Part shown: positions 1 through 64,000 of the stretch, in pieces
Position numbering within the stretch: the first letter of the stretch is position 1
Layout of the letters: every line of letters begins with the position of its first letter
Assembly (NCBI RefSeq): GCF_004331675.1
Contig: NZ_SJSN01000016.1
Location: 62,001-126,000, forward strand
Direction of reading: 5' to 3'
Source of the DNA: Pedobacter frigidisoli
Lineage (GTDB): Bacteria > Bacteroidota > Bacteroidia > Sphingobacteriales > Sphingobacteriaceae
Length of the DNA stretch: 64,000 nucleotides
Position numbers and translations under genes: made by a program
The notes under the pieces: generated by a model
Told to the model about the DNA's origin: nothing
Databases searched by the model: none
The model's input: only the letters and a program-made list of their open reading frames with translations

Positions 1-331
1 ACTCCTCTGCCAAGCCAACCAAAAATCCTTTCAGTTTTTCCAACGAATCAATAATCTTTTGATTCTCTTTTACGCCAGATTTGTTATTCTTTAAATAATC
101 TTTTGCACCTTTTAAAGTGAAGCCTTTTTCATCAACCAAATTGAAGATAATCTTTAAATTTTCAATGTCTTCTGGAGTGAATAATCGGTTACCTTTCTTG
201 TTTTTCTTAGGTTGAAGAATGTCGAATTCCTTTTCGTAAAAACGGATTTGTGATGCGTTTACATTAAACATTTCAGTCACTTCGCCCATTGTATAATACA
301 TTTTATTGATGTCTCTTTCTTTATACGGCAT
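1..331 (-). CDS. MerR-family transcriptional regulator (partial, C-terminus outside the window)
   Basis: Reading leftwards from the ATG at 331, about 110 codons are visible before the window edge. Residues 12-75 form a MerR-type winged-helix DNA-binding domain: YTMGEVTEMFNVNASQIRFYEKEF is the helix-turn-helix and first wing, followed by NRLFTPEDIENLKIIFNLV and a coiled region. MerR proteins bind promoter spacer DNA as dimers, and the effector domain, if any, lies outside the window. It is divergent from alaS with a 115-base gap. The family call is firm; the target and inducer are unknown. Confidence 0.85.
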   Translation of the reverse strand, partial: MPYKERDINKMYYTMGEVTEMFNVNASQIRFYEKEFDILQPKKNKKGNRLFTPEDIENLKIIFNLVDEKGFTLKGAKDYLKNNKSGVKENQKIIDSLEKLKGFLVGLAEE

Positions 332-419
332 AACTTGTGCTTGATTATTAAGGTTTTACAACGATTAATTAAAGTATTCAAATGTAGCTCGATTTTTCCT
401 GATTAACGCAATAAAATTT

Positions 420-427
420 TAATTTTG
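420..427 (+). promoter_or_regulatory. Predicted -7 box of alaS promoter
   Basis: TAATTTTG matches the Bacteroidota housekeeping -7 consensus TAnnTTTG and lies 19 bases before the alaS ATG. No clear -33 TTTG element was found at the expected distance, so this is a motif-only prediction. Confidence 0.4.
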
Positions 428-446
428 TTCCTCCAATAATATACTA

Positions 447-3062
447 ATGACAGCACAAGAGATAAGACAGGCATTCCTAGAATTTTTTAAAGAGAAACAA
501 CATCATATTGTTCCATCGGCACCGATTGTGGTTAAAAACGACCCAACGTTAATGTTTACCAACGCCGGAATGAATCAATTTAAAGATTTGTTTTTAGGAG
601 AAGCGCCAATTAAATATCCTCGTGTTGTCGATACACAGCGTTGTTTGCGAGTATCGGGCAAGCATAACGATTTGGAGGAAGTTGGTATCGATACTTACCA
701 CCATACCATGTTCGAAATGTTGGGCAATTGGAGCTTTGGCGATTATTTTAAGAAAGATGCTATCGATTGGAGTTGGGGATTATTGACTGAAGTTTATAAA
801 ATTCCGAAAGAAAAATTATATGTTACCTATTTTGAGGGTGATGAGAAAGAGGGTTTAGCGAAAGACCAGGAGGCTTACGACCTTTGGAAACAATATGTTG
901 ATGAAAGCCATATTTTACCTGGAAATAAAAAAGATAATTTTTGGGAAATGGGCGATACGGGTCCTTGCGGGCCTTGCTCGGAAATTCATGTAGATTGCCG
1001 TACTTATGAAGAAAAAGCTTCTGTTGATGGCGCAACTTTGGTAAATGCCGACCATCCGCAGGTTATTGAAATCTGGAATAATGTATTTATGCAGTTTAAC
1101 CGTTTAAAGGATGGTTCGCTGCAAAGTTTACCAGCTAAGCACGTTGATACAGGAATGGGTTTCGAGCGTTTGGTGCGTGTTTTACAAGAAAAATCTTCCA
1201 ATTACGATACTGATGTTTTCCAACCGATGATTCAGTTTATCGCTGAGAAATCTGGAGTTAAATATGGCGTAGATGAAAAAACTGATATTGCAATGCGTGT
1301 TATGGCCGACCATATTCGTGCTATTTCGTTTGTAATTGCCGATGGTCAGTTGCCATCAAATAACAAAGCTGGCTACGTTATCCGCAGAATTTTACGTCGT
1401 GCTGTGCGTTATGCTTATACATTTTTGAACTTTAAAGAACCGTTTTTAAATCAATTGGTTCCATTATTAGCTGAACAGTTTAAGGGCGTTTTTGATGAAT
1501 TAATTTCTCAACAGGATTTCGTTCAGAAAGTTGTTTTGGAAGAAGAGGTTTCTTTCTTGAGAACTTTATCTACAGGAATTCAGCGTTTTGAAAAATATCA
1601 AGCTTCCAATAATTTAGTCGAGGGGAACTTTGCTTTCGAACTATCAGATACTTTCGGTTTTCCAATCGATTTAACTGAATTAATGGCCAGAGAAAAGGGT
1701 TGGATTGTTGATCTAGCTGGATATGAGCAAGCACTTAAAAAACAAAAGGATGATAGTCGTGCCGCTACAGCAATTGATACAGGCGATTGGATTACCGTGA
1801 ACACTGATGACCAAAGTGAATTTGTAGGTTACGATGATTTAGAAATTGAAACTGAAATTTTAAAATACCGCAAGGTTAAGGCAAAAGGTAAAGAACAATA
1901 TCAAATCGTTTTGCGCCAAACACCTTTTTATGCGGAGAGCGGTGGTCAGGTTGGAGATACTGGTCGTTTAGAAGACCATAGTCGCCAGTTTTGGGTTGAT
2001 ATTACTGACACTAAAAAAGAGAACGGCTTAACGGTTCACTTCGCAGATATTCTTCCTGATAATTTGGAGGGCAAATTTTGGGCGGTTGTTGATGAAGATA
2101 AACGTGTTTTAACGGAAGATAATCACTCGGCAACGCACTTATTACACGCTGCACTTAAACAAGTTTTAGGAAAGCATGTAAATCAAAAAGGTTCATTAGT
2201 GAATGCTGATTATTTGCGTTTCGATTTTTCTCATTTTGCAAAAGTAACTGACGAAGAATTGGCTCAAATTGAGGTAATTGTGAATAAGAAAATTAGACAG
2301 AACATCAAATTAAAAGAGCAAAGAAATGTTCCGTATCAGGATGCGATTGAAAGTGGTGTAACTGCTTTATTCGGGGAAAAATATGGCGATTTTGTTCGTA
2401 TGATTACTTTTGATGACCATTTCTCGAAAGAACTTTGCGGTGGTACACACGTTAAAGCGACTGGACAAATCGGTTCATTCAAAATTATATCAGAGAGTGC
2501 AGTTGCAGCTGGTGTTCGCAGAATTGAGGCAATTACCGCTGATAAAGCTGAACAATATTTCTTAGACCAACGTAAGGAGCTCGGACATTTGAAAGCTTTA
2601 TTAAACGGCTCAAAGGATTTATCAGCATCGGTTCAAGCTTTGCTTGATGAAAATGCCAAGCTGAAAAAAGAGATTGAAAAATCTACCTTGGAGCGTGTAA
2701 ATACATTGAAGCATGAAATTGTGCACCATGTTCGTGGAATAAATGGCGTAAACCTCATTGCAAAACACATCGATTTACAAAGCGCTGATGCGGTCAAAAA
2801 TCTTGCTTTCTCGCTGAAAGATATGATTGATAATTTGTTTCTAGTATTTACTACAGAAATTGATGGCAAACCTGGAATTACAGTCATGCTATCTGATGAC
2901 TTGGTTAAGAAAGGAATGAATGCATCGAACATTGTTCGTGAGTTAGGTAAGGAAATTCAAGGTGGTGGTGGTGGACAGCCGTTTTACGCAACTGCAGGCG
3001 GTAAAAATTCTGCTGGTTTGAAAGCTGTTTTAGAAAAGGCTGAGGGGTTTATAATTCTGTAG
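447..3062 (+). CDS. alaS: Alanine--tRNA ligase
   Basis: Charges tRNA(Ala) with alanine in the cytoplasm. The 871-residue length is normal for the family. Visible in order are the class II catalytic core ([10 protein letters not shown], then [15 protein letters not shown], with the [16 protein letters not shown] active-site segment near residues 165-185), the tRNA-recognition region, the editing domain with the zinc-binding HSATHLLH motif (HxxxH) and the later ELCGGTH motif (CxxxH), and the C-terminal DHHA1 region ending in a glycine-rich [13 protein letters not shown] segment. The start is the first ATG after a -7 box. It is transcribed alone and is intact. Confidence 0.98.
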
Positions 3063-3078
3063 TTCATCATTAAACAAA

Positions 3079-3170
3079 TCGTCGATTCGACTTCTGCGGA
3101 GAAATCTTTGTAAAGAATACATTGTTCAAAGATTTCTCTGTTTCACAACGCTTCAATCGAAAATGACGAC
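3079..3170. repeat. Palindromic intergenic repeat, copy 1
   Basis: An imperfect inverted repeat. The inner arms (GAGAAATCTTTG at 3099-3110 and CAAAGATTTCTC at 3127-3138) are perfect over 12 bases. The outer arms resemble the GTCATttCGA...GCG layout, with the right outer arm reading TGACGA near 3170. It belongs with the copies at 3268, 8921 and 11661. The gap 3063-3477 otherwise holds no credible gene; a 69-codon frame at 3272-3481 runs over the next repeat and is not believed. Confidence 0.6.
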
Positions 3171-3267
3171 TTGAATTTTGGTTTCTGTAAAAAAAATTAC
3201 TGTATCTTCCACTTAAACCCGATTGAAGTGAAAATACTTTTAAAATTTGTAGCGACCCCGAAAAATC

Positions 3268-3331
3268 TGTCATGCTGAGGAACGAAGCATCTGTAACCTA
3301 TGAAACAGATTCTTCATTCCTCAGAATGACA
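3268..3331. repeat. Palindromic intergenic repeat, copy 2
   Basis: Two 26-base arms in inverted orientation with about three mismatches: the left arm begins TGTCATGCTGAGGAACGAAG and the right arm ends CTCAGAATGACA, around a short centre. The arm pattern GTCAT..TGAGGAACGAAG.ATC parallels the copy at 8921. It could form a long hairpin when transcribed. Confidence 0.7.
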
Positions 3332-3444
3332 GTAGTTTTTTTAAAAGATTTGAACGAAAAGCGGGACCGAACCAAACAAAATAACTTCTACAATTGCTTT
3401 CCAAATAAAATATATAACCTTGAAATCAAGATTTTATACCGCAT

Positions 3445-3472
3445 AAAAAAAAGAGGCCCGAAAGCCTCTTTT
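3445..3472 (-). terminator. Rho-independent terminator of the first Tyr-rich gene
   Basis: On the minus strand AAGAGGC pairs with GCCTCTT around a short loop and is followed by a run of eight T. It lies just after the stop codon at 3478. Confidence 0.75.
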
Positions 3473-3477
3473 GTATC

Positions 3478-3984
3478 TTAATGTCTGCCTTTTCCATGAC
3501 CTCTATCAGAATGGCCTCTTCCTGAGAATCCTCTTCCACCAGCGCGATTGTCGAAGTGCTTGTTGTAAGACCTGTAATTATTTCGTGGCGAACTGTATCT
3601 AACTGGTCCTCGACCGCCGTATGATGAACGGTAGTAATTTGAGTGATTTGCATACCTAACACGGTGTGTGTTGTAACTGCGATAAGGACTGTTTCCGTAC
3701 ATTACAACTTTTCTTCCGTGGTTCAAATTGTAGCCTGTATATCTTGCAGGCAAATATCTCGACCTTGTCCAACGGTTACCGCTTAAGTAAACAAACTGCC
3801 TTTGTGGAACGTAATAGTAAGATTGAACTTCTGGAAGATAATAATAATTAACGTTCTGATAACCAGCAGGAACCCATGTAGGTTGTGTGCCGATATTTAC
3901 GTTTAAACTTACTTGAGCGTTAGATTGATTAGATGTTAAAGCCACGATACCTACAATCGCAGAGATAATTAATAACTTTTTCAT
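3478..3984 (-). CDS. Secreted Tyr-rich protein with basic Gly/Arg/His tail (paralog 1 of 3)
   Basis: I do not recognise a named family. The 168-residue protein starts at the ATG at 3984 (a longer frame from 4011 adds nine residues that do not fit a signal peptide). It has a signal peptide (MKKLLIISAIVGIVALTSNQSNAQ), then SLNVNIGTQPTWVPAGY, a Tyr-rich segment (NYYYLPEVQSYYYVPQRQFVYLSG) and a low-complexity tail rich in Arg, Gly, Ser and His ending GHGKGRH. The core (VNIG-QP-W-P-GY, YYYVP, Q-VYL-G--W, LP-RY--YNL) is shared with the genes at 4104 and 4729. It probably acts in the periplasm or at the cell surface; the function is unknown. A sigma-54-like promoter precedes it. Confidence 0.75.
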   Translation of the reverse strand: MKKLLIISAIVGIVALTSNQSNAQVSLNVNIGTQPTWVPAGYQNVNYYYLPEVQSYYYVPQRQFVYLSGNRWTRSRYLPARYTGYNLNHGRKVVMYGNSPYRSYNTHRVRYANHSNYYRSSYGGRGPVRYSSPRNNYRSYNKHFDNRAGGRGFSGRGHSDRGHGKGRH

Positions 3985-4014
3985 AATCGGTTTTTTTGTG
4001 TGTGATAACAATAA

Positions 4015-4033
4015 TTCAAACGCTGTGCCAAAA
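4015..4033 (-). promoter_or_regulatory. Sigma-54-like promoter of paralog 1
   Basis: The minus strand reads TTTTGGCACAGCGTTTGAA, that is TGGCACA-N4-TTGAA. This fits the -24 TGGCAC element and a -12 TTG element with correct spacing, although the usual GC at -12 is GA. The predicted start is about 20 bases before the ATG at 3984. Near-identical elements occur at 4648 and 50164. Confidence 0.5.
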
Positions 4034-4053
4034 TTTCTATTGTAACAGAGATA

Positions 4054-4085
4054 TAAAAAAAGGGAACTTCTCTCGAAATTCCCTT
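4054..4085 (-). terminator. Rho-independent terminator of paralog 2
   Basis: On the minus strand AAGGGAA pairs with TTCCCTT, followed by a run of T. It separates paralog 2 from the promoter of paralog 1, so the tandem genes are probably transcribed separately. Confidence 0.75.
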
Positions 4086-4103
4086 ACAAATATTCAAAGC
4101 AAA

Positions 4104-4616
4104 TTAATGCTTGCCTTTACCATTTCCGTGGCCTTTTCCGTTATTTCCGTTTCCCTTGTTTCCTTTACCATAGATTTTTTTAGCTTGACCTGGAGGCATT
4201 CCATGTGGATGACCTTTCACGACATAATATTTGCTATCACGACTATCTCTAATGACCAACTGACCTTTATTGCCTTTATATTTGGCGTATTTTACTTTAT
4301 CATTCTTGAAATTTAAGTACGGTTTTGGGGAATTAATTACAACCTTATAACCATTATACAAGTTGTAATTGCCGTACCTTGATGGCAAACTATTAGCGAA
4401 AACCCAATCATTTCCATTTAAATAAACAAATTGTTTTTGGGGAACATAATAGTAACTCTCTACATCAGGAAGATAATAGTAATCTGCATGGTCATAACCT
4501 GTTGGCCCCCAAAGTGGTTGTTGGCCAATGTTTACATTAACATTCAATTGTGCTTTCGCTTGAATGCTGAAGAATGAAACCATCATTACTGCAGCAACTA
4601 AAAATAACCTTTTCAT
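4104..4616 (-). CDS. Secreted Tyr-rich protein (paralog 2 of 3)
   Basis: 170 residues with a signal peptide (MKRLFLVAAVMMVSFFSIQAKAQ). It is followed by the shared core LNVNIGQQPLWGPTGYDHADYYYLPDVESYYYVP, a Trp-containing segment (GNDWVFANSLPSRYGNYNLYNGYKVVI), a conserved RDSRDSKYYVVKGHPHG block, and a Lys/Gly/Asn/His tail. It is closer to paralog 3 than to paralog 1, since both keep the KYVVKGHP block that paralog 1 has lost. No catalytic motif is visible. A periplasmic or surface role is inferred from the signal peptide only. It has its own sigma-54-like promoter and terminator. Confidence 0.75.
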   Translation of the reverse strand: MKRLFLVAAVMMVSFFSIQAKAQLNVNVNIGQQPLWGPTGYDHADYYYLPDVESYYYVPQKQFVYLNGNDWVFANSLPSRYGNYNLYNGYKVVINSPKPYLNFKNDKVKYAKYKGNKGQLVIRDSRDSKYYVVKGHPHGMPPGQAKKIYGKGNKGNGNNGKGHGNGKGKH

Positions 4617-4647
4617 ATTCGATTTAATTTATGTGTTTACTTTTATT

Positions 4648-4663
4648 TTCAAAGCCCGTGCCA
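4648..4663 (-). promoter_or_regulatory. Sigma-54-like promoter of paralog 2
   Basis: The minus strand reads TGGCACGGGCTTTGAA, that is TGGCACG-N4-TTGAA, an excellent -24 match with a -12 element deviating only at GC (GA here). The predicted start is about 21 bases before the ATG at 4616, the same geometry as paralog 1. Confidence 0.55.
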
Positions 4664-4674
4664 CAAAGTGTTAA

Positions 4675-4708
4675 ATAAAAAAAGGGAGCTTCTTTCGAAA
4701 CTCCCTTT
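4675..4708 (-). terminator. Rho-independent terminator of paralog 3
   Basis: On the minus strand AAAGGGAG pairs with CTCCCTTT, followed by a T run, downstream of the stop at 4729. Confidence 0.75.
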
Positions 4709-4728
4709 AGCACAACTAAATATATTTT

Positions 4729-5349
4729 TTAATGACGGCCATTACCTTTTTCTCCACCTCTTTCAGGGCGATTATTGTCACCTTTGTTATTATTCCCGCC
4801 TCTGTTATCATTTCCACGACCATTATTTTGAACTGGTCTTGAGTTTTGATTAACCTTTACAACAGTTTTTTGTGTGCGATTTGGGCGATTATTATTGTTG
4901 TTTACAACCACGGTTTTGTTTCCATTATAGTTCGGATGGCCTTTTACTACATAATATTTTGTATCGCGACTATCTCTGATTACCGCCTGCCGACCATTAT
5001 AGTTTTTGAATTTACTATATTTTGTAACGTAAACATTATTTCTTAAATATGGTCTTGGTTCGTTTACAACAACTTTATAAGCTCTATACAAATCGAAATT
5101 TCCATATTGAGCAGGCAAACTATTTACCCAAACCCAACGACCGCCATTTGAATAAATGTACTGACCAGACGGAACATAATAATAAGCATCGATATCTGGA
5201 AAGTAATAATAATCTACATGATTATAACCTGTTGGTCCCCAAACTGGTTGTTGACCAATATTGATGTTCAAGCTAACTTGTGCTTTTGCATTGTTTATGC
5301 TGAATAATGAAACCATCAAAACTGCAGCAAATAATACTAACTTTTTCAT
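4729..5349 (-). CDS. Secreted Tyr-rich protein (paralog 3 of 3)
   Basis: 206 residues with a signal peptide (MKKLVLFAAVLMVSLFSINNAKAQ), the shared core NINIGQQPVWGPTGYNHVDYYYFPDIDAYYYVP, a segment GRWVWVNSLPAQYGNFDLYRAYKVVV, and the block RDSRDTKYYVVKGHP also seen in paralog 2. It ends in a long Asn/Arg/Gly-rich tail (runs of NNNN, then RGG and ERGGEKGNGRH) that is probably disordered. It is the longest of the three and divergent from gatB. A degenerate sigma-54-like sequence (GGCGC at about 5396-5400 on the minus strand) sits at the position of the better elements before paralogs 1 and 2. The function is unknown. Confidence 0.75.
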   Translation of the reverse strand: MKKLVLFAAVLMVSLFSINNAKAQVSLNINIGQQPVWGPTGYNHVDYYYFPDIDAYYYVPSGQYIYSNGGRWVWVNSLPAQYGNFDLYRAYKVVVNEPRPYLRNNVYVTKYSKFKNYNGRQAVIRDSRDTKYYVVKGHPNYNGNKTVVVNNNNNRPNRTQKTVVKVNQNSRPVQNNGRGNDNRGGNNNKGDNNRPERGGEKGNGRH

Positions 5350-5446
5350 AACGTTTTTAAATTAAAGGTTTCTTGTGTGTTTGGTTAATAGACGAGCGCC
5401 TTGATGCTTAGTTTAATTGTGGTAATTCGTTTTAACATTCTTTAAC

Positions 5447-5454
5447 TATATTTG
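5447..5454 (+). promoter_or_regulatory. Predicted -7 box of gatB promoter
   Basis: TATATTTG is a full match to TAnnTTTG, 33 bases before the gatB ATG. The -33 element is weak (TTG near 5417). Confidence 0.5.
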
Positions 5455-5487
5455 CCTGCTCATTACATTTAAAGGCATCATTTTAAT

Positions 5488-6945
5488 ATGAGTTTAGGGA
5501 CAACCGAAAACAACTACGAACTCGTTTCAGGACTGGAAATTCATGTTCAGTTAAATACCAATACCAAAATATTCTCTGCTGATAGTGCTTCTTTCGGGGC
5601 TTTGCCTAATCAAAATATATCTACCGTATCGTTGGCTTTGCCTGGTGCTTTGCCGAAATTGAATAAAGAAGTGGTTGCGAAAGCAATACGTATTGGCTTG
5701 GCCTTAAACTGTACCATCAATCAAATTAATCACTTCGATAGAAAAAATTATTTCTATGCGGATTTGCCAAAGGGATATCAGATTACGCAGGATAATCAAC
5801 CGATTTGTATAAATGGTTTTCTTGAAGTAGAGTTAGCTGATGGTATGACCAAAAAAATCGGAATCAACAGAATCCACCTGGAAGAAGATGCAGGTAAAAG
5901 TATCCACGACCAGGATGATAATTATTCGTTGGTAGATTTAAACCGTGCTGGTGTACCGTTAATCGAGATTGTTACCGAACCTGATATCCGCAGTGCGGAA
6001 GAAGCATCGGCTTTATTGAGTGAGATTAGAAAACTGGTTCGCCATTTAAATGTGAGCGATGGCAACATGGAAGAGGGTAGTTTGCGTTGCGATGCAAATA
6101 TTTCTATCCGCCCGAACGGCTCGACAGAATTCGGAACACGTTGCGAAGTAAAAAACCTAAACTCGATGCGTAACGTACGTAGGGCGATGGATTTTGAATT
6201 TGGCAGACAAGTAGAAGTGATTTCAAATGGTGGAAGAATTATTCAGAGTACGCTAAACTTTGATGCGGATAAAGGTACAACATCGCCGATGCGTACCAAG
6301 GAAGAAGCAAATGATTATCGCTATTTCTCTGACCCTGATTTGCAGCCCATTTCTATTTCTGATGATTGGTTGGCAGAAATTAAATCGGCAATGCCTGCAT
6401 TACCAAATGAGATTTCGAAACAAATGGTTGCAGAATTTGGTATTAGCAAAGCTGATGCTACATTATTTGCTGAAGATGTTGATTTGCTTACCTATTTTCA
6501 TCAGGCTTTGCCTAAAGTAAATAATAAGAAAACCTTAATAAATTGGCTAATCGGCCCGATTAGAGCAATATTAAGCGATAAAGGAATAACGATTATAGAT
6601 TATAAAGTTAAACCAGAAGAACTGGCTGTTGCTATCAATTTAGTTGATGATAAAAAGCTTACGCAGCAAATTGCCATTCAACAGTTATTGCCTGCTATTG
6701 AAAAAAAGGAAAATGCTGATGTTGCCGATTTAGCTCAATCACTAAACCTCTTAATTTCCGAGAACGGAGATGAATTGAGTGGCTTTATTGATGAAGTGTT
6801 AAATAAATATCCGCAACAGGTTGAAGCGTATAAAAAAGGCAAAAAAGGCGTTTTAGGTTTGTTTGTTGGCGATGTAATGAAGTTGGCAAAAGGCAAGGCA
6901 GACGCTAAAAAATTAAATGAATTGATACTTGAAAAACTAAAATAA
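5488..6945 (+). CDS. gatB: Asp-tRNA(Asn)/Glu-tRNA(Gln) amidotransferase subunit B
   Basis: The kinase/transamidation subunit of GatCAB, which converts Glu-tRNA(Gln) to Gln-tRNA(Gln) (and Asp-tRNA(Asn) to Asn-tRNA(Asn)). The 485-residue length fits. The N-terminal catalytic cradle shows the signature blocks YELVSGLEIHVQL, FDRKNYFYADLPKGYQITQ, LEEDAGKS, VDLNRAGVPLIEIVTEPD and GSLRCDANISIRP. The C-terminal YqeY-like helical tail ends in GVLGLFVGDVMKLAKGKAD. GatA and GatC are not in this window. The stop overlaps the start of the next gene by one base (TAATG), indicating translational coupling. Confidence 0.97.
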   Translation: MSLGTTENNYELVSGLEIHVQLNTNTKIFSADSASFGALPNQNISTVSLALPGALPKLNKEVVAKAIRIGLALNCTINQINHFDRKNYFYADLPKGYQITQDNQPICINGFLEVELADGMTKKIGINRIHLEEDAGKSIHDQDDNYSLVDLNRAGVPLIEIVTEPDIRSAEEASALLSEIRKLVRHLNVSDGNMEEGSLRCDANISIRPNGSTEFGTRCEVKNLNSMRNVRRAMDFEFGRQVEVISNGGRIIQSTLNFDADKGTTSPMRTKEEANDYRYFSDPDLQPISISDDWLAEIKSAMPALPNEISKQMVAEFGISKADATLFAEDVDLLTYFHQALPKVNNKKTLINWLIGPIRAILSDKGITIIDYKVKPEELAVAINLVDDKKLTQQIAIQQLLPAIEKKENADVADLAQSLNLLISENGDELSGFIDEVLNKYPQQVEAYKKGKKGVLGLFVGDVMKLAKGKADAKKLNELILEKLK

Positions 6946-8057
6946 TGAGATTAAAAAACTTAAGCCTTATCGTATTAATCGCGATTGCTTTGACAGCTTG
7001 TAAACCAAAAGACAGTTTTACCATTGATGGAACTTTCCAGAATCCTGGCACGGAAAAGAAAGTATTTTTATACGGCATGCAAAGCAGCCAAATGGTGGCT
7101 ATTGATTCTACCAATTTATCAGAAAAAGGTGAATTTAAATTTATTCGTAAAACACCATCGGTTGATTTTTTCAGGGTTTCTGTTGGCAATCACGAATTTA
7201 TGTTAATTGCAAAAAATGGCGATGGCATTAAATTAGAGGCCGATTTGGCTGATAAAACAATGGCATACAAAATTTCTGGTGCTAACGAGGTAGAGAAATT
7301 ATCAGAGTTAAATACCATCAGAAATAACTTTGCTAAACAGGTGGAAAAATTGCAAGTAGATTTCGAGGCTAAAGTGGCTAAGCAGCCTCAAAACAGGGCA
7401 ACAATTTTGGAGGAAATGAAACCTCAATATGAATCTTATATCAAGCAACTGAATACTCAAATATTAAAATTCGCTGCAGATAACAAAGGAACTTTAGCAA
7501 GTTTTTATGCGATGAATACTTTGAGTCCGCAGGAGTTTGAAGCAGAATTGGTGAAATTTGCTGATGAAGTAAAAGAAGAGATTAAAGGTAATGCAACTGT
7601 TGACGCTTTTATTAAACAAATGGCTCTATTAAAAACCGTTCAGGTAGGACAAGTTGCGCCAGCATTTACGGTTAATACTGCTGATGGAAAGCCAGTAAGT
7701 TTATCTGATTACAAAGGAAAATATGTACTTGTTGATTTTTGGGCTTCGTGGTGCCAACCTTGTCGCCAGGAGAACCCAAATGTGGTTAAGGTTTACAATA
7801 AATACAAAACGAAGAACTTCGATATTTTAGGGATTTCGTTAGATACTGATAAAGCAGCCTGGTTAGGCGCTATTAATGCAGATGGTTTAATGTGGACTCA
7901 CGTTTCAGAATTGAAAGATTTTAATGGAGAAACGGTTAAAAAATACCAAGTTCAAGCCATTCCAACATCTTACTTAATTGACCCAACGGGTAAAATCGCT
8001 GCTAAAAACCTGCGTGGCGATGAACTGGATGCGTTTTTAGGAAAAACGTTACGTTAA
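6945..8057 (+). CDS. TlpA-like thiol-disulfide oxidoreductase lipoprotein with DUF4369-type N-domain
   Basis: The protein is exported (lipobox ALTAC, Cys19), with an N-terminal DUF4369-type beta domain (residues 25-125), a helical linker, and a C-terminal thioredoxin fold of the AhpC/TSA-TlpA type (residues 230-370). The active-site motif is FWASWCQPCRQENP (CxxC). The cis-Pro block is QAIPTSYLID. Family members keep thiols reduced in the periplasm, for example during cytochrome c maturation; the specific client is unknown. It follows gatB by a one-base overlap. Length 370 is usual for this Bacteroidota subfamily. Confidence 0.92.
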   Translation: MRLKNLSLIVLIAIALTACKPKDSFTIDGTFQNPGTEKKVFLYGMQSSQMVAIDSTNLSEKGEFKFIRKTPSVDFFRVSVGNHEFMLIAKNGDGIKLEADLADKTMAYKISGANEVEKLSELNTIRNNFAKQVEKLQVDFEAKVAKQPQNRATILEEMKPQYESYIKQLNTQILKFAADNKGTLASFYAMNTLSPQEFEAELVKFADEVKEEIKGNATVDAFIKQMALLKTVQVGQVAPAFTVNTADGKPVSLSDYKGKYVLVDFWASWCQPCRQENPNVVKVYNKYKTKNFDILGISLDTDKAAWLGAINADGLMWTHVSELKDFNGETVKKYQVQAIPTSYLIDPTGKIAAKNLRGDELDAFLGKTLR

Positions 8058-8088
8058 AAAAAACTCAATGTTAAACTAATTTAAGTCG

Positions 8089-8115
8089 TTAACAATTTCT
8101 TAACTTAGGCTTAAC
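8089..8115 (+). promoter_or_regulatory. Pho-box-like triple direct repeat
   Basis: TTAAC occurs at 8089, 8100 and 8111, exactly 11 bases apart. This is the half-site spacing of PhoB-type regulators. The repeat lies 21 bases upstream of a -7-like box TACTTTCG (8137-8144) and 46 bases before the response regulator gene, so it could mediate autoregulation. Confidence 0.5.
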
Positions 8116-8160
8116 TAAAAATTACATCAGAGACACTACTTTCGTAACAAATATTTAACT

Positions 8161-8850
8161 ATGAATAACGCAGGTCAGAAAATATTAATTGTTGATGATG
8201 AACCAGATATTCTGGAACTGATTGAGTACAACTTAAAAAAAGAGGGTTATCAGGTTTTTACAGCATCTAACGGTCAAGAGGGAATTACTGTTGCCAAAAA
8301 GGTTCATCCAGATTTAATAATTCTGGATATTATGATGCCAAAAATGGATGGAATTGAGGCTTGCCGTTTAATGAGAGCTATTCCTGAATTCAAAAATACG
8401 TTCATGGTTTTCTTAACCGCAAGGAGCGAAGAGTATTCTGAAATCGCTGGTTTTAATGTTGGTGCCGATGATTATATCGCAAAACCGATTAAACCACGTG
8501 CTTTGGTGAGTCGTATCAACGCTATTCTAAGAAGAAACTCTGGAACTGAAGAAGTATCAGAAAACAAATTAGAAATTGGCGATTTAGTTATCGACCGTGA
8601 AGCTTATTTAGTTTTTCAAGGCGGAAATAAAGTGGTTTTGGCGAAGAAAGAATTTGAGTTGTTATATCTTTTGGCATCGAAACCTGGTAAAGTTTACACC
8701 CGCGAATCCATCCTTAAAAATATTTGGGAAGATTCGGTTGTGGTAACCAATAGAACCATTGACGTTCACATCCGTAAATTACGCGAAAAATTAGGCGAAA
8801 CTTATGTATCAACCGTAAAAGGTGTTGGTTATAAGTTCGAGCTTTCTTAG
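8161..8850 (+). CDS. OmpR/PhoB-family response regulator
   Basis: 229 residues. The receiver domain (1-125) has the acidic pocket D12-D13, phosphoacceptor D56 (LIILDIMMP), the T/S switch in FLTARSE, and K in YIAKPI. The C-terminal winged helix (130-229) has FELLYLLASKPGKVYTRESIL, the recognition region RTIDVHIRKLREKLG and wing TVKGVGYKF. It binds direct repeats as a dimer when phosphorylated. No histidine kinase is adjacent. The upstream 11-base TTAAC repeats look like its own target. The name phoB is plausible but not proven. Confidence 0.93.
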   Translation: MNNAGQKILIVDDEPDILELIEYNLKKEGYQVFTASNGQEGITVAKKVHPDLIILDIMMPKMDGIEACRLMRAIPEFKNTFMVFLTARSEEYSEIAGFNVGADDYIAKPIKPRALVSRINAILRRNSGTEEVSENKLEIGDLVIDREAYLVFQGGNKVVLAKKEFELLYLLASKPGKVYTRESILKNIWEDSVVVTNRTIDVHIRKLREKLGETYVSTVKGVGYKFELS

Positions 8851-8870
8851 AAATAGATTTAAAATATTAA

Positions 8871-8912
8871 GCCGCAGATTCGCTGATTTATCAGAAAGTC
8901 TGCGGTTTTTTT
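8871..8912 (+). terminator. Rho-independent terminator of the response regulator
   Basis: CCGCAGA (8872-8878) pairs with TCTGCGG (8899-8905), followed by seven T. Confidence 0.75.
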
Positions 8913-8920
8913 AGGCTTTC

Positions 8921-9001
8921 GTCATTGCGAGGCACGAAGCAATCCTACAACGGTTGCTATAGCACCCAAAGCTTTAAGATTGCTTCGTGCCTCGCAATGA
9001 C
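8921..9001. repeat. Palindromic intergenic repeat, copy 3 (perfect arms)
   Basis: A perfect 24-base inverted repeat: 8921-8944 begins GTCATTGCGAGGCACGAAGC and is mirrored at 8978-9001, around a 33-base centre. This is the best-preserved copy of the GTCAT...ACGAAG..ATC family in the window. It lies just after a terminator. Confidence 0.85.
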
Positions 9002-9080
9002 GTGATGTTCGAGAAGACTTCCTTATCCGTGTTTATCCTTTTTATATGTGGTTAATTTCTAAACCAATAAAATAAAATCC

Positions 9081-9088
9081 GTATTTTT
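9081..9088 (+). promoter_or_regulatory. Predicted -7 box of the pseudouridine synthase gene
   Basis: TATTTTTG matches TAnnTTTG, about 25 bases before the TTG start at 9113. Confidence 0.45.
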
Positions 9089-9112
9089 GCGGCTCATTAA
9101 TAACACCGCAGT

Positions 9113-9835
9113 TTGAAGTACCCAAATTTTAAAGACCTCATTATTTTCGAAGACAATGATTTCATTGTTATCAATAAACCACCATTTCTTGCCTCACTTG
9201 ATGAAAGGGGTGGCTCTGGAGAAACCAATGTTCTACGTTTAGCAAAGCAGTATAGCGATGATGCACAGGTTTGCCATAGGTTGGATAAGGAAACATCAGG
9301 TGCTTTAATTATTGCGAAAAATCCAGAGGCTTATCGTCATGCATCTATGCAGTTCGAGCGTAGAAAGGTAAATAAAACTTATCATGCCGTGGTAGATGGT
9401 CATGTTATTTTCGATGAACTGTTAGTCGATTTGCCAATCCTTAACGATGGAAATAAGAACGTAACCATCGATAGAGCTGAGGGAAAAAGAGCAGAAACCA
9501 TTTTCGATTCCTTAAAATATTATAAGCATTATACTCTGGTAGAATGTAAACCAATTACAGGCCGTATGCACCAAATTCGTATTCACTTGGCTACGCAACG
9601 TGCGGCTATTGTAGGCGATGAAATGTATAAAGGAAAACCAGTTTTTCTTTCGTCAATTAAACGTGGCTACAAATTAACCAAAGGCGAAGAAGAGCAACCG
9701 ATTATGAAACGTTTTGCGCTTCACGCCCGTCATTTAGTTTTCAAAGGAATGGACGATAACGATATTATCATCGACGCACCATACCCAAAAGATTTTGCTA
9801 CGCTAATTAAACTGTTAGATAAGTTTGATGCCTAA
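9113..9835 (+). CDS. RluA-family RNA pseudouridine synthase
   Basis: Isomerises uridine to pseudouridine in RNA. The 240-residue protein has the RluA catalytic block VCHRLDKETSGALIIAKN, in which the Asp after RL is the nucleophile. The substrate-binding blocks KTYHAVVDG and ITGRMHQIRIHLA follow. There is no S4 domain, consistent with the RluA/RluC-like catalytic core alone. The start is TTG; no ATG is available before the conserved FEDNDFIVINKPP block. The exact RNA target (23S rRNA or tRNA) cannot be read from sequence. The clc-like gene follows after 19 bases. Confidence 0.92.
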   Translation: MKYPNFKDLIIFEDNDFIVINKPPFLASLDERGGSGETNVLRLAKQYSDDAQVCHRLDKETSGALIIAKNPEAYRHASMQFERRKVNKTYHAVVDGHVIFDELLVDLPILNDGNKNVTIDRAEGKRAETIFDSLKYYKHYTLVECKPITGRMHQIRIHLATQRAAIVGDEMYKGKPVFLSSIKRGYKLTKGEEEQPIMKRFALHARHLVFKGMDDNDIIIDAPYPKDFATLIKLLDKFDA

Positions 9836-9854
9836 ACTCTAAAATCCGAATAAA

Positions 9855-11645
9855 ATGTACGTCCGCTTTGTAAATTACCTTGATAAGATTAACCGATACC
9901 GGAAATCAAAAATATCAAACCGTAATTTCTTAGTGATACTTGCGGTTGTTGTTGGCGTTTTAGCAGGCTTAGCAGCAGCAGCTTTAAAAAGTTTAACGCA
10001 TCACATCGAAGAATTTCTTCAATCAGATTGGCAATGGAAATACAAATACTATCTCTATTTGTTATTCCCGATGGTTGGAATATTTCTTACGGTTTTATAC
10101 ATCAAATACTTCATTCGCAAAAGCAAATTTGAAACAGGATTAACGCCCTTACTTTATGCGATTTCTAAAAAATCGAGCAGGGTTGAGGCACATAATATTT
10201 ATTCGCAGATTATTACTGCAGCCGTTACGGTTGGTTTTGGTGGTTCAACAGGGCTGGAGGCACCAATTGTAACTAGTGGTTCAGCCATCGGCTCAAACTT
10301 AGGTCGGGTTTTAGGCTTATCCTATCGGGAAATAACCATGTTGGTGGCTTGTGGTGCGGCAGCAGGAATCGCTGGTGCATTTAATAGCCCTATTGCTGGG
10401 ATTGTATTCGCAATCGAAATTTTACTTCCTGAATTTACCATTCCTGTATTTATTCCCTTGCTACTTTCAGCTGCTACTGCTGCAGTGGTAGCGAGATTGT
10501 TTTATACCCAACAACTGTTCTTCCTAGTTACCGAGGGATGGAAAGTAAATGCTTTGTTATACTATGTTATTTTGGCCTTGCTTATTGGTTTGTTTTCGAT
10601 TTATTTCACCAAAGCAAATTATGCTGTAAAAGGATTTTTTTACAAAATCAAACATCCATATACCAAAGTAATTATAGGTGGTTTGATGCTTGGCGCTTTG
10701 GTTTTTCTTTTTCCAACGCTTTATGGTGAGGGTTACATCACCATAAAAAGTTTGCTAAAAGGAGATTATCTGGCTGTGATTAACAATAGCATTTTTTCGG
10801 ACTACAATACCATTGCTGCGCTGGTTATTCTCTTTACAGTAGTTACAATTTTCATGAAATCAATTGCCACATTGGTTACTTTGGGTGCTGGTGGGAATGG
10901 AGGAACTTTTGCTCCAAGTTTAATCATGGGCGGATTGATTGGGTTTATTTTCGCTTATGTTGTTAATCTTTCAGGGATTGCGCAGTTAAACGTTTCGAAT
11001 TTTATTGTTGCGGGGATGGCAGCGGCGTTAGGGGCAATTATGCATGCGCCTTTGACAGGTATTTTCTTAATTGCAGAAATTACAGGTGGCTATATTTTAA
11101 TGGTTCCTTTGATGATTACAACGGCAATATCTTATGCTGTTAACCGAAGTTCTCAAAAGCATTCTATTTATACAAAAGCACTCGCCGATAAAGGCGAATT
11201 ACTATCTCATGAGGATAAGGATACTACAGTTTTAAATCAGATGAAACTAAAATACCTGATTGAAAAAAACTATCCAACGCTAAATATGAATGATTTAATT
11301 TTTCTAAGGATGAATGAAATAGTTCAGTCGCATAAAAATATTTGCGCAGTTACCGATGAGTTAGGTGATTTTAAAGGAATTATTTATGTTGAAGAGGTTT
11401 TCAGCGAAATGATGAAGAATGATAAAAAAGATTCTTTGACCGCATCTTATTTAGTTCAGCAGGCACCAAATACCATTAATGAGAACGATGATTTAAAACT
11501 GGTTCTCGAAAAAATGGAACAAGAAAATGCATGGATTTTACCAGTTATCAATAACGAAAATCAGTACAAGGGTTTTGTTTCGAAAACAGCTATCTTCAAT
11601 AAGTACAGGGCTTTACTGATGAGGCAGAATGATTACATGGGTTAA
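9855..11645 (+). CDS. CLC-family chloride channel/transporter with C-terminal CBS pair
   Basis: 596 residues with about ten membrane segments (30-440) and two CBS domains (460-590). CLC hallmarks are GFGGSTGLEAP with gating glutamate E135, GGTFAPSLIMGG (GxFxP), and the anion-coordinating tyrosine Y439 in SIYTKAL. The block NSPIAGIVFAIEILLPEF aligns without gaps to the E. coli ClcA segment ending FIIEEMRPQF, but the position of the internal proton glutamate (E203 in ClcA) is I189. The canonical GSGIP motif is also degenerate. Loss of the proton glutamate is typical of channel-type rather than H+/Cl- exchange CLCs, so passive chloride conduction is likely. The CBS domains probably sense nucleotides. 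Confidence 0.93.
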   Translation: MYVRFVNYLDKINRYRKSKISNRNFLVILAVVVGVLAGLAAAALKSLTHHIEEFLQSDWQWKYKYYLYLLFPMVGIFLTVLYIKYFIRKSKFETGLTPLLYAISKKSSRVEAHNIYSQIITAAVTVGFGGSTGLEAPIVTSGSAIGSNLGRVLGLSYREITMLVACGAAAGIAGAFNSPIAGIVFAIEILLPEFTIPVFIPLLLSAATAAVVARLFYTQQLFFLVTEGWKVNALLYYVILALLIGLFSIYFTKANYAVKGFFYKIKHPYTKVIIGGLMLGALVFLFPTLYGEGYITIKSLLKGDYLAVINNSIFSDYNTIAALVILFTVVTIFMKSIATLVTLGAGGNGGTFAPSLIMGGLIGFIFAYVVNLSGIAQLNVSNFIVAGMAAALGAIMHAPLTGIFLIAEITGGYILMVPLMITTAISYAVNRSSQKHSIYTKALADKGELLSHEDKDTTVLNQMKLKYLIEKNYPTLNMNDLIFLRMNEIVQSHKNICAVTDELGDFKGIIYVEEVFSEMMKNDKKDSLTASYLVQQAPNTINENDDLKLVLEKMEQENAWILPVINNENQYKGFVSKTAIFNKYRALLMRQNDYMG

Positions 11646-11660
11646 ACCTTGATTAGATTT

Positions 11661-11722
11661 GTCATTCTAAGCTTGTCGAAGAACATCAAATTATAAATGC
11701 GTTTCGACAAGCTCAACGTGAC
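11661..11722. repeat. Palindromic intergenic repeat, copy 4
   Basis: The left arm begins GTCATTCTAAGCTTGTCGAAG and the right arm ends CGACAAGCTCAACGTGAC. AGCTTGTCGAA is perfectly mirrored, with the outer GTCA ends also paired. It is related in layout to copies 1-3. Confidence 0.65.
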
Positions 11723-11737
11723 AAAATATAAAATAAT

Positions 11738-11776
11738 AAAAAAGGGATATCCAAAACTGAATATCCCTTTTTTATT
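11738..11776. terminator. Bidirectional terminator between clc-like gene and sigma-54 activator gene
   Basis: AAAGGGATAT (11741-11750) pairs with ATATCCCTTT (11761-11770), with A and T runs on the two sides. It serves the convergent genes on both strands. Confidence 0.75.
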
Positions 11777-11792
11777 ATTGTTAAGCAAACAT

Positions 11793-13199
11793 TTACTCCG
11801 CTCTCTTCAACCCAAATTTCTCAATCTTACTGTATAAATGGCTTCTTTGAATGTCAATCTCATCAGCAGTTTTGGAAACGTTCCAGTTGTTTTTCTCGAG
11901 TTTGAATTTGATAAATTCTTTTTCTGCGTGGTCTTTATAATCCTGGAAGTTATTGAAGCTATCAAAAGAAGACGACATGCCAGAACCGCCCGCAGCACCT
12001 GCAATTTGAGTGCTTGTTGCAGCGCCAATGTTTGTTCCTCCACCTGGGTTAGCAAAAGCACGAACATCATTTTCTGTAATCACCTTATCACTCAAAATAA
12101 TTAAACGCTCAATCATATTGTGTAATTCACGAACGTTACCGGTCCACGGTAAAGCCTGTAAAGCAGCCATTCCGCCATCGTTAATTTTCTTAACAGGCAT
12201 TCCATAATCATCGCAGATACGTTCTAAAAAGTTTTGTGCGATAACAGGAATATCATCAATACGTTCTGTTAAATGTGGAACATGAATATTGATTACGTTC
12301 AATCGGTGATACAAATCCATACGGAAATTACCATCTTCAATTTCTTTCAATAAATCCTTATTCGTTGCAGCTAAAACACGAACATTTACCTCGATTTCTT
12401 TTTCGCCACCAACACGAGAAATTTTATGTTCTTGTAAAGCACGAAGCACTTTTGCCTGTGCGGATAAGCTCATATCGCCAATCTCATCTAAGAATAAAGT
12501 TCCTCCATTAGCCAATTCAAATTTACCAATACGCTGTTTTACCGCTGAAGTAAATGAACCTTTTTCATGTCCGAATAATTCACTTTCGATTAATTCTGAT
12601 GGAATTGCCGCACAGTTTACTTCAATTAAAGGACTATCGGCACGGTTAGATTTTTCGTGTAACCAACGGGCTACCAATTCCTTACCGCTACCATTTGCAC
12701 CTGTGATTAATACACGAGCTTCGGTAGGTGCAACACGCTCAATAGTTTCCTTAATTTTAGAAATGCTTTCTGATTGACCTAAAATTTCGCGGGTTTTACT
12801 GGCTTTACGCTTTAAAACTTTGGTTTCGGTAACTAAATTTCCACGGTCTAAACCATTACGAACAGTAATTAATAAACGGTTTAAATCTGGAGGTTTTGAA
12901 ATAAAATCGAATGCACCTTTTTTGCTGGCCTCAATTGCGGTTTCAACCGTTCCGTGACCAGAAATCATGATAAATGGCAAGTCAGGTTTGATAATTTGTG
13001 CCTGTTCAAGCACTTCCATACCATCCATCTTATTCATCTTGATATCGCAAAGCACCAAATCGAAGTTGGTTTTTTTAATCATTTCGAGGCCATCGATACC
13101 ATTATCAATATCTTCAACTTCGTAATTTTCGTATTCAAGAATTTCGCGTAAGGTGCTTCTTATCGCCCGTTCATCATCAATTATTAATAGTTTGGCCAT
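11793..13199 (-). CDS. NtrC-class sigma-54-dependent response regulator
   Basis: 468 residues in three parts. The receiver domain (1-120) has phosphoacceptor D52 (LVLCDIKM). The AAA+ domain (140-370) has Walker A GANGSGKE, Walker B GGTLFLDEIGDM and the sigma-54 contact loop GSFTSA (214-219), in place of the usual GAFTGA. The Fis-type helix-turn-helix is at the C-terminus (KNNWNVSKTADEIDIQRSHLYSKI). It activates RNA polymerase carrying sigma-54 by ATP hydrolysis. The loop keeps the essential Phe-Thr pair, so activity is expected. No partner kinase is adjacent. Candidate targets in the window are the sigma-54-like promoters at 4015, 4648 and 50164. Confidence 0.95.
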   Translation of the reverse strand: MAKLLIIDDERAIRSTLREILEYENYEVEDIDNGIDGLEMIKKTNFDLVLCDIKMNKMDGMEVLEQAQIIKPDLPFIMISGHGTVETAIEASKKGAFDFISKPPDLNRLLITVRNGLDRGNLVTETKVLKRKASKTREILGQSESISKIKETIERVAPTEARVLITGANGSGKELVARWLHEKSNRADSPLIEVNCAAIPSELIESELFGHEKGSFTSAVKQRIGKFELANGGTLFLDEIGDMSLSAQAKVLRALQEHKISRVGGEKEIEVNVRVLAATNKDLLKEIEDGNFRMDLYHRLNVINIHVPHLTERIDDIPVIAQNFLERICDDYGMPVKKINDGGMAALQALPWTGNVRELHNMIERLIILSDKVITENDVRAFANPGGGTNIGAATSTQIAGAAGGSGMSSSFDSFNNFQDYKDHAEKEFIKFKLEKNNWNVSKTADEIDIQRSHLYSKIEKFGLKRAE

Positions 13200-13313
13200 T
13201 CGGGATAGTTAATCTTAATTTAGATGCGAATATATTATATTTAAATTAATGTATAGTTTTTTATACAATAATTAAGGCTATAAACGGAAAAAGTATAAAA
13301 AGGTTTTAAAAAA

Positions 13314-14558
13314 TTAATGATAATCTATTCTAAGTTTATTTAGATTAGGCCGAAATTTTTTACCTTTCTTCAACTCCAAATCATAAATCAATTTTCCTAG
13401 GTTCTTCATAAAAGGAAAACAAACCGTATCATATTCATATTTGTTGTCATTATAAATTCCATCCTCATTGCTCTGAATTACTGCAGTTAAGAAATATTCA
13501 ACCCCGTTCTTAAAATCAACAAAGTAAGAGTTGTCGATAATGAATCCATAGCTGTCTCCATATTTGTTGAAAATGCGGATGCTCTGATCAGGTACGATTT
13601 TTTCTCTCCCATAGAAAAGCATTTTGGCATATGTTGGCCAAAATTCATTTGCCTTATATTTTGGAAAGTTACTTTCAGTAGGATACATGCTCATATAAGT
13701 GTAAATCAATGTGTAATCATCCTTAGTAAGATTAAATCTTTCGTTTATTGGAAATGCCTCTGGAAATATCAGTTTCTGCATCAACATTTGTTGATCGTTA
13801 ACGGCAAAGGCATTTTTCCCACCCATATTAAATGGTTTATTAACTAATTTATCAGCACTATCCAAATATCCTTTTCCCATCACCAAATTACTTAAGGATA
13901 ACTCATATTCTTTTGGATCATATTGTTCAGGCTGATTATAAATTAACTTATCGCCATTAAAGAATTTAATTGGATTGGTATGTTTAGCAGATTCTCCAGC
14001 ATCGCCAATGGCCAATCGATTTAAAATTCTACTATTATTTAATCCATTTTGCTTTAATTTCTCATTGATTTCCCCTCTTCCAATAAATTCGAATAGCCGA
14101 TTGAATGCATCATTATCACTAGTTAATAAGATTTTTTTAATATAATGCTCAATTGATGGTAAACCATTTTTTGCACTAGTATCTTTCAAAACTTTAGTTT
14201 GACCCTTGTAAGCACTATCTGTTATCATTATGCTTTTTGCCGATAAACCATTAATATTTAAACGATTTACTTTTTCTAACGCAAAAATTACAGCAGCCAA
14301 TTTTACCGTACTAGCCGGATAAAAATAATGATGTGGATCTAAATTGTAGCTATATGTTTTAAAATGAGCTTTGTTATTTTTATCGCGATTAATCTGCGTG
14401 TATAAAATCTGAACCTGGTTTTTATCGGGATGATTAAGTATCGAACTAAAAAGTTCGGGTTTCGATTCTAATAATTTTTTTAGAAATATGGTATTCTTTT
14501 TCTGTGCCATAGTGCTGAGGCTCAATAATGAAAAAGTAAAAAATAAAATTTTTCTCAT
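13314..14558 (-). CDS. Class A beta-lactamase-related serine hydrolase, secreted
   Basis: 414 residues with a signal peptide (MRKILFFTFSLLSLSTMAQ). The penicillin-recognising serine-hydrolase motifs are S83-T-V-K86 (YPASTVKLA), S147-D-N149 (TSDNDAFNRLFEF), and a third motif K332-Y-G (NKYGDSYGF) where beta-lactamases have KTG. It is much longer than a typical class A enzyme (about 290), and no class A Glu166 block was identified. A role on cell-wall peptides or another ester/amide is more likely than antibiotic resistance; the substrate is unknown. It is divergent from the cobalamin riboswitch unit. Confidence 0.8.
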   Translation of the reverse strand: MRKILFFTFSLLSLSTMAQKKNTIFLKKLLESKPELFSSILNHPDKNQVQILYTQINRDKNNKAHFKTYSYNLDPHHYFYPASTVKLAAVIFALEKVNRLNINGLSAKSIMITDSAYKGQTKVLKDTSAKNGLPSIEHYIKKILLTSDNDAFNRLFEFIGRGEINEKLKQNGLNNSRILNRLAIGDAGESAKHTNPIKFFNGDKLIYNQPEQYDPKEYELSLSNLVMGKGYLDSADKLVNKPFNMGGKNAFAVNDQQMLMQKLIFPEAFPINERFNLTKDDYTLIYTYMSMYPTESNFPKYKANEFWPTYAKMLFYGREKIVPDQSIRIFNKYGDSYGFIIDNSYFVDFKNGVEYFLTAVIQSNEDGIYNDNKYEYDTVCFPFMKNLGKLIYDLELKKGKKFRPNLNKLRIDYH

Positions 14559-14654
14559 ATTTTATAATTGATCCCTAAAGTTAACTTTTTGTGCTAAAAT
14601 CATCCATTTCCAACATCCATTTTACATCTTCGTTTATTTTACTACTTTTGCATC

Positions 14655-14832
14655 GCTTTTGGTTTCCGAATTTACACCCGGAATTAAAAGGGAATGCAGT
14701 GTAAATCTGTAACTGTCCCGCAGCTGTAAGCTCTATAACGATTTTTCAATCAAATGCCACTTTTCAGTTTCCACTGAATGGGAAGGCGGTAAAAATCGGG
14801 AGTAAGTCAGAAGACCTGCCTTTAGCATATAT
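14655..14832 (+). ncRNA. Cobalamin (B12) riboswitch
   Basis: The core elements are in order: GGGAATGCAGTGTAAATC, then CTGTCCCGCAGCTGTAAGC, a variable insert, GGGAAGG, and the B12 box AGTCAGAAGACCTGCC ending near 14820. The adenosylcobalamin-binding aptamer lies about 100 bases before a BtuB-type receptor. A short hairpin at 14911-14926, seven bases from the ATG, may belong to a translational expression platform. The outer boundaries are approximate. Confidence 0.95.
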
Positions 14833-14932
14833 TTCATAGCTTTCGGGGATTGGAGCTAGGAGTGAGGTACTTTACGTTTTCGTATTTTCATTTCCTTTCT
14901 ATCTGTTGGCTGTGGGTTAAACTCACAATCAA

Positions 14933-16801
14933 ATGAACAAAAAAAGAATTTTAATTGTTGCTGGTCTAGGGCTTGCACAATTAACGATTAGTCAGTTGGC
15001 TAACGCTCAAAACCAAGACAGTCTGCAACTTAAAGATGTTGTAATTACTGCTACAAAAAATGATCAAAAACAATCGCAAACGGGCAAAGTAGCTACTATT
15101 ATTAGTAGAGCAACTTTAGAACGCAGTAACGGAAAATCATTGCCAGAATTAATTAGTGAACAGGCTGGAATAATTGTGGCAGGTTCCAGTAGCAATCCTG
15201 GATTAAACAAATCTGTTTTTTTTAGAGGTGCTGGAAGTGCATACGCGGTTGTACTAATCGATGGCATTGTACAAAACGATCCATCGGGCAATGGAGGCGC
15301 TTTTGATTTACGGTTATTATCTATCGATCAAATCGATCACATCGAAATTTTACGCGGTGGCCAATCTACAATTTATGGCTCTGATGCAGTTGCTGGTGTA
15401 ATTAACATCATCACCAAAAAAGGTGGCCCTAAAGGAAATACGATTTATGGTGTTGCGAGTGCAGGGAGTTACGAAACCTACAAAGGAACCATTGGTTTAA
15501 ATGGTGGAGTAGAAGGGTTCTCTTACAATATTAATTATACCCATGCAAAAACTGATGGCATTTCTGAAGCTGCAAATCCTGTAGGAAATAATACAGCATT
15601 TGATAAGGATGGCTTTAAAACGGATGCTTTAAATGCAAATTTTGGTATTAAGCTAGATAACCACTTTTCTATCAATCCTTTTGTTCGTTATTATTACGGA
15701 AATTATAGTTTCGATGGTGGCGCCTTTGCAGATGCTAACAATTACTCAATCCTCAAAAATTTTGCAGCTGGTACAAATGCAAAATATGAATTTGCTACAG
15801 GAAAAGTGACATTAAATTATAGCTTCGAAAGCACCAGAAATGATGCTCATAGCCAGTATCCAAGTATTAATGAAGGAAGAGTTTCCATTTTGGATTTATT
15901 TTACAATCAGAAATTGGGAAATAAATTAGATTTATTAGTCGGTATTGATAACAGAGTAATGAAATTGTCTTCTGCTTCCAATAAACCACAGACAGATATT
16001 TTTGCAGCTTATGGTTCACTTTTTTTACACGATTTAAGCATATTCAACTTAGAGGTTGGAGGACGTTATAATAAGCATGAACAATATGGTGAAAACTATA
16101 CTTATGCTATAACGCCCAGTATAAATATTATAAAGGAGATTAAGCTATTCGGAACTGTTTCAACAGCATTTAAAATCCCGACGCTTAATATGCTTTTTGG
16201 TCAATATGGTGCCAATTTAGCTTTAAGACCAGAGAAATCTCAAAATTATGAGGCAGGTGTAAACTTCAGTTTTGCTGATGATAAATTCAGTTTACGCCTT
16301 GCAGGTTACAAACGTGATTTAACTGATGCTATTATTTATGCTTACCCAAATGGTTACATTAATCAGGTCAGCCAAAAAACTAAGGGATTTGAAGTAGAGC
16401 CAGCAGCAAAATTCGGAAAGTTTAGTTTAAATGGATATTATGCTTATGTAGAGGGTAATGAATTTAATTTTGTAGATAATGCTATTGCCGATTATCTTTT
16501 CCGCAGACCAAAACACACATTTGGGCTAACCGCAGGCGTACAGGCTACAAATGATTTATTTATTAGTGCAAACCTTCGTTACTTCGGTACACGAACCGAT
16601 GGAAACTTTACAACTTACACAGTTGATAATCTGCCAGCATATAAATTATTGAGTGCCTATGCAGAATACGCTCTTGCAAAAAAGCGGGTTAAGCTATTCT
16701 TCGATGCTAAGAATATCCTAAATGAAAAATACAATGAAATCATTGGTTACAACAGTTTAGGTTTTAACTTTAATACCGGCGTGATTTTTAATGTCCGATA
16801 A
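14933..16801 (+). CDS. btuB: TonB-dependent cobalamin receptor
   Basis: Outer-membrane receptor for vitamin B12, powered by TonB. It has a signal peptide (residues 1-25, ending NAQ), a TonB-box/plug start at LKDVVITATK, the plug signature FFRGAGSAYAVVLIDGI and EILRGGQSTIYGSDAVAGVINIITKK, then a beta-barrel to a terminal aromatic-rich strand (NFNTGVIFNVR). The 622-residue length equals BtuB size and there is no CarboxypepD_reg or STN domain, unlike SusC. Its position after a B12 riboswitch supports cobalamin or another corrinoid as substrate. Confidence 0.93.
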   Translation: MNKKRILIVAGLGLAQLTISQLANAQNQDSLQLKDVVITATKNDQKQSQTGKVATIISRATLERSNGKSLPELISEQAGIIVAGSSSNPGLNKSVFFRGAGSAYAVVLIDGIVQNDPSGNGGAFDLRLLSIDQIDHIEILRGGQSTIYGSDAVAGVINIITKKGGPKGNTIYGVASAGSYETYKGTIGLNGGVEGFSYNINYTHAKTDGISEAANPVGNNTAFDKDGFKTDALNANFGIKLDNHFSINPFVRYYYGNYSFDGGAFADANNYSILKNFAAGTNAKYEFATGKVTLNYSFESTRNDAHSQYPSINEGRVSILDLFYNQKLGNKLDLLVGIDNRVMKLSSASNKPQTDIFAAYGSLFLHDLSIFNLEVGGRYNKHEQYGENYTYAITPSINIIKEIKLFGTVSTAFKIPTLNMLFGQYGANLALRPEKSQNYEAGVNFSFADDKFSLRLAGYKRDLTDAIIYAYPNGYINQVSQKTKGFEVEPAAKFGKFSLNGYYAYVEGNEFNFVDNAIADYLFRRPKHTFGLTAGVQATNDLFISANLRYFGTRTDGNFTTYTVDNLPAYKLLSAYAEYALAKKRVKLFFDAKNILNEKYNEIIGYNSLGFNFNTGVIFNVR

Positions 16802-16839
16802 GAACAATTAACTTTGTATAAATAATTTAACTAATAAAA

Positions 16840-17433
16840 ATGTCTGATTTAAAATTTAATCCACGCACTTTAATATTGTTGTTAATGATATTAATAATTA
16901 CGGGTTTCCGTTTATTGGTAACGTTTAATTCCGATGCCTTAAAGTTTGCTAATTTTTCCTCAATTGGAGCAGTAGCTTTATTTGGAGGAGCATATTTTAA
17001 AGATAACATCAAAGCATTTGCCTTTCCTTTGTTGAGTTTGTTTTTAAGCGATTTCATTTTAGCAACAACAATCTTTAAAGAATACAGCAATGGCTTTTTA
17101 TATGAAGGTTGGTATTGGACCTACTTGGCGTTTGCATTAATGGTATTGGTTGGGCGTTTACTATTAAATAAAATCAATGCAGTTAGCTTATTATCCTCAA
17201 CATTATCAATAGTTTTTATCCATTGGGTAGTAACAGATTTTGGTGTTTGGTTTAAAAACCCATCTTACACACAAGATTTTGCTGGCTTTTGGTTGTGTTT
17301 AGAAAGAGCAATTCCATTTGAAATTAGGTTTTTAGAAGGAACTATTATTTATGGGGCAATTCTTTTCGGAGCTTTTGAGATTCTAAAAGCTAAGTTTCCA
17401 GCTTTGAAGTTTCAGGCACAACAAGCAGCTTAA
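16840..17433 (+). CDS. DUF6580-type membrane protein, putative corrinoid transporter component
   Basis: 197 residues with about six hydrophobic segments: TLILLLMILIITGFRLLV, SIGAVALFGGAYF, AFAFPLLSLFLSDFIL, YLAFALMVLVGRLLL, LSSTLSIVFIHWVVTDF and TIIYGAILFGAFEIL. The size and topology resemble ECF transporter substrate-capture subunits, and I assign it to DUF6580 from memory of Bacteroidota B12 loci. It lies 38 bases after btuB and is probably under the same riboswitch. It may move the corrinoid across the inner membrane in place of BtuCD, which is absent here. No ATPase or T subunit is nearby. Confidence 0.7.
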   Translation: MSDLKFNPRTLILLLMILIITGFRLLVTFNSDALKFANFSSIGAVALFGGAYFKDNIKAFAFPLLSLFLSDFILATTIFKEYSNGFLYEGWYWTYLAFALMVLVGRLLLNKINAVSLLSSTLSIVFIHWVVTDFGVWFKNPSYTQDFAGFWLCLERAIPFEIRFLEGTIIYGAILFGAFEILKAKFPALKFQAQQAA

Positions 17434-17455
17434 ATATCTAACGTAAAATTATGAG

Positions 17456-17493
17456 AATCCTCTTTTGATTCATTTCAATAGGGGATTTTTTTT
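17456..17493 (+). terminator. Possible terminator inside the B12 gene run
   Basis: AATCCTC (17456-17462) pairs with GGGGATT (17481-17487), with one G-T pair, followed by a run of eight T (17485-17492). It may end the btuB-DUF6580 transcript or only attenuate it, so the next three genes could have their own promoter. Confidence 0.55.
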
Positions 17494-17575
17494 ATATTAG
17501 CGTTAATGGCAATCGTATTTTTTAATCGATATTTGCTGTTAAATTTTTTCCTGTAAGTTATTAACAATCAATAAT

Positions 17576-18508
17576 ATGAAAGTCGTTTCCTTTCTTCCTG
17601 CTGCTACAAAAATGATTTATGATATGGGTTTGCAGGAATATCTGTATGGTGTTACTTTCGAGTGCCCAAAAGAAGCAGCAGAAATGCCTAAAGTTGTTCG
17701 CTGCATTTTAGAAGGCAAGAATTACACCAGCGTAGAAATTGATCGAATATTTTCTGCATCAAAAGCTCAGGGTAAAAGCTTATACTGGGTTGATGATGAA
17801 CTTTTAGAAAGCATTGCCCCTGATGTTATTTTCACTCAAGATATTTGTGAGGTATGTAATATTGATACAGTTTGTACAGAAACTGCTGTATTAAAGCTAA
17901 TTAAGCAACCAAAATTAGTTCCACTTTCCCCAAATAATCTAAACGATGTATTTGAGTGTGCCATTACTATTGCCAGGGCACTTGGAAAAGGAGAAGTGGC
18001 CTTGAATTATTTAGCCGGACTTCAAATAAAGACAGATCGGATTATTGATAAACTAAGGGCAAACCGAGCGCCACTTAAACGAGTGATGTTGATGGAATGG
18101 ATAGAGCCAATTTACAATTGTGGGCATTGGATTCCGTTTCAGATTGCCGCCGCTGGTGGAGTAGATATGCTTTCTAATCCCGCCGGAGATTCTATAGTAA
18201 CACAATGGGATAAAATAGTAAAATACAACCCACAAGTTTTGGTAATTGCGCCATGCGGTTTTGATGTTAATAGAAGTATCGAGGAAATGGATTTATTAAC
18301 CGCAAAAAATGGTTGGAATGATTTAGAAGCAGTAAAAAACAACCAAGTTTACATTGCTGATTTCGATATGTTTACCCAACCAAGTGTAGGTACATTAGTT
18401 GAGGGTATTGAAGCTTTGTCTTGTATGTTTCATCCAGAAATCTTTAAAGCTGATGAAAGAATAAGTAAGAAATTCGTTAATTATTCTTCTGTAGGGGTTT
18501 TTGGGTAA
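17576..18508 (+). CDS. BtuF-like cobalamin-binding protein without signal peptide
   Basis: 310 residues of the periplasmic-binding-protein fold class III: KVVSFLPAATKMIYDMGL, then PDVIFTQD, RVMLMEWIEPIYNCGHWIPFQI, AAGGVDMLSNP and NPQVLVIAPCGF. BtuF normally carries a signal peptide; here the fold starts at residue 2, so the product should stay in the cytoplasm unless another start exists. A Cys cluster, C91, C94 and C100 (DICEVCNIDTVC), is unusual for BtuF. Its start follows the possible terminator at 17456, and its stop overlaps the sirtuin start by one base. A role in intracellular corrinoid binding is inferred. Confidence 0.8.
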   Translation: MKVVSFLPAATKMIYDMGLQEYLYGVTFECPKEAAEMPKVVRCILEGKNYTSVEIDRIFSASKAQGKSLYWVDDELLESIAPDVIFTQDICEVCNIDTVCTETAVLKLIKQPKLVPLSPNNLNDVFECAITIARALGKGEVALNYLAGLQIKTDRIIDKLRANRAPLKRVMLMEWIEPIYNCGHWIPFQIAAAGGVDMLSNPAGDSIVTQWDKIVKYNPQVLVIAPCGFDVNRSIEEMDLLTAKNGWNDLEAVKNNQVYIADFDMFTQPSVGTLVEGIEALSCMFHPEIFKADERISKKFVNYSSVGVFG

Positions 18509-19197
18509 TGAGAAAAATTGTTGTTTTAACTGGTGCTGGCATCAGCGCCGAAAGTGGCTTGAAGACATTTCGCGATTCTGATGGTCTTTGGGAAGGTTAC
18601 AATGTTTACGATGTAGCAACACCCGAAGCTTGGGAAAGAAACCCCGAATTGGTTCAAGAATTTTACAACGATAGGAGAAGACAGGTTCTTGACGCAAAAC
18701 CAAATAGGGCACATGAGATTCTAGCTGAACTAGAAGAAGATTTTGATGTAGATATCGTTACCCAAAATATTGATGACCTACATGAAAGAGCAGGATCTAC
18801 AAAGGTAACCCACTTACACGGCATTATCACAAAATCTCAATCTGATATTAAGTCGAGTCTTATTTATCCAATAAATGGTACTGAAATAAAAATGGGCGAA
18901 CAATGTGAGTTGGGTTCACAGCTGAGGCCACATGTTGTATGGTTTGGCGAATCGGTTCCAATGATCGAGGTAGCCGCTAAAATTTGTAAACAAGCAGACA
19001 TATTTGTGCTTATCGGAACTTCACTAGCTGTTTATCCTGCTGCTGGCTTAATCGATTTTGTTTCATCTCATGTTGCAAAATATATCGTTGATCCTCGAAC
19101 CCCAGATGTCAAACGATATAAAAATGTTATCACAATCGAAAAAAATGCTGTTGATGGTGTAAATATCCTTCAAGAAATTTTATACAATGGGAGCTAA
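18508..19197 (+). CDS. SIR2-family NAD-dependent protein deacylase (CobB-like), zinc-less
   Basis: Removes acyl groups from lysine using NAD+. The 229-residue protein shows GAGISAESGLKTFR (NAD binding), TQNIDDLHERAG, the catalytic HLHG, RPHVVWFGE and GTSLAVYPAAGL. The Y53-x-x-R56 pair (FYNDRR) matches the desuccinylase/demalonylase signature of class III sirtuins. The four zinc cysteines between HLHG and RPHVVW are missing; only one Cys remains (GEQC). The start overlaps the BtuF-like gene by one base and the next gene overlaps its end by 11. In Salmonella, CobB can substitute for CobT in B12 synthesis (established), which makes the location suggestive. Confidence 0.92.
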   Translation: MRKIVVLTGAGISAESGLKTFRDSDGLWEGYNVYDVATPEAWERNPELVQEFYNDRRRQVLDAKPNRAHEILAELEEDFDVDIVTQNIDDLHERAGSTKVTHLHGIITKSQSDIKSSLIYPINGTEIKMGEQCELGSQLRPHVVWFGESVPMIEVAAKICKQADIFVLIGTSLAVYPAAGLIDFVSSHVAKYIVDPRTPDVKRYKNVITIEKNAVDGVNILQEILYNGS

Positions 19198-19912
19198 AAG
19201 GATCTGCATTTTTAACTGGAGCGGAGGCAAGGATAGCACTTTGGCACTTCATTATGCTTTAAAAGATCCATCTATCGAGATTAGATATCTAGTTACCACG
19301 TTAACTGAAAAATATAATCGTGTTTCTATGCATGGTGTGAGAGAAGCATTACTTATCCAGCAAGCAGAAAGTATAGGGATCCCACTATATCAAATTCGCT
19401 TAGGGGAAATGCCTGATATGAAAACCTATGACGAAACGATGGGGCATCATCTCCAAAAATTTAAAGCAGGAGGAATTACACATTCTATTTTTGGAGATAT
19501 CTTTTTAGAAGATCTTCGAACTTATAGAGAAAATAAACTCCATGAAATTGGACTAGAAGCAATATTTCCCTTATGGAAAAAGGATACTAAACTCTTGATT
19601 CAGGAATTTTTAAATCTGAACTATAAAACCATCATTGTTTGCACTCAGCAAAACCTCGAAACATTTTGTGGAGAAGTAATCACCAACGATTTAATCGCTA
19701 AACTTCCTCTAGATATTGATCCCTGTGGTGAAAATGGAGAATTCCATACTTTTACGTTTCGTGGGCCAATATTTAAGAAAAAAATTCCTTTCGAAGTAGG
19801 AGATAAGGTATTTAGAACTTACAGTGCTCCTCAGAAAATTGATAAAATAGATAGCTCACCTTGTTCAAAATCAGACCCATTAGGTTTTTGGTACATCGAC
19901 TTGATTAATTAA
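19187..19912 (+). CDS. PP-loop ATP pyrophosphatase, Dph6/ATP_bind_4-like
   Basis: 241 residues with an N-terminal PP-loop (FNWSGGKDSTLALHYAL), the SMHGVREALLIQQAESIG block and the family signature DPCGENGEFHTFTFRGP. Eukaryotic and archaeal homologs (Dph6) amidate diphthine. Bacteria lack diphthamide, so the substrate here must differ. The family adenylates a carboxylate before amide transfer, which would fit side-chain amidation or amide re-attachment on a corrinoid, but that is inference from the B12 context. The start overlaps the sirtuin by 11 bases. It is the last gene of the unit. Confidence 0.85.
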   Translation: MGAKRICIFNWSGGKDSTLALHYALKDPSIEIRYLVTTLTEKYNRVSMHGVREALLIQQAESIGIPLYQIRLGEMPDMKTYDETMGHHLQKFKAGGITHSIFGDIFLEDLRTYRENKLHEIGLEAIFPLWKKDTKLLIQEFLNLNYKTIIVCTQQNLETFCGEVITNDLIAKLPLDIDPCGENGEFHTFTFRGPIFKKKIPFEVGDKVFRTYSAPQKIDKIDSSPCSKSDPLGFWYIDLIN

Positions 19913-20040
19913 TTTTTCCAATTCAAAACATTTTGGCATCATTTTTTCTTTAGTATTGGTAATTAACAAAATCACACATCCCAATGAAACCTGTTTAGTG
20001 AGGTTAGGTAGCTAGACATGATTCATATAAATTAAAAATT

Positions 20041-20547
20041 ATGAAAAAGATATTTGTAGTACTCGCATTAAGTTCAGTGATGTTTGCATGTAATAACAAA
20101 GCAAAAGAGGAAGCAGCATTGAAACAACAAGAAGCAGAGAAGCAATTAGCGATTAAGGCTGTAAAAGATAGTTTACGTTTAGATAGCTTCAAAAAAGTAG
20201 AAATTGTTAAGCAACAACAAGAAGTTGAAGCAAGACATCAGGCTGAGTTAGCTGCAGCTAGAAGATCAAGTGCAAGTTCAACAAGATCATCAACCAGATC
20301 TTACGCAAGTTCTGGAGGAAGTTCTAGTTCATACGGTGGAACTCAACCAACTGCAAAGAAAAAAGGTTGGAGTGATGCTGCTAAGGGTACAGTAATTGGT
20401 GCCGCAGCAGGTGCTGTTGGTGGTGCATTAATTGACAAGAAAAAAGGTCGTGGAGCTATCATTGGTGGTTTAGCTGGTGCTGGTGGGGGTTATTTAATCG
20501 GTAGAGGTGAAGACAGAAAATCAGGACGTGTTCAACCAAAAAACTAA
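20041..20547 (+). CDS. Lipoprotein with coiled coil and C-terminal glycine zipper
   Basis: 168 residues with a lipobox (SSVMFAC, Cys17). A charged Ala/Glu/Gln/Lys coiled coil spans about 20-75, then a Ser/Arg linker, then a glycine-zipper segment (GTVIGAAAGAVGGALI and GAIIGGLAGAGGGYLIG). Glycine zippers of this kind insert in membranes, often in outer-membrane lipoproteins. The role is unknown; envelope structure or stress is a guess. It is monocistronic with a clear terminator. Confidence 0.8.
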   Translation: MKKIFVVLALSSVMFACNNKAKEEAALKQQEAEKQLAIKAVKDSLRLDSFKKVEIVKQQQEVEARHQAELAAARRSSASSTRSSTRSYASSGGSSSSYGGTQPTAKKKGWSDAAKGTVIGAAAGAVGGALIDKKKGRGAIIGGLAGAGGGYLIGRGEDRKSGRVQPKN

Positions 20548-20567
20548 TTTAAATTTTAAATATTTAC

Positions 20568-20598
20568 AAAGCGGTTATGTTTCATAGCCGCTTTTTTT
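20568..20598 (+). terminator. Rho-independent terminator of the glycine-zipper lipoprotein gene
   Basis: AAAGCGGTTATG pairs with CATAGCCGCTTT (one G-T pair) around TTT and is followed by T residues. Confidence 0.85.
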
Positions 20599-20641
20599 GT
20601 GCCTAATAAAAATCGTAATATATTAGTTGAAAATAAATCCC

Positions 20642-20977
20642 ATGGTAGAAAATAATAATGCTGCGAAAGGTCAGATCCAACATTTCGTAATGTTTTGGCT
20701 AAAACCGCAACTCACAAAAGCTGAAATTGCAAATTTTGCTAATTTTTTTGAAAGTCTTAAGCCTATTAAATACATTAAAACGCTTAGTTATGGCCTAGCT
20801 GCAAATACGCCAGTTCGTCCAGTTACTGATAATTCTTTCAGCTATTCGCTTACAATAACATTCAATAATTTAGAAGATCATAATGCTTACCAAGTAGATA
20901 AAATGCATTTAGATGCTGTAGAGAAATTTTCAAATAATTGGTATAGAGTTGTTGTTCACGATACTTTAATCTCTTAA
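20642..20977 (+). CDS. Dabb-type (stress-responsive alpha/beta barrel) protein
   Basis: 111 residues from the ATG at 20642; a TTG at 20627 would add five residues. The Dabb fold of about 100 residues is recognisable from QHFVMFWLKPQLTKAEI at the N-terminus, SYSLTITFNNLEDHNAYQVDKMHLDAVEKF, and a final beta strand YRVVVHDTL. Dabb proteins are dimeric ferredoxin-like folds found in small enzymes and stress proteins; the substrate is unknown. It is followed by a terminator. Confidence 0.8.
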   Translation: MVENNNAAKGQIQHFVMFWLKPQLTKAEIANFANFFESLKPIKYIKTLSYGLAANTPVRPVTDNSFSYSLTITFNNLEDHNAYQVDKMHLDAVEKFSNNWYRVVVHDTLIS

Positions 20978-21002
20978 TTGCCAGTAAAATTAGTTGTACG
21001 CA

Positions 21003-21029
21003 AAAGGTCGGACTCGCTCCGACCTTTAT
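21003..21029. terminator. Terminator between the Dabb gene and hom
   Basis: AAAGGTCGGA (21003-21012) pairs perfectly with TCCGACCTTT (21018-21027). It may serve both convergent genes, although the T run is short. Confidence 0.65.
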
Positions 21030-21072
21030 ACTTAACAACAAAACAAATAAAAAAATTAACCTTAAAATAATT

Positions 21073-22317
21073 TTAAAGTGCAGCTAATTCTTCTGCAAAA
21101 ATATTTTCAGCAACTTGCTCTTGCTTGTAAATCTGTCTACCAGTGTAGGCAATAAACACATTTTTCTCTAAAAGCAAATCGCGGTTTTTAATTAAGCTCT
21201 CCAATTTCACGGTTCCAATTACATATTTGTACTCACTTGCAGCATATCGTTCGCTGATGTTATCGAATGCCAATAATGTGATTAAATCTTCATCAGAATA
21301 GCGTAGATAAACTTCTAACAAAATATTCTCCGTATGCTTTACTCCATTTTCTGAGTGGTATTTCTTGTACTCATAACGATAATCATAACGTAAGGCTGCA
21401 ATATCAGAAAGTACTGCTGCACCAGTTGGATGACCACCAGCTCCTTTTCCAAAAAAGAATTGCTTATCGGCGAATGCCGCTTGAACAGTTACTGCATTGT
21501 ATTCATTTTCAACATTATAAAGAAAATCATCTTTAGCTACCAATTTTGGTAAAACATAAGTAACAATATCTTTTGTGTTTACTTTACGAGCAGTTGGAAC
21601 CAATTTAATTTTGAAGTTTTTTTCACGGGCATATTTAATATCATGTTGAGAAAGATTCTGAATGCCAATGTTCAAAATTGCATCGGGATTTACGAATAAA
21701 CCGTAAGCGTGTGCAGTGGCGATAGCCAGCTTATATTTTGGATCGTAACCACCAACATCTAAAATAGGGTCGGTTTCGGCAAAACCCAAATCTTGCGCCT
21801 CTTTTAACGCAGAATCATAGCTCTGGTTTTCGTTAAATATTTTTGAGAGAATATAATTCGATGAACCATTAAATATCCCACTTAACGCATGAAAAAGTTC
21901 GTTATCATAATATTCCTCTAAATTTCTAATGATTGGAATACTGCCACAAACTGCCCCTTCATACAATAATGAAGTTCCATGTTTCTGCTGCAGATCTACT
22001 AACTCTTTCAAATGTGTAGCAATCATTTTCTTATTAGCAGAAACTACATTTTTACCATTCTTTAATGCTGTGGTTACAATGTCATAAGCCGCATCAGCAT
22101 CGTTAATTAACTCTACAATCGTATTAATTTCCGAATTGTTCAGAATTTCATTTTTATCCGTGGTAAATAAATCCTTATCTAGTGTGCGTTTTTTTTTAGG
22201 GTTCTTAATCGCTATTTTAATTATTTCCAAGTTTAGGTTTTGGCTCTGAATAATATCCAATAAACCTTGCCCTACAACTCCGAAACCAAATAATCCTATT
22301 TTTAAATTTTTACTCAT
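21073..22317 (-). CDS. hom: Homoserine dehydrogenase
   Basis: Reduces aspartate semialdehyde to homoserine with NAD(P)H, the branch point to methionine and threonine. The 414-residue length fits the monofunctional enzyme. It shows a Rossmann start (KIGLFGFGVVGQGLLDII), NGKNVVSANKKMIATH, the catalytic domain segment YEGAVCGSIPIIRNLEEY, and NGSSNYILSKI with GFAETDPILDVGGYDPKYKLAIATAHAYG. The C-terminal tail replaces a classical ACT domain with about 80 residues of unclear type. It is the third gene of the metY-metX-hom run, 174 bases after metX, supplying homoserine to MetX. Confidence 0.95.
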   Translation of the reverse strand: MSKNLKIGLFGFGVVGQGLLDIIQSQNLNLEIIKIAIKNPKKKRTLDKDLFTTDKNEILNNSEINTIVELINDADAAYDIVTTALKNGKNVVSANKKMIATHLKELVDLQQKHGTSLLYEGAVCGSIPIIRNLEEYYDNELFHALSGIFNGSSNYILSKIFNENQSYDSALKEAQDLGFAETDPILDVGGYDPKYKLAIATAHAYGLFVNPDAILNIGIQNLSQHDIKYAREKNFKIKLVPTARKVNTKDIVTYVLPKLVAKDDFLYNVENEYNAVTVQAAFADKQFFFGKGAGGHPTGAAVLSDIAALRYDYRYEYKKYHSENGVKHTENILLEVYLRYSDEDLITLLAFDNISERYAASEYKYVIGTVKLESLIKNRDLLLEKNVFIAYTGRQIYKQEQVAENIFAEELAAL

Positions 22318-22319
22318 GT

Positions 22320-22490
22320 TATGTTATAGTATCAAGTAGCGAGTATCAAGTATCAAGACTGGGTGCTCAAAAGGCATTTCGCCACTACAATTTGTTTTTT
22401 ATATTATGTTCTTTTAATCTCAAGGCTCCGCTGAACTTTGGTCTTTAATTTTGGGTTTTCCCTTTGGTCTTTCAGCTTAGTCTGTAACCA
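22320..22490. repeat. Low-complexity spacer between metX and hom
   Basis: It contains tandem-like words, GTATCAAG repeated several times near 22329-22356 and GGTCTTT-like words near 22439-22470, separated by AT-rich sequence. No gene or convincing terminator is seen. Such degenerate spacers are common in Bacteroidota operons, so operon continuity across it is uncertain. Confidence 0.35.
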
Positions 22491-22491
22491 A

Positions 22492-23586
22492 TTAAGCAGT
22501 GTGCTGCAACTTAAAAATCTTCTTATCTCTACTTTCTTTTATAAAAGTGCCGATGATGTTTGTTAGAGCATTTGTTTCAATCAAAAAACCATCATGGCCA
22601 TATTCAGAATGAATTGCAGCAAATTCAGCGTTTGGAATATGGTCTGCTAAATATTTTTGTTCCGATAATGGAAACAGAAAATCATTTTCGATTCCAATAA
22701 CCAATGTATTGGCCTTTATTAGCTTCAAGGCATCTGAAATTGATTTACGATTACGACCAACATTATGACTATCCATCGCTTTAGTTAAATAATAATAGCT
22801 GTAAGCATTGAAGCGATTTATTAATTTTTCTCCCTGATAATTTTGGTAAGATGATGCTCTGAAATTATCTGTTTTATCGTTTACACTTTCAACTTGAGTA
22901 TTGCCATAAGCATTATACGTTCTGTAGCTTAAAAGCGCAATACTGCGAGCTGTTTTTAAACCTTTACTTCCTCCATCAGGTTGGTTAGCAAAAAAAGTTC
23001 TATCGGTCGTAATTGCTAAACGCTGACTTTCATTAAAAGCAATTCCCCAAGGAGAATGAACCGCATTAGTGGCTACTAAAATTAAGTTCTCAATTTTATT
23101 GGGTTCTATAATTCCCCATTCAACTGCTTGTTGGCCTCCAAGTGAACCGCCAATTAAAAGTTTAATTTGATTAACGCTTAAATGATTTGCTAATAATTGA
23201 TGGGCTGATACAAAATCGCGAATGGTAAACTGCGGAAATGATAAAAAGTAGGGTAAACCATTTACAGGATTTGTGCTTAACGGACTAGTAGTGCCATAAT
23301 TTGAGCCCAGAACGTTTGCGCAAATTATGAAATGGTCTTGAGGATTAAACAAAGCGTTTTGCCCAAATAAACCTTCCCACCATTCAAAAACATCTGCGTT
23401 GGCCGTAAGTGCGTGGCAAACCCAAATTACATTATCTTTTTTGGCGTTCAGCTTTCCATAAGTTTGATAAGCAATTTGCAGGTTGCGAATTTTTTTTCCA
23501 CTTTCTAGTTTAAATTGTTTAGGATAACTATATACCTCAGCCCCTAAATTAGATTTTGAATTTATATCGTTGTTGCTATTTTGCAT
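22492..23586 (-). CDS. metX: Homoserine O-acetyltransferase
   Basis: An alpha/beta hydrolase-fold enzyme that transfers acetyl from acetyl-CoA to homoserine. The 364 residues include the nucleophile elbow GGSLGGQQAVEWG with S148, the upstream VCHALTANADVFEWW oxyanion region, the NVLGSNYGTTSPLSTNP block typical of MetX, and the catalytic His near the end in YGHDGFLIE. The product O-acetylhomoserine feeds MetY, encoded 47 bases upstream on the same strand. Acetyl versus succinyl specificity is assigned from the MetX rather than MetA fold. Confidence 0.95.
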   Translation of the reverse strand: MQNSNNDINSKSNLGAEVYSYPKQFKLESGKKIRNLQIAYQTYGKLNAKKDNVIWVCHALTANADVFEWWEGLFGQNALFNPQDHFIICANVLGSNYGTTSPLSTNPVNGLPYFLSFPQFTIRDFVSAHQLLANHLSVNQIKLLIGGSLGGQQAVEWGIIEPNKIENLILVATNAVHSPWGIAFNESQRLAITTDRTFFANQPDGGSKGLKTARSIALLSYRTYNAYGNTQVESVNDKTDNFRASSYQNYQGEKLINRFNAYSYYYLTKAMDSHNVGRNRKSISDALKLIKANTLVIGIENDFLFPLSEQKYLADHIPNAEFAAIHSEYGHDGFLIETNALTNIIGTFIKESRDKKIFKLQHTA

Positions 23587-23633
23587 CTTGTTTTGTAAAA
23601 TGAGTTTTAAAAGCCTTTTTCGGAGGTTAATGG

Positions 23634-25028
<1,395 letters not shown>

Positions 25029-25051
25029 CTAAAAATCTAGCAAGAGTCGTA

Positions 25052-25066
25052 TCCCGATTATCGGGA
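25052..25066. repeat. Short palindrome in the metY leader
   Basis: TCCCGAT and ATCGGGA mirror each other around one base. On the minus-strand transcript it lies between the Cys-rich frame and metY and could be a hairpin or anti-anti-terminator stem, although no T run follows. Confidence 0.4.
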
Positions 25067-25107
25067 CCTTCCAATTTGAAAAAGAAACAAAAGAGGAAGT
25101 TTTTAGA

Positions 25108-25227
25108 TTATTGTATGCAACAGCACATAAAGGTAATCGCCTGCCTATCATGCATAAAACAAATAGAAGAATTTGCTATTCTGTTTAAATTCTGCTCGCC
25201 TTGCGATTGAAGATTTAATGTATTCAT
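25108..25227 (-). CDS. Putative Cys-rich leader peptide of the metY operon
   Basis: 39 codons from the ATG at 25227 to the TAA at 25108, starting 8 bases past the riboswitch's closing stem. The peptide is Asn/Gln-rich and ends ITFMCCCIQ, with three consecutive Cys codons five codons from the end. A GGAGAT sequence lies 15 bases upstream of the ATG. Placed between a SAM riboswitch and a sulfhydrylase gene, it looks like an attenuator leader that reads cysteinyl-tRNA supply. After its stop codon, CTAAAAA and a later TTTTTAG, and CTTCC and GGAAG, could form alternative stems. This is inference; no known family was recognised. Confidence 0.5.
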   Translation of the reverse strand: MNTLNLQSQGEQNLNRIANSSICFMHDRQAITFMCCCIQ

Positions 25228-25234
25228 CAGTTTT

Positions 25235-25345
25235 AATTTATATCTCCAAATAACACCATGTCATTTGAACAGGAATTGGCACCTTCTCTTTCTGAGGGTT
25301 GCCAGTGGGTCACGGAGCCAGTCTCTCGCCACTTCTTTATAAATC
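25235..25345 (-). ncRNA. SAM-I (S-box) riboswitch
   Basis: On the minus strand the order is AAGAAGTGGCGAGAGACTGG, CTCCGTGACCCACTGGCAACC, then AAGGTGCCAATTCC. These are the conserved core sequences of the SAM-I aptamer. A plausible P1 closing stem pairs GATTTATA (from about 25345) with TATAAATT (to about 25235). It represses methionine genes when S-adenosylmethionine is high. The expression platform must lie in the 280 bases between here and metY. Confidence 0.93.
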
Positions 25346-25525
25346 AATCCGATTAAGATTGACTTTTATTTAGCTATCTGCCAAATAATATTTCAAATAT
25401 CTAAATTAAATATCAAACAACAAAATTAAATTCTGATTTTTTGTCAACTACTTGTAAATCAATTTTGTAATTTTAATCACTAAAACAAAATAAGTTGAAG
25501 TAACCTAAATTTAACATCAAAACTT

Positions 25526-25533
25526 TATGTTTG
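25526..25533 (+). promoter_or_regulatory. Predicted -7 box of the secreted protein gene
   Basis: TATGTTTG matches TAnnTTTG, 20 bases before the ATG at 25553. Confidence 0.4.
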
Positions 25534-25552
25534 TATTACCTATCTAATCAAT

Positions 25553-26557
25553 ATGAAAAAAATAAAATCTATTTTTCTGGTATTGCTCATAGCGATTTCA
25601 GGATTAAACGCTCAAGCCCAATTCGGCGGATTAAAAGACAAGTTATTAAAAGTTGGAACGGCGCAAGGCGCTAAGGCACTTGGCGTTGATAAATTCTTAA
25701 AACAACCAGCCGCAATCACAACCTCGTTTGAAGATGTAAATCGTGAGGGCGAAAAAATGCCAGATTTCAATGCGAGTGCAAAATTTCAACCTTTGTATTT
25801 ATTGCCGAAAAACCCTGATGGTGGTTATGTTTTGTGTGAGGGTTTTTATGAAATGACGAATAAAAGTTATTGCTTAAAAGCAGGAACATTTGCGCCATCA
25901 AAAGGCGATGGGTATATGTTTGCGCCAGTTTTAGGTCCTAAAGAGGAAATTGTTATTTCTGTTTTAAAAAGTGCAGAAAAACATCCAGATGTAGATCAAC
26001 ATGATATTCAGGTTTTGCTCTGGACAATTATTGCCAGAACAAAATTTGCCGATTATGCAGGGACTGTTAAATTAACTGCAATTAAACTCTTAACACCAAA
26101 ACAGTTGACACAATTGGAAGGTGGCGCATTAGGTATTTTACCGTTCGATGTAATGGAAAAAGCAAAAGACCAATTGCCATCTGGAATTAAAGCTGTTTTC
26201 GAAGCAGAAAATAATATTCGCCAATTGGTTTCATCTGGCAATTATACCTATGCGGATATGGAGAAATACGCTATTATTGCGGGAATGGCGCCACCTAGAG
26301 CTGATGTACCAAGTGGTATTTGGACAAAACATCCTGATGGGTATTATGTGCGTTATTTTCCATCAGGTTACTCGATTACCAAAGTTCAGGTTTATGTACC
26401 AAAGGAATTGTTAGCCAATGGTAATAAACTGATTTATGATGCCGCAGGAGATATTGCTTGCCCTGCAAATACAGGTTCTCAACGATTAGCACAAACCAAT
26501 GAGCCACTAAATGCAAATTATAAACTTAAATTGGCCACCATTTGTAATCCAAAATAA
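25553..26557 (+). CDS. Secreted protein of unknown function
   Basis: 334 residues with a signal peptide (MKKIKSIFLVLLIAISGLNAQAQ). The mature part has no motif I can name. Notable are a middle segment with HPDVDQHDIQVLLWTIIARTKF and a Tyr/Pro-rich segment near the C-terminus (HPDGYYVRYFPSGYSITKVQVYVPKEL) that looks like a beta-strand pair. Two or three Cys residues occur late. It is monocistronic, with its own -7 box and a following bidirectional terminator. A periplasmic or secreted role is all that can be supported. Confidence 0.75.
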   Translation: MKKIKSIFLVLLIAISGLNAQAQFGGLKDKLLKVGTAQGAKALGVDKFLKQPAAITTSFEDVNREGEKMPDFNASAKFQPLYLLPKNPDGGYVLCEGFYEMTNKSYCLKAGTFAPSKGDGYMFAPVLGPKEEIVISVLKSAEKHPDVDQHDIQVLLWTIIARTKFADYAGTVKLTAIKLLTPKQLTQLEGGALGILPFDVMEKAKDQLPSGIKAVFEAENNIRQLVSSGNYTYADMEKYAIIAGMAPPRADVPSGIWTKHPDGYYVRYFPSGYSITKVQVYVPKELLANGNKLIYDAAGDIACPANTGSQRLAQTNEPLNANYKLKLATICNPK

Positions 26558-26584
26558 ATTAAGTTAAACTAAGTCGCTAAAGCA

Positions 26585-26615
26585 AAAAGGCTGATTCAGA
26601 AAATGAATCAGCCTT
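26585..26615. terminator. Bidirectional terminator
   Basis: AAAGGCTGATTC pairs perfectly with GAATCAGCCTTT around AGAAAAT. It sits between the convergent genes ending at 26557 and 26638. Confidence 0.85.
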
Positions 26616-26637
26616 TCATATTTCCAAGACAATTATT

Positions 26638-28908
26638 TTATACACATTTATCTACTTCAACTAGAGGAGAAGACAGTGTCTCATATTCTGCCTCTGCGGC
26701 TTTTAGCACCGCCAAATGAGAAACAAAGTAAGCCAAAGTACTTTCGGCACCTTGATTTCTATTTACACTATTAAACTGTAAACCATCAGCACAACCATGT
26801 GTCTCAAAATCGTACAAAGGAATATGTAAACTATTTCTTCCTAGAAACCATTCGTAACTGGTATGCATTAAAGATAGATATTGATCATCTTTAGTAATTT
26901 CGAAAGTTTTGGCATACAATAAAACCATTGCCATTGTCTCAATTGCTTGTTGATCGTAAATAGGATTCTTACTATGCTTTTTCATCCAACCATCATTACC
27001 AACTGGGTTTAAATATCCATTTTCGAAAGAAAATGTATTTAAAAATTTAATACTTTCCATTGCAATTTGATAAGATTCGGTATTTCCAGTTACCTCGTAA
27101 TGATGTAAGAGTGCTAAAGGCAGAATTGCATTATCATAGGTTAAAATGTTTTCGAACCAATGCCAATTACCGTCTCTATTTGTTTTATAAGAGTTCATCA
27201 AAGATGTTGCAAGCGTATTAATCTCCTTAACTAAAAGCTCATCTCCAGGATGCGCACAAAGATAATATGAAATGCCAATTATCGTATTAGCCCTACCTCT
27301 CAAATATTTCAAATCTTTGAAGTGCGACACTGAATGAGAGAAAAGTTCTCTACCAAACTCACGGTATGAGTTGTTTGGCGCAGCGGATATTAAATAACCT
27401 AGCGACCAAATTGTTCTACCAAATGAATCTTCTGAACCAACCTCATCTAAATAATTTCTATTAAAGCTTAAGAAGTTTCTAAAATTTCCATCCTCACTTT
27501 GCATGTATTGAATGAAACTCAAATAAATAGGCATCAACTTTAATGCTTGCTTATTTTTATCTTGCTCGTAAGCCATTAGCGCCAAAATAAGTGCCCTAGC
27601 ATTATCATCTATACAATAACCTTCTTTCAAATTAGGTATGCCAAAACGGGCATGTTGGATAATTCCAGTATCATCCGTTAATAATGAAATATGGTTTAGG
27701 TTTAACGCTGGCATGCTTTCTACGTCGATAATTGGCGGCGTAACTCGTTTTGGTTTTTCTCCAGCTGTTAAAGCATTATTTAAAACATCAAGATAAACGT
27801 TACCAATAGCAGGCCACCTTAACTTTAATCCATATTGATAAGCATTGCGCTTTAAATTTTCGTGTTTGCTTTTATCGCTAAGTAATTCGTTAACAATTGA
27901 AGCCAACTGCTTATCGTTTTTAAAATCGAATAATTTACCACGATTTTCTGCTAGCAATTCTTGAGCATGCCAATATGGTGTTGAAACAACAGCAGCACCT
28001 GCTCCAATCGCATAAGATAATGTTCCGCTGGTAATCTGCGCCTCATTTAAATATGGTGTAATGTATAAATAACAAGCTGTTAAATATTGATGAAGCTCAT
28101 TTTCAGAAACAAACTTGTTTACAAATGCGATATTATTTTCTACTCCTAGTTCTTTAGCTAAACTTTTAAGACTGTCGCGATACTCCTCTCCATTATGTTT
28201 TACAACTCCAGGATGTGTATTTCCAAGTATAACATACAAAACATCAGGATGTTGTGCAACGATGCTAGGCAAAGCTTTAATTACAGTTTCAAGTCCTTTG
28301 TTTCGGCTGATTAATCCAAAGGTAAAAAGCACTTTTCTATCACTGAATAATTTACTTTGAGCAACTTCATTATTTAAAATTGGTTCTAAATCTGGCACGC
28401 CATGCTCAATAAGTTTTATTGATGATTGCGGAATTTGATAAATACTGGTTAAGAATAAAACTGCCTTTTTACTCATCACCACAATTTTCGAAGATTTTAT
28501 TGCTATCTCCTTAATAATAGTTTGTTGCATGAAATTTGGTTCTTTTAAAACCGTATGCAAAATGGTAATGAAAGGTTTTTTTAATCTATTGATTAGCGAT
28601 AATAGGAATACACCGCTATTTCCTCCGAAAATTCCAAATTCGTGTTCAATAATACAAGTATCAACATCGCTATTGTTTATAAAATCTGCAGCCTCAATGT
28701 AATCTTGTTGATTTTGCTGACGGATAATAAACTTAACTTCATTTGGGTAATTATGTTCATGAGGATCATCAGATTCATTCATAGCTACAACAAAGCTATT
28801 TTCAGAATCGTAAGCGGGATTTAGACCTAAAGCGTTAACTAAATTTAAATTAAATGTAGCTAACCCACATTCACGTGGTGGGTAAGTGGAGATATAGGCT
28901 ATTTTCAT
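26638..28908 (-). CDS. GT4-type glycosyltransferase fused to an alpha/alpha-barrel glycosidase-like domain
   Basis: 756 residues. The N-terminal half (1-385) is a GT-B glycosyltransferase: KIAYISTYPPRECGLATFNLNLVNAL at the start, KVLFTFGLISRNKGLETVIKALP, and nucleotide-sugar-site-like TPYLNEAQITSGTLSYAIGAGAAVVSTPYWHAQEL. The C-terminal half (about 400-740) is helical, with repeats typical of six-hairpin glycosidases: YCIDDNARALILALMAYE, SFGRTIWSLGYLI, WHWFENILTYDNAILPLALLHHY and YDQQAIETMAMVLLYAK. It probably builds, or builds and trims, a surface glycan or glycoside. Which sugar is used is unknown. No signal peptide; cytoplasmic. Confidence 0.82.
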   Translation of the reverse strand: MKIAYISTYPPRECGLATFNLNLVNALGLNPAYDSENSFVVAMNESDDPHEHNYPNEVKFIIRQQNQQDYIEAADFINNSDVDTCIIEHEFGIFGGNSGVFLLSLINRLKKPFITILHTVLKEPNFMQQTIIKEIAIKSSKIVVMSKKAVLFLTSIYQIPQSSIKLIEHGVPDLEPILNNEVAQSKLFSDRKVLFTFGLISRNKGLETVIKALPSIVAQHPDVLYVILGNTHPGVVKHNGEEYRDSLKSLAKELGVENNIAFVNKFVSENELHQYLTACYLYITPYLNEAQITSGTLSYAIGAGAAVVSTPYWHAQELLAENRGKLFDFKNDKQLASIVNELLSDKSKHENLKRNAYQYGLKLRWPAIGNVYLDVLNNALTAGEKPKRVTPPIIDVESMPALNLNHISLLTDDTGIIQHARFGIPNLKEGYCIDDNARALILALMAYEQDKNKQALKLMPIYLSFIQYMQSEDGNFRNFLSFNRNYLDEVGSEDSFGRTIWSLGYLISAAPNNSYREFGRELFSHSVSHFKDLKYLRGRANTIIGISYYLCAHPGDELLVKEINTLATSLMNSYKTNRDGNWHWFENILTYDNAILPLALLHHYEVTGNTESYQIAMESIKFLNTFSFENGYLNPVGNDGWMKKHSKNPIYDQQAIETMAMVLLYAKTFEITKDDQYLSLMHTSYEWFLGRNSLHIPLYDFETHGCADGLQFNSVNRNQGAESTLAYFVSHLAVLKAAEAEYETLSSPLVEVDKCV

Positions 28909-29044
28909 ATGTATTTCAAAAGATTAGATACTTAAATAACATACAATTACCTAAATAGTTTGGGATTCACTCAATTTACACTTTTAAAAGCTAAAACAAT
29001 ACGTTTTAGATGCTTGTTAGTAAGTAAAAATGTAAAACTTTGTT

Positions 29045-29812
29045 ATGAGATCGATTTGGAAAGGTTCAATTGGGTTTGGTTTGGTTAACATTCCTGTCAA
29101 ATTATTTTCGGGAGTGCAGAATAGTAACCTCGATTTAGATATGCTTGATGAACGCGATCATGCTAAAATTAAGTTTCTTCGTATTAACGAGAATTCACAC
29201 AAGGAAGTTCCTTATGAAAAAATAGTAAAAGGATATTTTTTGAAAGATAAGTACATCATTCTCGATAAACATGATTTTGAAGAAGCGGCTCCCGAAAAAA
29301 CCAAAATAATTGAGATAGAAAATTTTGTTGATATCAAGGAAATTAATCCTGTTTATTATGAAACCTCCTATTATACTGAGCCAGAAAAACAGGGTAGAAA
29401 AGCTTACACTTTACTATTAAAAGCATTAGAAAAATCTGGAAAAGCTGGTGTTGCCCGTTTCGTGCTTAGAAATACAGAAAACCTTTGCGTCATTCATCCA
29501 ATGGAAAATGTGATTGTAATCACCAAAATCAGATTTGAGCAAGAAATAAGGAGTTTATCGGAAATTACCAAAGTGGAAGACATTAACATTACTAAGAAAG
29601 AAATGGATGTTGGTTTAGCATTGATTAAGCAATACAGTTCTAAATTCGATTTAAGCACTTTTAAAGACGATTATAGTGATGAACTTTTGAAAATAATTAA
29701 AGCCAAGGCCAAGGGAATGCGTGCAACTGTTAAGAAAATGAAACCTCAGAAAGCAACAAGTGATGATTTATACGAACAATTGATGCAGAGTTTAGGTTCA
29801 AAGAAAGCCTAG
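29045..29812 (+). CDS. ku: Ku protein for non-homologous end joining
   Basis: 255 residues. The family opening MRSIWKGSIGFGLVNIPVKLF is diagnostic, followed by the Ku core (LDMLDERDHAKIKF, VPYEKIVKGYFLKDKYIIL, VYYETSYYTEPEKQGRKAYTLLLKAL, GVARFVLRNTENLCVIHP) and a basic C-terminal tail (KAKAKGMRATVKKMKPQKA). Bacterial Ku homodimers thread onto double-strand DNA ends and recruit LigD. No LigD is in this window. The tail likely aids DNA binding. Monocistronic with a strong terminator. Confidence 0.96.
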   Translation: MRSIWKGSIGFGLVNIPVKLFSGVQNSNLDLDMLDERDHAKIKFLRINENSHKEVPYEKIVKGYFLKDKYIILDKHDFEEAAPEKTKIIEIENFVDIKEINPVYYETSYYTEPEKQGRKAYTLLLKALEKSGKAGVARFVLRNTENLCVIHPMENVIVITKIRFEQEIRSLSEITKVEDINITKKEMDVGLALIKQYSSKFDLSTFKDDYSDELLKIIKAKAKGMRATVKKMKPQKATSDDLYEQLMQSLGSKKA

Positions 29813-29835
29813 TTCTACAAAAACCTATATATTAA

Positions 29836-29873
29836 ACAAATAGCCCATGATTTTAATCATGGGCTATCTGTTT
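29836..29873. terminator. Terminator after ku
   Basis: ATAGCCCATGATT pairs with AATCATGGGCTAT around a two-base centre. T and A residues flank it, so it may serve both the convergent ku gene and the esterase gene. Confidence 0.75.
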
Positions 29874-29907
29874 AAAATTGCTAATTTAAAGTATAATTAG
29901 ATTATCA

Positions 29908-31026
29908 TTATTTAAAAGCAGCTTTTAATTGATCTGCGGTATAAGCTTGAGCTGCCTTAGCTTCAGGTACGGCGATTGTCATTCCAAAAAACTCGTGAGT
30001 TACGCCTTCGTAATTTCTGCTATTTACTTTTACACCAGCATCAGATAATTTATTTGCCAACATCGTTCCATCATCATGCAATGGATCAATTTCTGCAGTA
30101 ATAATTGTAGTTGGTGGCAATCCTTTCAAATTGGCATTTACTAAAGATATTTTTGGATCTTGGGCTTCAATCATGTTATTCAAATATTTTTCAGTAAACC
30201 AAGTCATCATTGCTTTGTTCAGGGGTTTAGCCATAGCATACATTTTGTAAGATTCTGTATTCATATCTGCTTGTGCTATTGGATAAACTAAAACCTCATG
30301 TATTGGAATCATTATTTTTCTATCTCTAGCCATTATTGATACATTGGCAGCTAAGTTTCCACCAGCACTTTCACCAACAACAGCGATTTTAGCTGGATCA
30401 GCCTTTAAACTGGCTGCATTTTTTACAGCCCACTCATAAGCCGCAAAAGCGTCATTATGTGCAGTAGGGAATTTATTTTCTGGCGCTAGTCTGTAAGCTA
30501 CAGAGATCACAACGGCTCCGACTTGTTCTGCTAAACCTTGTGCTGATGAATTATAAACGTCTAAGTTTGCAATTACAAATCCGCCTCCATGATAATAAAC
30601 AATTAAAGGAAACGGACCATTACCCGATTTTGGAGTGTAAATTCTTAAGTGAATTTTACCACCACTTACATCAATATCTTTTCCCATCGTATCTACTTTC
30701 GATGCCGGAATAGTAATGTTATTTTCTTTCACCAAATCCATCACAGCATCTGTAGGCGTATGATTTTTACGGGCATCAATTGCACTTAAAGACTCAATAG
30801 GTCCATCGCCATAGCTTCCCAGTTTTTCTATTACAGTTTGCATTTCTGGTTTAATTGTCTTTCCCCATTCTGGAGCAGGTCCGGCTGGTTTTAGTGCCGT
30901 AATAGAAACCGTAGAATCTATTGTTAAAGAATCCGTTGTTTTAGTTCTGGTTTCGCTCGTACATGCAGAAATAGAGATTGCAACTGCACAAACGGCAGAA
31001 GAAAGTTTTAATAAATTGGTTTTCAT
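29908..31026 (-). CDS. Alpha/beta hydrolase (HSL-type esterase) lipoprotein
   Basis: 372 residues with a lipobox (ISISAC, Cys22). The hormone-sensitive-lipase family motifs are the oxyanion HGGG (VYYHGGGFVIANLDVY) and the nucleophile GESAGGN, followed by the catalytic Asp in ITAEIDPLHDDG and His in GVTHEFFGM. Members hydrolyse short-chain esters. The lipoprotein signal suggests action in the periplasm or outer membrane. The linker (residues 40-100) is predicted helical. The substrate is unknown. It is divergent from the SpoIIAA-like gene. Confidence 0.9.
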   Translation of the reverse strand: MKTNLLKLSSAVCAVAISISACTSETRTKTTDSLTIDSTVSITALKPAGPAPEWGKTIKPEMQTVIEKLGSYGDGPIESLSAIDARKNHTPTDAVMDLVKENNITIPASKVDTMGKDIDVSGGKIHLRIYTPKSGNGPFPLIVYYHGGGFVIANLDVYNSSAQGLAEQVGAVVISVAYRLAPENKFPTAHNDAFAAYEWAVKNAASLKADPAKIAVVGESAGGNLAANVSIMARDRKIMIPIHEVLVYPIAQADMNTESYKMYAMAKPLNKAMMTWFTEKYLNNMIEAQDPKISLVNANLKGLPPTTIITAEIDPLHDDGTMLANKLSDAGVKVNSRNYEGVTHEFFGMTIAVPEAKAAQAYTADQLKAAFK

Positions 31027-31170
31027 AGGGTTAATTTTTTGTTTTTATAAATGTTGTTTCTATAACGTTATCAATTAGATAAGTGTTTTTAAAGCTTTAC
31101 AACCGTATAGAATTTTATTAAAGATCAAACATCTTCGACAATTGGGTTGTTCTTAAAAAAACTAATAATT

Positions 31171-31539
31171 ATGTTAACAGAAATAACAGGCTTACCAGAT
31201 AATATTTTTGGAGTGAGGGCTACCGGAGAAGTTACTAGTGATGATTTGAAAAATGTTTTATTGCCAGGCTTAAAAAGAACGGCTGAACGTTTTGATGAAA
31301 TAAGGTATTTGTTGGTTTTAGAAACCGATGTAAAAAATTTTACTGCAGGTGCGTGGGTTCAGGATGCTAAGGCTGGGTTACAAAATTTCACCAAGTGGAA
31401 AAAAATTGCAGTAGTAAGTCATGAAAAAGGTGTAGAATGGTTTACAGATGTGTTTACAATTGCAACGCCTGGAAGCTCTAAAGGTTTTAAACCTGATGAA
31501 TTAGAGGAGGCAAAAGCTTGGTTAATAAATGAGGAATAA
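31171..31539 (+). CDS. SpoIIAA-like (STAS-superfamily) protein
   Basis: 122 residues from the ATG at 31171; an upstream TTG at 31147 adds eight weak residues. The fold matches the SpoIIAA-like family: an N-terminal strand VRATGEVTSDDLKNVLLPGLKR, then RYLLVLETDVKNFTAGAWVQDAKAGLQNFTKWKKIAVVSHEKGVEWFTDVF, then a C-terminal helix DELEEAKAWLINEE. STAS-fold proteins act as switch or lipid-binding modules. It starts a run with a Lys-rich small protein (10-base gap) and MscS (19-base gap), so an envelope-stress role is possible. Confidence 0.75.
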   Translation: MLTEITGLPDNIFGVRATGEVTSDDLKNVLLPGLKRTAERFDEIRYLLVLETDVKNFTAGAWVQDAKAGLQNFTKWKKIAVVSHEKGVEWFTDVFTIATPGSSKGFKPDELEEAKAWLINEE

Positions 31540-31549
31540 TTATATCGTT

Positions 31550-31702
31550 ATGAAAGATTCAAAAACATCGGCAGAGCAAAGCAAGGCTACAGCACCGAAA
31601 AATGAGAAAGCTAAAGGTGCAGATGAAAAGGTAACATCAGCCAAAGATGCAAGCAAGGTAAGTGTTACTAAAGATGCTCCATCAAAACACAACAAACCTT
31701 AA
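31550..31702 (+). CDS. Small Lys/Ala/Ser/Thr-rich protein
   Basis: 50 residues from ATG to TAA, 10 bases after the SpoIIAA-like gene and 19 before mscS. The composition is dominated by Lys, Ala, Ser, Thr and Asp, with repeated AKDA / TKDA / SKHNKP-like words and no hydrophobic segment. It is likely disordered and basic. No family was recognised. Nucleic-acid or anionic-surface binding is a guess from composition. The tight spacing to both neighbours supports that it is real. Confidence 0.55.
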   Translation: MKDSKTSAEQSKATAPKNEKAKGADEKVTSAKDASKVSVTKDAPSKHNKP

Positions 31703-31721
31703 TTAACATTCTACCAGTTAT

Positions 31722-32528
31722 ATGATATTAGCAAATGTTAATATAAATCGTTTTTATGATAAAGCCTATGATTGGGTAATTGATAAGGGTCCATCGATAT
31801 TACTAGGGATTGGGGTTCTATTTATAGGACTATGGCTTATAAAGCTATTTAGTAGGTGGATTAGGACTGGAATGACAAAAAAGTCTGTTAATCCATCATT
31901 GGCTCCATTTCTATGTAGTCTTGTTGTAATTGTTTTAAGAGTTCTATTGATCCTTACCGTTATGCAAATAATTGGTATAAAATTAACTTTCCTAACAGTA
32001 CTGATTGGTGGAATGGGCGTCGCCGCTGGTCTAGCTTTATCTGGAACACTCCAAAACTTTGCAAGTGGCGTATTGATATTGCTATTAAAGCCTTTTGTTG
32101 TTGGCGATAATATTATCGCTCAGGGTCAGGAGGGAACAGTAACATCTATCCAAATTTTTTACACTATTATTAAGACATTCGATAATAGAACTGTTGTTAT
32201 TCCAAATGGGAAGTTATCAAATGAGGTAATTATAAACATTAGTCGCGAGGGCAGTAGAAGATTAGATATAGAAATAAAGTTTAGTTATGGTATTGAATAT
32301 GATGAAATAGCGGCTATATTTAACAAAACTGTGGAGGAGTTTAAAGACTGTCTTAAAACTCCAGAACGCAGAATTGGAGTATCAGCTTTAGAAGATAGTG
32401 GTTATAAAGTGAGTATGAATGTTTGGGTAAACGCCCATGGATTTACAGATACTAAACTTGCTTTTCAGGAAGAGTTGATGAAAAACCTTAAACAAGGAGG
32501 GGTGAAACTTCCAGGAATTGGAGATTAG
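31722..32528 (+). CDS. mscS: Small-conductance mechanosensitive channel, MscS family
   Basis: 268 residues. Three N-terminal membrane segments (ILLGIGVLFIGLWLIKLF, SLVVIVLRVLLILTVMQII, then the pore helix FLTVLIGGMGVAAGLALSGTLQNFASGVLILLLKPF) are followed by the cytoplasmic beta domain (VVGDNIIAQGQEGTVTSIQIFYT, RTVVIPNGKLSNEVIIN). The pore Gly/Ala pattern GGMGVAAGLALSGTLQNFASG matches MscS. It releases osmolytes on hypo-osmotic shock. Its stop codon directly abuts the stop of the convergent response regulator gene. Confidence 0.95.
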   Translation: MILANVNINRFYDKAYDWVIDKGPSILLGIGVLFIGLWLIKLFSRWIRTGMTKKSVNPSLAPFLCSLVVIVLRVLLILTVMQIIGIKLTFLTVLIGGMGVAAGLALSGTLQNFASGVLILLLKPFVVGDNIIAQGQEGTVTSIQIFYTIIKTFDNRTVVIPNGKLSNEVIINISREGSRRLDIEIKFSYGIEYDEIAAIFNKTVEEFKDCLKTPERRIGVSALEDSGYKVSMNVWVNAHGFTDTKLAFQEELMKNLKQGGVKLPGIGD

Positions 32529-32903
32529 TTAAAATTGCTTTCTTAAAAGGGCGTAAATTTTATCCATTAATTCATCGATGTTGAAAGGTTTAGCCATAAA
32601 ATCATCTGCAGAAATTCCATCTAATGTGTAGTTAGAAGAATTGTAACGGGCAGAAATCATTAAAACAGGAATGTGATTAGTAGAATCGGTTTCCTTTAAT
32701 TCCTTAAGAAGTACTCTGCCATCGAAATCGGGCAGCATGATATCCATTATAACAACATCGGGGCAAAATTCCTGAACATGATTTAAAAAATTGGCACCTT
32801 TATTTAAACCAGCTACATTAAAAGCTTCGCTTTCCAAAATAAGCGTAATAACATCTAGAATTGCATGGTTATCTTCTATAACCAAAATGTTTTTCTTTGC
32901 CAA
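32529..32903 (-). CDS. Single-domain response regulator
   Basis: 124 residues made only of a receiver domain: acidic pair E10-D11, phosphoacceptor D54 (VVIMDIMLPD), S/T in VLMISARYN, and K in FMAKPF. No output domain, so it works through protein contact or phosphotransfer. It is divergent from the bacteriophytochrome gene with a 140-base gap, so it may belong to that light-signalling set. Its stop abuts the mscS stop, leaving no spacer. Confidence 0.92.
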   Translation of the reverse strand: MAKKNILVIEDNHAILDVITLILESEAFNVAGLNKGANFLNHVQEFCPDVVIMDIMLPDFDGRVLLKELKETDSTNHIPVLMISARYNSSNYTLDGISADDFMAKPFNIDELMDKIYALLRKQF

Positions 32904-33043
32904 GGTTGGGATGATTGTTTAAAATTTGAACAAATATATAATAAAATATAAATCCAAAAACCCAATTTAGCTAATTAGAGTCATTCTAAAAAAAGCTTAA
33001 TAATTATTAATTCGATAATCTATTTATAAGATCTAAATTTAGT

Positions 33044-35257
33044 ATGAATAAATTTTCTGTTGATTTAACCAATTGTGATAAGGAACCGATCCATGTTCCT
33101 GGCAAAGTTCAATCACATGGTTTCTTAATCGCAATAGATAAAGCCAATTTTAACATCACATATATTAGTGAAAACGCCATAAACTTCATTGGAGAATTTG
33201 CCAAAAATTTGTTAGAAAAGCCAATTGCCATACTCTCAAATTTTATTGAGCAAAATGAACAAAAGTTTGATATGGAAGATTTATTGAAACTTGGGATTGT
33301 TAAAAAAAGTTTTGATGGTGTAAGTCCATATCCTGTAGAAATTAAGGGTAAGCCATTTTATTTGATTATTTCCGCGTCGGTAAATGATTGGCTTTTTGAG
33401 TTTGAGCCTGTAACTTTACAATACGATATTCAAAGCTTAATCGGTCGCTCCGCATCCGTAATGCTTCAGGGTAAAAATGTTTTTGCTTTACTAAAAGCAG
33501 CTGCAGCAGAGGTAAAAAAACTTATTAATTACGATCGAATCATGATTTATAAGTTCTTAGATGATGGCCATGGAGAAGTAGTAGCCGAGGAAAAGGAAGA
33601 AAATCTAGAACCATTTTTTGGTTTGCATTATCCAGCTTCTGATATACCAAAACAAGCAAGAGATTTATATAAATTAAATTTAACCAGGTTAATTGCTGAT
33701 GTGAATACAGAAGACTCCCAAATTATTACATATAAGCAGAACGAGCCGTTGGATTTAACAAACGGTGGTTTACGAGCGGTTTCCCCAATTCATATTCAAT
33801 ATTTAAAGAATATGGGCATTTATTCGAGTTTCAGTATTTCGTTAATTGCGCATGGCGAATTATGGGGACTCATCGCATGCCATAATTATAGTCCTAAGTT
33901 TATTGATTATAAAGCACGGGAAGGTTCTAAGCTTATTGGTGAAATTCTATCCTCTGCATTAGAATACCGTCAAGGTGAGGAAGATTCGGAAACACTCAAG
34001 CAATTTAAGGATACAGCCACATTGCTTACGGATTACCTAAACAGGGATAAATATCTTATTGATGCATTAGCTGGCCACGATAGAACACTTTTAAACGTTA
34101 CTAAAGGCACGGGTGCGGCTATTATTTTTGAGGGCAATTTGAAAACTTTAGGTGTTGTGCCCGATGATAAAGACATTTGGGAGCTTGCCGAGTGGATAAA
34201 AACAAACAGTGATGAATCTATTTATTATACACATAGACTGTCAGAAATATTTCATCCAGCAAAAAAATATAAGGAAATCGCCTCTGGTATTTTATCTTGC
34301 TCAATAAGCAAAGATCCTGATGAAGTAATGATTTGGTTTAAGCCAGAGCAAATTGCTACCGTAAATTGGGCTGGAAATCCTGACAAGCCAGCTACGGCCT
34401 CAGAGAATGGTATGTTAAACATGTCTCCCAGAAAATCTTTCGAAACATGGTCGCAAGTGGTTAGCAACACTTCAGAAAAGTGGTTGAGTGAAGAAATTAC
34501 ATCTGTGTTGCGTATTCGTGAGGTTATTATCACCTATATTAATAAGAAAGCGAATGAGATTCGGTTATTAAATGAGAAATTACAAGCGGCGTATGAAGAG
34601 CTTGATACATTTAGCTACACCATTTCTCATGATTTAAGAACACCACTTACCTCGATAAAAACCTATGCAGAATTAATACTTAAAAATAAAAGTATTGATG
34701 AAAGTGGTAGAAAAATGTTGGATAGGATTTTAATTGGTGCCGATAAAATGAATTTCTTAATTAAGGAAATTCTCAACTTGGCAAGAGTTGGCCGTTTAGA
34801 GATCAATTTTGAAACAGTTAACATGCAATCTTTGTTAAATGAAATAAGTACCGAGGTTTGGGCGGCTTTTAAAGCAGACAATGCCGAACTTATTTTAGGG
34901 CAAATGCCAGAACTAAAAGGTGATAAAACAATGATTGTACAGGTTTTTACTAACCTGATCAGTAATGCGGTAAAATACTCTGTAATGGTTGAAAAACCAA
35001 AAATAGAGGTTACTGCGTACATTGATGGAGGAGAAACTATATATGCGATTAAAGATAACGGTATGGGAATTGATAACCGTTATTATGACAGGGTTTTTGA
35101 GCTTTTTAAGCGCATGGATAATGTTAAGGATATTGAAGGAACAGGGGTTGGACTAGCTATTGTAAAACGAGTTGTAGAAAGACACAACGGACGAGTATGG
35201 TTCGAAAGTAAATTGAATGTTGGTTCTACCTTTTATGTAGCTTTTAAAAATAGATAA
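33044..35257 (+). CDS. bphP: Bacteriophytochrome-type histidine kinase
   Basis: Red/far-red photoreceptor kinase of 737 residues. The PAS domain (1-110) has the bilin-attachment cysteine C11 in the TNCDKEPIHVPG context. The GAF domain (130-300) has the chromophore-pocket HYPASDIP motif and SPIHIQYLKNMGI. The PHY domain covers about 310-500, and HisKA carries H529 (FSYTISHDLRTP). HATPase_c contains N and G boxes (NLISNAVKYS, IKDNGMGID, GTGVGLAIVKRV). The downstream regulator and heme oxygenase supply a phosphotransfer partner and biliverdin. The start at 33044 has no strong upstream box. Confidence 0.96.
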   Translation: MNKFSVDLTNCDKEPIHVPGKVQSHGFLIAIDKANFNITYISENAINFIGEFAKNLLEKPIAILSNFIEQNEQKFDMEDLLKLGIVKKSFDGVSPYPVEIKGKPFYLIISASVNDWLFEFEPVTLQYDIQSLIGRSASVMLQGKNVFALLKAAAAEVKKLINYDRIMIYKFLDDGHGEVVAEEKEENLEPFFGLHYPASDIPKQARDLYKLNLTRLIADVNTEDSQIITYKQNEPLDLTNGGLRAVSPIHIQYLKNMGIYSSFSISLIAHGELWGLIACHNYSPKFIDYKAREGSKLIGEILSSALEYRQGEEDSETLKQFKDTATLLTDYLNRDKYLIDALAGHDRTLLNVTKGTGAAIIFEGNLKTLGVVPDDKDIWELAEWIKTNSDESIYYTHRLSEIFHPAKKYKEIASGILSCSISKDPDEVMIWFKPEQIATVNWAGNPDKPATASENGMLNMSPRKSFETWSQVVSNTSEKWLSEEITSVLRIREVIITYINKKANEIRLLNEKLQAAYEELDTFSYTISHDLRTPLTSIKTYAELILKNKSIDESGRKMLDRILIGADKMNFLIKEILNLARVGRLEINFETVNMQSLLNEISTEVWAAFKADNAELILGQMPELKGDKTMIVQVFTNLISNAVKYSVMVEKPKIEVTAYIDGGETIYAIKDNGMGIDNRYYDRVFELFKRMDNVKDIEGTGVGLAIVKRVVERHNGRVWFESKLNVGSTFYVAFKNR

Positions 35258-35258
35258 A

Positions 35259-35678
35259 ATGAAAACGCCAGATATTTTTTACGTAGAGGATGATGTAGAT
35301 TATGCATTTTTTATGCAAAGTGCGCTACAAGAGGTTAAAGATGATTTAAGTTTAACAATTGTAGAGGATGGTGCTGAAGCCCTAGCACGACTACAGAGCT
35401 TTGCTGAAAGTAAAACAAAACCGAAGTTAATTTTATTGGACTTAAATCTCCCAGGTTTATCTGGCTTAGATTTATTGAAATTTATAAGAAATATTCCTTA
35501 TTTAAAAACTATTCCTGTTATCCTGTTCTCTACATCTGATAACCCCGATGATGTAAAGGCATCGATAGAATTTGGGGCCAATGCCTACCTTACAAAACCT
35601 GTTGGTTACGATAACCTTATAAAATGTGTTCATTCTGTACACGACTTTTGGTTTAACCAGCACTTAAGATTAAATTAA
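35259..35678 (+). CDS. Response regulator paired with the bacteriophytochrome
   Basis: 139 residues, receiver only: acidic pair D11-D12 (YVEDDVDY), phosphoacceptor D61 (LILLDLNLPG), T in FSTSDN and K in YLTKPV. It resembles Rcp1-type regulators, which are usual partners of phytochromes. It starts two bases after the kinase stop, so the pair is translationally linked. A stable hairpin follows. Confidence 0.93.
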   Translation: MKTPDIFYVEDDVDYAFFMQSALQEVKDDLSLTIVEDGAEALARLQSFAESKTKPKLILLDLNLPGLSGLDLLKFIRNIPYLKTIPVILFSTSDNPDDVKASIEFGANAYLTKPVGYDNLIKCVHSVHDFWFNQHLRLN

Positions 35679-35695
35679 ACAATACAAATGATATG

Positions 35696-35730
35696 AAGAT
35701 TCGAGTTGACTAATTCGAATCTTTTGTTTT
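35696..35730 (+). terminator. Probable terminator between the response regulator and heme oxygenase genes
   Basis: AAGATTCGA (35696-35704) pairs with TCGAATCTT (35715-35723) and is followed by TTGTTTTTATAA. It would partly separate the sensor pair from the oxygenase gene. Confidence 0.65.
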
Positions 35731-35763
35731 TATAACCTTTTAAATATTAGATAAATCCGAAAA

Positions 35764-36348
35764 ATGATTGCCAATTTATTGAGAGTACAAACTGCAGAGT
35801 GCCATAAGGAGTTAGAATCTTTAATGTTTGTTAACGAAATTATGAACAATTCCTTAAGCATAGTTGCTTATAAAAAGCTATTAACTATTAATTATATCAT
35901 GCACCAGAAACTGGAGAACAAATTGGCAAATATGCTAGATGCCAATTTAGGAGAAAAGCTGGGTATGAAGAATAGATTAAAGTTATCGGCATTAGAAAAA
36001 GATTTAGCGTATTGGGAAATAGATAGTTTAAGTTTGCCAGGTTTAAATTTTGATTTGTTTATCCCTGAAAAAAATAATGCAGCAATTTTAGGCGCATTGT
36101 ACGTGCTTGAAGGCGCTACATTGGGTGGAAACGTAATAAAGAAGCATATCTTGGCTAATCCAAATTTTAAAGATGCTTCTGATGGATTAAATTATTATGG
36201 AGTTTATGGAGAGGAGTTAGGCACGAAATGGAAAACATTTGTTTCTATATTAAATGAGAGCGTACCAGAGGCCGATTATGAGCAATGTGTGGAAAGCGCT
36301 AATCAAACCTTCAATAATTTGATCAACTTATCAAAACAGGTTAACTAA
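35764..36348 (+). CDS. bphO: Biliverdin-producing heme oxygenase
   Basis: 194 residues, all helical, in the bacterial heme oxygenase family. The proximal heme ligand is probably H14 (VQTAECHKELESL). The distal helix carries GALYVLEGATLGGNVIKKHI, with the Gly pair that lets heme bend the helix. It cleaves heme to biliverdin, iron and CO. Biliverdin is the chromophore attached to C11 of the neighbouring phytochrome. Iron recovery is a possible second role. A terminator-like hairpin upstream suggests partly separate expression. Confidence 0.93.
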   Translation: MIANLLRVQTAECHKELESLMFVNEIMNNSLSIVAYKKLLTINYIMHQKLENKLANMLDANLGEKLGMKNRLKLSALEKDLAYWEIDSLSLPGLNFDLFIPEKNNAAILGALYVLEGATLGGNVIKKHILANPNFKDASDGLNYYGVYGEELGTKWKTFVSILNESVPEADYEQCVESANQTFNNLINLSKQVN

Positions 36349-36530
36349 GTTGACTAAATTGCACACTAAAAATTAAAAAAATACATTTGTAATAGTGCTA
36401 GGGCATTTTTTCGATTGTGAAAATGTGCAAAACTTCTTTCAAATTAATATTTGCTTTCTGTTGTTAATTCAAGGTAAATATGTATTATTGAAAAAATAAA
36501 TTTTTTAAACCTTAAAAACATCAATTAGCG

Positions 36531-36710
36531 ATGGAAAAATTCTCAAAAGTTAAAGCTGCTGTTGCTGCGATTGAAGCAGATGTAGAAAAATTTTATAATG
36601 CTGGCAATGCAGCTGCTGGTACTCGTGTGCGTAAAGCAATGCAAGATCTTAAAGTTTTAGCACAAGAAATCCGTGCAGAAGTAACTGACAAGAAAAATAC
36701 TGGCAAATAA
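36531..36710 (+). CDS. Histone H1-like (Hc1-type) small basic protein
   Basis: 59 residues from the ATG at 36531 to the TAA at 36710. The sequence opens MEKFSKVKAAVAAIEADVEK, then GTRVRKAMQDLKVLAQEIRAEV and a basic tail KKNTGK. This matches the Hc1/histone-H1-like family common in Bacteroidota, a helical hairpin that binds DNA and compacts the nucleoid. A perfect terminator hairpin follows. It has about 180 bases of AT-rich leader. Confidence 0.85.
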   Translation: MEKFSKVKAAVAAIEADVEKFYNAGNAAAGTRVRKAMQDLKVLAQEIRAEVTDKKNTGK

Positions 36711-36728
36711 TATTTCGCGAGTAAGAAC

Positions 36729-36757
36729 AAAAAGGCCCCGATTTTCGGGGCCTTTTT
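36729..36757 (+). terminator. Strong rho-independent terminator of the Hc1-like gene
   Basis: AAAAAGGCCCCGA pairs perfectly with TCGGGGCCTTTTT around TTT, ending in T residues. Confidence 0.92.
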
Positions 36758-36847
36758 GCGTTTGGTAAAATCTATATCTCGATTTTGGGATATTCTTTGT
36801 TTGTCATATTAAAATATTGCAGGTTTATCAGCAACTAAACTAATACA

Positions 36848-36864
36848 GCGCAAACGTTTGATAC
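36848..36864. promoter_or_regulatory. LacI-type operator O2 (downstream of the lacI-like gene)
   Basis: GCGCAAACGTTTGATAC contains the 10-base perfect palindrome CAAACGTTTG at 36851-36860. The extended 14-base word ATCAAACGTTTGCG is shared, in opposite orientation, with the site at 37934. Confidence 0.6.
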
Positions 36865-36868
36865 ATTA

Positions 36869-37882
36869 TTACTTAACCTCGTTCACAATTAAATCAGATT
36901 CTACAATAGTGTTATAAAATGCTTGGTTCTCTAAGTTCGGGCTATTAATTAAATCCAAAAGAATATTGGCAGCTTTTTGTCCTTGTAAATAAGGATATTG
37001 TTCTACAGATGCCACTGGAGAATGATCTAAGTAACTTATAATGGGCAAATTGGCATAACTTACAACATCGAAATCGTTTATAACATTAAGTTTTTTAAAA
37101 TATTTTATCAAAAAAAGCGCCACGTAATCGTTAAATGCAACGATAGCGGTCGGTTTTCTTTTATGACTTAAGAATTGATCTGCAGCCTCAATAGTTCCTT
37201 TTTCAGTTAAGTCGCAATTTACAACCAAAGATGGATCAAATTTTAATCTATTGAATGTAATTGCTTGCATATAACCGTCTTTGCGCTCTTCACTTGCATA
37301 TAAAGTGCTCGGGCCATTTATCATTCCAATACTTCTATGGCCTTTTTTTAGTAGATAGTTTACAGCTTTAACAGTTGCACTTTCCAAGCTACAAGCTACA
37401 TAATGCACATTCTTAAATGGGGGAATTCTATCGAAAAATACAACAGGAATATTAAAGGAGTTTAATTTCTCAAAATGATCAAATTTCGAAGTGTCTTTAC
37501 TAATAGATACTAAAAGCCCATCTACACGTTGATTTTTCATCTTTTCAACGAGCTTCACTTCTTGCTCATAGTCATCATGAGATTGAGCAAAAATTACGGT
37601 ATAATTCTTTTTCAGCGCTTCATCTTCAATAGCCGATATTGCAGTAGAAAAAAAATGCTCAGAAAGTTCTGGTAAAATAACACCAATAGTATAAGTTTTT
37701 CCTTTTTGAAAAAGGATAGCAGCGTTATTAGGCTCGTAATTAAGTGATTTTGCCAGTTGTTTAATTTTCTCTCTTGTAACCGCTCCAATACTGGGGTGAT
37801 CATGTAATCCCCTCGATACACTGGAAGGAGAGATGTTCAAAATTTTGGCGATTTCCTTTATTGTTGTGGGTTTCGATTGCAT
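36869..37882 (-). CDS. LacI-family transcriptional regulator
   Basis: 337 residues. N-terminal helix-turn-helix TIKEIAKILNISPSSVSRGLHDHPSIG and hinge LNYEPNNAAILFQKGKTYTIGVILPEL, then the periplasmic-binding-protein-like effector domain (60-335) with FFSTAISAIEDEA, DGLLVSISKDT and GHRSIGMINGP. It binds a sugar or sugar phosphate and releases a palindromic operator of the CAAACGTTTG type. It is divergent from the GH109-like gene; identical operators sit on both sides of it, at 36851 and 37937. It probably controls the glycan locus to its right and itself. Confidence 0.94.
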   Translation of the reverse strand: MQSKPTTIKEIAKILNISPSSVSRGLHDHPSIGAVTREKIKQLAKSLNYEPNNAAILFQKGKTYTIGVILPELSEHFFSTAISAIEDEALKKNYTVIFAQSHDDYEQEVKLVEKMKNQRVDGLLVSISKDTSKFDHFEKLNSFNIPVVFFDRIPPFKNVHYVACSLESATVKAVNYLLKKGHRSIGMINGPSTLYASEERKDGYMQAITFNRLKFDPSLVVNCDLTEKGTIEAADQFLSHKRKPTAIVAFNDYVALFLIKYFKKLNVINDFDVVSYANLPIISYLDHSPVASVEQYPYLQGQKAANILLDLINSPNLENQAFYNTIVESDLIVNEVK

Positions 37883-37933
37883 TCTGACGGCTAAACTACA
37901 TTAAATTTCTTCTACTTGTAATAATACGAAATT

Positions 37934-37950
37934 AATCAAACGTTTGCGTT
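37934..37950. promoter_or_regulatory. LacI-type operator O1 in the divergent promoter region
   Basis: The perfect palindrome CAAACGTTTG lies at 37937-37946, 55 bases before the lacI-like ATG on one side and about 100 before the GH109-like ATG on the other. Confidence 0.65.
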
Positions 37951-38045
37951 GTTTTTTTTCCATCATTTGTTTTATTCAGCATATAAATATCAATACATTC
38001 GATAAATCAACTATAAAGGAGATAAGTTATCAACCAAAAACAACT

Positions 38046-39398
38046 ATGAACAGAAGACAATTTGTAAGAAATGCAGGATTAACCACTGCAGCTTTTGCAG
38101 CCATTCCAGATCAAACTATTTTTGCATCACAAGCTGATGAAAAAATTAAGGTAGTGATGATTGGAGTAGGAATGAGGGGCCAAAACCACTTAGATTTACT
38201 TTTGAAGAGAAATGATGTAGATCTTATTGCTATCTGCGATGTTGATGATAAAATGCTGCAAATGAGCAAGGCTATTATTGCTAAAAGTGGTAAGCCAATG
38301 CCGAAGATCTTTACAGGTGATGAAAATGCCTGGAAGAAAATGCTAGAACTTAAGGGCATTAAGGCAGTTATAATTGCAACACCTTGGGAACTTCATAAAC
38401 CTATGATTATAAGCGCTATTGATGCTGGTATTAAGTATATAGGCACAGAAGTAGCCTTGGGTATAAATTTACAAGATCATTGGGATGTGGTACACGCTGC
38501 AGAAAAGAGTGATGCACACGTAATGATGTTAGAAAATGTATGCTACCGAAGAGATGTACTAGCTGCATTAAGTATGGTTAGAGCAGGTATTTTTGGAGAG
38601 ATGATCCATCTTCAAGGTGGCTATCAACATGATTTAAGAGAAGTGAAATTTAATGATGGCATTAATCCTTATGGCAATGGGGTTGAATTTGGGGAGAAAG
38701 GGTTCTCAGAAGCTAAATGGAGAACAAATCATTCAGTTCATCGTAATGGGGATTTATACCCCACTCATGGCGTAGGGCCAATAGCACAATGCATAAATAT
38801 TAATAGGGGTAACCGGTTTTTAAAATTAAACTCATTCGCTACAAAATCTCGTGGATTACATAATTATATTGTAGAGAAAGGTGGAGCAACACACCCTAAT
38901 GCGAAAGTGAATTTTAGGTTAGGGGATATTGTAACAACCACATTAGATTGTGCAAATGGTGAAACCATTATTTTACAGCACGATACAAATTTGCCAAGAC
39001 CTTATTCTCTTGGATTTCGTTTTCAAGGTACAAAGGGGTTATGGATGGATGTAAATAAAAGCATTTATGTTGAGGGTGTAAGCAAGCCTCATGCTTGGGA
39101 TAGTGCGAAGGAGTGGTTGGATAAGTATGATCATCCACTTTGGAAAAAATATGGTAATGATGCGCAAGGTGCCGGTCACGGTGGAATGGATTTCTTTGTG
39201 ATTCATGCTTTTATCGAAGCCGCAAAACGCAATGAACCAACACCTTTAGATGTTTACGATGCAGCTGCGTGGAGTGCAATTACGCCTTTAAGCGAGCAAT
39301 CGATAGAAATGGGCAATGAAACTATTGATTTTCCAGATTTTACTGGTGGAAAATGGATGAGCAGAAAGCCAATTTTTGCTTTAAATGATGATTATTAG
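38046..39398 (+). CDS. GH109-type Gfo/Idh/MocA oxidoreductase (alpha-N-acetylgalactosaminidase-like)
   Basis: 450 residues from the ATG at 38046; the frame is open to 37944, but that extension lies in the operator region. The N-terminus MNRRQFVRNAGLTTAAFAAIP is a twin-arginine (Tat) signal, so the folded enzyme is exported with its cofactor. The Rossmann domain is IKVVMIGVGMRGQNHLDLL. The EVALGI and NVCYRRD blocks and RNGDLYPTHGVGPIAQ are typical of GH109, which removes GalNAc by an NAD-dependent mechanism. Other Gfo/Idh/MocA activities cannot be excluded. It is the first gene right of the LacI operator. Confidence 0.87.
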   Translation: MNRRQFVRNAGLTTAAFAAIPDQTIFASQADEKIKVVMIGVGMRGQNHLDLLLKRNDVDLIAICDVDDKMLQMSKAIIAKSGKPMPKIFTGDENAWKKMLELKGIKAVIIATPWELHKPMIISAIDAGIKYIGTEVALGINLQDHWDVVHAAEKSDAHVMMLENVCYRRDVLAALSMVRAGIFGEMIHLQGGYQHDLREVKFNDGINPYGNGVEFGEKGFSEAKWRTNHSVHRNGDLYPTHGVGPIAQCININRGNRFLKLNSFATKSRGLHNYIVEKGGATHPNAKVNFRLGDIVTTTLDCANGETIILQHDTNLPRPYSLGFRFQGTKGLWMDVNKSIYVEGVSKPHAWDSAKEWLDKYDHPLWKKYGNDAQGAGHGGMDFFVIHAFIEAAKRNEPTPLDVYDAAAWSAITPLSEQSIEMGNETIDFPDFTGGKWMSRKPIFALNDDY

Positions 39399-39534
39399 AT
39401 TACAAGATGAATACTTAAAACAGTGTAAATGTTGATTTTACAGCAAGAAATAATTGTTTATTTACAATAGCACTTACTGTAAATCATCAAAAATTTTTAT
39501 TAAATTTACATTAGGTTAATGCTAATAATGTTAT

Positions 39535-39564
39535 TTTGAATTATATAACTAAAGCTTAATTTTG
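39535..39564 (+). promoter_or_regulatory. Promoter of the ECF sigma factor gene
   Basis: TTTG at 39535-39538 and TAATTTTG at 39557-39564 are separated by 18 bases, close to the Bacteroidota -33/-7 spacing. The ATG at 39642 is 77 bases downstream. Confidence 0.55.
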
Positions 39565-39641
39565 AATCATTCAAACTGTTTCCTTCGTCCTTTTTGTGTA
39601 AGACATTTACTTTTCTTAACTCATTTTTTATAAATCGATAC

Positions 39642-40229
39642 ATGTATAAAGAATTAGAAAGTAATTTTTTTCTTTTAGTTAAATCGAACAAGGAAAAGGC
39701 GTTTCAATTAGTATTTGATGCTTATTGGGAAACGCTATACAAGCAAGCATTAAAAAAAATCCACTCAAATGATCTTGCTCAAGATTTAGTTCAGGAAGTA
39801 TTTATTTGCTTATGGGATAAAATAGATCTACTTGATGCTGAGAAAAGTGTTCTGGCTTATTTATATGCAATATTACGGAACAAGGTTTTGAAGGTTTATG
39901 AAAAGGATGAGGTGAGTTTGAGATATGCAATCAATGTGACAGCAAAAGAATCTACAGCACATATCCATTCACAAAATATTCTTCTTGAAAAGGAACTCAA
40001 AAGAATAATCGATTTAGAAATCGAACGCATCCCGCCGCGTATGAAGGAAATTTATATCCTCAAAAAAGAAGATGATCTTTCAATTAAAGAGATTGCCGAT
40101 AACTTATCACTATCTGAACAAACTATCAAAAATCAGCTCCAGAGTGCTTACACTCGCTTAAGAATGAGAGTTAAAGATTACGATTCTTCATTAGCCTTAC
40201 TTGCTATTTTTATTGCTAAACATCTCTAA
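39642..40229 (+). CDS. ECF sigma factor, FecI-like
   Basis: 195 residues from the ATG at 39642; a longer frame from a TTG at 39594 is unlikely. Region 2 is visible as KAFQLVFDAYWETLYKQALKKIHSNDLAQDLVQEVFICLWDK, and region 4 as IDLEIERIPPRMKEIYILKKEDDLSIKEIADNLSLSEQTIKNQLQSAYTRLR. It is followed by a FecR-like anti-sigma factor and a SusC-type receptor with an STN domain. In such systems substrate binding at the receptor frees the sigma factor through FecR, and the sigma factor then activates the susCD genes. Confidence 0.93.
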   Translation: MYKELESNFFLLVKSNKEKAFQLVFDAYWETLYKQALKKIHSNDLAQDLVQEVFICLWDKIDLLDAEKSVLAYLYAILRNKVLKVYEKDEVSLRYAINVTAKESTAHIHSQNILLEKELKRIIDLEIERIPPRMKEIYILKKEDDLSIKEIADNLSLSEQTIKNQLQSAYTRLRMRVKDYDSSLALLAIFIAKHL

Positions 40230-40388
40230 AACGAGGTGTTTTTACATTTACTAGCTATCCATAAGTTAATAAGTTATTTTTCTGTAAAGCGTTACTTTAA
40301 TATCCTCAACTATTAAATTTTTAAAAAAAAGATTAAGTAGTCTAGTACTTTTCTTTCCTCCATCGGATACCTAATAAACGCCATTATT

Positions 40389-41543
40389 TTGAACCAAGAC
40401 GAACTATCTCAGTTATTAATTAAATACAATAATCAAACAGCTACTCCTGATGAGAAAAGAGTTGTTGAGGATTGGTATGACCGAGTGAATGATACCCAAC
40501 CCACTATAGAGCATGAAGATTACTTTACAATAAAAAACAAAATTTTTGAGAAAGTAAAGCATCAGCTGGCTTCAAATGCAGAACCCGTAAGAAAAAACAA
40601 ATTAAAATTGTTTCGTAACGTGTTTTTAAGAGCTGCTATTTTGTTATTGGCTTTAGTTGGAGTTTCTTATTATTTTATTACACGAACTGATTCGAAAATT
40701 TTCGACGATCATTTAGTTTCTACTAAAACACATATAAAACCAGGTGGTAATAATGCCACACTTCTTTTGGCAGATGGCTCGCAAGTTATTTTAAATGAAG
40801 CGGTTGATGGACAAATTGCTAATCAGCCAGGCGTTAAAATTACTAAAACGAAAAGTGGAGAATTAATCTACAGTTTTATTGATGATGCAAATACTCAAGA
40901 GGTAAAATATAATACGGTAACTACGCCAAGAGGAGGGCAGTATCATTTAATATTGGTTGATGGTACCAATGTTTGGTTAAATGCAAACTCATCAATAAAA
41001 TTCCCTACAGTGTTTGCAACTGATAATCGTAAAGTAGAAGTAACTGGTGAGGTTTATTTAGAAGTTTCAAAAAATAAGTTGAAACCATTCTTTGTAAGTA
41101 CAAATCAATCAGAAATTAAGGTTTTAGGAACACATTTCAATATCAATGCTTATGATGAAGAAGAATATCAACGCACTACTTTACTCGAAGGATCTATTGA
41201 AATTACAAAAGGCAATGTTAAACAAGTACTCCTACCTAAACAACAAGCAAATATTAGCAAGTATTCTAATGTAATAAAACTGAAAGAAATAGAAGATTTA
41301 GATGCAATCATAGCATGGAAGAACGGCTATTTTCAATTTGAAAAAGCAGATTTAAAATCAGTAATGAGACAAATTTCAAGATGGTATGATACTGATGTGA
41401 GTTATAACGGACAGATACCAAACAAGGAATATAGCGGTAAAGTACCAAGAAATGTTGAAGTTAAAAAGCTAATTGAAATGCTATCCTATACGGGGATTTA
41501 TTGCAAGATAGAGAAAAACCAGATAACTGTAAACCCTAAATAA
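40389..41543 (+). CDS. FecR-family anti-sigma factor
   Basis: 384 residues. A cytoplasmic N-domain (1-75) is followed by one membrane segment (RAAILLLALVGVSYYFI, about 82-98) and the periplasmic FecR domain: YNTVTTPRGGQYHLILVDGTNVWLNANSSIKFP, VTGEVYLEVSKNKLKPFFVSTNQSEIKVLGTHFNINAY and LLEGSIEI. A C-terminal DUF4974-like region (LKSVMRQISRWYDTDVSYNG) follows. The start is TTG at 40389. It lies 159 bases after the ECF sigma gene and relays receptor occupancy across the inner membrane. Confidence 0.94.
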   Translation: MNQDELSQLLIKYNNQTATPDEKRVVEDWYDRVNDTQPTIEHEDYFTIKNKIFEKVKHQLASNAEPVRKNKLKLFRNVFLRAAILLLALVGVSYYFITRTDSKIFDDHLVSTKTHIKPGGNNATLLLADGSQVILNEAVDGQIANQPGVKITKTKSGELIYSFIDDANTQEVKYNTVTTPRGGQYHLILVDGTNVWLNANSSIKFPTVFATDNRKVEVTGEVYLEVSKNKLKPFFVSTNQSEIKVLGTHFNINAYDEEEYQRTTLLEGSIEITKGNVKQVLLPKQQANISKYSNVIKLKEIEDLDAIIAWKNGYFQFEKADLKSVMRQISRWYDTDVSYNGQIPNKEYSGKVPRNVEVKKLIEMLSYTGIYCKIEKNQITVNPK

Positions 41544-41635
41544 ACAACCAAACCAATCTAATCCTTAAAAAAAATATTGTTATGAAGAAAAAATAACTAA
41601 GCCGTAAATGCCAACTGATTAATCTGCCGAAAAAA

Positions 41636-41664
41636 AACGAGAAGTGTTCGTACCACTTCCCGTT
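41636..41664. other. Inverted repeat just upstream of the susC -7 box
   Basis: AACGAGAAGTG (41636-41646) and CACTTCCCGTT (41654-41664) pair at 10 of 11 positions around TTCGTAC. It could end the fecR transcript or act as a sigma/activator site, because it covers the -33 to -10 window of the next promoter. Confidence 0.5.
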
Positions 41665-41665
41665 A

Positions 41666-41673
41666 TAATTTTG
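41666..41673 (+). promoter_or_regulatory. Predicted -7 box of the susC-susD promoter
   Basis: TAATTTTG matches TAnnTTTG, 86 bases before the susC ATG and directly after an inverted repeat. The promoter may instead be read by the ECF sigma, which recognises other sequences. Confidence 0.4.
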
Positions 41674-41758
41674 GGATTAACAATCCTATTCAGAAAATCT
41701 GTACTAGGAAAACAATAAGTTATCTAAGCTATAATGTTTTAAACCCAAATTCAAAGTT

Positions 41759-44700
41759 ATGAATTTTAATACATTCAACACAACTGTATTTCGTATACAG
41801 TATCATCCCAAAAAATTACTATTAGTAATGAAGCTAACAACAATACTTTTACTCGCAACCCTCTGCCAGGTTAGTGCAAGTGTTTATAGCCAAAACATCA
41901 CATTGAAGCAGAAAAACGTTTCAATAAATGCCGTATTTAAATCAATAGAAAAGCAAAGCGAATATGTTTTTTTATACGATAATTTGGAATTATCCAATGC
42001 ACAAAAAATTACAATTGATGTTAAAAATGCTTCAATTGATCAGGTTTTAGATTTGTGTTTTAAAAATCAAGCCTTAAGTTACAAGATTTTTGAAAAAACA
42101 ATTGTGCTCAGAAAAAAAGATCAATTAACCAAGCCAGTATTATTTGAAATTATTAGAGGTAAGATTTTAGATGAAACTGGATTGCCGATTATTGGCGCAA
42201 GTATTTTGGTTAAGGGTACCAAAATTGGTGCAGTAACCGATGTTAATGGTAATTTTAGTATCAATACAAGTAACGGTGCCGTTTTAGTGGTATCGTATAT
42301 TGGATACGAAGCCCAAGAAATAAACATTGGAGAAAGTAAGAATTATACTATCTCTTTAAAACCATCTGAAAATAGTTTAAATGATGTTGTAGTAACTGCT
42401 TTAGGTGTAAAAAGATCTGAAAAGTCCTTAGGCTATGCCGTTCAAAGAGTATCAGGCGAAGCATTGAATACGGTAAAAGGAGTAGATTTAGGTACATCAC
42501 TAACTGGTCGTGTTGCGGGTTTAGTAGTAAAAAACTCCACTGAATTTAACGCCAAGCCAACGCTTGAGTTAAGGGGCGAAACAGCTATTTTGGTTGTTGA
42601 TGGTGTAGATTACGATAATTTAAGCCTTCGAGATATTCCAACTGACGACATCGAGAGTATCGATATTCTTAAAGGTCCGACTGCATCGGCACTATATGGC
42701 GCCAGAGCTCTTGGTGGTGTATATTTAATTACCACAAAAAAAGGAGCGGCTGGTAAAGGTTTTTCTGTTGATATAAATAGTAATACCATGTTGCAACTTG
42801 GTTACTTAGCTATACCAGAAGTGCAATCATCTTATGGGCGAGGTACTTATGGTGCCTTGGATAACGATTATGTTTGGGGCCCACGCTTAGACGTTGGTAA
42901 TACCGGCAGAGATTGGAATCCAGTAACCACACAATATGAAGATGGACGGCCATTAAACTCAGTAGGGAAAGATAATTTGCGCAATTTCATGAGTACTGGT
43001 GTGGTAGCCAATAATAATATTACCGTTGCACAAAGTGGAGAAAACGGTAGTTTTAAAATTGGTTTAAATCACATTTACAACAAGGGGCAGTTTCCTAATC
43101 AAGAACTCAATAGCTTTAATTTAACCAGCGGTGGAGAAATAAAAGTGAATGATAAATTCAAAATAGAGAGTCATTTTGGTTTGAGCCGCCGTTCTGCTCC
43201 CCAAACCTGGGGAAGTGGTTATGGAAACCAAGGTTATCTGTATCAAATTGTAATGTGGACAGGAACTGAATATGACATTAGAGATTACAAGGATTATTGG
43301 AAAGTACCTAATCAAACTCAGAATTGGTTGTATACCAATTGGTACGATAATCCATATCTAATTGCCAACGAAAAGCTTGTTGGAATTCAAGAAAATACAG
43401 TAAACGCAAGTGTAACAGCAAATTATAAATTTACACCAGATTTAAATTTAATGTTGCGATTAGGTTATGATAATTATAATAATCGAAATACTCAACGTAA
43501 CCCAACGGCAAATATTTATTCTACACGTGGTGGTTGGGATGCAAAGGGAATGTATTATATAAACGATGAAAAAGGATACAGTACCAGTAACGATTTAATT
43601 TTAACTTATACAAAAAAAGTAAATAAATTCAATTTTGACGTTTTAGCTGGAGGTAACTTTTTTCATAAAGAAGATGAAACCTTATCTGGCAATACTCAGG
43701 GAGGTTTAATTTCTCCAACTTTTTTCTCATTAAGAGGTTCTGTTCAGCCAGTAAGCGTTGGCCAAAGTTTCTCGCCAAAAGAGACTAGCAGTATTTACTC
43801 AAGAGCATCTATAGGATATAATAATGCTATATTTTTAGATTTTACCGGAAGAAACGATTGGATTTCCACTCAACCAAAATCTACAAGGTCTTATTTTTAT
43901 CCTTCAATAGGATCAAGTGTGGTAATTTCCGATTTAATCAAAATGCCCACATTCGTAGATATGTTTAAGTTACGTGGATCTTTCGCGGTTTTTAAAACCC
44001 CCGCTGAAATTTTTGCGATAAATAGACCTTACAGCACTTCGGCAAATGTTTGGAATGGGTTAAATTCAGCCAGTTATTCGTCATCCCTATTAGGAGATAG
44101 CGATGTGTTACCAAGCTCTGCACGTACTTGGGAAATTGGTACTGCTGGGTATTTGTTCAAAAAGCGCTTACATTTTGATGTAGCTTATTTTAATAAATAC
44201 TACTATAATCAGCAAACGTATGCGCCCATACCATCATCATCTGGTTTTACAAGTAAATTAGTTAATACTAATGAAACCTATACCCGCCGCGGATGGGAAA
44301 TTACTGTGGATGGAGATGTAATCAAAAATGAAAACTTTAATTGGAATTCCCAAATAAATTGGTCAAATCAGCACCGCTATTACGATAAATTAGATCCAGT
44401 TTATTCGCCTGATGAATTGTATGTTAAAAAAGGCGAGCGTCTAGATACTTACTTATCTTCTTATTGGCTAACGGATCCTAATGGGAATGTGATCCATGAA
44501 AATGGTTATCCAGTTTCGAGTGATTATGATAAAAAATATGGATACAGCGATCCCGATTTTAGCTTTGGTTTCATCAATAACTTTAGGTACAAGAGTTGGA
44601 ATTTAGGGTTAAATATTGATGGCAGAATAGGCGGATTGATGTATAATTACATTTATGATAAAATGTTCGATTCGGGAACAAATCCAGAAACTGATAACCA

Positions 44701-45112
44701 ATTTCGTTACGATCAGGTAGTTAATGGGTTAACCAATTATGTAGGTGCTGGAGTTAAGGTGGTATCTGGATCTGTTACTTATGATAAATATGGAAATATA
44801 ACTGCAGATAGCCGTAAATATGCTCCAAATGATGCAGAAGTAGCTTACCAAGATTATGCTCAAAATTTTAGAGGTGGCGATATGGGTATTCAAAAGGAAA
44901 CATTTGTAAAGCTTAGGGAAGTGTCACTAGGCTACAGTTTTCCAACTAAATTCGTTTCTAAATTAGGAATGAGAAGAGCTTCAGTTTCCATTACTGGTCA
45001 AAACCTACTATTACTAACTGGATTTAAATTTTCCGATCCTGATGTTGATACGGAGAACTTAAATGCGCCATCTCAACGATTGCTAGGTTTTAATGTCAAA
45101 ATCGGATTTTAA
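41759..45112 (+). CDS. SusC/RagA-type TonB-linked outer-membrane receptor with STN signalling domain
   Basis: 1117 residues. A signal segment (KLTTILLLATLCQVSASVYSQ) is preceded by a 23-residue extension; a second ATG at 41828 could be the true start. Then come an STN domain (about 45-115: NAVFKSIEKQSEYVFLYDN), a CarboxypepD_reg-like domain (125-205: GKILDETGLPIIGASILVKGT), a plug (LNDVVVTALGVKRSEKSLGYAVQRVSGEAL ... GPTASALYGARALGGVYLITTKKG), and a beta-barrel to GFNVKIGF. It imports oligosaccharides with SusD as lid. The STN domain contacts the FecR-like protein upstream. Confidence 0.95.
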   Translation: MNFNTFNTTVFRIQYHPKKLLLVMKLTTILLLATLCQVSASVYSQNITLKQKNVSINAVFKSIEKQSEYVFLYDNLELSNAQKITIDVKNASIDQVLDLCFKNQALSYKIFEKTIVLRKKDQLTKPVLFEIIRGKILDETGLPIIGASILVKGTKIGAVTDVNGNFSINTSNGAVLVVSYIGYEAQEINIGESKNYTISLKPSENSLNDVVVTALGVKRSEKSLGYAVQRVSGEALNTVKGVDLGTSLTGRVAGLVVKNSTEFNAKPTLELRGETAILVVDGVDYDNLSLRDIPTDDIESIDILKGPTASALYGARALGGVYLITTKKGAAGKGFSVDINSNTMLQLGYLAIPEVQSSYGRGTYGALDNDYVWGPRLDVGNTGRDWNPVTTQYEDGRPLNSVGKDNLRNFMSTGVVANNNITVAQSGENGSFKIGLNHIYNKGQFPNQELNSFNLTSGGEIKVNDKFKIESHFGLSRRSAPQTWGSGYGNQGYLYQIVMWTGTEYDIRDYKDYWKVPNQTQNWLYTNWYDNPYLIANEKLVGIQENTVNASVTANYKFTPDLNLMLRLGYDNYNNRNTQRNPTANIYSTRGGWDAKGMYYINDEKGYSTSNDLILTYTKKVNKFNFDVLAGGNFFHKEDETLSGNTQGGLISPTFFSLRGSVQPVSVGQSFSPKETSSIYSRASIGYNNAIFLDFTGRNDWISTQPKSTRSYFYPSIGSSVVISDLIKMPTFVDMFKLRGSFAVFKTPAEIFAINRPYSTSANVWNGLNSASYSSSLLGDSDVLPSSARTWEIGTAGYLFKKRLHFDVAYFNKYYYNQQTYAPIPSSSGFTSKLVNTNETYTRRGWEITVDGDVIKNENFNWNSQINWSNQHRYYDKLDPVYSPDELYVKKGERLDTYLSSYWLTDPNGNVIHENGYPVSSDYDKKYGYSDPDFSFGFINNFRYKSWNLGLNIDGRIGGLMYNYIYDKMFDSGTNPETDNQFRYDQVVNGLTNYVGAGVKVVSGSVTYDKYGNITADSRKYAPNDAEVAYQDYAQNFRGGDMGIQKETFVKLREVSLGYSFPTKFVSKLGMRRASVSITGQNLLLLTGFKFSDPDVDTENLNAPSQRLLGFNVKIGF

Positions 45113-45131
45113 TAATTCACCTTATTTAAAC

Positions 45132-46688
45132 ATGAAAATGAAAAATTTAAAATATATAATCCTTGTTCCACTTTTTGGGATTTTTATAAGTGGATGTAAG
45201 AAATATGAGGATATCAATAATAATCCAAATGTAACCAATCAGGTAAATTCTGCACTTTTGGCAACCAACATGATTTTAAGCATTACCAGAAGTGACATTT
45301 CTACTCAAAAATCATTCATGCAGCCCTCTCTGCTAGGAAAGTACATCACTTGGGGCGAGGGACAGGAAAGCTTTCAGTATAATCGTTTAGGAAGAGCAGA
45401 TTTCGGAAGAATTTCACTCTTGAGAAGTATTGAGCCTATGGTAAATTATGCTCCAAGCGATAAATTGCGCAGTTCTTATGAGGCACTTGGTCACTTTATA
45501 AAGGCATGGCAGTTTTTTCAAACTACTATTCAAGTGGGCGATATTCCATACAGCGAAGCCGTAAAAGGTGAAACCGATAATATTTTAAAACCTAAATACG
45601 ACACACAGAAAGCAGTATTTATTGGCATATTAAGCGAGCTTGATCAAGCAAATACATTATTCGCTGCAGGAACAAAATTCGATGGAGATCCAATCTATAG
45701 CGGTAGTGTAGATCAGTGGCAACGTTTAACCAACAGCTTTGAATTATTTGTGCTCATTAACTTATACAAAAAAACTGCCGATGCTGATTTAAAGGTAATA
45801 GAAAAATTTAAAGAAGTAATGGCTAGGCCTTTAATGAGAGATTATACTGATAATTTTGCTTTAGTTTATAGCGCAACCGCAAATCAAAATTATCCATGGA
45901 GCGATGTTCCAGCAGGTTCTAATCCATCGGTAAGATCAAATTATATCATGCTTACCACAACATTTCTTAACCCATTAAAAACATTAAACGATAGGCGTTT
46001 ATTTTATTTCGCTAAGCCATCGCCAGTAAAAATTGCAGCTGGTTTAACTCAAAGCGATTATAATGCTTACATAGGTGCAGAACCATCAAACTCTTTTCCC
46101 GATTTACAAGTGATGAGGGTTGCAAAGGATTATTCAGATTTAAATAATCGATACTCGCAATTGGTAAATGCAGAACCTGTGGGGGTTTTTAATTATTGGG
46201 ATTTGCAATTTGTTTTGGCTGAGGCTACAGTAAGGGGATGGATTACTGCAATACCAGCACAAACCTACTACGCTGCTGGTATTAAAAATTCGATGAACTT
46301 TATCGTGAAGTACACACCTGATGTGGCTGATTATAATCATGGCGTAAAATTGGATGATGCCTATATTGCTGCATACCCAGCATCAGTGGGCGTAGCCTTA
46401 GCTGGTACAATTGAACAGCAAATTGAACAAATTATCACCCAAAAATATTTAGCTAACTTTTTACAGGGAAGTAAATATGCGAGCTGGTACGAAAATCGCA
46501 GAACTGGTTATCCAGTATTTAAATTAAATTCGACAACGAATTTAAATATACCTTCGAGCAAGTTCCCATTACGTTGGTTGTATCCATCAAACGAGCTGAG
46601 TTACAATCCCGATAATGTAACAGCTGCAATTGCAAGTCAATACGGAGGAAACAATGATTATAACCAAACCATGTGGTTATTGAAGTAA
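45132..46688 (+). CDS. SusD/RagB-type glycan-binding outer-membrane lipoprotein (SusD-like_2 type)
   Basis: About 518 residues from the ATG at 45132, 19 bases after susC; the frame is open to 45093, but the signal peptide fits the later start. The lipobox is IFISGC. The conserved start CKKYEDINNNPNVTNQ is typical of the SusD-like_2 family, followed by helical repeats (SFELFVLINLYKK, YWDLQFVLAEATVRGWI) and the C-terminal PLRWLYPSNELSYN. It captures sugars for the SusC barrel. The substrate is inferred only from the GH109-like neighbour, so GalNAc-containing glycans are possible. Confidence 0.93.
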   Translation: MKMKNLKYIILVPLFGIFISGCKKYEDINNNPNVTNQVNSALLATNMILSITRSDISTQKSFMQPSLLGKYITWGEGQESFQYNRLGRADFGRISLLRSIEPMVNYAPSDKLRSSYEALGHFIKAWQFFQTTIQVGDIPYSEAVKGETDNILKPKYDTQKAVFIGILSELDQANTLFAAGTKFDGDPIYSGSVDQWQRLTNSFELFVLINLYKKTADADLKVIEKFKEVMARPLMRDYTDNFALVYSATANQNYPWSDVPAGSNPSVRSNYIMLTTTFLNPLKTLNDRRLFYFAKPSPVKIAAGLTQSDYNAYIGAEPSNSFPDLQVMRVAKDYSDLNNRYSQLVNAEPVGVFNYWDLQFVLAEATVRGWITAIPAQTYYAAGIKNSMNFIVKYTPDVADYNHGVKLDDAYIAAYPASVGVALAGTIEQQIEQIITQKYLANFLQGSKYASWYENRRTGYPVFKLNSTTNLNIPSSKFPLRWLYPSNELSYNPDNVTAAIASQYGGNNDYNQTMWLLK

Positions 46689-46715
46689 AAACCTTGTAAC
46701 GAATTACATTTATTT

Positions 46716-46746
46716 AAAAGCTCCAATTTTTTTGGAGCTTTTTTAT
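46716..46746 (+). terminator. Terminator of the susC-susD transcript
   Basis: AAAGCTCCAA pairs perfectly with TTGGAGCTTT around TTTTT and is followed by T residues. Confidence 0.88.
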
Positions 46747-46818
46747 TTTGCTTTCCACTGACGCTATTATTTTAATGATAGCCAATCTAATGCGTAAATT
46801 GCCCGAAATTTTAAATTA

Positions 46819-47913
46819 ATGACTGCTGTATATTTTATATTTATTTTAATTGTTTTTGTCCTCATAATCATAAACTTACCTGTCTTCGGCAGGTTGCCCA
46901 AAGGTTTGCGGTCAGAGAAAATTCATCAACTGGCAAATTATAGAGAGGGTGCATTGCAAAATTTATCCGTAACACCCATGCAACCTGAGGGTGTTAGTTT
47001 TTTCAAAGTATTAAAAGCTTTTTTGTTTAAGAAACAACCTAATAAAATTCCTTTGAAACCATTGCCATTTGTTCAGCCAGATTTAAATGGATTACCCAAA
47101 AGCAGTTCGCCAGAGATTATTTGGTTCGGGCACTCTTCCTATTTAATTAAGGTTGATGGCTTGAGAGTTTTAGTAGATCCAATTTTTAGTGCAACTCCAT
47201 CACCATTTTCTTTTATCGGTAGCAAGGCCTTTCCCGGAACAAGATTTATAAATGCCGAAGATTTTAAAAATATTGATGTATTATTGATTACACACGATCA
47301 TTATGATCATTTGGATTACAGTAGTATTTTAAAAATCGCTCCAACAGCTAAGCAGATAGTTACGTCTATCGGCGTTGGTTCTCATTTAGAAAGATGGGGA
47401 ATTTCAACGGATAAAATCAATGAACTTTGCTGGAATGAAACTACATCATCATTAAATGGCTTGAAATTCACAGCTGTTCCGGCAAGGCATTTTACGGGCA
47501 GAAAATTCAAGCGTAACCAAACCCTTTGGTCGGCTTTTGTATTGGAAACGGCCAACAATAAATTATTTCTTGGTGGCGATTCTGGGTATGATACTCACTT
47601 TGCTAAAATAGGGGAGGAATACGGCCCTTTTGATTTGGCTTTGCTAGAATGTGGGCAATACAATGAAATGTGGCCATATATTCACATGTTTCCAGAAGAT
47701 TCGCTAAAGGCTGCAAAAGATTTAAAAGCGAAAATTATGATGCCTGTGCATTGGGGTAAATTTAGCTTGGCCATGCATACTTGGGATGAACCCATAAAAA
47801 GGATTGTTGCTGAAGCAGAAAGAATTAATTTTCCACTGATCACCCCGAAATTGGGTGAAACCGTTGTTTTGGGCGAATATCAACCAACAAAGCAATGGTG
47901 GATTGAAGAATAA
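46819..47913 (+). CDS. MBL-fold metallo-hydrolase (NAPE-PLD/YtnP-like), membrane-anchored
   Basis: 364 residues with an N-terminal membrane segment (YFIFILIVFVLIIINLPVF). The metallo-beta-lactamase core has WFGHSSYLIKVDG, THDHYDHLDYSS (metal-binding HxHxDH), then TAVPARHFTGR, FLGGDSGYDTHF and MPVHWGKFSLAMHTWDEP. The blocks around HWGKF and the HSSYL start are typical of the NAPE-PLD-like branch, which acts on lipids or lactones. The substrate is unknown. Cytoplasmic-face or periplasmic placement cannot be decided. Confidence 0.88.
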   Translation: MTAVYFIFILIVFVLIIINLPVFGRLPKGLRSEKIHQLANYREGALQNLSVTPMQPEGVSFFKVLKAFLFKKQPNKIPLKPLPFVQPDLNGLPKSSSPEIIWFGHSSYLIKVDGLRVLVDPIFSATPSPFSFIGSKAFPGTRFINAEDFKNIDVLLITHDHYDHLDYSSILKIAPTAKQIVTSIGVGSHLERWGISTDKINELCWNETTSSLNGLKFTAVPARHFTGRKFKRNQTLWSAFVLETANNKLFLGGDSGYDTHFAKIGEEYGPFDLALLECGQYNEMWPYIHMFPEDSLKAAKDLKAKIMMPVHWGKFSLAMHTWDEPIKRIVAEAERINFPLITPKLGETVVLGEYQPTKQWWIEE

Positions 47914-47964
47914 AACTAAACAATATTTCGCTTTGGGTGTTTAAATTCTAAAATCAAATAGAAT

Positions 47965-48327
47965 ATGAAAACCGATCTTGTAGAAATTTTTCAAACCATC
48001 AGAGCCAGTGTACAACCTTATGCAACACGTGGATATACCGTGCATGAAAATTCTGAAAGTGGTTACGATCTCTATAGCGAAAAAAATATTGAAATTGGGG
48101 GTGAAAAAGTTACCGAACGTTTTTTCGTTGGTATATACATTAATGGCGAAGCAGTAGAATTAAAATTGAACACTACGGATTTTTCTGCCTCAAATCAGCA
48201 CCTTGATAGCTTTGGCGATAATAAAGCAGGATTAAAAATAGCGCAGCTTGATGATTCGAAACTTAAGGAAGTGGAAACACTTGTAGAGATTATTCATACC
48301 AACTTCAAGGAAAAAGGATGGATTTAA
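47965..48327 (+). CDS. Conserved-looking small protein, unknown function
   Basis: 120 residues, acidic, no signal peptide or membrane segment. It contains a likely beta-sheet run (GYTVHENSESGYDLYSEKNIEIGGEKVTERFFVGIYINGEAVELKLNT) and a C-terminal helix (KLKEVETLVEIIHTNFKEKGWI). No motif I can name. The reading frame and ATG look sound and it follows the metallo-hydrolase by 51 bases on the same strand. Confidence 0.65.
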   Translation: MKTDLVEIFQTIRASVQPYATRGYTVHENSESGYDLYSEKNIEIGGEKVTERFFVGIYINGEAVELKLNTTDFSASNQHLDSFGDNKAGLKIAQLDDSKLKEVETLVEIIHTNFKEKGWI

Positions 48328-48384
48328 AGTTTTGATGGCTAAATTTGCAAATGATAATCTTAGGTTATCGCTAAATTCAGCTAA

Positions 48385-49176
48385 TTGAACATCATACATT
48401 CAACAGAAAATAACAACTGGCATCACGATATAAATTTAGCCTTGGCTGAGTTGAATATTGAGGGTCAGTTTTTTTTTGAGGATAGATTTAGTTTATTGCA
48501 GCTAAAGAATTTTAGTTTTGCTATAAACTTGGTAAGTCTTATTGATAACTTTCAACCTCAAGATCTTCTTGATCTGCAAGATAATTATAGCAAAAAAGGA
48601 GTGAGGCTGATCCACATTTGGGAGGATGTTTGGCTAATAAGATCTGAGCAGGTTTTGGCCCGCTTAGCATCTTTGCTAGGATTAAATAAGCGGATCCATG
48701 GAAGAAAAACTAAAATCGTAAAAATAACCAAACCAGTTGCTGATCAATTTCTAAATGAAAATCATCTCCAAGGTGCGGTAAGTAGCAGGTACAAATTAGG
48801 GCTATTTGAAAAGGATACTTTGGTTGCTGTAGCTACTTTTTCAGCATTACGAAAAATGAATCACACTGAAAATTATAAGTCAGCAGAATTGATACGGTTT
48901 GCCGTTAAGGCAGGTTATTCGGTTACTGGCGGCTTAAGTAAATTAATTTCATTTTTCTCAACCCAATACCAACCAAACGATTTAATGACTTACGCAGATA
49001 GAGATTGGTCGGCAGGAGAAGCTTATGTAAAGCTTGGATTCGTACAAACTGATGTTCTACAGCCTCAATATTTTTCTATTGATAAAAATCTTGTTCGTGC
49101 TTTAATAAAGGATGATCAGTTAATTGATCAAAAGGTTTTTAATACGGGTAGTTTAAAATACATCCTCAAATTCTAA
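48385..49176 (+). CDS. Protein with a phage/homing-endonuclease-associated C-terminal domain
   Basis: 263 residues from a TTG start. The C-terminal half (about 105-263) has FLNENHLQGAVSSRYKLGLF, LVAVATFSALRK, ELIRFAVKAGYSVTGGLSKLISFF and MTYADRDWSAGEAYVKLGFV. I recall this arrangement from phage proteins accompanying homing endonucleases; a GNAT-like fold is plausible but not proven. The N-terminal 100 residues (WHHDINLALAELNI...GVRLIHIWEDVWLIRSEQVL) are unrecognised. It abuts miaA (stop at 49176, ATG at 49177), so it is translated with a tRNA-modification enzyme. The function is unknown. Confidence 0.65.
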   Translation: MNIIHSTENNNWHHDINLALAELNIEGQFFFEDRFSLLQLKNFSFAINLVSLIDNFQPQDLLDLQDNYSKKGVRLIHIWEDVWLIRSEQVLARLASLLGLNKRIHGRKTKIVKITKPVADQFLNENHLQGAVSSRYKLGLFEKDTLVAVATFSALRKMNHTENYKSAELIRFAVKAGYSVTGGLSKLISFFSTQYQPNDLMTYADRDWSAGEAYVKLGFVQTDVLQPQYFSIDKNLVRALIKDDQLIDQKVFNTGSLKYILKF

Positions 49177-50112
49177 ATGGCAGCGCACAATTTAATCATC
49201 ATTCTGGGTGCTACAGCATCGGGCAAAACCAAGCTTGCGGTTCAAGTTGCCAACGAATTAAATGGAGAAATAATCAGTGCAGATAGTCGTCAGATATTCA
49301 AACGGATGGATATTGGAACGGGAAAAGATCTTCAAGAATATCAAATCGATGGAAAAACAATTCCTTACCACTTGATTGATATTAAAGAACCCGGTGAGCG
49401 TTATCACGTTGATGCTTTTAAAAATGATTTTTACGAGGTATTTGATTCAATTACAGCAAAAGGAAAAGTACCCATACTTTGTGGCGGCACCGGAATGTAC
49501 ATCCATAGCCTTTTACAAAATCAAAATTACACTTCAATTCCTGCTAATCAGCGTTTAAGAGATGAGCTTGAAGTATTTTCAAAAGAAGAATTGATAATCA
49601 AATTAAATGCTTACGATAGCCACAATACTGCTCATGTAGATTTGTCCTCAAAAAAGAGATTAATAAGAGCAATAGAGATCGCCGAATTTTTAAGATTTAA
49701 TGAATTGGAAATCATTGAGCGACCTGTACTTCAGCCCATCATATTTGGTTTAAAAAATGAGACTGAAATCACCAGATCAAAAATATTGAAGCGCCTAGAT
49801 GATCGCTTGAATAGTGGAATGATTAGCGAAGTAGAACAACTACTTAAAGACGGCATCACAACTGAAACCCTGGTTTTTTATGGATTGGAATACAAGTTCA
49901 TCAGCAATTATTTAGAAAATCTAATCACTTACGAAGATTTAAAGCTTAAACTGGGAATCGCTATTTGTCAGTATGCCAAGCGACAAAATACGTTTTTTAG
50001 GAAAATGGAAAAGGACAATGTGGCCATTATTTGGCTGAATGCGGCGCATGAAACAAACCATTTAAAACAAGAGATTTTAAATAAAGTTTCAATTAAAAAA
50101 TATAATCTGTAA
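49177..50112 (+). CDS. miaA: tRNA dimethylallyltransferase
   Basis: Adds a dimethylallyl group to N6 of A37 in tRNAs reading UNN codons. 311 residues: P-loop LGATASGKTKLAVQVA, the substrate-binding DSRQIFKRMDIGTGKD, YHLIDIKEPGERYHVDAFK, and LCGGTGMYIHSLL. The C-terminal half has KQRLIRAIEI-like SKKRLIRAIEIAEF and FYGLEYKF. Its ATG follows the previous stop without a gap, giving strict translational coupling. Length is typical. Confidence 0.97.
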   Translation: MAAHNLIIILGATASGKTKLAVQVANELNGEIISADSRQIFKRMDIGTGKDLQEYQIDGKTIPYHLIDIKEPGERYHVDAFKNDFYEVFDSITAKGKVPILCGGTGMYIHSLLQNQNYTSIPANQRLRDELEVFSKEELIIKLNAYDSHNTAHVDLSSKKRLIRAIEIAEFLRFNELEIIERPVLQPIIFGLKNETEITRSKILKRLDDRLNSGMISEVEQLLKDGITTETLVFYGLEYKFISNYLENLITYEDLKLKLGIAICQYAKRQNTFFRKMEKDNVAIIWLNAAHETNHLKQEILNKVSIKKYNL

Positions 50113-50163
50113 TATTCGGTTTAAGAGTGGTTTACAACCATTAGTATGTGAAAAATATCCTTT

Positions 50164-50179
50164 TGGCACAGGTTTTGTA
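50164..50179 (+). promoter_or_regulatory. Sigma-54-like promoter of the first barrel protein gene
   Basis: TGGCACAGGTTTTGTA gives TGGCACA-N4-TTGTA, with GG and TTG at the sigma-54 -24/-12 spacing. The predicted start is about 33 bases before the ATG at 50223. The sequence is nearly identical to the elements at 4015 and 4648 on the other strand. Confidence 0.55.
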
Positions 50180-50222
50180 ATTAAGCGACTTATATAGTTT
50201 AACTCAAAAACAATATTTTAAA

Positions 50223-50723
50223 ATGAAAACAATTACTAAAATTATTGCTACTTCAGCAGCTGTGGTAGCATTATTCTTTACAACAAATGTTAATGCACAG
50301 TCAAAAAATTTAGGGATAGGGTTGAATGTTGGTGCAGGAACAACTACTGGTTTAGGCTTAGTTATAGGTGGAGATATTAGATATCAATTTAATGTTGATA
50401 AACAATTATCAATTCCAGTAACTGCTGGTTATAACAACTTTTCAGTAAAAGATGATTTTGGTGGCGGAAGTTTCGGAATCATTCCGGTAAAGGTTGGTGC
50501 AAAATATTTTTTTAATGATTCTGGTGCTGGTGCTTACGGCTTAGCTGAACTTGGTGCAGGTTTTGGAACTAGTGATGGTTCTGGAACTTCGTTTGTATAT
50601 TCACCTGCAATCGGTTATGCATGGAGTAATGGTTTAGATCTTGCTGCAAAATACGAAGGTTATTCAAACAATGGTAGCATTGGCTTTGCTGGTATTCGTT
50701 TAGCTTACGGATTTAGTTTGTAA
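50223..50723 (+). CDS. Small outer-membrane beta-barrel protein (paralog A)
   Basis: 166 residues with a signal peptide (MKTITKIIATSAAVVALFFTTNVNAQ). The mature part alternates hydrophobic and small residues with many Gly and Tyr (LGIGLNVGAGTTTGLGLVIGGDIRYQF, AYGLAELGAGFG), ending in an aromatic strand (LAYGFSL), the pattern of an OmpA/OmpW-like barrel. It shares its signal peptide and barrel layout with the next gene. A sigma-54-like promoter precedes it and a terminator follows, so it is a separate unit. Confidence 0.82.
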   Translation: MKTITKIIATSAAVVALFFTTNVNAQSKNLGIGLNVGAGTTTGLGLVIGGDIRYQFNVDKQLSIPVTAGYNNFSVKDDFGGGSFGIIPVKVGAKYFFNDSGAGAYGLAELGAGFGTSDGSGTSFVYSPAIGYAWSNGLDLAAKYEGYSNNGSIGFAGIRLAYGFSL

Positions 50724-50745
50724 TTGGTCTGCACTTATATTATTC

Positions 50746-50776
50746 AAAGCCTCAATGAAAGTTGAGGCTTTTTTTA
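50746..50776 (+). terminator. Terminator after barrel paralog A
   Basis: AAAGCCTCAA pairs with TTGAGGCTTT and is followed by seven T. Confidence 0.85.
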
Positions 50777-50876
50777 TTTACGATCATTTCTGAAAAAAAT
50801 GAAAATTATAAAATCTGTAAATCATTAGTTATCGTATATACCCAAAACCCTAATTATTAATTTAAATATATCTAAC

Positions 50877-51425
50877 ATGAAAACAATTACTAAAATTTTC
50901 GCATCGTCATTAGCAGCGATTGCAATTTTTACAACAACAAACCTAAACGCACAAACAATGACGACTACCGATGCTCCAATGATGGAAAGCGGTATGGGTT
51001 TCAAAGTTGGTGTTGGAATTAGTGGAGGTGTGTTCAGAGATAAATCTCCTTTGGATTACGCTTATGGTGCCGATGTTAAACTACAATGGGATCTTACTCC
51101 TTATGTTGCAGTTACTGCATCTGGTGGTTACACAAAATTAATGGGAAAAGACAACGTGCTTGATGTTGATTTTATTCCAGCAAAAGGTGGTGTTAAAGTA
51201 TTCCCAATTAAAAGAATGTACTTAGCTACAGAAGCGGGTGCTGGATTTGCAATTCAAGATGGTGCTAAAACCAACTTTATTTACACAGGTGGTTTAGGTT
51301 ACGAATTCGGTGGATTTGATGTTGGTGTAAGATATGAAGGTTACGTTAATGATAGCGGATCTACTTTATACTTTAAAAAGACTGGTCAATACGCTTTAAG
51401 GTTAGCTTACAATTTCAAATTATAA
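50877..51425 (+). CDS. Small outer-membrane beta-barrel protein (paralog B)
   Basis: 182 residues with the same signal peptide start as paralog A (MKTITKIFASSLAAIAIFTTTNLNAQ). Barrel-like strands follow (GMGFKVGVGISGGVF, YAYGADVKLQWDLTPYVAVTASGGYTKLMG, LATEAGAGFAIQDG, FDVGVRYEGYVND), ending with a terminal strand YALRLAYNFKL. Paralogous by layout with the gene at 50223, with a longer loop between strands. No sigma-54-like promoter was found here. The function is unknown; an outer-membrane structural or porin role is inferred. Confidence 0.82.
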   Translation: MKTITKIFASSLAAIAIFTTTNLNAQTMTTTDAPMMESGMGFKVGVGISGGVFRDKSPLDYAYGADVKLQWDLTPYVAVTASGGYTKLMGKDNVLDVDFIPAKGGVKVFPIKRMYLATEAGAGFAIQDGAKTNFIYTGGLGYEFGGFDVGVRYEGYVNDSGSTLYFKKTGQYALRLAYNFKL

Positions 51426-51446
51426 TTAAAACATCATATATTTTGG

Positions 51447-51476
51447 AAGCCTCGCAATTTGCGGGGCTTTTTTTAT
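51447..51476 (+). terminator. Terminator after barrel paralog B
   Basis: AAGCCTCGCAA pairs with TTGCGGGGCTT (one G-T pair) and is followed by T residues. Confidence 0.85.
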
Positions 51477-51521
51477 TTATTTAATATTTAAATTGCTAAT
51501 TTGAGCCGAAAACCAAATACC

Positions 51522-52052
51522 ATGAAAAGAATTTTCGGAATCGCCATACTTGCTACTTTATTCGCCTGTAACCAAGCAGATAAAAAATCTACTGAAATAA
51601 AAGATTCCATACAAGAGGATTCGTCGTCCACATCCATCAATATAAAAATTAAGGATGAAAAGAAATCTCAAATTTTAAATCAATACGTAGAATTAAAGAA
51701 TGCACTCGTAGGTTCTGATTCTGCTATTGCTCAAAAATCTGCAATAGCGCTAGAAAAAAGTTTAGCAAATTACGAAGGTTGTGAGCCTACTGCAGAAATT
51801 GCCGCAAAAATTGCTTCATCTGTTGATCTGGTTATGCAACGTAAAAACTTTACGGTTTTAAGTGCTGATGTGATTGCGCTATTTAAAAACACTGAAATTG
51901 AATCTGGAACCCTTTACGTTCAACATTGCCCAATGGCAAATAAAGGCGACGGGGGCGATTGGCTTTCAACGAAAAAGGAAATTAGAAACCCATACTATGG
52001 AAATGCGATGTTGGAGTGCGGCAGAGTTGTGGAAGAAATCGTGAAAAAATAA
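51522..52052 (+). CDS. DUF3347-domain lipoprotein
   Basis: 176 residues from the ATG at 51522; the frame extends to 51501 without a better start. The lipobox is ATLFAC (Cys16). The DUF3347 domain (about 50-176) is clear from ILNQYVELKNALVGSDSAIAQKSAIALEKSL and the C-terminal block YVQHCPMANKGDGGDWLSTKKEIRNPYYGNAMLECGRVVEEI. The CPM and ECG cysteines are the conserved residues of the family, which often sits with copper/cation efflux genes and may bind metal. No such genes are adjacent here. Confidence 0.88.
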   Translation: MKRIFGIAILATLFACNQADKKSTEIKDSIQEDSSSTSINIKIKDEKKSQILNQYVELKNALVGSDSAIAQKSAIALEKSLANYEGCEPTAEIAAKIASSVDLVMQRKNFTVLSADVIALFKNTEIESGTLYVQHCPMANKGDGGDWLSTKKEIRNPYYGNAMLECGRVVEEIVKK

Positions 52053-52180
52053 CAAATCGAAAGTAATCGAATATGATTGTTACGTCGGTTTGACCAATTA
52101 TTCATATTAAATTAACAGATTTGTTATGCATGTATATTAATTTTATATAATTTAGAAAGCTATAAACACAATACAATAAT

Positions 52181-53470
52181 ATGTCAGATATTGCAGAGAT
52201 TAAAGTTGATGGTAAGACAATAGAATTGCCAGTTATAACAGGAACAGAAGACGAAAAGGCCATTGATATTTCGAAATTAAGAGACTTAAGTGGATTTATA
52301 ACTTTAGATACTGGTTTTAAAAATACTGGTTCAACAAAAAGTAAAATCACATTTTTAGATGGTGAAAAAGGGATCTTAAAATACAGAGGTTATTCTATTG
52401 AACAGCTTGCAGAAAAATCAAGTTTTTTAGAAGTTGCTTATCTAATCGTTTATGGAGATCTTCCAACTCAAGAGCAATTAGATGGCTTTCAAGCAGAAAT
52501 TGCTAAGCATACGCTGATACACGAGGATATGAAGAAATTCTTCGATGGTTATCCGTCAAGATCTCATCCAATGGGTCAATTGGGTTCTTTAATCTTCTCT
52601 TTATCTACATTTTATCCAGAGTGTTTAAAGCCAAATCAAACTGCTGAAGAGCAAAATTTAACCATCATCAAACTGTTGGCTAAATTACCAACCATAGTCT
52701 CTTTTATCTACAAAAAATCATTAGGTCATCCACTTATTTACCCAAAAAATAAATACGATTATGTTACCAATTTCCTTTGGATGACATTTGGTCAACGTAC
52801 TGAGGATTATGATGTAAATCCAATTGTAGTTAGCGCAATGAATAAATTGCTTATTCTGCATGCAGATCATGAACAAAATTGTTCTGCTTCTACGGTTCGT
52901 ATCGTTGGTTCTTCAGATTGTAATTTATATGCATCGATCGCAGCAGGTATAGCAGCACTTTGGGGTCCACTTCATGGTGGCGCTAATCAAGCCGTTATTG
53001 ATATGCTTGAATTGATTAAAGAAGATGGTGGAGATACAGAGAAATGGATTAACAAAGCAAAAGATAAAGAAGATCCTTTCCGCATGATGGGCTTTGGCCA
53101 CCGTGTTTATAAAAACTTCGATCCACGAGCCAAGATCATTAAAAAAGCTTGCGATGATATTTTAGAGAACTTAGGTATTGATGATCCTATTTTAGAAATC
53201 GCTAAAAAATTAGAAGAAGCAGCGCTTACTGATCAATATTTTATTGATAGAAAATTATATCCTAACGTAGATTTTTATTCAGGTATTATTTACAGAGCCT
53301 TAGGTTTCCCATCAGAAATGTTTACGGTACTGTTCGCTTTAGGCCGCTTGCCAGGATGGATTGCACAATGGAAGGAAATGCATGAGAACAAGGAACCAAT
53401 CGGTCGCCCTCGCCAAATTTACGTAGGCGAAACCGATAGAGAATTTGTTGATATCAAGAGTAGAAAATAA
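52181..53470 (+). CDS. gltA: Citrate synthase
   Basis: Condenses oxaloacetate and acetyl-CoA at the entry of the TCA cycle. 429 residues, usual for the hexameric bacterial type. The N-terminal GITFLDG-like block is ITFLDGEKGILKYRGYSIEQLA. The catalytic histidines and Asp lie in HADHEQNCSAS, WGPLHGGANQAVIDML and MGFGHRVYKNFDPRAKII, and the C-terminal FYSGIIYRALGFP and RPRQIYVG complete the fold. Monocistronic; a strong bidirectional terminator follows. Confidence 0.97.
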   Translation: MSDIAEIKVDGKTIELPVITGTEDEKAIDISKLRDLSGFITLDTGFKNTGSTKSKITFLDGEKGILKYRGYSIEQLAEKSSFLEVAYLIVYGDLPTQEQLDGFQAEIAKHTLIHEDMKKFFDGYPSRSHPMGQLGSLIFSLSTFYPECLKPNQTAEEQNLTIIKLLAKLPTIVSFIYKKSLGHPLIYPKNKYDYVTNFLWMTFGQRTEDYDVNPIVVSAMNKLLILHADHEQNCSASTVRIVGSSDCNLYASIAAGIAALWGPLHGGANQAVIDMLELIKEDGGDTEKWINKAKDKEDPFRMMGFGHRVYKNFDPRAKIIKKACDDILENLGIDDPILEIAKKLEEAALTDQYFIDRKLYPNVDFYSGIIYRALGFPSEMFTVLFALGRLPGWIAQWKEMHENKEPIGRPRQIYVGETDREFVDIKSRK

Positions 53471-53484
53471 TCTACTAGAAAAGA

Positions 53485-53523
53485 AAAATCCCCTTAATTA
53501 TTAAAAATTAAGGGGATTTTTTT
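53485..53523. terminator. Bidirectional terminator between gltA and the DUF3667 gene
   Basis: AATCCCCTTAATT pairs with AATTAAGGGGATT, with A and T tracts on the two sides. Confidence 0.88.
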
Positions 53524-53543
53524 GTGCATTAATATTTTCAATT

Positions 53544-54665
53544 TTAAGTGGCTACGTAATAAATTAGGTTTAGCATTACCATCTCGCTGATTTTAAATGC
53601 GATGAAGAAAAGGATGAAGATCATGATCATTTTACCGATTACTTTTTTGCGTTGATAGAATAGTTTTAATGCATTAAACATATACCAACAAATCCAAACA
53701 TACACACCAATAGTAATCATAGTTGAAAATATGGAGTCTTCTCCAAAAACATATTTGATTAATGGATTTGTTAAAATTGATACTATGAAATAAGCAGTCA
53801 TCCCATGTATCGTAAAAATTAGGTGATCTAGGTAGTAAATGTGATTCTTTCTAAAATTCCACATAATAAACAAAGCTAAAAGTGGCATGAGGAGGAAGTA
53901 TTGTTTAGGACGATTGTGCTCCAATGTTTCTTGAATCACTTCTGATTTTTCTCCAAACGTTATTGAACGTTTGGTTGACATTCGCTTAAACCAGTTATCT
54001 CTGTCAACTAAAGGCATTCTTTTTTGCCTAGACAGGTAAGCACTATAAGTAGAATCATTTCTTTCATTGTGAATAATGCTGAATTTGTTGATTATTTTAG
54101 CTAAAGAATCAGATTTGTTAGCTTGATAATCATTCTTAAGCTTCGCCAAAACCAAGCTTTGATCATTAAAACCCAGGTCTTTAAAACTTGCATTATCTAA
54201 GTTTTCTTTTAGCCTTTCTTTAACGCTGTTAACGATACTTGGCCCTTTGCTTTTTATTCCTGCCTTTTCGAGTTCACGATCTACGCTATCTAATGTGGCT
54301 TTTTGTTCGGTTTTTGTCTGAGAATTTATATTTTCATCACTTTTAGTGGCATGTTTAGGAGAATAAGCCACCAAAAAATATATAATCGAAACAAAAATGT
54401 ACATGCTTACAGGATTGATGTATCTCGCTCTTTTACCTGCTAAATAATCTAATGTAACCTGTCCTGGTTTGGTAAGAAGTGGACTTAGGGTTTGAAAAAA
54501 CTTATTATCAAAATGAAAATAATGGGCAATACTGTGACTAATAAACCCCCAAAAACTTTCTTTTAATTCTAGATTTGGTTGCCCACAATTGCTACAATAA
54601 TGTTTTTCTACTTGTGCACCACAGTTTAAGCAATTATGTTCTTTTCTATATTTACCAGTCGACAT
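53544..54665 (-). CDS. DUF3667 membrane protein with N-terminal zinc ribbon
   Basis: 373 residues. The N-terminal zinc ribbon is CLNCGAQVEKHYCSNCGQPN (two CxxC pairs). The rest is the DUF3667 layout: ESFWGFISHSIAHYFHFDNKFFQTLSPLLTKPGQVTLDYLAGKRARYINPVSMYIFVSIIYFLVAYS, a long charged loop (120-245), and four C-terminal membrane segments. The function is unknown. It is 18 bases after the MFS transporter gene, so the two are probably one transcript. Confidence 0.9.
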   Translation of the reverse strand: MSTGKYRKEHNCLNCGAQVEKHYCSNCGQPNLELKESFWGFISHSIAHYFHFDNKFFQTLSPLLTKPGQVTLDYLAGKRARYINPVSMYIFVSIIYFLVAYSPKHATKSDENINSQTKTEQKATLDSVDRELEKAGIKSKGPSIVNSVKERLKENLDNASFKDLGFNDQSLVLAKLKNDYQANKSDSLAKIINKFSIIHNERNDSTYSAYLSRQKRMPLVDRDNWFKRMSTKRSITFGEKSEVIQETLEHNRPKQYFLLMPLLALFIMWNFRKNHIYYLDHLIFTIHGMTAYFIVSILTNPLIKYVFGEDSIFSTMITIGVYVWICWYMFNALKLFYQRKKVIGKMIMIFILFFIAFKISEMVMLNLIYYVAT

Positions 54666-54683
54666 AGGGGATTTCGATATATA

Positions 54684-56072
54684 TTAATGAGTTATAGCTT
54701 CAATTGCCTTTTCTTCAGCTCTTGTATGTTTATGTTTAAACATCAGTGCGAAAAGTACGGTAATAATTAGGGCGTAAATCGTAAAAGAAAGCCAGATGCT
54801 GTGCCAATCTTTCATGTGTATGGCTTTATCGAATGTTCCGTTTTCTAAAACACTTACACCTTGACTTTTTATAAATGACAATAAATGATTATTTGTTGGT
54901 TCAGAACCCACAAATGCAGAAGTCTCTTGGACGGTTGTAAAAGACTTAGTGAAATATTTATCAATCATCCAACCAGAAACCAAACTTCCGAAAACTGCTC
55001 CGAACCCGTTAGTCATCATCATAAACATACCTTGAGCAGAAGATCTCGTTTTAGGAGTTGTTGAAGTTTCTACAAACAATGAACCCGAAATATTAAAGAA
55101 ATCGAATGCCATTCCGTAAACTACACAAGATAAAATGATCATCCATAAATTTCCTGATGGATCGCCATAAGCAAAAAGTCCGAAACGGAACACCCAAGCT
55201 AGCATGGCAATAATCATTACTTTTTTAATACCAAAACGTTTTAAAAAAAACGGAATAGCAAGGATAAAAAGAGTTTCTGAAACCTGCGAAATCGACATGA
55301 TAATGGTAGAATATTTTACCACAAATGAATCTACATATTTTGGAAAATGTTTAAATTCATCTAGAAATACATCGCCATAGGCATTTGTAAGTTGTAATGC
55401 ACCTCCCAAAAACATTGAGAAGATAAAGAATAATGCCATTTTGTAATTGGCAAAAAGCTTAAAAGCTTCCAATCCCAGAGTTTGCATTAAAGAAGCTTCC
55501 TCTGAAATTAATTTGCTTGGCTTGCATTTTGGTAATGTGAAAGCATATAAACCCAATAAAAGTGCGCCTAAACCTGCAATATAAAATTGATAGGCGCTGG
55601 CTTTATTTCCAGTTAAGTTTGTAATCCACATCGCAGCTATAAAACCCACGGTTCCCCAAACCCGAATGGGAGGGAAGTCTTTTACAACATCCAAATTACC
55701 AGATTTTAGGGTTGTATAGGATATGGAATTACTCAATGAAATTGTGGGCATGTAAAAGCACATTGCCAATAATATAGTCCAAAAGAAAGCATTTGGACTT
55801 TCTACCTGTGGCAGGTAGAATAAAACACAAGCATAAAGTATATGAAGAATGCCGTATAGTATTTCTGCATTAACCCATTTATCTGCGATGATTCCGGTTA
55901 AGGTTGGCATAAATAACGATGCAAAACCCATGGTTGCGAAGATTGCACCGAACTGTGTTCCATCCCATTGTTTTGTTCCAAACCAGTAATTTGCAATTGT
56001 AATAAGCCAAGCGCCCCACACAAAAAATTGCATAAAGCTCATTATGGTTAAGCGAAACTTAACATTCATCAT
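54684..56072 (-). CDS. MFS nucleoside:H+ symporter (NupG-like)
   Basis: 462 residues with about twelve membrane segments. The first block FRLTIMSFMQFFVWGAWLITIANYWFG and the DFPPIRVWGTVGFIAAMWITNLTGN segment match the nucleoside:H+ symporter branch of the major facilitator superfamily. The N-terminal MMNVKF offers two starts two codons apart. It would import nucleosides across the inner membrane; substrate specificity is inferred from family. It is first in a two-gene unit with the DUF3667 gene. Confidence 0.88.
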   Translation of the reverse strand: MMNVKFRLTIMSFMQFFVWGAWLITIANYWFGTKQWDGTQFGAIFATMGFASLFMPTLTGIIADKWVNAEILYGILHILYACVLFYLPQVESPNAFFWTILLAMCFYMPTISLSNSISYTTLKSGNLDVVKDFPPIRVWGTVGFIAAMWITNLTGNKASAYQFYIAGLGALLLGLYAFTLPKCKPSKLISEEASLMQTLGLEAFKLFANYKMALFFIFSMFLGGALQLTNAYGDVFLDEFKHFPKYVDSFVVKYSTIIMSISQVSETLFILAIPFFLKRFGIKKVMIIAMLAWVFRFGLFAYGDPSGNLWMIILSCVVYGMAFDFFNISGSLFVETSTTPKTRSSAQGMFMMMTNGFGAVFGSLVSGWMIDKYFTKSFTTVQETSAFVGSEPTNNHLLSFIKSQGVSVLENGTFDKAIHMKDWHSIWLSFTIYALIITVLFALMFKHKHTRAEEKAIEAITH

Positions 56073-56140
56073 ATAATTTTGTTTGATTTTTGAAAGTAAA
56101 AGCTGAATATAGAACTATTTTAAAACATAATTCAAAAATG

Positions 56141-56171
56141 AACCCAAATTGTTTAAAACAATTTGGGTTCA
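56141..56171 (-). terminator. Terminator after the bifunctional nuclease gene
   Basis: AACCCAAATTG and CAATTTGGGTT pair perfectly around TTTAAAA, 80 bases beyond the nuclease stop. Confidence 0.75.
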
Positions 56172-56250
56172 TTTAAATTTTAGCTTTTAATCTATAAGAA
56201 TTTGTTTAAAAATCTTTAAACATTGAAGTTTTATGGAAGAAATTGGTAGG

Positions 56251-56865
56251 TTAGGATGTTCCGCGTTTGTTTAGTTCATCTCTTAACCTTGCTGCCTTTT
56301 CATAAGCTTCTTCGGCAATGGCTTCTTGCAATTTTTGCTGCAGTTCCTCTAAGGTTAAATCACCGTAACCTTGCTGTTTTGTAGAAGTCGGTAAACTATC
56401 TGCCTCCGGCTCTTTTGCAATAGAATCCATATTTTCTAGGAAAAGAAAATCATTACCCTCAATTACAATTCCTGCTGAAGCTAAGATAAACTCATAGGTA
56501 TAAATCATAGCTTCAAACCTCACGGCCAAGGCGATTGCATCAGATGTTCTTGCATCTATCTCGTGAGTATTTTTACCATCGCTGCAAATTAATTTTGCAT
56601 AAAAAACACCATCAACCAAGTTGTAAATAATGATTTCTTTAATGTTGATATGGAAAGTATCAGCCATTGACTTAAACAAATCATGGGTTAAAGGCCTGCT
56701 CGGCGTCATTTTTTCTATTTCTATAGCAATGGCCTGCGCTTCGAATGCACCAATTATAATGGGCAAACGCCTGCGTCCGTTTACTTCGCCTAGAACCAAA
56801 GCATAAGCACCCGATTGGGTTTGACTATAGGATAAGCCTACGATATCTAATTTTACTTTCTTCAT
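56251..56865 (-). CDS. Bifunctional nuclease-family protein with C-terminal UvrB/UvrC motif
   Basis: 204 residues. The N-terminal BFN/DUF151 domain (1-145) shows LDIVGLSYSQTQSGAYALVLGEVNGRRRLPIIIGAFEAQAIAIEIEKM, LTHDLFKSM and EIDARTSDAIALAVRF. The C-terminal UVR motif is LTLEELQQKLQEAIAEEAYEKAARLRDEL (about 170-200). BFN proteins act on RNA and DNA in plants and actinobacteria; the bacterial role is less clear. It follows etfA by about 54 bases, with a hairpin in between. Confidence 0.93.
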   Translation of the reverse strand: MKKVKLDIVGLSYSQTQSGAYALVLGEVNGRRRLPIIIGAFEAQAIAIEIEKMTPSRPLTHDLFKSMADTFHINIKEIIIYNLVDGVFYAKLICSDGKNTHEIDARTSDAIALAVRFEAMIYTYEFILASAGIVIEGNDFLFLENMDSIAKEPEADSLPTSTKQQGYGDLTLEELQQKLQEAIAEEAYEKAARLRDELNKRGTS

Positions 56866-56876
56866 ATTTATTTTTC

Positions 56877-56908
56877 AAACCTCGCAAGTTTTAAAACCTG
56901 CGAGGTTT
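56877..56908 (-). terminator. Hairpin between etfA and the bifunctional nuclease gene
   Basis: AAACCTCGCA and TGCGAGGTTT pair perfectly around a 12-base loop that also pairs internally. On the minus strand the T run after it is short, and it sits 12 bases before the nuclease ATG, so a leader or processing role is as likely as termination. Confidence 0.55.
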
Positions 56909-56919
56909 AAAGTGATTTA

Positions 56920-57888
56920 TTATCCTTTGTGTGCTTTTAATGCTTCAATAAATTTAGGAACTACTTCAAAAGCATCTCCAACAATACCATAATCTGCTAC
57001 TTTAAAGAAAGGTGCCTCAGGATCTTTATTTATGACTACAATTACTTTTGATGAACTTACACCAGCCAAATGTTGGATGGCGCCAGAAATACCAATAGCA
57101 ATGTATAAATTCGGACTAATGGCAATACCTGTTTGACCAACATGTTCTGAATGAGGTCTCCAATCTGCATCAGAAACTGGTTTAGAACAAGCCGTTGCAG
57201 CACCTAATAAACTTGCTAATTCCTCAATCATTCCCCAATTTTCAGGACCTTTTAATCCTCTACCTGCAGAAACTACTAATTCTGCATCTGGCAATGAAAT
57301 TTTATCGGTTGCCCTAACAAGTTCCTTGATAACAGTTCCTAAGTCTGATTGTTTAACATCAGCAGTAAAGTTTTCGATTGTTGCATCAGTAGCATTTTCC
57401 TTAACGCCAAATGCATTTGGATTTAAAGCAATAACCTTATTTGCTGAAGTTAATTCAGTAATGGCAAATGCTTTACCAGAAAAAGCTGTTTTCTTAACCG
57501 AAAATTTTCCGTCGGTACTTGGTAACTCTACAGCTCCTTCGGCCAAACCAGCTTTAAGCTTAACAGCTATACGAGGCGCTAAACCTTTTCCAGAGAATGA
57601 GTTAGATAAAACCACAACATCAGCACTTTCCTTTTCTGCTGCAGCAGCAATTACACTTGCATAAGCTTGGTTAACAAAGGTTTTTAATTGATCTACGCTA
57701 ACATTTAATACTTTAGAAGCACCATATTTACCTAATTCCTTTAATTCGTTTTCTGCAACATCTCCAATAGAAATTGCGGTTAAATTGGTTGATTGGTGAT
57801 CGGCAATGGCTTTGGCGTAAGAGACTGCTTCGAAAACAGATTTCTTAAATTTACCCTCAGCTTGTTCTACATATACTAATACAGACAT
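56920..57888 (-). CDS. etfA: Electron transfer flavoprotein subunit alpha
   Basis: 322 residues. The N-terminal adenine-nucleotide-type domain (SVLVYVEQAEGKFKKSVFEAVSYA) is followed by the FAD domain: LVVSAGRGLKGPENWGMIEELASLLGAATACSKPVSDADWRPHSEHVGQTGIAISPNLYIAIGISGAIQHLAGVSSSKVIVVINKDPEAPFF. The FAD-binding GRGLKGPENW and IGISGAIQHLAG signatures are intact. It pairs with EtfB to carry electrons from acyl-CoA dehydrogenases. The gene lies 63 bases after etfB. Confidence 0.97.
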   Translation of the reverse strand: MSVLVYVEQAEGKFKKSVFEAVSYAKAIADHQSTNLTAISIGDVAENELKELGKYGASKVLNVSVDQLKTFVNQAYASVIAAAAEKESADVVVLSNSFSGKGLAPRIAVKLKAGLAEGAVELPSTDGKFSVKKTAFSGKAFAITELTSANKVIALNPNAFGVKENATDATIENFTADVKQSDLGTVIKELVRATDKISLPDAELVVSAGRGLKGPENWGMIEELASLLGAATACSKPVSDADWRPHSEHVGQTGIAISPNLYIAIGISGAIQHLAGVSSSKVIVVINKDPEAPFFKVADYGIVGDAFEVVPKFIEALKAHKG

Positions 57889-57951
57889 ATATTTATTTCT
57901 TGATCCTAAAAAAGGATGGTGTAAACTATTTGATTAATTTGTTGATTTACG

Positions 57952-58689
57952 TTAGATCACCTTGGCCTCAGAATGTAAAAGGCTAATCAATTGCTCAGTT
58001 TGATCGGCAGGAACTAATTTTACCGTACCACGAGGTGCGGGCGTTTCATATTTGGTCACTTTCGTAACCACATCAATTTCAACCGCATCTACAACAACCA
58101 AAGGTTTGGTTCTTGCGCTCATAATGCCACGCATATTTGGGATTTTTGGTTCTGCAACCCCTTCTGCACAGCTTGCAACAAATTTACCAGAAACGGTAAC
58201 AACTTCTTTTCCACCCTCAATTTCTCGCTCTAAAGTAGCTGAATCGCCATTTACCTCTAATTTTTTAATGATGGAAATAGATGGAATATCTAAAAATTCG
58301 CCTACCATTGCTGCAACTTGGTTCCCGTTGTAGTCGATAGATTCACGTCCTGTTAAAATAATATTGAAATCTTTATCCTTGGCATATTCTGCAATTTGTT
58401 TAGCCACAAAATAAGCATCACGAGGGGCAGCATTTACACGAACTGCATCATCTGCACCAATTGCAAGTGCTTTTCTAATGGTTGGATCGTTAGCAGCTTC
58501 GCCTACATTAATAACTGTTACAGTACCCTTTCCACCCTCAGTTAACTCAATTGCCTTTGATAAAGCAATCTCATCGTAAGGATTAACAATATATTGCACT
58601 CCAGCAGTATTGAATTCGGTATTATCGTTGGTAAAAGTTATTTTTGTCGTCGTGTCGGGCACGTTACTGATACAAACTAATATCTTCAT
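57952..58689 (-). CDS. etfB: Electron transfer flavoprotein subunit beta
   Basis: 245 residues. The ETF-beta fold is clear from KILVCISNVPDTTTKI, YIVNPYDEIALSKAIEL, VTVINVGEAANDPTIRKALAIGADDAVRVN, LTGRESIDYNGNQVAAMVGEFLDIPSIS and the C-terminal NMRGIMSARTKPLVVVD. It binds AMP and partners EtfA. It is first in the etfB-etfA unit, divergent from the TPR gene with a 62-base gap. Confidence 0.97.
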   Translation of the reverse strand: MKILVCISNVPDTTTKITFTNDNTEFNTAGVQYIVNPYDEIALSKAIELTEGGKGTVTVINVGEAANDPTIRKALAIGADDAVRVNAAPRDAYFVAKQIAEYAKDKDFNIILTGRESIDYNGNQVAAMVGEFLDIPSISIIKKLEVNGDSATLEREIEGGKEVVTVSGKFVASCAEGVAEPKIPNMRGIMSARTKPLVVVDAVEIDVVTKVTKYETPAPRGTVKLVPADQTEQLISLLHSEAKVI

Positions 58690-58751
58690 ATTTATTGTGT
58701 TTTATATATAAGGTCTTTCTGCAAATTTAATTAAAAAAGCAAGGAAATAAA

Positions 58752-59087
58752 ATGTCATCTACCCGTTTAGCAAAGTTATTGGAGTTTTTAGAAAGCGATC
58801 CTAACGATCCATTTATACTATATGCCTTAGCCACAGAGTATAACGCTCAAAATGATAAGGAAAAAGCATATTCTTTTTACCTTCAGTTAACGGATAAACA
58901 TCCAGATTATGTGGGAACTTACTACCATTTGGGTAAATTGTTGGAAAAAGATAATCAAAAAGAGAAAGCGATCGAAATATATCAAAAGGGGATGCTTGTT
59001 GCCAGAAACAAGAGAGATATGCATGCATTTTCAGAGTTGCAGGGCGCTTACAATACTGCTGCAGGTTTAGATTATGAAGATGATTAA
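58752..59087 (+). CDS. Small tetratricopeptide-repeat protein
   Basis: 111 residues, all helical, no signal peptide. Two to three TPR-like units are visible: PFILYALATEYNAQNDKEKAYSFYLQLTDKHPDYVGTYYHLGKLLEKDNQKEKAIEIYQKGMLVARNKRD. The DYVGTYYHLGKLLEKDNQKEKAIEIYQKG unit is a near-canonical TPR. Such proteins act as protein-binding scaffolds; the partner is unknown. Divergent from etfB. Confidence 0.85.
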   Translation: MSSTRLAKLLEFLESDPNDPFILYALATEYNAQNDKEKAYSFYLQLTDKHPDYVGTYYHLGKLLEKDNQKEKAIEIYQKGMLVARNKRDMHAFSELQGAYNTAAGLDYEDD

Positions 59088-59138
59088 TTCAGTTTGCAGT
59101 TTTCAATTATCACTTTTCTTTTCTAATTGCAAAGAATA

Positions 59139-60356
59139 ATGCAGGCAAAATCTATCTCCGCTAAAAGACAATGGCTCTTTATTAGAAATGTACTTTTTTT
59201 TACGTTCACTTCATTTGGTGGCGCACAGGCGCATTTGGCCTTGCTTTTGAAATATTTCGTACAAAGCACCAAATTTATTTCTGAGGAGGAATTATTGGAG
59301 TTAAATGCCCTTGCACAAGTTTTGCCTGGTCCTGCATCTACCCAAACCGTGGTTGGAATCGCTTGGAAAGTTGGTGGATTGAAGTTAGCTCTTATCACTT
59401 TTATAATATGGATTTTGCCAACGGCAGCCATCATGACATTTGCTGCTATCAGCTATGCTCTGCTAGATCAGAAACAGAAATTTAGCGATATTTTGGAATA
59501 TATTCAGCCCATTGCATTGGGCATTGTGGCTTATGGGGCTTGGACTTTAGGCAAAAAAGTTCTATCATCGCAAGTATCTATATTTTTAGCCATTGGATCG
59601 GTCGTGGCAACATTTGTATTGAGAAATGCCTATGTTTTTCCTTTGGCTATTTTGGTCGGAGGCATTATTTCTTCGGCTATTGAAACTCCAAAGGAAGAAA
59701 CAGAATTACGCGTTAAACTTTTCTCTAATATCAATCCTAAAAAGATGATTTACTTTTTGGGCGCCTTACTTTTATTTGCATTGGTAGGAGCGATCATTAA
59801 CAGAACTTCACCTTTTAGTTTACCAATACGTTTGCTCGAAAATTTTTATCGTAATGGGATTTTAGTCTTCGGAGGCGGACAAGTGCTTGTGCCTCTAATG
59901 TTTACCGAATTTGTAGATATGAAACACTACTTGCAGGTGCCAGATTTTTTATCTGGTTTCTCCTTACAACAGGCGCTTCCCGGACCAACATTTTCCTTTA
60001 CCAGTTATTTGGGTGCACTAAGTATGAAAAACTTTGGTTATGGGGTTTGGGGACAGATTTTAGGTGGCTTAATTGGTGTAATTGGAATAAATTTACCTGG
60101 GCTAATTTTGGTTCTTTTTATTGTTCCATTTTGGGATGATTTGAAAAAAATATCACGAATTCGCCACAGCCTTTCTGGAATTAATGCAGTAAGTGTTGGG
60201 TTTATTATTGCTGCATTTATTCTTTTACTTATCCCTATGGGATTTAATTGGATATTTCTAGGCATTATGGTCATCACATTTCTTCTCCTTAATTTTACGA
60301 AGATAAGTCCGCCGATTATTGTTTTGGCTGGGATTCTCATCGGAATTATCTTTTAA
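59139..60356 (+). CDS. chrA: Chromate/anion transporter, CHR family
   Basis: 405 residues from the ATG at 59139; a TTG at 59127 would add four. The two CHR domains are homologous halves: FTSFGGAQAHLALLLKYF and LNALAQVLPGPASTQT in the first, FGGGQVLVPLMFTEF and FSLQQALPGPTFSFTSYLG in the second. There are about eleven membrane segments. ChrA proteins export chromate, though many natural members may carry other oxyanions. No chrB regulator is adjacent. Confidence 0.93.
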   Translation: MQAKSISAKRQWLFIRNVLFFTFTSFGGAQAHLALLLKYFVQSTKFISEEELLELNALAQVLPGPASTQTVVGIAWKVGGLKLALITFIIWILPTAAIMTFAAISYALLDQKQKFSDILEYIQPIALGIVAYGAWTLGKKVLSSQVSIFLAIGSVVATFVLRNAYVFPLAILVGGIISSAIETPKEETELRVKLFSNINPKKMIYFLGALLLFALVGAIINRTSPFSLPIRLLENFYRNGILVFGGGQVLVPLMFTEFVDMKHYLQVPDFLSGFSLQQALPGPTFSFTSYLGALSMKNFGYGVWGQILGGLIGVIGINLPGLILVLFIVPFWDDLKKISRIRHSLSGINAVSVGFIIAAFILLLIPMGFNWIFLGIMVITFLLLNFTKISPPIIVLAGILIGIIF

Positions 60357-60431
60357 GGCAAATATTTTGATTTTCGTTTTTCGAACTTAACTTTTAGTTA
60401 TATCTTCGGGAAATTTAAAATCAGACAAAAT

Positions 60432-61055
60432 ATGAGAAAACTATTAACGCTCCTTTCATTATCATTAATCGGTTATTTAAGTGCTTCAGCCCAAGAAAAT
60501 AACAGTTTTGAATTTGGAGCACACGTTGGCTACAATGCAGCAACAGTATCTACCAGTACACAAACAAATAGTAATTACAGAAGTGGATTTAATATAGCCG
60601 CATTTGGAGATTACTTCTTTTCAGATCGTTGGAGTATTAAGGCTAGGGTTAGTTACGATCAAAAAGGTTGGGCAAGAGGTTACTTAACCAACTATAATAC
60701 CGGACAAAGCTTTGAAACCGATTATCACTTAAATTATTTAACTATTCCCTTACTGGCTAGCTGGCATTTTGGTTCTAAAAGAAACTGGTGTTTAAACTTT
60801 GGTCCTTATGCTGGTTTACTGCTAAACGCTAAGGAAAGTAAGTTTAATACGGATATTAAAAGCATTACGCATAACACAGATATCGGTCTTGATTTAGGCA
60901 TTGGAGTAAATATTCCAGTAGCAAGTAAAGTTAAAATTTTGTTAGAATTTGATGGACAAGCAGGTTTTACAGATGTGTTTAAGGTGGATCAAGGATACAG
61001 CATTATAAATTCAAGATCGAGCTTTAATGCTGGATTGGTTTTCGATTTGAAGTAA
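60432..61055 (+). CDS. PorT-like outer-membrane beta-barrel protein
   Basis: 207 residues with a signal peptide (MRKLLTLLSLSLIGYLSASAQ). An eight-strand barrel pattern follows: FEFGAHVGYNAATVST, YRSGFNIAAFGDYFFSDRWSIKARVSYDQKG, YLTIPLLASWHFGSKRNWCLNFGPYAGLLLNAKES, and final strands DLGIGVNIPVASKVKILLEFDGQ, SSFNAGLVFDLK. The layout is that of the PorT/OmpA_2 group in Bacteroidota. The specific role is unknown. Confidence 0.87.
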   Translation: MRKLLTLLSLSLIGYLSASAQENNSFEFGAHVGYNAATVSTSTQTNSNYRSGFNIAAFGDYFFSDRWSIKARVSYDQKGWARGYLTNYNTGQSFETDYHLNYLTIPLLASWHFGSKRNWCLNFGPYAGLLLNAKESKFNTDIKSITHNTDIGLDLGIGVNIPVASKVKILLEFDGQAGFTDVFKVDQGYSIINSRSSFNAGLVFDLK

Positions 61056-61075
61056 TATTTAATTTGCATAGATGA

Positions 61076-61111
61076 AAAACTGGTTCAATTTATAATTGAG
61101 CCAGTTTTTTT
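61076..61111. terminator. Bidirectional terminator
   Basis: AACTGGTTCAATT pairs with AATTGAGCCAGTT (one G-T pair), with T and A tracts outside. It lies between the convergent barrel and DUF294 genes. Confidence 0.8.
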
Positions 61112-61125
61112 ATGAGTATTATTTT

Positions 61126-63033
61126 TTACCCAAGACTATTTGTAAACTTCATTTTAATTCCACTTTGGAAATTCTGGATGGTTTTGAAAATTTCAATCAA
61201 GGTTACCTTATCAATTTTTGTAAGGCTAATAATCTCGATAAAATTATTTGGAGCCACATTATCTTTAATAATTTGTTGAGATTGATGTTTCAACCTTAAG
61301 CCCATTAAATAGTAATAAGATTGCATCAATTCATTAAATTGTATCTCAGTAAAAACACCCAAATCTTTAAGTGCTCTTAATCTCTCTCCAGTATTTTCTT
61401 TTTGGAAAATTCTATTCTGTAAGGCATAAACACGAACCAAATCTACAATTGGTGTCATCGCAGTTTTAATATCAAAAACCTCTTTGCTTTCTATTTTCTG
61501 TGTTTTAATATTTCTGAAATACGTTAGGGGCGGCTCGTAAAGCAAAGCATTTTTAGCAAGGTAGAGGTAGAATTTTTCTATTGGTTTTTTAAGTTCCTCA
61601 TCCACAAAAATTCTTAATTCCTGCATAATGTTAAGGTCGCCATATATTGCTCTGCAATCAAAAAAAGCAGCGAATTTTACTGCAGCCTCAGGCAAAGCTT
61701 CCTCGATCCAGTTTTTGTAGTTGTATTTCCAATGGGAGAGAGAATGTGTCCAGTTGGGGTTTGTGGCCATATAATCACCATCGCAATAAACAAAGCCGAC
61801 ATAGTTTAACTTATCAGAAACCTGAGTTGCAAAATCTAGAAAATAGGAGCGTACCATGGCTCGTTTATCATCTGAAGTATCTTCATAAATAATAGCGTTA
61901 TCCTGATCGGTTTTTAAGCTCAACTCTTTTCTTCCTTCGCTACCTAAAACCATAAAAACGAATTTTGCTGGCGGCGGACCGAGTTTTGTAATTACTTCTT
62001 CGATAATCTTATTGGAAATTGCATCGGCAATGGTGGTTACAACTTCATTCACAATTTCAGCATGAACACCTCGGGCCAAAAGTTGAGCGACAATGTTTGG
62101 AACTTTGTGCCATTTCGATCTTAAATCAGAAGTATTTGCGGCAGATTTTACCGATTGGATAAATACCAATGGAGATTGAGCCTGTTCGCTCAAAAGCCTG
62201 TTCCGGCTTAAAAAGCCAATAAAATGCTCGTCTTGATTAACCAATAAATACCTCGATTTACTGCTAAACATTAATAACACAGCTTCGTAAACATAGGCAT
62301 CGGTAGAAATACTTACAATATCCGAATCCATAATTTCCCGTATGGCAGCTTTTGGATCATATTGTTGCGCAATAACGCGATCTCTCAAAGTGATATCAGT
62401 AACGAAACCAATATAATGATCATCGTTTTCTTTTATAAATAAACAGCTTGTTTTGTTTTCTGCCATTTTTATGGCAGCTTCAAAAATGGGCATTTCCGGA
62501 CTACAGCTTACAATTTTCTTATAAGTGATATCGCTAATCTTTGAAGAATATAGTTGATCTGCAACCAAATAATTATCTTCTAAAGCATTGTTGTTTTTAT
62601 AGAAATGTGCAAATTCCTCATCTAACATTTTTTTACCAAACTCATTAGAAAAGAAATCGAAAAACTCCTCGTAATCAACACAAAGTTTTTTAAACTCTTT
62701 TCTTGCCAAAAAATAGGTTGTGGTGTCTTTTTTTGCAATAACAGATTTTAGCGATTTTCGCTTGTTGAACAAAATGGAGATTGCCCCGTAAGTATGTCCT
62801 ATTCCATAATCCTCAACCTTACGCTTGCTTTTACTGCTATCTAAAAAAAATGTTTCGAAAGCTCCAGATACAATAATTTCTATGCCTTTTATTTTTTGGT
62901 TCCCTTGATCGTAAACTTTAGTTTCCTTATTATAATCTATAATTTCCAGCTGATTAGAAATTTCTTCCAAAACATCATCAGGAAGCAAATTGTATGGAGC
63001 AATATGATGTAAAAAGTGAAGTTTATCAACCAT
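61126..63033 (-). CDS. cNMP-binding / CBS / DUF294 nucleotidyltransferase-like signalling protein
   Basis: 635 residues from the ATG at 63033. Domains in order are cyclic-nucleotide-binding (about 10-140), a CBS pair (155-285: IVSCSPEMPIFEAAIKMAENKTSCLFIKE and DIVSISTDAYVYEAVLLMFSSKSRYLLV), a DUF294 nucleotidyltransferase-like domain with the GSEGRKELSLKTDQDNAIIYED signature (about 365-400), and the DUF294_C substrate-binding region to the end. It resembles PII-uridylyltransferase-type enzymes. The start overlaps the exonuclease stop by eight bases, so the two are co-translated. The substrate is unknown. Confidence 0.9.
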   Translation of the reverse strand: MVDKLHFLHHIAPYNLLPDDVLEEISNQLEIIDYNKETKVYDQGNQKIKGIEIIVSGAFETFFLDSSKSKRKVEDYGIGHTYGAISILFNKRKSLKSVIAKKDTTTYFLARKEFKKLCVDYEEFFDFFSNEFGKKMLDEEFAHFYKNNNALEDNYLVADQLYSSKISDITYKKIVSCSPEMPIFEAAIKMAENKTSCLFIKENDDHYIGFVTDITLRDRVIAQQYDPKAAIREIMDSDIVSISTDAYVYEAVLLMFSSKSRYLLVNQDEHFIGFLSRNRLLSEQAQSPLVFIQSVKSAANTSDLRSKWHKVPNIVAQLLARGVHAEIVNEVVTTIADAISNKIIEEVITKLGPPPAKFVFMVLGSEGRKELSLKTDQDNAIIYEDTSDDKRAMVRSYFLDFATQVSDKLNYVGFVYCDGDYMATNPNWTHSLSHWKYNYKNWIEEALPEAAVKFAAFFDCRAIYGDLNIMQELRIFVDEELKKPIEKFYLYLAKNALLYEPPLTYFRNIKTQKIESKEVFDIKTAMTPIVDLVRVYALQNRIFQKENTGERLRALKDLGVFTEIQFNELMQSYYYLMGLRLKHQSQQIIKDNVAPNNFIEIISLTKIDKVTLIEIFKTIQNFQSGIKMKFTNSLG

Positions 63034-63715
63034 AAAAAACAAATGAGAATAAACGGTTTATAATTTTTCTTGCTTTTGAGATGCCTGATGATGGATTTCG
63101 TTCCAAAGCGAAATCATTATCTTGACTAGCAATTACAGATTGATTTATTTGTCCAGAAGTTAAGAGGTGAAAAAAGATTTTAGCTGTATTCAGCGCATCT
63201 GATAAAGCATTATGTGATGCTTTTGGTTCTTCATCAAACAGTTCAGCATAAAACGCATTTAATTTCAAAAGTTCGACACTTGGGTTTTTAACAAACGGCG
63301 CACTGGCTTTCATTGTACAAAAGAACGGTTGTTTTTTAAAGATGCTGGAAACGCCAATTCTTTCATATTCAACATTAATCATGTGGTAGTCGAATTCCAT
63401 AAAATGACCAATAATTAAAGGCTTGTAGTTTTCAACATCCTCTTCAAACTTTAGCATTACATTTTTTCTATCCTCACCATGAGCAACTAGGTAATCTTTT
63501 GTAATGTGATGAATATTTTGTGATGATTGCGCAATTTTAAAATCATTATTATTTATATAGTGGTTTTCTCTTTTAACCTCATTGTAATTCTTATCGTAAA
63601 TAATCCAAGCAAATTGTATAATATACGGCCAGCTCTTTTCGTCTGCGTAAGGTGCAGACCAATTTTTTGGCAAACCAGAGGTTTCGGTATCTACTAAAAG
63701 GAAAAAATCTTGCAA
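63026..63715 (-). CDS. DnaQ-like 3'-5' exonuclease
   Basis: 229 residues from a TTG start at 63715. The DEDD exonuclease motifs are Exo I LLVDTETSGLP (D, E), Exo II IIGHFMEFDYHMINVEY (D), and Exo III ASHNALSDALNTAKIF (H and D). It would degrade nucleic-acid 3' ends. No polymerase or PHP domain is fused. It is paired with the cNMP/CBS/DUF294 gene by an eight-base overlap, an arrangement also known in Proteobacteria, so its activity may be tied to that signalling protein. Confidence 0.92.
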   Translation of the reverse strand: MQDFFLLVDTETSGLPKNWSAPYADEKSWPYIIQFAWIIYDKNYNEVKRENHYINNNDFKIAQSSQNIHHITKDYLVAHGEDRKNVMLKFEEDVENYKPLIIGHFMEFDYHMINVEYERIGVSSIFKKQPFFCTMKASAPFVKNPSVELLKLNAFYAELFDEEPKASHNALSDALNTAKIFFHLLTSGQINQSVIASQDNDFALERNPSSGISKARKIINRLFSFVFYG

Positions 63716-63736
63716 GCTTGAAAATATTTGAGTTAG

Positions 63737-63765
63737 GATAACCCCACATCATCAAATGGGTTATC
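63737..63765 (-). other. Hairpin at the 5' end of the exonuclease transcript
   Basis: GATAACCC and GGGTTATC pair perfectly. It lies just downstream of a -7-like box (63770-63777, minus strand), so it would start the mRNA leader. Confidence 0.4.
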
Positions 63766-63769
63766 TAGC

Positions 63770-63777
63770 CAAATATA
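63770..63777 (-). promoter_or_regulatory. Predicted -7 box of the exonuclease gene
   Basis: The minus strand reads TATATTTG, a full match to TAnnTTTG, about 55 bases before the TTG start at 63715. Positions 63778-64000 hold no credible gene. The segment contains TTTGCG/CGCAAAG-like words common in intergenic DNA of this group. Confidence 0.45.
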
Positions 63778-64000
63778 GCTAATTAAACAAGATGGTTAGT
63801 CGCAAAGGTGACAAAGTTTTCCGCATAAAAAGCAGAGCTTGGTGACGCTTTAATAAAAAAACAATAGTCATCACTGGAATGATATGAAATTTTTCGCGTT
63901 TTTCTTAGCGTTCTTTGTGACTTAAAACTCTGTATTCTTTGCGGTTAAATTAGTTAAATATGAATTCTTTTTATTTAATATTTAATGCCATAAATGCCAC

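Follow-up and report, generated by a model that had tools for sequence, protein, structure and literature searches.

Amino-acid leader peptides typically raise expression upon starvation, and in mgtA/mgtL a leader ORF is combined with other sensing in one 5' leader. Mycobacteria are described as possessing leaderless polycysteine leader ORFs, which are cited as acting in cysteine-responsive attenuation (Canestrari et al. 2020, PMC8764745, cited in PMC9031893). For the cys and cbs genes of actinobacteria, leader peptides with runs of Cys codons near the stop were described in 2005; they come without a conserved terminator hairpin, and Rho was considered as one possibility (PMC1262725). The uORFC-8-2 motif upstream of cysS in Rhodobacterales contains an upstream ORF with tandem Cys codons and is described as showing features of ribosome-mediated attenuation (PMC8632094). 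Among SAM riboswitches, the SAM-II element of Sinorhizobium metA exerts a distant action on translation initiation and is accompanied by a further downstream element (PMC9373788), while the mgtC leader of Salmonella joins a leader ORF to other sensing within one 5' leader (PMC3641672). Within the Bacteroidota, attenuation by leader peptides has been suggested for Flavobacterium psychrophilum in general terms (PMC9723704), and short ORFs reminiscent of leader peptides were reported for Bacteroides thetaiotaomicron (PMC7366714).

Here, we analyse a leader of Pedobacter frigidisoli in which a SAM-I aptamer is followed by a short ORF with a run of Cys codons near its end and by the operon metY-metX-hom, i.e., methionine genes under SAM-I (Table 1). 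The window, by which we mean the whole stretch of 64,000 nucleotides that was analysed, had been given a preliminary description, whose reading of a canonical aptamer is borne out by a match over model positions 1-108 of 108, far above the gathering score. A frame of 39 codons starting 8 bases behind the aptamer and about 150 bases of leader before metY had also been described. The ORF list contains this frame (translation MNTLNLQSQGEQNLNRIANSSICFMHDRQAITFMCCCIQ); 7 nt separate its ATG from the aptamer end, and its stop lies 154 nt before the start of metY at 24953. The assignment of the three genes stands in part, as MetY and Hom pass curated NCBIfam cut-offs, while for MetX the name given is merely the best one and remains below them. 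The window MetY is 96% identical to MetY of P. chinensis and two further Pedobacter species. A polycysteine attenuator of the mycobacterial type should have adjoining Cys codons within a short ORF ahead of a sulfur operon, and in this respect the locus conforms. The leader AUG sits 3' of the 111-nt aptamer, which must be transcribed to work. No transcript start is mapped, and the Bacteroidota promoter consensus TAnnTTTG (PMC9723704) is not enriched near the aptamer (4 of 74 loci at -45 to -8).

Table 1. Features of the metY leader and further RNA matches in the window.
Feature	Position in window	Strand	Evidence and remarks
SAM-I (S-box) riboswitch aptamer	25235..25345	-	RF00162, 73.1 bits (gathering score 44.4), E 3.3e-15; P1 3' strand ends at 25235
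Leader ORF, 39 codons plus stop, end MCCCIQ	25108..25227	-	ORF list; frame kept in relatives
Met-Cys-Cys-Cys codons AUG UGC UGU UGC	25117..25128	-	own-genome pattern match C8:87117-87128; Cys tail kept
H1, hairpin over Cys codons	25112..25131	-	consensus fold; 92.9% of cells paired, 34 rows; near-invariant in Pedobacter
H2, CUUCC...GGAAG stem	25068..25099	-	five pairs invariant in 34/34 rows
H3, UCCC...GGGA hairpin	25052..25066	-	4/5 counted pairs change on both sides in some relatives
metY, O-acetylhomoserine sulfhydrylase	23634..24953	-	TIGR01326, 677.2 bits (cut-off 495.1)
metX, homoserine O-acetyltransferase	22492..23586	-	best name, below curated cut-offs
hom, homoserine dehydrogenase	21073..22317	-	NF004976, 323.6 bits (cut-off 205)
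Cobalamin riboswitch (side observation)	14643..14837	+	103.2 bits
Flavo-1 RNA match (side observation)	3211..3372	+	46.1 bits; central hairpin with long insert

The best 80 metY loci of public genomes were collected with up to 1500 bases upstream each (at least 567 relatives were confirmed), and 73 of these 80 carry SAM-I. Searches across the phylum (148 genomes) and across the class (197 genomes) supplied extra loci, and SAM-I was present in 32 of the 40 scanned first among these. The total set comprises 106 SAM-I–metY loci, the window included. Leader ORFs were chosen by a rule blind to cysteine, which takes the first ATG-ORF of at least 8 codons starting between -6 and +70 nt from the aptamer end, and were called Cys-tailed if the last 12 codons include at least three Cys. 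Under this rule, 85 of the 106 loci possess a Cys-tailed first ORF, versus 0-2 of 106 in each of 20 dinucleotide-shuffled sets. Four more SAM-I–metY loci from other classes (L149, L150, L152 and L154), which were added later, have no Cys tail, and this brings the overall figure for SAM-I loci seen at metY to 85 of 110. Since the loci are related by descent, none of these counts are independent.

Among the 21 loci that fail the rule, some are truly leaderless (L133, L135 and loci of other classes). L112 and L166 fail only because an earlier ATG was chosen and show Cys tails from their second ATG; seven others have Met/Cys-containing ends that stay below the rule. The aptamer-metY distance is 586-801 nt in six of the 106 loci, among them L110 and L131, so that another gene may intervene there. 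An OsmC-like ORF of 145 aa (assigned by eye) is seen between Cys leader and metY in L110, and by spacing also in L131, whose leader is identical to that of L110 and which is possibly from the same organism. SAM-I and leader may thus control the OsmC-like ORF too.

The preliminary description had named in advance what would refute it, in part a frame or Cys run that is not conserved in relatives. On this part the description was not refuted. Three consecutive TGY codons, searched in any frame, occur in 72 of the 106 loci, and in every one of these 72 the first such run shares its frame with an ATG located -6 to +20 nt from the aptamer, with no stop between; the other two frames of the same stretches contain 185 and 124 stops. 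Together with the shuffled sets, this rules out a chance ORF. We take the Cys-ending frame after the aptamer as coding, which is a conclusion from sequence, and the pair of aptamer and Cys leader is real and widely conserved.

Cysteine makes up 40.5% of the last 12 residues of the 85 leaders versus 2.7% of the body, and methionine 12.9% versus 0.9%. The same was found in 21 divergent, hand-picked leaders (tail Cys 46.0% and Met 12.7%; body Cys 1.4% and Met 2.3%). The enrichment of Met beside Cys implies that the cysteine sensor initially proposed may be a sensor of cysteine and methionine. Codon-level conservation of the Cys run, which was to be expected of a leader peptide according to the preliminary description, is supported by 238 UGU and 175 UGC codons in the tails of the 85 leaders: as both codons are used, conservation across clades acts at the amino-acid level. 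Inside Pedobacter, the tail codons UGC UGU UGC are near-fixed at the RNA level too. The leader ends MCCCIG in two loci of P. cryoconitis (L059 and L067), a species with published genetic tools (PMC12181424, strain PAMC 27485). Purifying selection in the frame had been named as a second test. Uncorrected pN/pS values of the body are 0.67 and 0.45 in two Pedobacter groups and 0.71 in a Mucilaginibacter group, suggesting modest selection on the leader body. The tail is lower in Mucilaginibacter (0.17), while the tails of the two Pedobacter groups (0.53 and 0.56) are little or not below their bodies.

Two readings would do without a leader peptide. The ORF could encode a small functional Cys-rich protein, e.g., a metal, redox or sulfur sensor, given that the Cys-rich ends are kept and that pN/pS of the body, at 0.45-0.71, is below 1. 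We regard this as very improbable, because the bodies differ among clades (by eye), the length varies from 25 to 52 codons, the Cys residues stand at the very end beside the stop, and the ORF adjoins the aptamer upstream of metY in 85 loci. Still less credible is the idea that the UGY repeat is an untranslated RNA element serving as a structure or protein site. It could draw on the near-invariant UGC UGU UGC of Pedobacter, which lies inside H1, but has to face the fact that all 72 runs can be read, without a stop, in the frame of an ATG adjoining the aptamer, that UGU and UGC are both used elsewhere, and that Met codons are co-enriched.

The position of the leader start is constrained. Over the 85 loci, the AUG lies at -1 to 15 nt from the aptamer 3' end, at 3-11 nt in 80 and at exactly 7 nt in 34 of them, which places the 3' strand of P1 within the initiation region. 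A partner that could pair with this strand in the alternative does not stand out in the next 80 nt (mean z 0.05, 81 loci). With neither such an anti-P1 element nor a convincing terminator, the leader start is the one conserved neighbour found for P1 to act on. This fits the earlier proposal that SAM gates translation of the leader, which remains an inference from geometry as far as the effect of SAM is concerned.

For the RNA that follows the Cys codons, a consensus fold of 34 Pedobacter-type loci suggests three hairpins, H1 to H3. In this model, 95.3% of the cells pair and 43 cells are changed on both sides; 0 of 500 shuffles reach the paired fraction, the both-side-changed cells or the covariation score. 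Two of the five measures, the count of pairs with changes on both sides and that of additional pair types, are not above shuffles (419 and 447 of 500 reach them). Of the seven pairs that make up H1, the window lacks one. H3 covaries, with UCCC/GGGA, CCCU/AGGG and CCUC/GAGG as alternatives. H2 is one of two stems that had been proposed to compete in this leader. Its CTTCC and GGAAG halves are indeed found in all 34 aligned Pedobacter-type leaders, although pairs that never vary speak neither for nor against pairing. The other stem, CTAAAAA with TTTTTAG, is present in the window and, by eye, not kept beyond the nearest relatives. A terminator/antiterminator pair could not be shown. An element of the type CTTCC-GGAAGG common to other genes was rejected, the pattern CTTCCN{14,34}GGAAGGYCY occurring once in the genome.

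In 36 Pedobacter-type loci, the Met of Met(CysCysCys) and CUUCC are 28-32 nt apart (sd 0.82). The distance from the stop to CUUCC is 3-13 nt (sd 1.76), i.e., the stop moves; in four loci it is shifted and the RNA compensates. The fixed distance from the Cys codons suggests that the ribosome position on these codons matters. Mucilaginibacter leaders carry a different stem, ACACG/CGUGU, and 22 loci of this genus showed no fixed distance (sd 1.94 when measured from the Cys run, 1.61 from the stop). The 100 nt that follow the leader stop are folded more than shuffles across 81 loci (mean z -1.76; 58 of 81 below -1).

No intrinsic terminator was found in the window, and terminator-like sites in 10 of 85 loci versus 3.7 in mononucleotide shuffles represent a small excess that is not convincing. 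Pairing of downstream RNA with the Cys codons as a general switch was dismissed, being only weakly above chance (mean z -0.43; 14 of 85 loci at or under 5 of 100 shuffles), and so was a Pedobacter long-range helix joining UACGC to the Cys codons, which lacks covariation support. Without a convincing terminator and a general alternative pairing of the Cys codons, the classical trp scheme is not met. The Cys-sensing attenuation leader of the preliminary description is supported with amendments: the Cys run near the ORF end is present in 85 of 106 loci, a classical terminator-antiterminator is not shown, and Met has to be added. That termination after the leader depends on Rho is a guess. It would fit the lack of terminators and may be paralleled by the actinobacterial cys leaders.

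Other SAM-I sites served as control. The genome-wide scan with RF00162 recovers the window aptamer and yields two copies in total, the second of which precedes a metH-like gene (by eye) and is not followed by a CCC leader. This second site and the 30 best-scoring SAM-I loci of 99 genus genomes, which are not a random sample, constitute 31 control loci. No CCC-containing ORF is listed between aptamer and next long ORF in any of them; in one locus before a receptor-like gene (L021), an ORF at +126 nt includes 3 Cys among its final 12 codons. As a side observation, SAM-I precedes SusC/TonB-receptor-like genes (by eye) in 13 loci, L021 among them, where another short ORF of the type MKKTDELKS...FRMR.C (also RMCMSC or CCRMCM) follows with its ATG about 110-126 nt after the aptamer. 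This is possibly a second kind of Met/Cys/Arg leader. Nine further loci have SAM-I 53-101 nt before a cysteine desulfurase-like gene (by eye), and no ORF with at least 2 Cys is listed between the two in those loci.

Cys runs elsewhere in the genome were also inspected. The pattern ATGTGYTGYTGY has 11 sites versus 2 for a control pattern read backwards; the other 10 sites were rejected as leaders by eye, as the Cys codons mostly lie at the start or in the middle of the frame. Two sites at which a Cys run ends a very short frame (L114 and L117) were discarded, the next ORF of more than 80 codons being 658 and 1186 nt away. No Cys/Met-tailed ORF (three or more Cys or Met among its final 14 codons) was found in the 700 nt upstream of five other sulfur genes, i.e., those of CysM, a CBS-like protein and three PF01053 paralogues.

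The pair of SAM-I and Cys leader occurs in nine families of the class, counted by family code, as well as in MAGs named Flammeovirgaceae and Cyclobacteriaceae, which may overlap those families. In the class search, 31 of 197 genomes gave a match at E <= 1e-190, and 30 loci, our own included, were fetched. Both elements are present in 19 of these, four have a Met/Cys tail without SAM-I, two have SAM-I with a weak tail, and five show no convincing tail (SAM-I is present in L133 and L135 and absent in the other three). No Cys leader follows the aptamer in the ten SAM-I loci of the 106 that belong to other classes of the phylum; there, SAM-I is located 88-174 nt before metY in eight, and 733 and 801 nt in two. 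Conversely, 8 of 18 metY loci without SAM-I have a Cys-tailed ORF within 500 nt, where shuffles expect 1.0, and six of these look convincing as leaders when judged by eye, HHCMCMCCMCM and SCMMCMCM being examples of their tails. Two loci of another class of the phylum (L140 and L148), without SAM-I at the gathering score, were seen to have a Met/Cys-rich short ORF about 200 nt before metY, ending in CCMMCMCM and SCMMCMCM.

For a tree of MetY, rows were thinned at 88% position-wise identity, and the 76 rows of the tree were labelled with 47 SAM+Cys (L112 and L166 counted as such by hand), 11 SAM only, 5 weak, 6 Cys only and 7 neither. The SAM+Cys label is clustered, requiring 9 changes versus a mean of 23.4 upon shuffling, with 0 of 500 shuffles as low. 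It is conceivable, and put forward here as a tentative generalization that may well fail, that throughout the Bacteroidia SAM-I before metY gates a Cys/Met leader peptide rather than a terminator or metY itself, and thereby forms a nested RNA logic gate that integrates SAM, charged tRNA(Cys) and charged tRNA(Met), hence the entire status of sulfur amino acids, within a single 5' leader. Since some families have the Met/Cys leader before metY without the aptamer, the leader would on this view be the older or more general of the two.

From what is observed, namely a match to the aptamer model, a frame that is coding, a tail of Cys and Met, the constraint on the start position and RNA structure conserved after the leader, we derive a model that we hold to be rather probable, in the absence of expression or ribosome data: SAM gates translation of the leader, and ribosome stalling at Cys/Met codons then sets metY expression. 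The result would be a two-layer cis-regulatory leader over metY-metX-hom. In the first layer, the 3' strand of P1, about 7-15 nt upstream of the leader AUG, falls into the ribosome-binding region; bound SAM would close P1 and block leader translation, where the position is observed and the binding of SAM with a change in P1 is inferred. In the second layer, at low SAM, the leader would be translated (itself an inference), and the ribosome would read the Cys codons and the interspersed Met codons close to the stop. Under a shortage of charged tRNA(Cys), or of Met, it is presumed to stall on the tail, in Pedobacter at a set distance from the hairpins that precede metY. Transcription would then most likely continue into metY, while on untranslated or promptly vacated RNA premature, perhaps Rho-dependent, termination would be favoured. 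Hence, full expression of metY would be reached under a joint scarcity of SAM and cysteine. That transcription is the controlled step, and the sign of control, are again inferred.

Both of these last points can be read differently. The leader might control translation of metY, by mRNA refolding or stability, and not transcription elongation, which would suit the unconvincing intrinsic terminators and the hairpins kept before metY. Three results weigh against it and make it rather unlikely in our opinion: the predicted metY start is mostly unpaired (0.62, 81 loci), arguing against direct sequestration, its distance to the leader stop is 88-217 nt in 81 of 85 loci, and no conserved stem sequestering it was found in two folded alignments. 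As to the sign, MetY and CysM both use sulfide, and a Cys shortage could turn metY off in order to spare sulfide for cysteine synthesis, with prompt reading of the Cys codons turning it on. The genes for both sulfide users are present in this genome, and, with a usual ribosome footprint, a ribosome at the regular stop would reach the 5' side of H2 while one stalled at the Cys codons would not. Yet the stop keeps no fixed place with respect to H2 (3-13 nt), amino-acid leader peptides typically raise expression on starvation, and the mycobacterial polycysteine leaders are cited as cysteine-responsive attenuators, so that we consider the opposite sign unlikely.

For the preferred model, in which Cys shortage raises metY, the enzyme inventory is of interest. 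CysM passes its cut-off, and a cystathionine beta-synthase/cysteine-synthase-like protein remains below the cut-offs over the stretch scanned. Besides MetY, there are three full-length PF01053 proteins, one of them over the cut-off of a cystathionine gamma-synthase model. With CysM, CBS-like and cystathionine gamma-synthase/lyase-like proteins present, homocysteine may feed Met and Cys. If reverse transsulfuration works, the homocysteine made by MetY serves both amino acids, and raising metY on Cys shortage makes sense.

Neither SAM-I with a Cys leader nor a Cys leader before metY was found described in the literature searched, which excluded supplements and most subscription journals and in which longer result lists were seen in part. 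Within these limits, the locus represents known parts, Cys leaders and SAM-I, in a combination that was found undescribed and is widely conserved. If true, the model describes an RNA gate with two inputs that occurs in nature, where a metabolite riboswitch governs ribosome entry into an amino-acid-sensing leader, and this gate spans many families of a large bacterial class with little-studied RNA regulation. It would provide a system for asking how a riboswitch and ribosome stalling combine, how attenuation proceeds without an evident intrinsic terminator, and in what way homocysteine synthesis is kept in balance between methionine and cysteine.

In comparison with the described systems, the metY leader shares the short ORF with contiguous Cys codons with the mycobacterial polycysteine ORFs, which exert cysteine-responsive attenuation of downstream genes; unlike these ORFs, which are described as leaderless, it follows SAM-I, precedes metY and includes Met codons in its tail. 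The actinobacterial cys/cbs leaders agree in their Cys runs near the stop and in the lack of a conserved terminator hairpin, but belong to another phylum and to other genes, and the part of PMC1262725 available mentions no riboswitch. The tandem Cys codons in an upstream ORF are likewise found in uORFC-8-2, which differs by a U-run end consistent with an intrinsic terminator and by its tRNA synthetase gene; a riboswitch is not mentioned in the accessible text of PMC8632094. The mgtC and mgtA/mgtL leaders respond to other signals and concern unrelated genes. Sinorhizobium metA resembles our locus in a SAM switch on translation initiation with a further element downstream, the effect of SAM at the metY leader being inferred, and departs from it in being SAM-II, with an in-frame second AUG, a terminator and no amino-acid leader. 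Finally, the aptamer is a full SAM-I of RF00162 at a methionine gene; unlike in the usual SAM-I arrangement, its P1, for which no anti-P1 was found, adjoins the start codon of a leader ORF and not a terminator or the gene's own start.
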